From a virus: a DNA stretch of 24,926 nt. The notes under the pieces were generated by a model, which saw only the letters and a list, made by a program, of their open reading frames with translations, was not told the DNA's origin and ran no database searches. The stretch covers positions 1 to 24,926 of the IMG/VR virus record IMGVR_UViG_3300037076_000047, one strand, 5' to 3'. This document shows positions 1-24,926 of this stretch, piece by piece. The translations under genes and the position numbers were made by a program. Each line of letters starts with the position of its first letter. The stretch's first letter is position 1.

Positions 1-39
1 CCACAAGTAATTAGTAAGATGTTTGGAGATACTAAATGA
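1..39 (+). CDS. 3' end of an upstream ORF (partial)
   Basis: Frame 1 is open from the left edge and encodes PQVISKMFGDTK before a TGA stop at 37-39. The stop overlaps the next ATG as ATGA (36-39), the same coupling used by many gene pairs here, which supports this being the genuine end of a preceding gene. Too little is visible to say anything of its function. Confidence 0.5.
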   Translation, partial: PQVISKMFGDTK

Positions 40-344
40 ACACTTTTGAAGAAGAACTAGACAAGATACTCGCCCCATTCGACGATATAGCTTACCGCCC
101 GAACTTCAAGGACTTCGAGGACGCCAAGACCGCTATTAAAGCCGCTACCCTGCGTCACCAAGTCCAGCAACTGAGAGGTATGTGGATTACCGCTCACGAT
201 GTATTCAGAGATAAAAGCACCGAAACAGTCGGCATACAAGAGGCTATCGACGCTATCAGTTGGGCTTATGAGATTACATCAGGCGAAAGAATGGGAGATT
301 GGTTTGGTCAGGATATGAAAGACAACCTAGGAGAGACAAAATGA
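36..344 (+). CDS. hypothetical protein, 102 aa
   Basis: Small soluble protein of unknown function. It begins with an acidic helix-like stretch (MNTFEEELDKILAPFDDIAY) and contains several predicted amphipathic helices, with no membrane segment and no cysteine motif. A GGAG at 25-28 sits seven bases before the ATG, and the start overlaps the stop of the preceding ORF as ATGA. The next gene begins two bases after its stop. It is the first of a string of tightly packed small genes ahead of the terminase unit, a common place for phage accessory genes. I do not recognise the family. Confidence 0.7.
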   Translation: MNTFEEELDKILAPFDDIAYRPNFKDFEDAKTAIKAATLRHQVQQLRGMWITAHDVFRDKSTETVGIQEAIDAISWAYEITSGERMGDWFGQDMKDNLGETK

Positions 345-345
345 A

Positions 346-570
346 ATGAAAAAACTAATGCGTGAACTACACATCAATCACGACACGCTTGAGGTAATCA
401 ATCCTGATGGTACAACCCGACCAATGAACGAAGATGAGGCGTGGCTCTATATCGTCAAGCTTCAATATAAAGTTGAGACTAACCAATTTCGTATTAATAT
501 GATAGTTATTATACTTCTAGCTGTAGTTGTTGGGCTAATACTGAATAACATAGTTAGTAGCTTAAAATGA
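346..570 (+). CDS. small membrane protein, 74 aa
   Basis: A hydrophilic N-terminal half (residues 1-45) is followed by one strongly hydrophobic segment at about residues 50-70 (MIVIILLAVVVGLILNNIVS), then a short polar end. That is the layout of a single-pass inner-membrane protein with a cytoplasmic N-terminal domain. Small one-helix proteins of this type in phages can be holin-like, spanin-like or superinfection-exclusion proteins, but no lysis enzyme is visible nearby, so no role is assigned. Its stop overlaps the next ATG as ATGA at 567-570, which suggests translational coupling. No strong ribosome site precedes it. Confidence 0.7.
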   Translation: MKKLMRELHINHDTLEVINPDGTTRPMNEDEAWLYIVKLQYKVETNQFRINMIVIILLAVVVGLILNNIVSSLK

Positions 571-827
571 ATCTTATACATAAATTAAAGTTTAGGTTCT
601 CGGAACCCTACAGAATACGCATCGGTACAGGGCTCTCCCCAATCCGCAGCAAACGAGAGATGAAAGCCCTGATTAAGTTTTGCAAAGAAGAACTAAAAGA
701 CAAGAAGCACATGAAACTTAACCCAGACCGTAAGGCTGTTTATCTTGATACAATTAGGCTATATGACCTTCAGGGTAGTCAGCTTTATAGCTATATAAAC
801 GAGCATATTGGATACTACTGGAATTAA
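567..827 (+). CDS. hypothetical basic protein, 86 aa
   Basis: Lys/Arg-rich small protein with a basic first half (for example IRSKREMKALIKFCKEELKD) and an aromatic C-terminus ending GYYWN. The charge could fit nucleic-acid binding, but there is no recognisable domain. The start overlaps the upstream stop as ATGA, and the next ORF begins one base after its stop, so it belongs to the same small-gene operon. Family not recognised. Confidence 0.65.
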   Translation: MNLIHKLKFRFSEPYRIRIGTGLSPIRSKREMKALIKFCKEELKDKKHMKLNPDRKAVYLDTIRLYDLQGSQLYSYINEHIGYYWN

Positions 828-828
828 G

Positions 829-954
829 ATGGAAGCACCTAAACTAATAGAACTCCCTCCTGACCGTTCTGAAATAGCTCGTAAGGCTAGGGAGCGAATA
901 CAGAAGCTACTAGCTATTAAAACATTACCTAAGATAGAAAGGACAGAGCGATGA
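829..954 (+). CDS. small basic ORF, 41 aa
   Basis: ATG at 829 opens a 41-codon frame beginning MEAPKLIELPPDRSEIARKA and ending IERTER. It starts one base after the stop of the 86-aa gene, and its TGA (952-954) overlaps the ATG of the following micro-ORF as ATGA. The spacing on both sides matches the coupled packing of the neighbours, which is the main reason to call it. It looks like one or two charged helices. Function unknown. Confidence 0.5.
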   Translation: MEAPKLIELPPDRSEIARKARERIQKLLAIKTLPKIERTER

Positions 955-1004
955 TACTTTGGGTAATACTGATCATAGTTATTTTAATATTGTTTAAGGA
1001 GTGA
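951..1004 (+). CDS. 17-aa transmembrane micro-ORF
   Basis: ATG at 951, overlapping the previous stop as ATGA, encodes MILWVILIIVILILFKE, an almost purely hydrophobic segment with a charged tail, ending at TGA 1002-1004. If translated it would be a single membrane helix. The stop overlaps the -35 hexamer of the terminase promoter. Support is only the ATGA overlap and the clean hydrophobic-then-charged composition; a chance ORF of 17 codons cannot be excluded. Confidence 0.35.
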   Translation: MILWVILIIVILILFKE

Positions 1005-1029
1005 CATTATAAGCACTAACTGTTATAGT
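1001..1029 (+). promoter_or_regulatory. promoter of the terminase unit, apparently leaderless
   Basis: GTGACA at 1001-1006 and TATAGT at 1024-1029 are 17 bases apart, five of six matches to consensus at each box. The terminase small subunit ATG is at 1038, eight bases after the -10 box, so transcription would start 0 to 2 bases before the ATG. No Shine-Dalgarno sequence lies between them. The -35 overlaps the TGA of the 17-aa ORF. Confidence 0.6.
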
Positions 1030-1037
1030 GTGGATAT

Positions 1038-1556
1038 ATGGAAGCTGAAAAACAGAAATACAATTCAGTTGATAAGCCTAAAGTAAATGGTGGCGCACGT
1101 CCTGGAGCTGGACGGCCTAAAGGTGGTATGAATGAATCTACTAAAATTAGAATGGCTGCAAAGCAAGAGTTCCAAAGACGAGTAGTTGCTATGTCAGACC
1201 AGTTGTTCAATGCTCAATATGATTTAGCTATAGGCGAGAAGTTCTTACTTGTTAAGAGAGTCGAAGGCGAAGGTAAGAATCGTAAGACATGGATTGAAAC
1301 AGTTACTAGCCTTGAGACTATAAAAGAATACATTGAAGATGACGGTGAATCACTTAATGATGGTGAAGATTTCTATTATCTCAGTACAAAGCCTGCTAAT
1401 AACATGGCACTCGATAGTTTATTAAATAGGGCATATGGCAAACCAGACGAGAAGCTTACGCTTGATGGTGAAGTTGGACCGCCTGTACGTAAGTTCAGTG
1501 AAAGCGAATTAGATGAACGAATCAGACAGTACTTACGACGATATACCGCTAATTGA
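1038..1556 (+). CDS. terS: terminase small subunit (probable)
   Basis: Probable DNA-recognition subunit of the packaging motor, which binds the packaging site and hands DNA to the large terminase. Residues 18-29 carry GGARPGAGRPKG, a Gly/Arg/Pro-rich, AT-hook-like motif found near the N-terminus of many phage small terminases. The 172-aa length, a charged central region and an acidic/basic C-terminal helix (FSESELDERIRQYLRRY) also fit. It lies immediately before the large terminase and overlaps it by 44 bases in another frame. The start has no ribosome site but a promoter -10 eight bases upstream, consistent with leaderless translation. Small terminases are poorly conserved, so the call rests on the motif and position. 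Confidence 0.8.
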   Translation: MEAEKQKYNSVDKPKVNGGARPGAGRPKGGMNESTKIRMAAKQEFQRRVVAMSDQLFNAQYDLAIGEKFLLVKRVEGEGKNRKTWIETVTSLETIKEYIEDDGESLNDGEDFYYLSTKPANNMALDSLLNRAYGKPDEKLTLDGEVGPPVRKFSESELDERIRQYLRRYTAN

Positions 1557-3144
1557 CCTACTAGATGAAGCCGATCGTAGACTGGCAGCTAAAGACCCTG
1601 TGTTCTTTATTGAGCATTATCTAAAGACATTTGACCCACGCCCTGAAGCATATCCGCATCACTTAGACTTTATACTGTATGATTACCAAATAGATTACGT
1701 GAACGGCTTAGTAGATGCAATACGCACCGGCCATGATATTATGGATGAGAAATCACGAGATATGGGTGCGTCATGGTTAGCCCTTGCGGTACGGTTCTGG
1801 TTCTGGCTATTTGAAGATGGATACCAGGCATTACTTGGCTCACGTAAAGAAGAGTATGTTGACGACAATACACTTGCCTCGTTATATGGGAAGATAGATT
1901 ATTTCATTGAAAACATCAAAGACCCCTTGTTATTACCCGATGGCTTCGATACAAAGAAGCACAGAACGTACATGAAATTAACTAATCCAGTAAACGGTAA
2001 CGTCGTAAAAGGTGAATCAAGCAATAAGAACTTCTCACGCGGTGGTCGCTATAAAGATGTACTATTTGATGAGATAGGCTTTTGGCCTGATGCTAGAGCC
2101 TCATGGACTGCAGCTGGTGACGCGACACGTTGCCGTCATGCTGTTACTACACCACCAGACCAACCCTCATTTGCTAAGACACTTAGGTTTAGTGATAAGG
2201 TAAAGGTTAGAACATGGCACTGGCACTTGCACCCACACAAAGATGACAAATGGTATGAGTATGAAAAGACACGCCGTACTGAAGAAGAAATCCTACACGA
2301 GCTAGATATTAGTTGGGAGTATTCAAGCACCGGTCGCCCTTACCCTGAGATTGCTAAAGTCCCATTTGAGCAGAACGGTTACGATGAAGAGATGCCGCTA
2401 TATGTATCAATCGACTTAGGGCTTGATGCGGTGGCACTTGGCTACTGGCAACCGATTAAAAACAGTGAGTGGATAAATCTGCTTGATGCACACGAAGAGA
2501 CTGACCACATTATTGAGTGGTACTTCCCATTCTTCGGGCTACAGGACTGTATAAACGTTCCAGAGTGTCCGTATTGTGGTAAACAGCATAACTTCGACTA
2601 CAATGAGAAACAGTTAGACTTTATGCGTAAGACTAGTAAATGGCGTAAGGACGTATTCTTCGGCGACCCGTCGGGTAAGCAGCGACATATTGAATCAGGT
2701 GTTAGCCCATATGCAATCCTTGAAGAGCATGGCATTGACGTACAGGTGAACGATCAAGAGAATGACTGGGTACATCGCCGCGACGCTACTAGACGATTAT
2801 TCACTCACCTAACAGTTAATGATACAGATGGTACGCGCTGGTGGGCTGAGGCAATTAAGAACGCTCATTATCCTAAACGAGAAGAGACAAGCCAAGCCGT
2901 TACGCCTATTACTAAACCAGTACACGACTGGACATCACACCATAGGACACAAACAGAGTTCTTTAGCGTAAACTACAAAGGAGAATATGACGCAGGGCTT
3001 GGGTTTGTATCACCTAATGCACCAGGTAAAGATAAAACTAAGGTTGAGTGGGAAGGTCAAGACGACGGCACGATACAAGGTACAGGCATAGATATACAAA
3101 GTTTAATCACCGGTAGTGGTGATAGGGATTGGAGAAGCATGTAA
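1513..3144 (+). CDS. terL: terminase large subunit (packaging ATPase and nuclease)
   Basis: Motor protein that uses ATP to drive DNA into the procapsid through the portal and cuts the concatemer. The ATPase domain shows a terminase-type Walker A, KSRDMGAS at 80-87, and a Walker B, VLFDE at 183-187. The C-terminal RNase H-like nuclease shows Asp301 in VSIDLGLD and Asp385 in VFFGDPSG, with a late HDW motif at 471-473 as candidate third acid. Residues 346-359 (C-x5-C-x2-C-x3-H, within CPYCGKQH) look like a small zinc-binding insertion in the nuclease domain. At 543 aa the length is normal. The ATG lies inside terS, 44 bases before its stop, with no clear ribosome site, so translation probably depends on terS. 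Confidence 0.93.
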   Translation: MNESDSTYDDIPLIDLLDEADRRLAAKDPVFFIEHYLKTFDPRPEAYPHHLDFILYDYQIDYVNGLVDAIRTGHDIMDEKSRDMGASWLALAVRFWFWLFEDGYQALLGSRKEEYVDDNTLASLYGKIDYFIENIKDPLLLPDGFDTKKHRTYMKLTNPVNGNVVKGESSNKNFSRGGRYKDVLFDEIGFWPDARASWTAAGDATRCRHAVTTPPDQPSFAKTLRFSDKVKVRTWHWHLHPHKDDKWYEYEKTRRTEEEILHELDISWEYSSTGRPYPEIAKVPFEQNGYDEEMPLYVSIDLGLDAVALGYWQPIKNSEWINLLDAHEETDHIIEWYFPFFGLQDCINVPECPYCGKQHNFDYNEKQLDFMRKTSKWRKDVFFGDPSGKQRHIESGVSPYAILEEHGIDVQVNDQENDWVHRRDATRRLFTHLTVNDTDGTRWWAEAIKNAHYPKREETSQAVTPITKPVHDWTSHHRTQTEFFSVNYKGEYDAGLGFVSPNAPGKDKTKVEWEGQDDGTIQGTGIDIQSLITGSGDRDWRSM

Positions 3145-3362
3145 TGTGGCAGTGGGTAATAATCTTAAACAAAAATAATCTTCCTAATGCAGTACCGTAC
3201 TTCTGCATGAGATGTAAGTCTAGGCTGTTCCATTTGAACCGTGATGTTATCGCTGTCTTTCAGGGCGAAGGTTATCCTGAAAAGGAAATCCCACGTAATA
3301 TGGGTATGGTTGAAATCAAGTGTCATGGCTGTGAAAGTAAATACACTTTTTATTATCAATAG
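3144..3362 (+). CDS. small zinc-ribbon protein, 72 aa
   Basis: Two CxxC pairs, C21-C24 (CMRC) and C60-C63 (CHGC), about 35 residues apart indicate a zinc ribbon or rubredoxin-like knuckle. Start chosen at ATG 3144, which overlaps the terL stop as TAATG and has GGAG at 3131-3134 nine bases upstream; an in-frame TTG at 3129 is possible but lacks a ribosome site. Small zinc-ribbon proteins next to terminases are seen in other phages, without a settled function. It could be a terminase accessory factor (terL itself has a zinc-like cluster), but that is inference from position only. Confidence 0.7.
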   Translation: MWQWVIILNKNNLPNAVPYFCMRCKSRLFHLNRDVIAVFQGEGYPEKEIPRNMGMVEIKCHGCESKYTFYYQ

Positions 3363-3366
3363 TTAG

Positions 3367-3375
3367 TGCTACAAT
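3367..3375 (+). promoter_or_regulatory. extended -10 promoter for portal/scaffold unit
   Basis: TGC followed by TACAAT (3370-3375) is an extended -10 element; the -35 region is only T-rich. It lies directly after the zinc-ribbon gene. Seven bases further on comes the AAGG box that also follows four other promoters in the window. Confidence 0.5.
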
Positions 3376-3390
3376 ATGCTTAAAGGCAAA

Positions 3391-3426
3391 GAGCCGCATT
3401 AGTTTGCGGTTCTTATTTATAAGGAG
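3391..3426 (+). promoter_or_regulatory. leader hairpin and AAGGAG site before the portal gene
   Basis: GAGCCGCA (3391-3398) pairs with TGCGGTTC (3405-3412) around a six-base loop, with one G-U pair; a U-rich stretch (TTATTTAT) and AAGGAG (3421-3426) follow. This is the first of five similar leaders. The U stretch is interrupted, so it is a weaker terminator than the copies at 6897 and 19080. Confidence 0.6.
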
Positions 3427-3507
3427 TTAAAAGCCATCAATCCTCAACTATTCAGCCAACCACAATCGGATTACAACCTAGACGACCTATCTAACAAAGA
3501 TGGAGAG

Positions 3508-5685
3508 ATGTATCAGCTCCCTGCCATATCGCTAGAGCTTAAAGACGAATATATCATCAAGAATCTGCATCAAGTTATTGAAGATTCCAAAGACTACTAC
3601 AACGACATCAATCACTTTAACCTCAAGAACAAGCGATTAAAGAATGCTCAGATGCTACAAGGCAATCACCTTGCCGAGAATAAGCTATATCGCCACCAGA
3701 CACCATTCATTGATAACGAAATCTTTGTCGGCATTGATTCAATCCTCGCCTATGTTTGCGCCCAGACCCCACGAGCTGAGGTCTATCCTGCTAGTGATAA
3801 GAAAGACAGTATCGTCCTAGCTCAGAACCTAGAGAAGTATATGCTAGCTCACTCCGAGAAGTTTGAACTACCACGCAAGATGGAAGGTGCGGTCTATAAC
3901 CTAATTGGTAAGTATGTCGGACTATTGAAACTACGATGGGACCCTTTGCATGGTGAACACGGCGAGATTGTACCCGAGGTAGTTGACCCTAACCACGTTA
4001 TTATTGATAAGAATGCCAAGCTTGGCGAGAACCCACGCTTTATTTGTCATGTTCTAAAGGATAGTGTTGAGGGCTTAATTGCTAAGTTCCCAGATAAAGA
4101 AGAGGCTATCTTGCAGCACTTCACCATTAAGCGTAAAGGCTCACGTAATATGAGTGCTGAGATTGCTTACCGTGAAGTCTGGTTTACATGGTACAAAGAT
4201 AACAAGCCAGAAGAGGCTGTTGCTTGGTATGTTGATAACCTAGTCCTAGATAAATCTGAGAACCCTAACTGGTTATATGGTGACGAGGGTGAGAACTTCC
4301 TTGACTCACCGATGAAGCCATTTATTCCATTCAACCTTACAAATGATGGTTCACACTGGCTTGATCGCTCCAATGCGCTCGACCAAGCTATCCCACAGCA
4401 AGACATTTTGAATAAGCTCGGTCGTCAGGTGCTAGACAACTTGGCAACTGCTAACGGCTTTAAGGTTATTGATTCCCACGCTATGACCAAAGACGATGCA
4501 CAGAACTTTACCGGCGACCCTAATCAGTTATTACTTGTAAAGACTAAGCCTAATCAGAATGTTAGCGATGTTGTTGCCCAACTTACACCACAGATTGTTT
4601 CAAGTGAGCTTATCGCACAACTAGCCTCAACTAAGCAGACGATTCACGGCATACTTGGTACACCTACGCAGTTTACTGGTAGCGATGAGGGCGAGACTGA
4701 AACCGCATCAGAGGCTATGATGATTAAAAACCAAGCTTCCGGTCGTCAGGATAAGATTGTTCGCGCCGTTGATTATGCGATGGACCGATACTTCAAGTTC
4801 CTAGCTCAGATGATTACTGTTTGGTACACCGAGAAGCACTACGCCACTATCAACGGTGGTGATGGTAAGTTCGACTTCATCGAGATGCACAAAGATAAGA
4901 TTGAAAAGGGCATGAGCGTCCGAGTACAGTCTGGTACTACGTTGCCGTTTGATAAGACCCGTCAAGAATCTGTTGGCTTAAACCTTGCTAAGATGGGACT
5001 ACTCAGCCCTTATGATGTTTACAAGCTCCTACACATGGAGAACCCACAGAAACTATACGATAACTTTATGAAGTGGAAGTCAGACCCTACCCAACTTGCT
5101 ATGGACATATCAGGCGACGACGCCAATACTGATGCGGTTGTTGACTGGACTGAGCTTATTGCAGGACGCGCACCCGAAGACCGTGATGACCCAACCCATG
5201 ATTACATTGAACAGATGCGTAAACTGCTTATCACTGATGAGTTCCGTGATGCTAAGCCAAAGATTCAGTCGGCTATCATTAAGTTTATTAACAAGGCCGT
5301 TGATTCACTTGAACTACGCACCGAACTAGACGAAGCCTCAAAAGCGCCTGAACAGCCACAGCCACTACCACAACAAGTTCTAGCGACTGGTGTTCAACAA
5401 ATACAGCCACAGATGCCTGGTATGATGCCACCTATGCCTATGGGCGCACCACAGGGTATGCCTCAAGCCCCAGGAATGCCACAATCACCTATGATGCCAC
5501 AGCAAATGCCTCAGATGCCACCAGCCTCACCAATGCAATCAATCATGCAACAAGGGCCAGTTCCAGGCGTACCACCAACTGTAGGCCAAACAGCCCCAGG
5601 CGAGATGCCTCAAGGACCAATGCCAATGGGCGGTGGACAACCACAGGTAAATCTAGCTAATCCAAATCAGTTACCAGGTGTATAA
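3508..5685 (+). CDS. portal protein (probable)
   Basis: Twelve copies of a portal form the ring at one capsid vertex through which DNA enters and leaves. Evidence is the position straight after the terminase and before the scaffold and capsid genes, the 725-aa length (within the range of podovirus portals), and a mixed alpha/beta body with a portal-like stretch TASEAMMIKNQASGRQDKIVR followed by long helices. Residues 612-725 are an extraordinary Met/Pro/Gln/Gly-rich tail. The first ATG (3508) has only a GGAG two bases away, too close. The strong AAGGAG of the leader is at 3421-3426, and the frame is open from 3403, so translation may begin upstream, possibly at ATC 3436, adding 24 residues. 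Confidence 0.82.
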   Translation: MYQLPAISLELKDEYIIKNLHQVIEDSKDYYNDINHFNLKNKRLKNAQMLQGNHLAENKLYRHQTPFIDNEIFVGIDSILAYVCAQTPRAEVYPASDKKDSIVLAQNLEKYMLAHSEKFELPRKMEGAVYNLIGKYVGLLKLRWDPLHGEHGEIVPEVVDPNHVIIDKNAKLGENPRFICHVLKDSVEGLIAKFPDKEEAILQHFTIKRKGSRNMSAEIAYREVWFTWYKDNKPEEAVAWYVDNLVLDKSENPNWLYGDEGENFLDSPMKPFIPFNLTNDGSHWLDRSNALDQAIPQQDILNKLGRQVLDNLATANGFKVIDSHAMTKDDAQNFTGDPNQLLLVKTKPNQNVSDVVAQLTPQIVSSELIAQLASTKQTIHGILGTPTQFTGSDEGETETASEAMMIKNQASGRQDKIVRAVDYAMDRYFKFLAQMITVWYTEKHYATINGGDGKFDFIEMHKDKIEKGMSVRVQSGTTLPFDKTRQESVGLNLAKMGLLSPYDVYKLLHMENPQKLYDNFMKWKSDPTQLAMDISGDDANTDAVVDWTELIAGRAPEDRDDPTHDYIEQMRKLLITDEFRDAKPKIQSAIIKFINKAVDSLELRTELDEASKAPEQPQPLPQQVLATGVQQIQPQMPGMMPPMPMGAPQGMPQAPGMPQSPMMPQQMPQMPPASPMQSIMQQGPVPGVPPTVGQTAPGEMPQGPMPMGGGQPQVNLANPNQLPGV

Positions 5686-5704
5686 TAAGTAACAAGGAGA
5701 CAAC

Positions 5705-6682
5705 ATGAAACCAGAAGAAGCAACTGTAATACCAGAGGCAGTAATCGAAGGTGACCCTAAAGTCGAACCAGCTAAAGAGGATAAACGAACAGTTAAAATT
5801 GATAGCCGTCGCTCACTAAGCGGCCAAGTCGATAAGTTCCTAAAGGCAGTACCCGAAGAGGTTAAGCCCGAAGAGCCAGTTAAGGAAGATGTCAAGCCTG
5901 TAGCTAAAGAAGTTGAAGCACCAGCCGAAGTCGAAGCACCCGAAGAGGTCGAGCTTGAAGATATTCCCGAAGAGACTAAGCAAGAACCACTACCTGAGGG
6001 GAAAAAGTATATTGTTGATAACCTGCCTAATATTCAGGTCATGGGACATCAAGGCGAAAACCCAGACAAGGTATTTAATGTTAAACTCCTAGAAGAACTA
6101 CCAGATGACTTTGAGTTTGCATCGAAGCGAGCTGAACTTGCTTTTAATGCTGCACTATCTGCTCAAGAGATTAACGCCCGTGACTTACTAACTAAGTATC
6201 GCCAAGAAGAATCACAGCGATCACAACGTGACTTCGAGGCTTTAGAGGCTGTCGATATTCAAAACGACGTTACTTCGCTACAAAAGCAAGGTATTCTCCC
6301 TAAGTTCAAATACGCCGTAAACGACCCACGCTTTAATGAAGACCCAGCCGTTCAAGAATCTAATAAGATTTATGCCTTTTATCAGAAAATTAATAGCGAC
6401 TACTTCAATAAATACCAGAACTCTGGTCGTATGTACCGAGTTAGCTATGAAGATGCAGCATTTAGATACTACGCACTTAATCCAAAGGAAGCCCCCAAAG
6501 AGGTTAAGGAAGCCATTAAAGAAGCTGACAAACCTAAGTCACCTAATCAAGTCCAGCGCGAGAAGGTTGCTACTCAAGTAAGCGCACCATCTGGTGCATC
6601 AACCGAAGGCCGACCACGCCCAATGCGAGCCGGTACATCACTCCAAAACGTATATCAAATGTATAAAAGAGGACAGATTTAA
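5705..6682 (+). CDS. scaffolding protein (probable)
   Basis: Likely capsid assembly scaffold, which co-assembles with the major capsid protein and leaves or is degraded before DNA packaging. It sits between portal and capsid genes, the standard position. Residues 1-105 are a low-complexity Glu/Pro/Val/Lys region (for example EAPAEVEAPEEVELEDIPEE), the middle is helical and charged, and the C-terminus is basic and Pro/Arg-containing (EGRPRPMRAG), as in scaffolds that contact capsid protein through a basic tail. AAGGAG at 5694-5699 precedes the ATG. No protease gene is visible between portal and capsid. Scaffolds diverge quickly, so this is position plus composition. Confidence 0.65.
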   Translation: MKPEEATVIPEAVIEGDPKVEPAKEDKRTVKIDSRRSLSGQVDKFLKAVPEEVKPEEPVKEDVKPVAKEVEAPAEVEAPEEVELEDIPEETKQEPLPEGKKYIVDNLPNIQVMGHQGENPDKVFNVKLLEELPDDFEFASKRAELAFNAALSAQEINARDLLTKYRQEESQRSQRDFEALEAVDIQNDVTSLQKQGILPKFKYAVNDPRFNEDPAVQESNKIYAFYQKINSDYFNKYQNSGRMYRVSYEDAAFRYYALNPKEAPKEVKEAIKEADKPKSPNQVQREKVATQVSAPSGASTEGRPRPMRAGTSLQNVYQMYKRGQI

Positions 6683-6852
6683 TGGAAAACTTCGTATCAC
6701 TGTTCATTGCAACTCTTGAGCATCTTAAACTTGTAACCGAAAAAGAAGCCGAGAAGATTGATAAAGAACTTCGCAACTCAACCATTCCTGGCACTTACAA
6801 AGAAGCTAAGATTGTTATTAAAGACATCTTTGATAAGGTTCAGAATAAATAG
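6682..6852 (+). CDS. small charged protein, 56 aa
   Basis: ATG at 6682 overlaps the scaffold stop as TAATG, and the frame runs to TAG 6850-6852. The product starts MENFVSLFIATLEHLKLVTE and continues as an alternating Lys/Glu helical peptide. It is the last ORF of the portal/scaffold unit, directly before the capsid promoter. A weak GAGG lies at 6669-6672. The overlap and compact fit support it being real; function unknown. Confidence 0.6.
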   Translation: MENFVSLFIATLEHLKLVTEKEAEKIDKELRNSTIPGTYKEAKIVIKDIFDKVQNK

Positions 6853-6882
6853 TTGACATCGATATAATAATTGGTGTATTAT
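6853..6882 (+). promoter_or_regulatory. strong promoter of the major capsid unit
   Basis: A perfect TTGACA at 6853-6858 is followed 18 bases later by TATTAT at 6877-6882, immediately preceded by TG. The stop of the upstream gene touches the -35. This is the best -35 in the window, fitting the high demand for capsid protein. A second TATAAT at 6863-6868 is part of the inverted repeat described separately. Confidence 0.75.
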
Positions 6883-6885
6883 ATC
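6861..6885. repeat. perfect 9-bp inverted repeat over the capsid promoter (operator candidate)
   Basis: GATATAATA (6861-6869) and TATTATATC (6877-6885) are exact reverse complements separated by seven bases. The repeat fills the promoter spacer and the -10 box, so a dimeric protein bound here would block RNA polymerase. Because both arms are AT-rich and contain -10-like sequence, a chance or bidirectional-promoter origin is also possible. Confidence 0.55.
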
Positions 6886-6896
6886 GTTATAAAAGG

Positions 6897-6927
6897 TAAC
6901 AGAGCCGCACGGCCCTGTTATTTTTTT
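6897..6927 (+). terminator. terminator-like hairpin in the capsid mRNA leader
   Basis: TAACAG/CTGTTA and GCC/GGC form a two-part stem (6897-6920) with an A-C mismatch and a GCAC loop, followed by seven T residues (6921-6927). Structurally this is a canonical intrinsic terminator, yet it lies downstream of the capsid promoter and upstream of the ATG at 6951. It could end transcription from the portal unit, attenuate the capsid promoter, or protect the capsid mRNA. Confidence 0.7.
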
Positions 6928-6950
6928 AGCATTAAAATAAGGAGACATTT

Positions 6951-8039
6951 ATGGCTGGACAGATTTTCACCAACCGCGTAACTGATATTACGTATCAGTA
7001 CATCTTGCCTGCACTTGTTGACAACGTTTCTAATTCAAACGTTTTCACATCCAAGTTGCTGTCAAACACAATCGACTGGGAAGGCACGACTTATAACGTA
7101 CCTATTCAGACTGCGTTTAGCACAACTGGTGGTTCATTCAACGGAATGGACACATTTAGCACCGCAGCAACAAATAACACTCGTCAGATGACGTTCTACA
7201 TCACTGGTCAATACCAGTCTATTGTCATCCCTGGCATCGAAGCAGCAGTAAACGGTAACACTGAATCTCAGGTTATCAAACTACTTACAGCTAAGATGGA
7301 CGAAGCTAAAATCTCGATGGCTGACGCTATTGGTACAGAGCTTTACGGCTTTGGACTTGGCAAAGCATTCGATGGTCTTGGAAATGTAGTAGACAACGGA
7401 ACAAACGCACCAACATACGGTGGCTTGAGCCGCACAACCTACCCATTCCTAGATGCAGACGTTACAACTGTAGCAAACGGTACAATTACACTTAGCTACC
7501 TATCTAGCGAGTTCGACAACGTATCAGCTGCAAGTTCAACTTCAGAAAGTCCTGACTACGGTCTTACGACTAAAGCTAACTGGACATTCATCGAAGGTTT
7601 GATTCAACCTATGCTATCTGCTCGTTATGAGAGTACTAGCGTTCGTGGGTACAACCGTGTAGATGGTAAAACACCACGTGGCGATGGCAAAACACCAGGC
7701 GCAGAATTAGGTGGTGCTGGCGGATTTATCTCAATCACATGGCGTGGTCGTGATATGTACGCTGACGACAAAGCAACTGCCGGTACATTCTACTGGATTA
7801 ACCAGAAGTACCTTGACTTTGCTGTACAAAAAAGCCCAGAACTTCGAGAAATTGGTTCAACTGTTGAGAGCATGGAAGGCTTCTACGAAGACGTACCATT
7901 CCCATCAGCATTCCAGTTCCGCGATATGATGAGTTCGATCAACCAACTTGGTGAAGTCGGAGTTGTTATACTTCTTGGTAACCTTATCTGCCGACAACCT
8001 CGCCGTAACGGTAAATTAATCGGAATAACGGGAAACTAG
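6951..8039 (+). CDS. major capsid protein (HK97-fold, probable)
   Basis: The 362-aa product has the look of HK97-fold phage coat proteins: a short N-terminal helix (QIFTNRVTDITYQYILPALV), an E-loop-like beta region with Gly/Thr/Ser-rich turns at about 40-80, a long central helix (ESQVIKLLTAKMDEAKISMA), and an aromatic beta-rich C-terminal half. It follows portal and scaffold and carries the strongest promoter and an excellent ribosome site (AAGGAG at 6939-6944), both expected for the most abundant virion protein. No N-terminal prodomain of protease type is visible, consistent with a separate scaffold. Confidence 0.83.
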   Translation: MAGQIFTNRVTDITYQYILPALVDNVSNSNVFTSKLLSNTIDWEGTTYNVPIQTAFSTTGGSFNGMDTFSTAATNNTRQMTFYITGQYQSIVIPGIEAAVNGNTESQVIKLLTAKMDEAKISMADAIGTELYGFGLGKAFDGLGNVVDNGTNAPTYGGLSRTTYPFLDADVTTVANGTITLSYLSSEFDNVSAASSTSESPDYGLTTKANWTFIEGLIQPMLSARYESTSVRGYNRVDGKTPRGDGKTPGAELGGAGGFISITWRGRDMYADDKATAGTFYWINQKYLDFAVQKSPELREIGSTVESMEGFYEDVPFPSAFQFRDMMSSINQLGEVGVVILLGNLICRQPRRNGKLIGITGN

Positions 8040-8049
8040 GAGATATATT

Positions 8050-8802
8050 ATGCAAAATGGACCTCGATATTTAACAAGCACAGACCTTAACACCTTTACG
8101 ACTGCACAAGCAGACCAAATCGGTGCTGAGGGTATTACAGAAGACGGTAGTAAGTTCCGTTACGTAAAGTTTGGTGGTACTTCAACCATCAAGGCTGGCC
8201 TACTTGTAGTTGGCTCAGCTGCTCCTGCTAACTCTACTGGCCTTGCTATTACAGCAGTCGGTACAGGTGGTCAGGTTACAGCTAACCTACAAGCTGGTTC
8301 AAAAGCCCTTGTAGTCACAAACGGTGCAACTGCAGTTACAGCTAACCAATTCAACGAAGTTGTTATTAACTCCGCTGCTGATGGTTACTACACACTACGC
8401 GTTGAGGGTAATACCGCAGCCGCTGGTGCAGGATATGTAACTTTGCAACTTGCCGACCCACTTCCACAGGGTGTAACTCAGCTTATCCCTGGTACGGACA
8501 CGGTTGACCTCGTTCTTGACAAATGGAACGGTGCATTGCCATCACTTACTGGAAACGCTCCTGTTGGTGTAACGGTATGCGCAGTCCCTAACACAGCTTC
8601 AGTTACAAACTGGGGTTGGGTACAGACAAGCGGACTTGTAAAAGTCGCCGCTACAACCGCAACCATCGGACTTGGTGTTGCAGTTGACCTTGCTGGTACT
8701 GCTGGCTACGTGATAATCACGGCCGCTACTACTGGCAACATCGGATGGGCTAAAACCTCAGCCGCAAGCAGCGCAGCTCTAGTCGATCTAAATATTAACT
8801 AA
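8050..8802 (+). CDS. virion protein, probable capsid decoration protein, 250 aa
   Basis: An Ala/Thr/Gly/Val-rich, beta-dominated protein directly behind the capsid gene, with AGGAGA eight bases before the ATG. After a short N-terminal segment (residues 1-35) it has alternating hydrophobic/small residues and repeated turns (VVGSAAPANSTGLAITAVG), the composition of small beta-barrel head-decoration proteins. There is one cysteine, and neither signal peptide nor membrane segment. Decoration proteins commonly follow the coat gene and stabilise the expanded shell. An alternative is a head fibre. No diagnostic motif. Confidence 0.55.
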   Translation: MQNGPRYLTSTDLNTFTTAQADQIGAEGITEDGSKFRYVKFGGTSTIKAGLLVVGSAAPANSTGLAITAVGTGGQVTANLQAGSKALVVTNGATAVTANQFNEVVINSAADGYYTLRVEGNTAAAGAGYVTLQLADPLPQGVTQLIPGTDTVDLVLDKWNGALPSLTGNAPVGVTVCAVPNTASVTNWGWVQTSGLVKVAATTATIGLGVAVDLAGTAGYVIITAATTGNIGWAKTSAASSAALVDLNIN

Positions 8803-8813
8803 GGAGAACCAGA

Positions 8814-9086
8814 ATGTCACAAGACCTCGGACAATACAACGCCGCTGTTCGACAAAATGGTGTACGCCTTAATGCCAATGAGCCTCTAGTTGTCGCAGGA
8901 AGCACCACGCTTCCTAGTGGCACACTGGTCGGTTCAACGGGTGTTTACAGTGGTAGTGGAGCGCCTAGCTTCACCGCGACACAGGGATCACTGTACCTGC
9001 GAACAGATGGCTCGTCCACCTCAACGCGAGCATACATCAATACGACTGGTTCAACTACTTGGACCGCCGTAACGACCGCTGCTTAG
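8814..9086 (+). CDS. small virion protein, 90 aa
   Basis: Residues 50-85 contain GSLYLRTDGSSTSTRAYINT followed by TTW, a beta-hairpin motif that recurs in phage fibres and head or tail appendages. The short N-terminus is polar. It has AAGGAG at 8802-8807 and ends just before the terminator at 9104, closing the capsid unit. Most likely a decoration or fibre-like protein on the head; the site of attachment is inferred from gene order alone. Confidence 0.6.
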   Translation: MSQDLGQYNAAVRQNGVRLNANEPLVVAGSTTLPSGTLVGSTGVYSGSGAPSFTATQGSLYLRTDGSSTSTRAYINTTGSTTWTAVTTAA

Positions 9087-9103
9087 TAAAGCAATGAATA
9101 ATT

Positions 9104-9133
9104 AGACCTCAGAAATGGGGTCTTTTTATTTTT
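9104..9133 (+). terminator. intrinsic terminator of the capsid unit
   Basis: AGACCTC (9104-9110) pairs with GGGGTCT (9117-9123) around a six-base loop, one G-U pair, followed by a run of T with one A to 9133. It follows the stop of the 90-aa gene by 17 bases and precedes the next promoter. Unlike the five leader hairpins it has no promoter or AAGG box directly in front of it, so it reads as an ordinary end-of-operon terminator. Confidence 0.8.
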
Positions 9134-9145
9134 AAGCATATATAG

Positions 9146-9151
9146 TATAAT
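9146..9151 (+). promoter_or_regulatory. -10 box six bases before an ATG (leaderless promoter)
   Basis: TATAAT at 9146-9151 lies six bases before the ATG at 9158, so initiation at the usual distance would fall on the A of the start codon. An overlapping TATAGT is at 9141-9146. The -35 region is only T-rich, being the tail of the terminator. There is no ribosome-binding sequence. Confidence 0.5.
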
Positions 9152-9157
9152 CCGCTC

Positions 9158-9331
9158 ATGGAGCTAAAATCTTTAGAAGATAAGAAACTTGCTATAGAGG
9201 CATCTTTTAACGAACTAACTAAACAAATATCTGACCTAGAGTCAGAGCGTGTTCGTTTACAGGGTGAATATAGGTTAGTTGACGAACTGATAACAAACTA
9301 TAAGGTTAAGGAGACAAAGAAAAATGGCTGA
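9158..9331 (+). CDS. 57-aa coiled-coil protein
   Basis: ATG at 9158 opens a frame ending at TGA 9329-9331 that encodes a highly charged helix with heptad-like spacing (LTKQISDLESERVRLQGEYR). It overlaps the next gene by eight bases. Its start has a consensus -10 box six bases upstream and no Shine-Dalgarno sequence, pointing to leaderless translation. The AAGGAG that serves the following gene lies inside this ORF. It may partner with the larger coiled-coil protein encoded at the end of the same unit; that is inference. Confidence 0.6.
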   Translation: MELKSLEDKKLAIEASFNELTKQISDLESERVRLQGEYRLVDELITNYKVKETKKNG

Positions 9332-9830
9332 TTACTACGGTGCGCCAGGCGATGCTAGTGTAAAAATGATTCGGGAGCGCCTACGTGAACTCTACGACCC
9401 AGAGGATTTTGTTACGGTTATCAACGTTGATACTAAACCGGTTACTTACCAGTTTGCACGACCCTCAGATACTGAGACGTTTTCAGACTTCCCAGGACAC
9501 AAGAATACTATTCAAAAAGGCGTACCACAACGCATCACATTGCAACCTGGTGATACTAAACTTGTCCCTGCCTATGAAGCAGACCTTATGATTGAAGCTG
9601 TTATAAAACAAGTAGCCGTAAGCCGCATTCAAGACCGTGTTGATAGCGGTGAACTTGATAAGCGCCAAGCTACAGCTGACTGGACAGACCCATTTTTCCA
9701 GAACTCGATGATTAAGCAGATATTTGTCGGTAAGAAAGATATTCTTAATGACTACAACCAGCCAAAGGTGGATGTATCGAAAGACCTTGAATTAAATGAC
9801 ACAGCCCCTCGATCTCGAAAAGAAGTCTAG
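9324..9830 (+). CDS. hypothetical structural-region protein, 168 aa
   Basis: Starts with MADYYGAPGDASVKMIRERL, has a beta-rich middle (FVTVINVDTKPVTYQF, then QRITLQPGDTKLVPAYEADL) and a charged helical C-terminus. The AAGGAG at 9307-9312 is 11 bases from the ATG. The pattern of a small beta domain ending in a Pro-Gly turn followed by a helix is seen in virion proteins encoded near capsid genes, but I cannot assign a named family. It sits between the capsid unit and a long coiled coil, with a 35-base overlap into the next gene. Confidence 0.7.
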   Translation: MADYYGAPGDASVKMIRERLRELYDPEDFVTVINVDTKPVTYQFARPSDTETFSDFPGHKNTIQKGVPQRITLQPGDTKLVPAYEADLMIEAVIKQVAVSRIQDRVDSGELDKRQATADWTDPFFQNSMIKQIFVGKKDILNDYNQPKVDVSKDLELNDTAPRSRKEV

Positions 9831-10653
9831 GGAGTTAGACGAACGAGAAGAAAGCCTTAATCGTAAGGAAAGCCTCTTAGAGCGTGAAAAAAGCCTAGAG
9901 AGGGTTCAAGCCCTATATGCTGAGACTGAGACTAGGGTAGTTGTTCTAAACAAGCAAATCAAGGCTAAACAGGACATTTTGCAGGCTCATACTGACGAGC
10001 TAGATACTTTGTCGGCTAAATCCCAAGAAGAGGCTGATAGACTACGTCTGAAAGAGGACAGCATTAAGAAGTCTATCGCTATTCAAGAGACACTCTTATC
10101 GAAGGCTAAAGTCCAAGATGCTCAACTAGAAACACAGATTAAACGTACTAAGACTGAACTATCAAGTTTGCAAGACCAAGTCCGAGAGACTAAAACTTAT
10201 AGAGAAGAACAAAGCAGACTAGCCGAAGATACTATTGCCCAGTGGAATAGCGACCTTGTAGCCTTTCGTAAGGAAGCCGACGATATTCAATTTGAGAAGA
10301 ATAGACTATCGGCTGATATTATCCGCTTAGAGCAAGACCGCACCGCTATTACATTAGAAGTTCATGCGATCGAGCAAAAACTTGAATCACTTGACGAAAC
10401 ATATGCCGGTAAGGTTGAAGAGTATAAGTCTAGCTTACGGACTCTTGACCTGCAACAAGATGAAAAGAAGCGTGTATTTGATAGCCTATCTAACTCATAT
10501 GATATGCGTCTTAAAGAAGTCGAGACACGCGAAAAGTCTGTACGGCTTAAAGAAGTCAATATTAACACTCGTGAACACGACCTTGACCAAAAAGAGCGAC
10601 GCTTAAAAATGAATTACGGCATGGCTGGTATTGACTATGAAGATGTTGTATAA
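9796..10653 (+). CDS. long coiled-coil protein, 285 aa
   Basis: Nearly the whole protein (about residues 5-275) is Glu/Lys/Arg/Leu/Gln-rich with heptad periodicity (for example SRELDEREESLNRKESLLER), almost free of Pro and Gly, so it should form an elongated coiled coil, plausibly tens of nanometres long. The C-terminus (MNYGMAGIDYEDVV) breaks the pattern. ATG 9796 lies inside the preceding gene with no ribosome site, so coupling is likely. It could be a virion fibre or spacer, an ejected protein, or an assembly factor. No SMC-type or nuclease motif is seen. The promoter for the next unit overlaps its stop codon. Confidence 0.75.
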   Translation: MTQPLDLEKKSRELDEREESLNRKESLLEREKSLERVQALYAETETRVVVLNKQIKAKQDILQAHTDELDTLSAKSQEEADRLRLKEDSIKKSIAIQETLLSKAKVQDAQLETQIKRTKTELSSLQDQVRETKTYREEQSRLAEDTIAQWNSDLVAFRKEADDIQFEKNRLSADIIRLEQDRTAITLEVHAIEQKLESLDETYAGKVEEYKSSLRTLDLQQDEKKRVFDSLSNSYDMRLKEVETREKSVRLKEVNINTREHDLDQKERRLKMNYGMAGIDYEDVV

Positions 10654-10654
10654 T
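10649..10654 (+). promoter_or_regulatory. -10 box overlapping a stop codon
   Basis: TATAAT at 10649-10654 contains the TAA stop of the coiled-coil gene. No -35 at a normal distance is convincing. The AAGG box follows eight bases later, as at 13084 and 19058, which is the main support for a functional promoter here. Confidence 0.5.
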
Positions 10655-10667
10655 CAAGCCATAAGGT

Positions 10668-10691
10668 AAGAGCCGCAGACGGTTCTTTTTT
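10668..10691 (+). terminator. terminator-like leader hairpin before the 114-aa gene
   Basis: AAGAGCCG (10668-10675) pairs with CGGTTCTT (10680-10687) around CAGA, with one G-U pair, running into a T-rich stretch to 10691. The ATG at 10698 follows with no ribosome site after the hairpin. It may terminate the coiled-coil unit, regulate the next one, or fold away the gap between the AAGG at 10663-10666 and the ATG. Confidence 0.65.
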
Positions 10692-10697
10692 ATTTAT

Positions 10698-11042
10698 ATG
10701 CCCTGGATAACGAATAAACAACCCTTTGGACAAAACCACGCACCTCTTCTAACAGGTGTTTCTTCGGCTGATGAAACTACGACCGTACCTGTTGCTGTTG
10801 ATCCCACGACTGGCGCTTTACTTACTTATGGCGCTGGTGGCTCAACTGCTACCGTTGTTGGTATCGGTCCTGTTGGTCAATACCAAGTGCCATATGACAC
10901 AATTACGTACACAGCGACAAGTGCGACCGTCGATACTTATACGTATAAAGCAGGCGGCACTGGCGGTACGACAACTGCGACTGTTACTGTTACATTTACA
11001 GATTCAACTCATGCCACTTTAGTATCTGTTGTGAGGACTTAA
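10698..11042 (+). CDS. small structural protein, 114 aa
   Basis: Begins MPWITNKQPFGQNHAPLLTG, followed by VPVAVDPTTGALLTYGAG, an N-terminal pattern seen in small phage structural and fibre proteins. The rest is Thr/Val/Ala-rich beta sequence with a Gly/Thr repeat (GGTGGTTTATVTVTF). No Shine-Dalgarno sequence lies within 15 bases of the ATG; upstream is the U-rich end of the leader hairpin. Its stop is immediately followed by the ATG of the fibre gene. Probably a fibre-associated or decoration protein. Confidence 0.6.
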   Translation: MPWITNKQPFGQNHAPLLTGVSSADETTTVPVAVDPTTGALLTYGAGGSTATVVGIGPVGQYQVPYDTITYTATSATVDTYTYKAGGTGGTTTATVTVTFTDSTHATLVSVVRT

Positions 11043-13055
11043 ATGGCAGTTATCTTTGACCCAATTTTAGGGCAACTCAGGACTAAAGACTCCTCTGGTT
11101 CAACTTCGCCTCTTACTACAAAAGGTGATATATACACGTATTCAACCACTAACGACCGTTTACCTGTTGGAGTTAATGGTACTGTTTTATCTGCCGACTC
11201 AACACAGGCAACGGGGCTAAAGTGGATTGCATCGGGTGGAACAGGTACGGTAACATCTGTCTCAGTAACAACAGCTAATGGTGTGTCTGGTACAGTCGCT
11301 AACGCAACAACAACCCCTGCTATCAGTCTAACGCTAGGTGCGATTACGCCAACATCAGTAAACTCGGTTGTTCTGTCTGGTTCAACCACACCTACCCTCG
11401 CTGTAACGGGAACTTCATCTATCTCAGGGGCAAACACTGGCGATCAAACCATTACTCTTACTGGTGCAGTAACAGGCTCAGGTACAGGCTCGTTTGCTAC
11501 TACAGTTGTTACAAATGCCAATCTGACAGGTGATGTTACGAGTGTTGGTAATGCTACAACCCTAACCAACGCCCCTGTCATTGCTAAAGTACTTACAGGC
11601 TATGTTTCGGGCGCAGGTGTAGTAGCTGCAACAGATTCAATCTTACAAGCTATCCAAAAGCTTAATGGTAATGATGCTACTAATGCTAACCTAACTGGTG
11701 TTATAACTTCAAGTGGTAATGCTACTTCAATAGCTTCACAAACTGGAACGGGGACTAAGTTTGTAGTAGACAATTCGCCTACTCTGACAGGAACCCCTGC
11801 CGCCCCCACAGCGGCGGCAGGAGATAGTACCACTCAACTGGCCACCACCGCCTTTGTTCAAATGGCTGTAAGAAGTGTACCGAGTAAAGAAGCTTCAAAG
11901 TATGCAACAACCGCCGCCTTAGCCACAGTTACTTATTATAATGGCGTTTCTAATGATGGTGTTGGAGCCACTCTTACAGGCGTAGGACTTGGGGCGATTA
12001 CTCTTGATGGTAATACTCCCATTGTTGGAGATAGATTACTTGTTAAAAATCAGGTGTCCACTTTCCAAAATGGTATCTATACAGTCACGATAGTAGGAAC
12101 AGCAGGAACGGTGTTTGTCATTACTCGTGCCTTAGACTTCAATCAGACAGGAGATATTAAGACTGGTGCTACAACTTATGTCACTTCTGGCGCTACTCTG
12201 GCTGCTACAACTTGGGACGTAAACTCGGCTGACAGTCCTGTAATGGGGACGGATGCGATTACTTTTATTCAAAGTGCTGGCCCTGGTTCACTGATTGCAG
12301 GAACAGGTATTGGTATTTCAGGGGTAACGGTTGCAATAGATACTTCGGTTACGGTAGACAAGACAACTGTTCAAACTTTGACCAATAAAACTTTAACTAG
12401 TCCAACACTGACAACCCCAACACTTGGCGTAGCTACTGCTACTTCAATCAATAAGGTAGCTTTTACTGCACCAACTACCGCTGCAACATTTGCCTTTGGA
12501 ACTGATAACACTACTCAGACGTTCCAGGGTACAGATACTATAGTAGGACGAGCTACTACAGATACACTAACTAATAAGACCCTAACGACCCCTGTAATTA
12601 ACCAGTTTGGTACAGCATCAGGCCTAGGTGCAGCATGGACATCTTTTACACCTACTTGGACAGCTTTAGGTACTTCTCCAGCATTAGGTAACGGAACCCT
12701 AACTGGTTTTTATACTCAAATTGGTAAATTAGTTAGTTTTCGTGTTAGATTTGTCGCTGGTAGTACAACTACCTTTGGCACATCACAATGGAACTTTGCA
12801 CTACCTGTTACCGCTAACGCAGACGTTAAACACGCTACTGGGTTAGGTGAGGGTATAGGTACTTGGTATGCAGAGAACCCTGGAGTTGTAGGGTATGGTG
12901 GTACAACGGTAATTGCCGCAAACTCTACGACAAACTTTGTACTAAACTATACAAATTCAACAGTTGGCGGTCAGGCGCAAGGGAACTATCTTTTCCCAGG
13001 CACATGGGCTAATACATGGTACTTTTTAGCTAGTGGCACATACGAGGCTGCATAG
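11043..13055 (+). CDS. fibre-like / receptor-binding tail protein, 670 aa
   Basis: Large Thr/Gly/Ala/Ser-rich beta protein with several modules familiar from phage fibres: repeats such as ANLTGDVTSVGNATTL and ANLTGVITSSGNATSI (159-174 and 215-230), a linker TPAAPTAAAGDSTTQLATTA (251-270), a domain with VGDRLLVKNQVSTFQNGIYTV (328-348), two copies of TLTNKTLT (445-452 and 508-515), and a C-terminal beta domain from about 530 (SFTPTWTALGT onward). Such proteins trimerise and bind the host surface through the C-terminus. GAGGA lies shortly before the ATG, which directly follows the previous stop. No chaperone or endosialidase cleavage domain is evident. Confidence 0.8.
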   Translation: MAVIFDPILGQLRTKDSSGSTSPLTTKGDIYTYSTTNDRLPVGVNGTVLSADSTQATGLKWIASGGTGTVTSVSVTTANGVSGTVANATTTPAISLTLGAITPTSVNSVVLSGSTTPTLAVTGTSSISGANTGDQTITLTGAVTGSGTGSFATTVVTNANLTGDVTSVGNATTLTNAPVIAKVLTGYVSGAGVVAATDSILQAIQKLNGNDATNANLTGVITSSGNATSIASQTGTGTKFVVDNSPTLTGTPAAPTAAAGDSTTQLATTAFVQMAVRSVPSKEASKYATTAALATVTYYNGVSNDGVGATLTGVGLGAITLDGNTPIVGDRLLVKNQVSTFQNGIYTVTIVGTAGTVFVITRALDFNQTGDIKTGATTYVTSGATLAATTWDVNSADSPVMGTDAITFIQSAGPGSLIAGTGIGISGVTVAIDTSVTVDKTTVQTLTNKTLTSPTLTTPTLGVATATSINKVAFTAPTTAATFAFGTDNTTQTFQGTDTIVGRATTDTLTNKTLTTPVINQFGTASGLGAAWTSFTPTWTALGTSPALGNGTLTGFYTQIGKLVSFRVRFVAGSTTTFGTSQWNFALPVTANADVKHATGLGEGIGTWYAENPGVVGYGGTTVIAANSTTNFVLNYTNSTVGGQAQGNYLFPGTWANTWYFLASGTYEAA

Positions 13056-13060
13056 TCCAC

Positions 13061-13089
13061 TTGTAACTAATAACTAAAATAGGTATAAT
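13061..13089 (+). promoter_or_regulatory. promoter of the tail unit
   Basis: TTGTAA (13061-13066) and TATAAT (13084-13089) are separated by exactly 17 bases in the gap after the fibre gene. The AAGG box begins eight bases after the -10. Confidence 0.75.
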
Positions 13090-13095
13090 GTCCTT

Positions 13096-13136
13096 ATAAG
13101 GCTCCAGCCGTTGCTTGGGCTATTTTTAATAAGGAG
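13096..13136 (+). promoter_or_regulatory. weak leader hairpin and AAGGAG before the 133-aa gene
   Basis: After the ATAAGG start box, AGCC and GGCT can form only a four-pair stem with an eight-base loop, followed by ATTTTT and then AAGGAG at 13131-13136. This is the most degenerate of the five leaders: the order of elements is kept but the stem is poor, so it should terminate little. Confidence 0.5.
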
Positions 13137-13141
13137 AAATA

Positions 13142-13543
13142 ATGGCAACATACATATTCGCAACTAAGCCACAGCCAACTGAACCAGGCCAACTTAGTAA
13201 CTTCGAGGGTCTTGTAAATGACGCAAACCACAATGCTATGACTGGCGCTGTTGGTAGTGGATTTCAAACTGTAGATATTTCGGGTACACCGATTGTATCA
13301 CCTGCAACAGTTTCTAACTCAGCTGTTACGACACTGACTATTCCGCTAAATGCAACTGAGGTAAACTTCCTAGCTGCAACAAACACAGTAAATGTAAGTG
13401 AATCGACTGCAGCGGTTACATCTAACTATCTGACAATACCTGTTGGTGTTGTTACGACACTTCCTGTAGCACGTATGCAAAAGCTTTATTTAGAGGCAAA
13501 CACTGGTTCAGCAACTGTTAGTTTCTGGTTCACTATAGTTTAA
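13142..13543 (+). CDS. structural protein, 133 aa
   Basis: Polar N-terminus (ATYIFATKPQPTEPGQLSNF), then a Thr/Val/Ala-rich beta domain with repeated hydrophobic strands and a final strand SATVSFWFTIV, resembling the small jelly-roll or decoration proteins of phage virions. No cysteine and no membrane segment. AAGGAG stands five bases before the ATG, and the gene is first in the tail unit with its own promoter, so the protein is probably abundant. Specific role unknown. Confidence 0.6.
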   Translation: MATYIFATKPQPTEPGQLSNFEGLVNDANHNAMTGAVGSGFQTVDISGTPIVSPATVSNSAVTTLTIPLNATEVNFLAATNTVNVSESTAAVTSNYLTIPVGVVTTLPVARMQKLYLEANTGSATVSFWFTIV

Positions 13544-13553
13544 GGAGATAATA

Positions 13554-13784
13554 ATGGTTAAAATAGCTACTCTCTGGTCTAAAGTTTCAAAGACGAAAAC
13601 TGCATGGTCGCCTGTTTCTAAAACTCAGACTACTTGGGAAGCTAACACCGCTTATTATACAAATCAATACCCGTATGACTCAGCTACATTAACTTATGAT
13701 TCTGCAATACAGACATATGATGGAATTGTCACGGGCGAACAACTAACTAATAATAAACCGAAAACTGCATGGACTAATATATGA
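13554..13784 (+). CDS. 76-aa protein with Trp and Tyr short repeats
   Basis: The N-terminal third is a 10-residue repeat around Trp8, Trp18 and Trp28 ([21 protein letters not shown]), and the middle is a 7-residue repeat ([17 protein letters not shown]). A related KTAW occurs near the C-terminus. Short Trp/Tyr-Asp repeats of this style occur in phage structural proteins, where they may make repeated surface contacts. AAGGAG precedes the ATG, and the stop overlaps the next start as ATGA. Function not established. Confidence 0.65.
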
Positions 13785-14476
13785 GTATAAACTTCCCGAC
13801 ATCGTTTGACACTTCGACTCAACTACCGCAACCATCGGGTGGTAACTTTACTAACAGCCCATCGCACGCTGGCGCACACGATAATGAATCACAAGCTATT
13901 ATTGCCCTTGAAACTAAGTTGGGTATTAGCACATCGACTCCATCAAGTACTAATCTGTTAGTATCAACTGGTACGGGCACAAGTGCATGGACAAAACTTG
14001 CTCCAACTGGAACTATTGTCGGTACTACAGATACACAAACCTTATCTAGTAAGACATTCGTAGCCCCTGCGCTTGGAACACCAGCTTCTGGTGTAATGAC
14101 TAACGTAACTGGTATACCCTATGCTGGGCTTCTCTCTACTATATTTAGTGGACAAGTACTGACTCAAGCTAATGCTGGTACGGCTGGCGGGACGATGTGG
14201 TGGGTTAATCTTGGAGGTATCAAAATACTTTGGGGTTATACTGCCGTTATTACTGCTGCTGCAACTAGTTCGTCAAATTATACCATAACCTTCCCAACGT
14301 TTTTCACAACAGTACAAACTGCAAACATTAGCATACTACAAGCAGCTGGAAGTATTACGGGCAATAACGTGGTAGGTGTTACCCTAACTGCAGCATATTA
14401 CATTATAGGAATTGCTAATGCGACAGGAGCAGCGGGAATTGGCGGTTCTATTGGCTTTTTTGTGATAGGCACTTAA
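13781..14476 (+). CDS. fibre-like structural protein, 231 aa
   Basis: An N-terminal module [20 protein letters not shown] is of the type that precedes a short coiled coil and fibre shaft in many phage appendage proteins. Next comes [20 protein letters not shown], related to the TLTNKTLT repeats of the 670-aa fibre. The C-terminal half (about 140-231) is a hydrophobic beta domain, probably a trimeric tip. The start overlaps the previous stop as ATGA. It may be a second, shorter fibre or an attachment adaptor for the larger one. Confidence 0.7.
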
Positions 14477-14486
14477 CGGAGATAAT

Positions 14487-15380
14487 ATGTTAACATTTCA
14501 ACAAATAGCTACAAGAGCTTATGACACAATCGGTTCACCAAATGACAATGGTGTTACTACAGCTAATATCCGCCAAGACGTAAATCAAGGGCTAAGGCTG
14601 TTTAAGAATGCCGCCCGACGTTATTGGACACGTAAAGAAATCACTGCCTCACTTGTCAACGGCCAACAGGACTATCAGATGCCTGCCGACTTTGTGCGAG
14701 CTACTACGGTAAAGATTACAGCTAACGGTATTGTCTACCCACTAACAGAAGTCCCTAGTGAGCAAAAGTGGAATGAATTAAACATTATTCCAGCGGTTAC
14801 AATCTATATTCCTACAATGTTCTTTGTAAAGGGTTTCAATGTTATATCGGTCTGGCCTGCTCCATCCACTAATAACATTGGTACGCTTACGGTCTCATAT
14901 GAGCCTCGCCTACCCGACTATAGCCTCGCAGATGTAACTGGTACGGCTACAGTCGCTAACGGCTCTACAACCATCTTAGACAGTGCCACAAGCTTTACTC
15001 AGACTATGATTAACGCTTGGTTTTCTATTACTGATGGTTCAGATGGCAACTGGTATCAAATAGGTGCATTTAATTCAACATCTTCGATTGATTTAGTCAA
15101 CTACTATCAAGGCATTAGTGGCGCTGGACGGACTTATATTATCGGGGCTTGTCCTGACATTCCAGAAGATTACCACATGGCACTTGTATATTATGCTTGC
15201 TACCAGTTCTACTTAAAACGTAAAGACTTAGGCAATGCTAATCAGTTCTTAGGATTATTCCAAAACTTACTCGATCAATACCAAGAGACTTATGCCGGTA
15301 AGACCACGGGTATTGTCTTTACTAAGCAGGCTGGTGACGTCTATAACATTTTCAATATTCCACCAACAGGACTAAGTTAA
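14487..15380 (+). CDS. tail tube / head-tail adaptor protein (T7 gp11-like, probable)
   Basis: Starts MLTFQQIATRAYDTIGSPND, with an N-terminal helix bundle containing a basic Arg/Trp stretch (KNAARRYWTRKEITASLVNG), then beta domains (GQQDYQMPADFVRATTVKI; FNVISVWPAPSTNN), and a C-terminal helical region with PDIPEDYHMALVYYACYQFY. This layout, where an equilibrium of flanking helices surrounds a beta insertion and an EDYH/ALVYYA helix, is what I associate with the adaptor ring (tail tubular protein A) of short-tailed phages. The next gene is a large beta protein in the place of gp12, strengthening the pair assignment. GGAGA precedes the ATG. Confidence 0.65.
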   Translation: MLTFQQIATRAYDTIGSPNDNGVTTANIRQDVNQGLRLFKNAARRYWTRKEITASLVNGQQDYQMPADFVRATTVKITANGIVYPLTEVPSEQKWNELNIIPAVTIYIPTMFFVKGFNVISVWPAPSTNNIGTLTVSYEPRLPDYSLADVTGTATVANGSTTILDSATSFTQTMINAWFSITDGSDGNWYQIGAFNSTSSIDLVNYYQGISGAGRTYIIGACPDIPEDYHMALVYYACYQFYLKRKDLGNANQFLGLFQNLLDQYQETYAGKTTGIVFTKQAGDVYNIFNIPPTGLS

Positions 15381-15381
15381 G

Positions 15382-17448
15382 ATGGCTAAGGGTTCTGGCG
15401 ACTCATCTAAACTACAAATCAACACTAACTTCTTTACAGGTGGTGTGAGTATTAGTAATAAGTTAGGTGTCGCTAACTCTTTTTATAAGTCACGCAATCT
15501 TGATTTTCGTTCAGACCCAGCGCAAATGTCAGTTTTACCAGCCCCAAGCGCTTTAAGTACGTCATTATCTGATTTACCTTTAGCAATAGACCAGGACTTA
15601 AATGGTGTCCGCTGGATGGTTGGCTCTCTTGGTACGATATACAAAGTAGATACTTCAAACGTCATTACAACTGTTGGCACGATGTCCGAGAATGGTTCGG
15701 CTGGACTTCTATATAACCAAGTCACCGACCAGCTTTATATCCCAGGACAAACTAAAGTCTCGATGTATGGACAGGTTACAACGGGCAACCCTGGACAACC
15801 AACTTTTAGAAATGGCACATTTGCACAATCTGTCTCCATAAACAACGGTACTACTCAGATATACGACCCGACAACGGCCAACTTTGATGGCGCACTTCGC
15901 TCTGTCGCTGCTGGTAGTTCGGGTACAACCTACGCTATCCCTACAACTCTTACCGAAACAGCGGGGCAGTTCTGCGTATTCTCGCCAGATATTGAACCTG
16001 GTTATTCTATCTCAGTTTATATAAAGGTTAAGGGAACTGGCAATCTAACTCTTACTTTGCATGATTCACAAAATAACCCACTGGCTTCAACTACACTCTT
16101 GAATGCCGCTGTAACCTCAGGCGCACTGAATGAGTTTGTCTTTGGTTCGCAAATCCGCGTCCTGGTTGGTGGTGGTATCGCATCAGGTGCGGCTAACTAT
16201 CACTGGCATCTAACCTCAACGGTAAATGATGGCACAATCGCTGTTGTACCTGCTTCTTACGGTTCTAGCGCTGACGGTACGTTTATGTCGGCTTATATGA
16301 CGTGGAGCGCTTACCGCCTCGTACAAACGAATAACGGTTGGCATCCAACAGCTCTGTTTAACGTCGCTACGGGTACTGGTAACGGTCAGGCGCTCTGTAT
16401 TGGAAACGGGCAATATCTTTCGACATATAACTTTAACAATGATGGTACACCAGATAATAACTCGTGGATACGTCACCAGTTAGTTTTTAAGACTGGCTAC
16501 GAGGTTTGTGGACTGTCGACGAATAATAACCAGTTAGTTATCGCAGTGGAGCGTCGTAGCAAAAATGCCTCTAGGAACTTCCAGGATGGTGCGCTTTACT
16601 TCTGGGACGGTACAACCCCACAACCTACTTCTATAATCGATATACCTATGGGCGCACCATATGGCCTTACCTCAATCGGAAACGTGACGTACTTTACAGT
16701 GGCCGGGTCACTATACGCTTGGAGTGGTGGCACGACAGTTATTAAGGTTAGAAAAATCGCTTATCAGAATACAGACTACTTAGGTGTGACTGATTCAACG
16801 ATTGTAAATCCTAATATGTTTACCTCTCGCTATAATATTCTACTTCTTGGTTATCCGTCATCTTCTACTAATGTAAATATAGATTACGGTATCTGGTCAT
16901 GGGGTGCAGTAGAGATGACGTTCCCTAACTCATTTGGTTACTCGTATCAGCAATCACACGGTTACTTGAATAACAACACATCAGGTATTAGTAACCTACA
17001 AATTGGTATGAACCAGAACTTTGTCGATACCCTTTATACGTCGTGGGCATATACCCTGTCTGGTACAACCCACTATGGTATAGACATTCTAAATAACTCA
17101 TCATATGCTGCTCAATCAGGTACATGGATGTCGCTTATATTCGACGGTGGTTCACGCTTTAAGCAGAAATACGCCAACAGGGTAAAGGTTAGCTTTACTG
17201 GATTGCCAGCTAGTGCTAGTGTTACGCCGTTTTACATACTAGACAGAGGTAGTAAAGTGAGCCAAGCAACAGTTAATACGACTAATGCTACAGATGCTTT
17301 AATAGAGGTGAATACTAGGTGTCACGAAATACAATATGGTTTTGACTTTACTATGCCAGCAGGTCTTACGACACCACCAGACTTTACTGGTGTTACACTA
17401 GAGATAGACCCAACTCAGGGCGAAGTCGATGTCGCACCAGATAACTAG
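15382..17448 (+). CDS. tail nozzle / hub protein (T7 gp12-like, probable)
   Basis: A 688-aa beta protein following the adaptor gene. It has short repeated strand patterns with GTIYKV, LYFWDG, LYAWSG and GIWSWG motifs, typical of beta-propeller blades, and NIDYGIWSWG late in the chain. An inserted jelly-roll-like domain at about 195-255 (SVYIKVKGTGNLTLTLHDSQ) resembles carbohydrate-binding or fibre-docking modules. The beta-propeller nozzle fits tail tubular protein B, which closes the tube of podovirus tails. It starts one base after the upstream stop; an AGGA 12 bases upstream is a weak site. Confidence 0.65.
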   Translation: MAKGSGDSSKLQINTNFFTGGVSISNKLGVANSFYKSRNLDFRSDPAQMSVLPAPSALSTSLSDLPLAIDQDLNGVRWMVGSLGTIYKVDTSNVITTVGTMSENGSAGLLYNQVTDQLYIPGQTKVSMYGQVTTGNPGQPTFRNGTFAQSVSINNGTTQIYDPTTANFDGALRSVAAGSSGTTYAIPTTLTETAGQFCVFSPDIEPGYSISVYIKVKGTGNLTLTLHDSQNNPLASTTLLNAAVTSGALNEFVFGSQIRVLVGGGIASGAANYHWHLTSTVNDGTIAVVPASYGSSADGTFMSAYMTWSAYRLVQTNNGWHPTALFNVATGTGNGQALCIGNGQYLSTYNFNNDGTPDNNSWIRHQLVFKTGYEVCGLSTNNNQLVIAVERRSKNASRNFQDGALYFWDGTTPQPTSIIDIPMGAPYGLTSIGNVTYFTVAGSLYAWSGGTTVIKVRKIAYQNTDYLGVTDSTIVNPNMFTSRYNILLLGYPSSSTNVNIDYGIWSWGAVEMTFPNSFGYSYQQSHGYLNNNTSGISNLQIGMNQNFVDTLYTSWAYTLSGTTHYGIDILNNSSYAAQSGTWMSLIFDGGSRFKQKYANRVKVSFTGLPASASVTPFYILDRGSKVSQATVNTTNATDALIEVNTRCHEIQYGFDFTMPAGLTTPPDFTGVTLEIDPTQGEVDVAPDN

Positions 17449-17456
17449 GAGAATAT

Positions 17457-17786
17457 ATGTACTCAGATGGCGGTTTTCAATCCCAAGTAGCAGCAAATGC
17501 ACCAAATGCTAGCATGATGATGCTGATGTACTCCTCGACCTTTGGTAATATGGCCTTTCAAGTGCAGCCAGCTAGTCCTGGAGAGATACAAGCAGGCTTT
17601 GCGACTATCCCTTATCTGTCACTTGAGGCTATGCTTTATAATGGTCAAATGAGCAACCAGACAGTTGCCCCTCGCCAGATTCAAACAGGTTCAACTGCTG
17701 GTACGCAGAACATTCAAGGGTCACAGAATATCACCGATTCAACTGGTAATATTCGTGTATCTATGGGTACTACAGGTGGCTACTAA
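17457..17786 (+). CDS. hypothetical tail-region protein, 109 aa
   Basis: Ser/Gln/Asn/Met-rich small protein with MMMLMYSSTFGNMAFQVQPA near the N-terminus and a Gly/Thr/Gln-rich C-terminus (QTGSTAGTQNIQGSQNITDS). AGGAGA precedes the ATG. Its last 11 bases overlap the next gene. The C-terminal composition suggests a flexible virion appendage; no recognised domain. Confidence 0.6.
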   Translation: MYSDGGFQSQVAANAPNASMMMLMYSSTFGNMAFQVQPASPGEIQAGFATIPYLSLEAMLYNGQMSNQTVAPRQIQTGSTAGTQNIQGSQNITDSTGNIRVSMGTTGGY

Positions 17787-18546
17787 CGCTGGAATCAGAG
17801 TTACACAGCCTGGGGTTAGTGTTCCGTACGCCGCCGATTACCAGTATGTGTTTAATTCAGACTGGCCTAGTCTTGCGATAGCTTTTGAGGCAGTCGTAAC
17901 AGTACCAAATACCTTTGGAACGGCAATAATTACTCATAATCTTGGTTTTATTCCATTTCTTCAGGTGTGGGATTATACTGGCGGAATAAATAACGGGCGT
18001 GTTGGGACTTCCATATCTATACTCTTTGATAAAACAAAAATAAACCTAACTAATAATACAGGTGTAGATATTGTGTGTAGCGTAAAATGCTATAACTTTG
18101 ATATAACGGTTGCTAAAGATTACGCACTTCCTAAATATCCAGTCATTAAAACTTCTTATGACCCTTCAACTGGTATAAAAGTATCTAAGTATGGTAAGTC
18201 AATCGGATCAACCGACCTTAGAGATTTTATACTCCACTCACGAGCGCAGTCACCGGCTATTCTATCTGTGGTTACAAAGATTGACACCAGTTTTAACGTT
18301 ACTTATACAAATCCAGCTAATTATATTCCCTGGGCTTTTGCATTCGCTAGTTATTCAGCTGGTAAATATCAGGTAGTATCAGCAGGACCAGCGCAATCAC
18401 CCCCTCAGCTTACCTTTTCATTCCCCTCAGGTAACAACATTGGTAAAGTGGTGTTAAACGTTGGTAGTTTCGCAAAGGCTGCTAGTTTAGTAATTTTGCG
18501 CGACCCTTTAATTGTTGCTACGACTAAGCAGGTAACTTATGGATAA
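17776..18546 (+). CDS. minor structural protein, 256 aa (paralogue of the next gene)
   Basis: I place the start at GTG 17776 rather than at an upstream ATG (17665), because the sequence between them is only the other frame of the preceding gene. The product begins with ATNAGIRVTQPGVSVPYAAD and then FNSDWPSLAI, and has HNLGFIP at 54-60. This arrangement, RV-x-x-PGVS, FxS-x-x-P-x-x-x-L, then H-x-x-G-x-x-P, is shared with the next gene and with minor virion proteins of other phages. A beta-rich C-terminal half follows (about 130-256). No good ribosome site; translation is probably coupled to the upstream gene. Confidence 0.7.
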   Translation: MATNAGIRVTQPGVSVPYAADYQYVFNSDWPSLAIAFEAVVTVPNTFGTAIITHNLGFIPFLQVWDYTGGINNGRVGTSISILFDKTKINLTNNTGVDIVCSVKCYNFDITVAKDYALPKYPVIKTSYDPSTGIKVSKYGKSIGSTDLRDFILHSRAQSPAILSVVTKIDTSFNVTYTNPANYIPWAFAFASYSAGKYQVVSAGPAQSPPQLTFSFPSGNNIGKVVLNVGSFAKAASLVILRDPLIVATTKQVTYG

Positions 18547-19039
18547 TGGCCCTATTTCAGTTTCAGCCCCAGGTGTATCACTTATAGGCGCACAAGCCAA
18601 AGATATTACTTTTAGCACTCGCTATCCATTTGCGAAATTAGATACGACTAACCCTGTTAGTTTTCAGGTTATTACCATTTTCTTAAACTCTGAACCACCG
18701 AACCCTGGCGTTGTAAACACTAGTGTTCAGACTTTAATATATTCATATCCACATGGCTACAAATATGTGCCGTCATCATGGTTTTTAATATCTTTAGATA
18801 ACTTCCAAACTGTCGCAGCGCAAGAGGGTGGATATATTCAAGGTGCGACAAGTGGCGCTGGTACAAGTAACTCAACCCTAATAATTACAGTGGATGCCAC
18901 AAACGTTAATATATACGTCAATAAGTTTTGGGGTTCTGGTAGTCCAGGACCTATAGCGATCATTGGATATTTCATATCAATTCGTGCTTACATATTTGCT
19001 GAGGGATTGTTAGGTGACAGCGTTCCAATTCACGCTTGA
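18539..19039 (+). CDS. minor structural protein, 166 aa (paralogue of the previous gene)
   Basis: The N-terminus PISVSAPGVS (5-14), FSTRYPFAKL (25-34) and HGYKYVP (72-78) line up with the corresponding motifs of the 256-aa protein, so the pair looks like a tandem duplication in which this copy is shorter. The rest is beta-strand sequence with an aromatic core. It overlaps the previous gene by eight bases; the -35 of the next promoter overlaps its TGA stop. Probably a minor tail or appendage subunit. Confidence 0.7.
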   Translation: MDNGPISVSAPGVSLIGAQAKDITFSTRYPFAKLDTTNPVSFQVITIFLNSEPPNPGVVNTSVQTLIYSYPHGYKYVPSSWFLISLDNFQTVAAQEGGYIQGATSGAGTSNSTLIITVDATNVNIYVNKFWGSGSPGPIAIIGYFISIRAYIFAEGLLGDSVPIHA

Positions 19040-19063
19040 TATTTTTATTTAACTTGCTATAAT
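19036..19063 (+). promoter_or_regulatory. promoter of the ejection-protein unit
   Basis: TTGATA (19036-19041) and TATAAT (19058-19063) are 16 bases apart, and the -10 is extended by TGC. TTGATA contains the TGA stop of the preceding gene. The AAGG box follows eight bases later. Confidence 0.75.
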
Positions 19064-19079
19064 TACCCTATAAGGTAAC

Positions 19080-19103
19080 AAGCCGCTGACGAGCGGTTTT
19101 TTT
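19080..19103 (+). terminator. terminator-like leader hairpin before the 297-aa gene
   Basis: AAGCCGCT (19080-19087) pairs with AGCGGTTT (19092-19099) around GACG, with one G-U pair, followed by T to 19103. A separate ribosome site AAGGA (19111-19115) stands seven bases before the ATG at 19123. As at 6897, this canonical terminator shape is inside the predicted leader, immediately downstream of a good promoter. Confidence 0.7.
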
Positions 19104-19122
19104 ATTTACAAAGGAATAATAC

Positions 19123-20016
19123 ATGGTAGCACTACTCAGCCCAGACCAGATGCAAGCAAACCAGTATCAGCAAGATACTCAACTGCAAAACTTCTATAAC
19201 CAAAACGCAAATGATGCGACTAATTCCTATAAGCAAGCACAGACTGGTGCAAATACGGCCCAGAGCCAACTACAAGACTTCACTAAGAATATGCAGTCTG
19301 GTACTGACATCTATGGTAAACAACTCGGGCTTGCTAACCAAAATGCTGGTTATGATGTAAATAACTTAAATCAAGCACAGAACCAAGTATCTCAAATTAC
19401 GGGCATTATGGGCGGTTTACCTCGTGCTATTCAAGCTTCTAATGCTAACTATGGTGCTACCGCTGGTAACGTTGCTAATCAGTATGCTACTACTGGTGCT
19501 AACCTAAACCAATCACTTCAACTTGCTAACCAGAATACTCAGAACCAGTTGCAGAAACAAACCGCTGGGCTTACTGGCGCACAAAATGCTACTACCGCCG
19601 GTATCCAGACGCAAGACCAACAGAGGCAAGGTTATGCTGCCGCTGCCGCAAATGCGACAAACATCATGCAAAACGCACAAACACAGATGAGCGAAATGAT
19701 TAAGGCCCAACAACAAGGGCAACAGCTTACTGCACAAGACCAAGCAACGTTTGGTCAATTACGTGCAAGTTATGCTGCCGCTGCTCAAGCAAATGCCATC
19801 GCTCAACAAACTTTGCAACAAATCGACTTCGCACAGCAAGTACATGATAAAGCCGCCGCTGCCGCTGCTGCTCCAACTACTCAAGCCACAACTGCTAATA
19901 CTTATGGAGTACTTCAAGCAAGCGCCAATAAACCTGCTCCTCAACAGGCTAGTTGGTTTGGTCAGAATGTCGTCAACCCTGTAGCTAACTGGTGGAACAG
20001 CCTACCTAATTATTAG
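19123..20016 (+). CDS. internal virion / DNA-ejection protein (probable), 297 aa
   Basis: Almost entirely Gln, Asn, Ala and Thr in long helical stretches (QTGANTAQSQLQDFTKN; NLNQSLQLANQNTQNQLQKQ), with an alanine run encoded at about 19850-19870 and a short aromatic C-terminus (ASWFGQNVVNPVANWWNSLP). There is no cysteine and almost no charge pattern. This composition, the late position after the tail tube genes and the pairing with a much larger Gly-rich protein match the ejection proteins of podoviruses, which pass through the portal and help form a DNA conduit across the envelope. The W-rich end may insert in membrane. Identity is from composition and order. Confidence 0.6.
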   Translation: MVALLSPDQMQANQYQQDTQLQNFYNQNANDATNSYKQAQTGANTAQSQLQDFTKNMQSGTDIYGKQLGLANQNAGYDVNNLNQAQNQVSQITGIMGGLPRAIQASNANYGATAGNVANQYATTGANLNQSLQLANQNTQNQLQKQTAGLTGAQNATTAGIQTQDQQRQGYAAAAANATNIMQNAQTQMSEMIKAQQQGQQLTAQDQATFGQLRASYAAAAQANAIAQQTLQQIDFAQQVHDKAAAAAAAPTTQATTANTYGVLQASANKPAPQQASWFGQNVVNPVANWWNSLPNY

Positions 20017-20025
20017 GAGAATAAT

Positions 20026-22149
20026 ATGAATCCAACTACTGCACCCACAACCCAACCAAACACATATAACGGCCTAAACTCCGATACGGCTAGTCTACTG
20101 TCTCAACTCGACCCAAACTCAGACTTTTCTAAAACCTATCAATCTGCACAAGATCTATCGCAACCATCACAATCAAGCCCAACCTCGCCAACTCAGCCTG
20201 CTGATACTGGTAACTGGTTTACCCATCTACTTCCAACTATTACAAGTATTGGCGGTGGTATTTTAGGAACACTTGCCGACCCATTTACTATGGGTATGGG
20301 CACTATTGCTGGTGGCGCTGGTGGCGCTGCACTTGGCAAGTCTTGGCAAAATGCCCTAGAAGGTAAAGATACAACTATGCAAGATTTAGGCGGTGAGGCT
20401 CTTAGTGGCGCTATTGGTGGTGGAATTGGTAAAGGCTTGGGTGCATTGACTAAAGGTGTCGGCGGAATGATTGCTGGTCAGGCTGAAAAAGGTATCGCTA
20501 AAGAGGAATTAGTCAATGGTGCCCAAGACGCATTAGCTAAATCTCAGGCACTTCGTAATGTATATGGCACAATTCCAAAGAGCCTAGCCCAGGGTGTAAA
20601 CCCAGAGCAGGCCATGCAGGGTGCATTAGACTTAGCCGGTAAAGTTGGAGTTGATGCGCTTAACCCACAAGCCGTACTTAGTGCTGCCAAGACTGGTGTT
20701 GATGCACTCGGAAATGTCAGAAGTAATATTCTTGCTAAAGTTGGCAATATTCCTACAGCTGGAGCAGTTGACGCTTCGGGCAATAAAGTAGCCCCGAGTA
20801 TTAGTGATATGATAAATGCCTCTCTTAAAAATACCCACCCACTTACAGGTGAACAACTAGGCGTTGATCGCACTGGCGTACTTGGCTCACTTGAACCCGT
20901 CTTTGGCGGTAAAGGTAAACTTGTGTTACCTAACAACGCTTCTAGCGCTTTCCAGACTGAAGCATCTCAAATGCTTGGTAGTGTTATGAGTAAGCCAAAT
21001 GTTTCGGCTCTCGACCTTCAGAATGCTCAAAGCCTTGTTGGTCAAAAAGCTCACGACATAGCTGATGCCGCTGCAACTGCGACTGGTAAAGACGCTATCG
21101 AGTTAAAGGCTCAGGCTGGGGCATGGCAAGACCTAAACAACTATCTTAAAGGTATGTTTGATAATGAGTCTGTAAACGGTGGAGTTGCTTCTATGAAGGG
21201 CAACTTAACAGCTGCAGATGTAGGCGGTAATCAAGCCCTAGCTGACGAACTAAACCGTAGAATTACGGGCGCTCAAACTAATCAAGACTTAAATACATCT
21301 CTATCACATTTCATTAACTTACGAAACATTGGCTCAGACGCAGTTGCTTCTGGTAATAACCCAGCTAGTGCAACAGCTGTACGAGCCGCAAAACAAGCCC
21401 TAGCCGATGCCACCGGTACAGCAGGCGACGGAAGTGTCATCAGAAGTACAACTACTGGTGATATTCTTGGTTCAATCCCTCACCCTAAGACTAAGATACT
21501 TGGTGCAGTTCTAAACGCTGGTAATAATGGCGGTAAACTTGGAGCAGCAAAACAAAATCTCGGTACAACCTTGCAACGTCTATCATCAGTTGGTAGTTTA
21601 TCTAGCAAAGAGGGTGGCACAGGCGCATTGCCAATCGCTGCCGGTATGATTCCAGCAGGCGCAGCAATGGCAGGAAGCCAACCATCAGACCAACCACAAT
21701 CATATTTAACAGGAGGAGCAGGAGGAAATCCAATGCAACCTAACCAACCAGTATCACAATCACCACTACAACAAGGAATGGCTACCGCTCTTGCCGGTAT
21801 GAGCGACCCATATCATGCCTCAGCTTATGCGCCACTTCTACAGCAACTTATCGGTCAAGCGCAACAGGCACATACTGCTAATGCCACTTTACAATCACTT
21901 GAGAATGGTTTCCAGGGTGCTGGTGGCGGTCAGGGTCTTGCTGGTGGACTATTTGCCAAACTCGGTGGTGCATTAACAGGTAACCAAGTCTCAGCGTACG
22001 ACGCACAACGCCAACAGGCTGTTGACCTTCTATCTAAACTTGGAATACCACTATCAGCTATTCCTGATGTTACGAGTACTGCACCTGCTGCTCAAGGACA
22101 ATTCCAAAATGCTCAGAATATTCTCAACTCTCTATACGGTGGTCAGTAG
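20026..22149 (+). CDS. large internal virion / ejection protein (probable), 707 aa
   Basis: Residues 1-63 are Ser/Pro/Gln/Thr-rich and disordered-looking. Residues 65-105 and 122-151 are Gly/Ala glycine-zipper segments (ITSIGGGILGTLADPFTMG; GAIGGGIGKGLGALTKGVGG) able to form membrane helices, as in ejection proteins that build a channel. The middle (about 150-540) is helical, with repeated small residues. The end (570-707) is another Gly/Gln/Ala-rich region. A near-perfect internal ribosome site sits before Met570. AGGAG precedes the ATG. No lytic transglycosylase motif is evident. An alternative is a tape-measure-like protein, but no tail genes for a long tail are seen. Confidence 0.6.
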   Translation: MNPTTAPTTQPNTYNGLNSDTASLLSQLDPNSDFSKTYQSAQDLSQPSQSSPTSPTQPADTGNWFTHLLPTITSIGGGILGTLADPFTMGMGTIAGGAGGAALGKSWQNALEGKDTTMQDLGGEALSGAIGGGIGKGLGALTKGVGGMIAGQAEKGIAKEELVNGAQDALAKSQALRNVYGTIPKSLAQGVNPEQAMQGALDLAGKVGVDALNPQAVLSAAKTGVDALGNVRSNILAKVGNIPTAGAVDASGNKVAPSISDMINASLKNTHPLTGEQLGVDRTGVLGSLEPVFGGKGKLVLPNNASSAFQTEASQMLGSVMSKPNVSALDLQNAQSLVGQKAHDIADAAATATGKDAIELKAQAGAWQDLNNYLKGMFDNESVNGGVASMKGNLTAADVGGNQALADELNRRITGAQTNQDLNTSLSHFINLRNIGSDAVASGNNPASATAVRAAKQALADATGTAGDGSVIRSTTTGDILGSIPHPKTKILGAVLNAGNNGGKLGAAKQNLGTTLQRLSSVGSLSSKEGGTGALPIAAGMIPAGAAMAGSQPSDQPQSYLTGGAGGNPMQPNQPVSQSPLQQGMATALAGMSDPYHASAYAPLLQQLIGQAQQAHTANATLQSLENGFQGAGGGQGLAGGLFAKLGGALTGNQVSAYDAQRQQAVDLLSKLGIPLSAIPDVTSTAPAAQGQFQNAQNILNSLYGGQ
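21711..21735 (+). promoter_or_regulatory. internal ribosome-binding site and in-frame ATG in the 707-aa gene
   Basis: AGGAGG occurs at 21711-21716 and again at 21720-21725; the second is seven bases before ATG 21733-21735, codon 570 in frame. It is the best Shine-Dalgarno match in the window. Initiation here would give a 138-aa C-terminal product starting MQPNQPVSQSPLQQG. The residues (GGAGGNP) could also explain the sequence by coding alone. Confidence 0.45.
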
Positions 22150-22150
22150 A

Positions 22151-22399
22151 CTATTTAATAATCTTAACGGTCAGTTCTTTACTGTCTGACTGCAAATCAA
22201 TCGAAAATTCTAACTGGTCTGTAGGCAAATACCCTAGTCTTAGGGCTATTTGTTGTAGGTAGTTAGTTTTTAATCGGCCTGAGTAGTAGATAAAAGAGTT
22301 CTCGACCGTTTCAAGGTCTTTCATATACTTCATTTCAATATCTTCAATGATGTATTTCTTGTCGGTCTCGGCTAATTTCTTCTTCAGTTTTTCGCTCAT
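22151..22399 (-). CDS. hypothetical charged protein, 82 aa
   Basis: Start chosen at the ATG at 22399 (MSEKLKKKLAETDKKYIIED), which has GGAG seven bases upstream and overlaps the stop of the preceding gene as ATGA. A longer in-frame extension to 22465 is only the other frame of that gene. The N-terminal part is a Lys/Glu helix. The C-terminus ends in a strand (ELTVKIIK). It is the last gene of the minus operon, with one base between its stop and that of the converging ejection-protein gene. Function unknown. Confidence 0.7.
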   Translation of the reverse strand: MSEKLKKKLAETDKKYIIEDIEMKYMKDLETVENSFIYYSGRLKTNYLQQIALRLGYLPTDQLEFSIDLQSDSKELTVKIIK

Positions 22400-22749
22400 A
22401 TATTTTCTCCTAGATATTTGATTGGGTCGTTGGCTATAACCATTTGTTGGAGATGGTATTGCCATTTTGGTACATTATCTGTGGTCTGCCATGCTTTGTT
22501 TACATCTCTATAACCAACATCCACATACACCCTTTCTCCCCATAGTGCTATGGCGAAGTCGTGGTTGAAGACACTTACATGCTCAGAAGTGAATAGGTAA
22601 TCTCCTAAACTTGTCCATTTTACAGATATTACGTTATTTTCGATGAGTATAATTTGAATCTTACTTACAGTTTTCGGTACACGGTCAGCCAGCCAGCCAC
22701 CTTCAATAGCCTTCTGTATAGCTTTTTCTAGTATTTCTCCTTCGCTCAT
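22396..22749 (-). CDS. conserved-looking phage protein, 117 aa
   Basis: Acidic N-terminus (MSEGEILEKAIQKAIEGGWL), a beta-rich middle and a C-terminal motif VPKWQYHLQQMVIANDPIKY. The W-x-Y-H-L-x-x-M-V-x-A-x-D-P-I-x-Y pattern is one I associate with small conserved proteins of many tailed phages, without a known function. ATGA overlaps connect it to both neighbours. Soluble, no cysteines. Confidence 0.7.
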   Translation of the reverse strand: MSEGEILEKAIQKAIEGGWLADRVPKTVSKIQIILIENNVISVKWTSLGDYLFTSEHVSVFNHDFAIALWGERVYVDVGYRDVNKAWQTTDNVPKWQYHLQQMVIANDPIKYLGENI

Positions 22750-22988
22750 AGTTCCTTAATCCTTACTACGGGGCGACCCCGAAACGTTGGTTTAGTATTC
22801 TGATACTTCGACTGCCCCATTTCTTGTAACTCGCCCACCGCGTAGCCATACATGAGGTCGTTGAGAGCGATAATATCGGGTGTATACTTGATACTCGCAC
22901 TTGTTGATCGCTTGTCGAACTCACCACTAATATAGGGTATGACGGGTTTCAATATATCCTCGTCGATCAGTAGAACCAATTTACTCAT
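22746..22988 (-). CDS. hypothetical protein, 80 aa
   Basis: Begins MSKLVLLIDEDILKPVIPYI, a short strand-helix, and ends with a basic segment TFRGRPVVRIKEL. No known motif. ATGA overlaps on both sides place it in the coupled minus operon downstream of groEL. Function unknown. Confidence 0.65.
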   Translation of the reverse strand: MSKLVLLIDEDILKPVIPYISGEFDKRSTSASIKYTPDIIALNDLMYGYAVGELQEMGQSKYQNTKPTFRGRPVVRIKEL

Positions 22989-23233
22989 AGTTCCCTCGTT
23001 AATTTCTTAATTACATCTTCGGTAAAGTATTTCTTCGATTCTTCGGGGTAGTTGTCGATGAACTCTTTGTTGGCTTTCCCGTTCTTGAAGGGTTGGATGA
23101 TCTCTTTGGCAAACTGTTTGCGCTCCATGTCATGCCTCCACTCCTTGTGAGTAGGGTTAACATCGAAGCCCATTGACTTATCTTCGCCTTTAACGTAGCG
23201 ACCATCTGGGCCGATATAACCTGTTGTTTTCAT
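22985..23233 (-). CDS. conserved-looking phage protein, 82 aa
   Basis: Starts with a short hairpin (TGYIGPDGRYVKGED), then a charged helix with RHDMERKQFAKEIIQPFKNG, and ends KEFIDNYPEESKKYFTEDVI. The combination of a YI-x-PDG opening, an E-I/L-I/V-QP-F/Y motif followed by NGK, and FI-x-x-YP-E-E is a pattern I associate with small conserved proteins in many tailed phages, of unknown function. Start overlaps the previous stop as ATGA, and its own stop overlaps the next ATG in the same way. Confidence 0.7.
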   Translation of the reverse strand: MKTTGYIGPDGRYVKGEDKSMGFDVNPTHKEWRHDMERKQFAKEIIQPFKNGKANKEFIDNYPEESKKYFTEDVIKKLTREL

Positions 23234-23472
23234 AGACTTCTAACTCGCTCTTGTTCTTCGCGTTCAATCTGTTGCGGTGTCTTAGGTGAGATAAAAGCCG
23301 ACTGAGCATTAACATCTGCATAACCTGGTTGTAAGGGAGTGACTACCCGACTAACTGGCTCTGGGTCACGATCAAATATATCTTTTGTCTTTTGAATAAG
23401 TTGCTTTAGATAGAACCCTAAGTGAAAGCCTAGCGAAATACCAAGGATGAATCCAACTATTAGCTCAATCAT
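23230..23472 (-). CDS. membrane-anchored small protein, 80 aa
   Basis: Residues 2-24 (IELIVGFILGISLGFHLGFY) form a single N-terminal membrane helix with Gly spacing and no cleavage site, followed by a basic turn (KQLIQKTKD) and a polar, Pro/Gln/Arg-rich cytoplasmic tail. Type: N-out/C-in or the reverse cannot be decided with confidence; the Lys cluster after the helix favours a cytoplasmic C-terminus. Coupled by ATGA to both neighbours. Could be holin- or exclusion-like; no evidence for either. Confidence 0.7.
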   Translation of the reverse strand: MIELIVGFILGISLGFHLGFYLKQLIQKTKDIFDRDPEPVSRVVTPLQPGYADVNAQSAFISPKTPQQIEREEQERVRSL

Positions 23473-23723
23473 TTCCTATACCATCCATTTTCATTTAGCC
23501 AGTTTTGGAAGTATTTATGCTCAAGGTTGATAACACCACCATCTTTCATCCAATCTGACTCTCTTATTACGAGCGTAGGCTCATTGTCAAAAGAACGCCA
23601 CACGAGTTCGTATATTACTAGTTTATCTTCAATCAGTTCGGCAAGATGTTCTAGGGTTGGTTCGTCTGACTTGGGGGCATTACTAATATCAGCAACAACC
23701 TTAACCTTTAGTGTAATTTTCAT
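23469..23723 (-). CDS. hypothetical protein, 84 aa
   Basis: Small alpha/beta protein: first strand MKITLKVKVVADI, an acidic helix (EPTLEHLAELIEDKLVIYEL), a second strand, and a C-terminal helix with WLNENGWYRK. One base separates it from the groEL stop, and its AAGGAG ribosome site lies within the last codons of groEL, so it is expressed with the chaperonin. Function unknown; a GroES-like fold is not indicated, since it lacks the mobile loop. Confidence 0.7.
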   Translation of the reverse strand: MKITLKVKVVADISNAPKSDEPTLEHLAELIEDKLVIYELVWRSFDNEPTLVIRESDWMKDGGVINLEHKYFQNWLNENGWYRK

Positions 23724-23724
23724 A

Positions 23725-24926
23725 CTACTCCTTATCTGGGTCTGGTAGTGCGGCGCTTGCCGTAATCAAACCCCTTACTAATGCAACGGCGTTTGTGACT
23801 ATCTCAGAAATAACCAATGAGGGGTCGATAATACCCTCTGTAAGCATGTCCACGGGCTTGTCGGTTATCTTACGCAGATTGAAGCCTTGCCACGCGTCAG
23901 CGTCCTCTAGGCGAGCCAGATAGGATTCTGCGTTAAGTCCGGCATTATCAAAGAGAGCTTTGAACGGTTGAGTAAAAGCATCGTCAAACTCAGTTCCTCG
24001 TACACGGGCGAGGGTCGAGCCACCGCCAGGGAGGATACCGTCTTTCATCGCAGATTGAACAGCGCTTACGGAGTCCTGGACGCGAAGCTTAACCTCTTCA
24101 CGCTCGAACTCAATCGCACCACCGACACGGACGATCGCCATTTTACCCGTTAAACGGGCGAGACGATCTTTAATAAACTGGATTGATTGGGGGTGTTCCT
24201 CATCCTTTAATTGATCTTTAAGGTTCTCAATACGCTCTTTTACGAGGTCTTTGTCGCCATCTCCATCTAGGATAGTTGTAGCGTATTCCGTCACTAAGAC
24301 CTCACGGGCGAAGCCGAGATGTTCCTCGACGTTAAATTGAACGCCATTATACACCTTACCGCCAGTTTTAAGCGCAATATCGTCTAAAAATAGGGTGCGA
24401 CCACCAACCGTATAAGCTGGGTCAACTGGTACGGCTAGTATAAGACCCTTAGCTCGTGACATCTTTAGTGTCTCAAGTGCTAGGTTGTTAATCTCGGCAA
24501 TCATGATTATTTCTTTATGACCGGCACGAACAATATCATTTAGGACTGGGGCAATCTCAAGTTCTGTATTAAATGTCTTATTCGATATGAAGATAGGCAC
24601 GTCAATGTGATTAGACTGATTAGCCGCTTGGTCGTTAATAAGGTCAGTATCCTTATAGCCTTTATGGAAGTAAAAGCCGTCAATGAGTTCATTATGAACG
24701 CCTAGACCCTCATACTGTTCAATCATCACGCCACCGTCTTTACCAACCTCTTGCATAATGTCGGCTATCATTGCGCCTAAGTCTGGGTCGCCAGCCGACA
24801 CGGTAGCAATCTTTTGCAGGTATTTGTCTTTGCTTTCTTTTTTAATAGACTGAATATAATCAAGCGCTATCTTTTCGGCTTCTCGAAGTTTCTCGGCAAT
24901 CTCCATCGGGTTAAGCCCCTTGCTCT
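23725..24926 (-). CDS. groEL: phage-encoded GroEL-type chaperonin (partial, N-terminus off window)
   Basis: The frame stays open to the right edge; the visible part covers about three quarters of a GroEL. Numbering from the first visible Met (24906): intermediate domain around ATVSAGD and the Gly stretch VGKDGGVMIE; apical domain with FISNKTFNTELEIAPVLNDI, IIMIAE and DDIALKTGGKVY; lower hinge DRLARLTGKMAIVRVGGAIE; equatorial end with RVQDSVSAVQSAMKDGILPG, in which Asp278 aligns with the catalytic Asp398 of E. coli GroEL, then GGG. The N-terminal ATP-binding GDGTT loop must lie beyond the edge. The C-terminus ends LPDPDKE without the GGM repeat. Likely folds capsid or other phage proteins; no groES is visible here. 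Confidence 0.92.
   Translation of the reverse strand, partial: SKGLNPMEIAEKLREAEKIALDYIQSIKKESKDKYLQKIATVSAGDPDLGAMIADIMQEVGKDGGVMIEQYEGLGVHNELIDGFYFHKGYKDTDLINDQAANQSNHIDVPIFISNKTFNTELEIAPVLNDIVRAGHKEIIMIAEINNLALETLKMSRAKGLILAVPVDPAYTVGGRTLFLDDIALKTGGKVYNGVQFNVEEHLGFAREVLVTEYATTILDGDGDKDLVKERIENLKDQLKDEEHPQSIQFIKDRLARLTGKMAIVRVGGAIEFEREEVKLRVQDSVSAVQSAMKDGILPGGGSTLARVRGTEFDDAFTQPFKALFDNAGLNAESYLARLEDADAWQGFNLRKITDKPVDMLTEGIIDPSLVISEIVTNAVALVRGLITASAALPDPDKE

Follow-up and report, generated by a model that had tools for sequence, protein, structure and literature searches.

Promoter-hairpin leaders in the late region of a phage genome

We analyzed an IMG/VR virus record of 24,926 bases, the whole of which is referred to here as the window. 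Its + strand encodes TerL, an SU10/P22-type portal, scaffold, the major capsid protein, an adaptor, and tail and virion proteins, and a Cpn60-type chaperonin is encoded on the - strand. With the window capsid protein as query, 28 close IMG/VR relatives were recovered, followed by more distant capsid relatives that included a contig inside a ~0.9-Mb MAG. There was no DNA match for the window among 50,697 phage records, and the nearest named record was the TM7 phage DolZOral124_53_65 (MG269973; L088), whose host belongs to candidate division TM7 (Saccharibacteria). The two phages have a chaperonin gene in common and their capsid proteins are 52% identical, the window protein matching the product of L088 18550-19626 across 98% of the query. 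Because of this kinship in capsid and chaperonin, the host of the window phage is likely to be a member of the Saccharibacteria or of closely related Patescibacteria. The capsid gene of DolZOral124_53_65 (L088 18550-19626) carries the annotation 'homeodomain-like protein'. Among the relatives, the 76.8-kb record G004 (IMGVR_UViG_3300033475_000014) combines the phage genes of G003 with a similarly long stretch of other phage-like genes; it could be a composite element, or two phages joined in a chimera. Long repeats of the VRDQVWDQV type occur in non-structural proteins of three relatives (G002 5-877, G005 33890-35224, and G013 106-1563).

The original prediction placed five promoter-hairpin leaders in the window, at 3370, 6877, 10649, 13084, and 19058, and all five were found there (Table 1). 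The distances from the -10 box to AAGG were 7, 10, 8, 8, and 8 nt as predicted, AGCCG lay within the 5' arm of the hairpin in all five window copies, and a Shine-Dalgarno (SD) sequence followed four of the leaders (at 3421, 6939, 13131, and 19111) and was missing at 10649. The expected U-rich stretch was also seen, but the T-tract was weak in copies 3370 and 13084, whose terminator scores were -5.8 and below 0, respectively; copies 10649 and 19058 scored 17.8 and 30.1. When the leaders were folded and compared to 200 shuffles each, four of the five beat all shuffles (z of -5.0 at 3370, -4.9 at 6877, -3.8 at 10649, and -3.5 at 19058, i.e. -3.5 to -5.0), and the signal at 13084 was weak (z -1.1). 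Folding further indicated that the A-rich box of the window leaders is able to pair with the U-tract. A good -35 box was generally present only at the capsid promoter, the remaining late promoters mostly consisting of a -10 box alone; the -10 box of the third copy (10649-10654) overlaps the 3' end of the upstream gene.

Table 1. Coordinates of the leader copies and of two further features in the window
Feature	Position	Strand	Elements
Leader copy 1, portal unit	3370..3438	+	-10 TACAAT 3370-3375; AAGG 3383-3386; hairpin 3389-3414; U-rich 3411-3420; SD AAGGAG 3421-3426; start codon ATC 3436-3438
Leader copy 2, major capsid unit	6853..6951	+	-35 TTGACA 6853-6858; -10 TATTAT 6877-6882; AAGG 6893-6896; hairpin 6897-6920; U7 6921-6927; SD 6939-6944; ATG 6951
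Leader copy 3	10649..10698	+	-10 TATAAT 10649-10654; AAGG 10663-10666; hairpin 10668-10687; U-tract to ~10695; ATG 10698 without SD
Leader copy 4	13084..13142	+	-10 13084-13089; AAGG 13098-13101; hairpin 13100-13121; TATTTTT; SD 13131-13136; ATG 13142
Leader copy 5	19036..19123	+	-35 TTGATA 19036-19041; -10 TATAAT 19058-19063 (TGC extension); AAGG 19072-19075; hairpin 19080-19099; U-tract 19098-19108; SD-like AAGGAA 19111-19116; ATG 19123
Stand-alone terminator 3' of capsid unit	9104..9133	+	No promoter box; comparison case; terminator score 23.1
g3129, zinc-ribbon protein, candidate trans-acting factor	3144..3362	+	Between TerL and portal; four invariant cysteines

The portal gene apparently begins with ATC or ATT, followed by Asn-Pro-Gln, in the window (3436-3438), G002, G003, G005, G007, L009, and L012, and an ATG occupies this position in the orthologues of G001, G006, L007, L015, L018, and L031; portal genes thus seem to have conserved non-canonical start codons downstream of a good SD. 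Orthologues of the 10698 gene start with ATA or ATC after AGGAG in five genomes (G002, G003, G005, L007, and L009), and those that start with ATG lack an SD and have the ATG directly after the U-tract (window, G001, G007, L018, and L029), so that there seems to be a trade-off between start codon strength and SD in this unit. A TATAAT a few bases 5' of ATG 9158 (window 9142-9160), right after the 9104 terminator, suggests a leaderless transcript at 9158, and a TATAGT followed by ATG 1038 (window 1024-1040) resembles this arrangement.

The leader marks late units across related phages

We searched related contigs with a strict descriptor comprising a -10 box, gap, AAGG-like box, hairpin, and T-tract. 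The descriptor matched 33 sites in 13 related contigs compared to none in 26 shuffled contig equivalents scanned on both strands. We also scanned the 125 bases upstream of orthologues of the window genes in 35 contigs. The element preceded the capsid gene in 31 of 34 cases by script, and in 34 of 34 when three identified by eye (L023, L033, and L081) were counted; it likewise preceded the 10698 gene (12/15 orthologues), the 13142 gene (13/15), and the 19123 gene (7/7), and was present upstream of the portal gene in several genomes. The same 125-base scan found no element upstream of the operon-internal genes for TerL (0/15), scaffold (0/20), g3129 (0/25), g6682 (0/23), g9796 (0/18), g14487 (0/14), and the chaperonin (0/9). 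A sixth copy opened the unit adjoining the chaperonin in 8 of 9 genomes of relatives, and this unit encodes a lysin (GH25), identifying it as a lysis cassette. Hence the five late units originally proposed are all real, but there are at least six, the lysis cassette lying outside this fragment. Promoters of the early region had -35 and -10 boxes and carried neither box nor hairpin. Thus, with the element sitting at the starts of late units and missing from operon interiors and early promoters, it is, as judged by genomic position, a mark of the late gene class.

The leader regulon has a limited distribution. It was absent from DolZOral124_53_65 despite the 52% capsid identity, and at least one unit of the oral TM7 phage (that of the 1505-2554 gene) showed the usual terminator-then-promoter order; by eye, L089 (27% capsid identity) showed promoter followed by terminator. 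The promoter-then-terminator order is therefore a trait of the window lineage and some distant relatives. A scan of the viral collection with the leader pattern returned 19 stretches, mostly from the phage group of the window and five of them from outside it. One of these five, in L075 (IMGVR_UViG_3300009002_000794; 6044-6082, - strand), has promoter and hairpin, the strong promoter leading into ACATAAGGCGAAGCCCCCTTATGTTTTTT; the contig encodes no homologous proteins, no gene lies immediately downstream, and the stretch is possibly a tiny RNA. The four other stretches from outside the group look like chance.

The hairpin is maintained by compensatory change and resembles an intrinsic terminator

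In 13 capsid leaders, 6 of the 12 base pairs had changed on both sides with pairing kept, and leaders of the 13142 gene showed the same type of change (GGCTCC...GGAGCT in G002 versus GGCCGC...GCGGCT in G003). The original prediction had named a lack both of compensatory changes and of conservation in relatives as evidence against it; pairs do co-change, and box and stem are conserved by position. Its proposal that the late mRNAs share a common 5' leader is therefore borne out by synteny, by compensatory changes, and by position relative to the -10 box. A covariance model built from capsid leaders recovered these leaders but, among the other units of the same genomes, picked up just a single one, in one relative, indicating that arms and lengths differ between units. 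No Rfam family scored above its gathering score, the best overlap being DUF2815 (23.7 bits versus 41.2).

We assessed terminator-likeness by the d'Aubenton-Carafa score (a score above 0 counted as a pass). The median hairpin energy of the 74 scored copies was -9.1 kcal/mol, and 60 of the 74 scored above 0 compared to none of 75 shuffles. The scored copies shared the anatomy of an intrinsic terminator, a G+C hairpin with an immediate U-tract, the U content after the stem being 85% in nt 1-8 and 30% in nt 9-16. Taking the 7th base after the -10 box as +1, a position occupied by A in 52 of 75 copies, the U-tract started at a median of +28 (5-95%: +23 to +34). The leaders also have the anatomy of an attenuator, in that the terminator-like hairpin separates the promoter from the gene that opens the unit.

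The 5' half of the leader evolves in concert within each genome

Leaders serving purely as hairpins would be expected to diverge in sequence independently of one another. To compare leader segments, different copies within one genome were set against copies dealt randomly among genomes, locus by locus; the resulting permutation z-score is indicative, as the tree is ignored, and control segments were passed through the same test. In a set without near-duplicates, the 5' box plus 5' arm (the first ~18 nt) had a within-genome similarity of 0.503 compared to an expected 0.363 (sd 0.015; z = 9; 0 of 1000 permutations). The corresponding z was 2.0 for the 3' arm plus U-tract, 2.1 for the 32 nt upstream of the -10 box, and -0.4 for the downstream stretch. 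The copies changed jointly from clade to clade, reading ATAAGGTAA..AGCCG in the clade of the window, AAGGCCTGAGCCA in G009, AAAGCCTGAGCCA in G012 and G013, and AGGTATNGAGCCA in G010. AGCCG, given in the original prediction for all five leaders, accordingly holds for the clade of the window, but other clades carry AAGGCCTGAGCC, AAAGCCTGAGCC, or AGGTATNGAGCC. Furthermore, the A of GAGCC was invariant in 13 of 13 capsid leaders even where it faces C, which argues that the 5' arm is conserved in its sequence as such and not for pairing alone. The restriction of concerted change to the 5' box and 5' arm points to a single trans-acting factor, and the simplest reading is that one such factor per phage would recognize the 5' part, the 3' arm needing only to pair.

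A conditional terminator as a putative late switch

We consider the chances evenly balanced that the element is a promoter-proximal conditional terminator, or attenuator, common to all late units. The coordinated attenuation or antitermination raised in the original prediction gives the best fit, backed by the concerted evolution of the 5' half and by the terminator-like scores, although termination, the factor, and its role in timing are all putative. Each late unit has its own promoter, and the transcript is predicted to start at the A ~7 nt past the -10 box, to enter the hairpin within ~10 nt, and to reach the U-tract at about +28. Host RNA polymerase would normally halt at about +30 to +40, keeping late gene expression low even though the promoters resemble ordinary promoters of the host. 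A factor produced earlier by the phage would then bind the nascent RNA at its shared 5' box and 5' arm and either block pairing of the 3' arm or alter the polymerase, so that all late units would be transcribed in unison; in addition, these hairpins probably terminate read-through transcripts arriving from the upstream unit. Such conditional termination would fit a terminator-like hairpin with a U-tract ~28 nt after the start, together with a recognition sequence common to the copies and located within the first ~18 nt. The early promoters and the capsid promoter alike have the ordinary -35/-10 architecture, and the timing of capsid expression is thus unlikely to reside in the core promoter sequence. 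Against an attenuator stand the scores below 0 of two of the five window copies, the absence of the element from a named relative whose capsid protein is 52% identical, and the differences in arms and lengths between units that appeared with the covariance model. Family searches with the early proteins scanned gave no match, and none of these proteins was an annotated antiterminator. A search of the phage genomes for a small RNA able to pair with the shared 5' sequence yielded nothing beyond the antisense strands of the leaders, with no additional site in common.

The strongest rival, which we hold to be unlikely yet worth serious attention, is a structured 5' UTR that doubles as an insulator. 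As in the hairpin leader of T7 gene 10, the hairpin would shield the 5' ends of late mRNAs from decay and the U-rich stretch would aid ribosomes, and hairpin and U-tract together would terminate transcripts arriving from upstream, making a regulator unnecessary. The hairpin does lie near the predicted 5' end, and the A-rich box can pair with the U-tract. Moreover, the late region of the window contains a single good stand-alone terminator, which makes it likely that the leader hairpins form the ends of upstream units, and the overlap of promoter and upstream gene at 10649 is in keeping with this. However, stability and insulation leave unexplained why concerted evolution within genomes takes in one arm together with the unpaired 5' box but spares the other arm, nor does a leader needing only stability account for a U-tract directly after the stem.

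Box and 5' arm could alternatively act as DNA, as a downstream promoter element bound by a phage late activator or by paused sigma as in lambda Q. The nearly fixed distance of the box from the -10 box would suit such an element, and an activator would make sense at late promoters that mostly lack a -35; yet the spacing from box to AGCC varies from 4 to 6 nt within one genome and RNA pairing is kept by compensatory change, and we regard this explanation as improbable. Decidedly improbable is a cis-acting RNA similar to the put sites of phage HK022, in which the nascent leader would bind the polymerase and cause it to ignore terminators, including those ahead. The location directly 3' of promoters, the linear box plus hairpin, and the conserved sequence speak for it. 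However, the likeness to put leaders suggested in the original prediction fails on anatomy: put has two stem-loops in ~70 nt, whereas the leader has one short hairpin of ~20 nt that ends in its own U-tract, and genome-specific co-variation is harder to explain with the conserved host polymerase as partner. It is very improbable that the promoters yield short (~30-40 nt), stable, trans-acting RNAs with late genes expressed through rare read-through, since the terminator-like hairpin immediately after the promoter, which would suit such RNAs, is tied to the points where structural and lysis units begin and in most cases has an SD close behind it, and the phage genomes offer no plausible complementary target besides the leader antisense. 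An origin by chance, or from promoter architecture general to the host lineage, is hardly credible: AT-rich intergenic DNA does yield promoter-like matches (44 found versus 38.9 expected), but the lack of descriptor matches in shuffled contigs refutes a chance origin, conservation is unit-specific, early promoters lack the element, and 192 genomes from the phylum of the small-genome MAG that holds a relative gave no match to the leader pattern, a weak argument since the pattern was narrow.

A zinc-ribbon protein as candidate factor

We searched for a partner of the conditional terminator and obtained one lead only, g3129. This CxxC...CxxC protein stood out among the proteins that all genomes possess and that are encoded outside the leader-controlled units; it was present in 25 of the contigs tested, its four cysteines being invariant even in distant relatives. 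By profile, g3129 was not detected in MG269973 or L081, both of which lack a multi-unit leader; the two genomes behind this co-occurrence are themselves related. The best relative scored 14.9 bits against Pfam Zn_ribbon_Com (cut-off 22.9), hhalign aligned g3129 to Mu Com over one zinc knuckle alone (13 columns, probability 74%), and the predicted structure (mean pLDDT 74) had no PDB match at E < 1. One speculative and rather doubtful version of the model is a Tat/TAR-like late switch of Saccharibacteria phages, in which the small zinc-ribbon protein from between TerL and portal would recognize the 5' box and arm of six late transcripts and free the polymerase from the terminator that follows.

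Comparison with known systems and implications

Several phage systems share features with the leader. The T7 gene 10 leader has a 5' hairpin, an A/U-rich stretch, and an SD ahead of the capsid gene; it lacks a U-tract directly after the stem, is made by a phage polymerase, and has its sequence fixed by the T7 promoter. The window capsid leader likewise combines a 5' hairpin, a U-rich stretch, and an SD, but leaders of the window group have the U-tract immediately 3' of the stem. In lambda, the late promoter PR' appears constitutive, an intrinsic terminator (tR') lies nearby, and the phage factor Q opens the way. Here too a late promoter is followed by a nearby terminator-like element, which a factor would open; unlike in lambda, the module is present at each of six separate late units, with a U-tract from ~28 nt after the start onwards. 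The early proteins scanned gave no match to a Q family protein or homologue; these proteins, the window being a fragment, comprise part of the early genes.

In Xp10, intrinsic terminators precede late genes and the small phage protein p7 lets host polymerase pass (PMC6624301). The present phages also have terminator-like hairpins ahead of late genes; no p7-like protein was found in them, and they differ in the genome-specific 5' sequence conserved in window-group leaders, which suggests sequence-specific recognition. In its regulatory logic, with terminators ahead of late genes being bypassed, the proposed switch appears closest to Xp10 p7 and lambda Q, and differs from both in being a module repeated unit by unit with a genome-specific 5' sequence. 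HK022 put sites comprise ~70 nt with two stem-loops, do not need a factor, and lie at early promoters (PMC9378689); structured RNA directly after a phage promoter is the common feature, whereas one hairpin plus U-tract at late promoters sets the present leaders apart. Mu Com is a small CxxC...CxxC phage protein that binds the mom leader hairpin (PMC6483171), and window-group phages encode a protein with four such cysteines; however, Com controls the translation of just one gene, and the similarity is confined to one zinc knuckle.

An open-access literature search found no description of a shared late leader of this kind. Gene timing is little known in phages of Saccharibacteria and related tiny bacteria, which are hard to culture, and a leader that occurs six times per genome with a genome-specific putative recognition sequence defines their late regulon from sequence alone. 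Within the scope of that search, it would represent the first regulatory RNA element known from these phages. If the factor were found, it would provide a compact, sequence-specific on-switch acting at transcript starts, and if the Tat/TAR-like switch were true, the whole virion and lysis program would be turned on at once.
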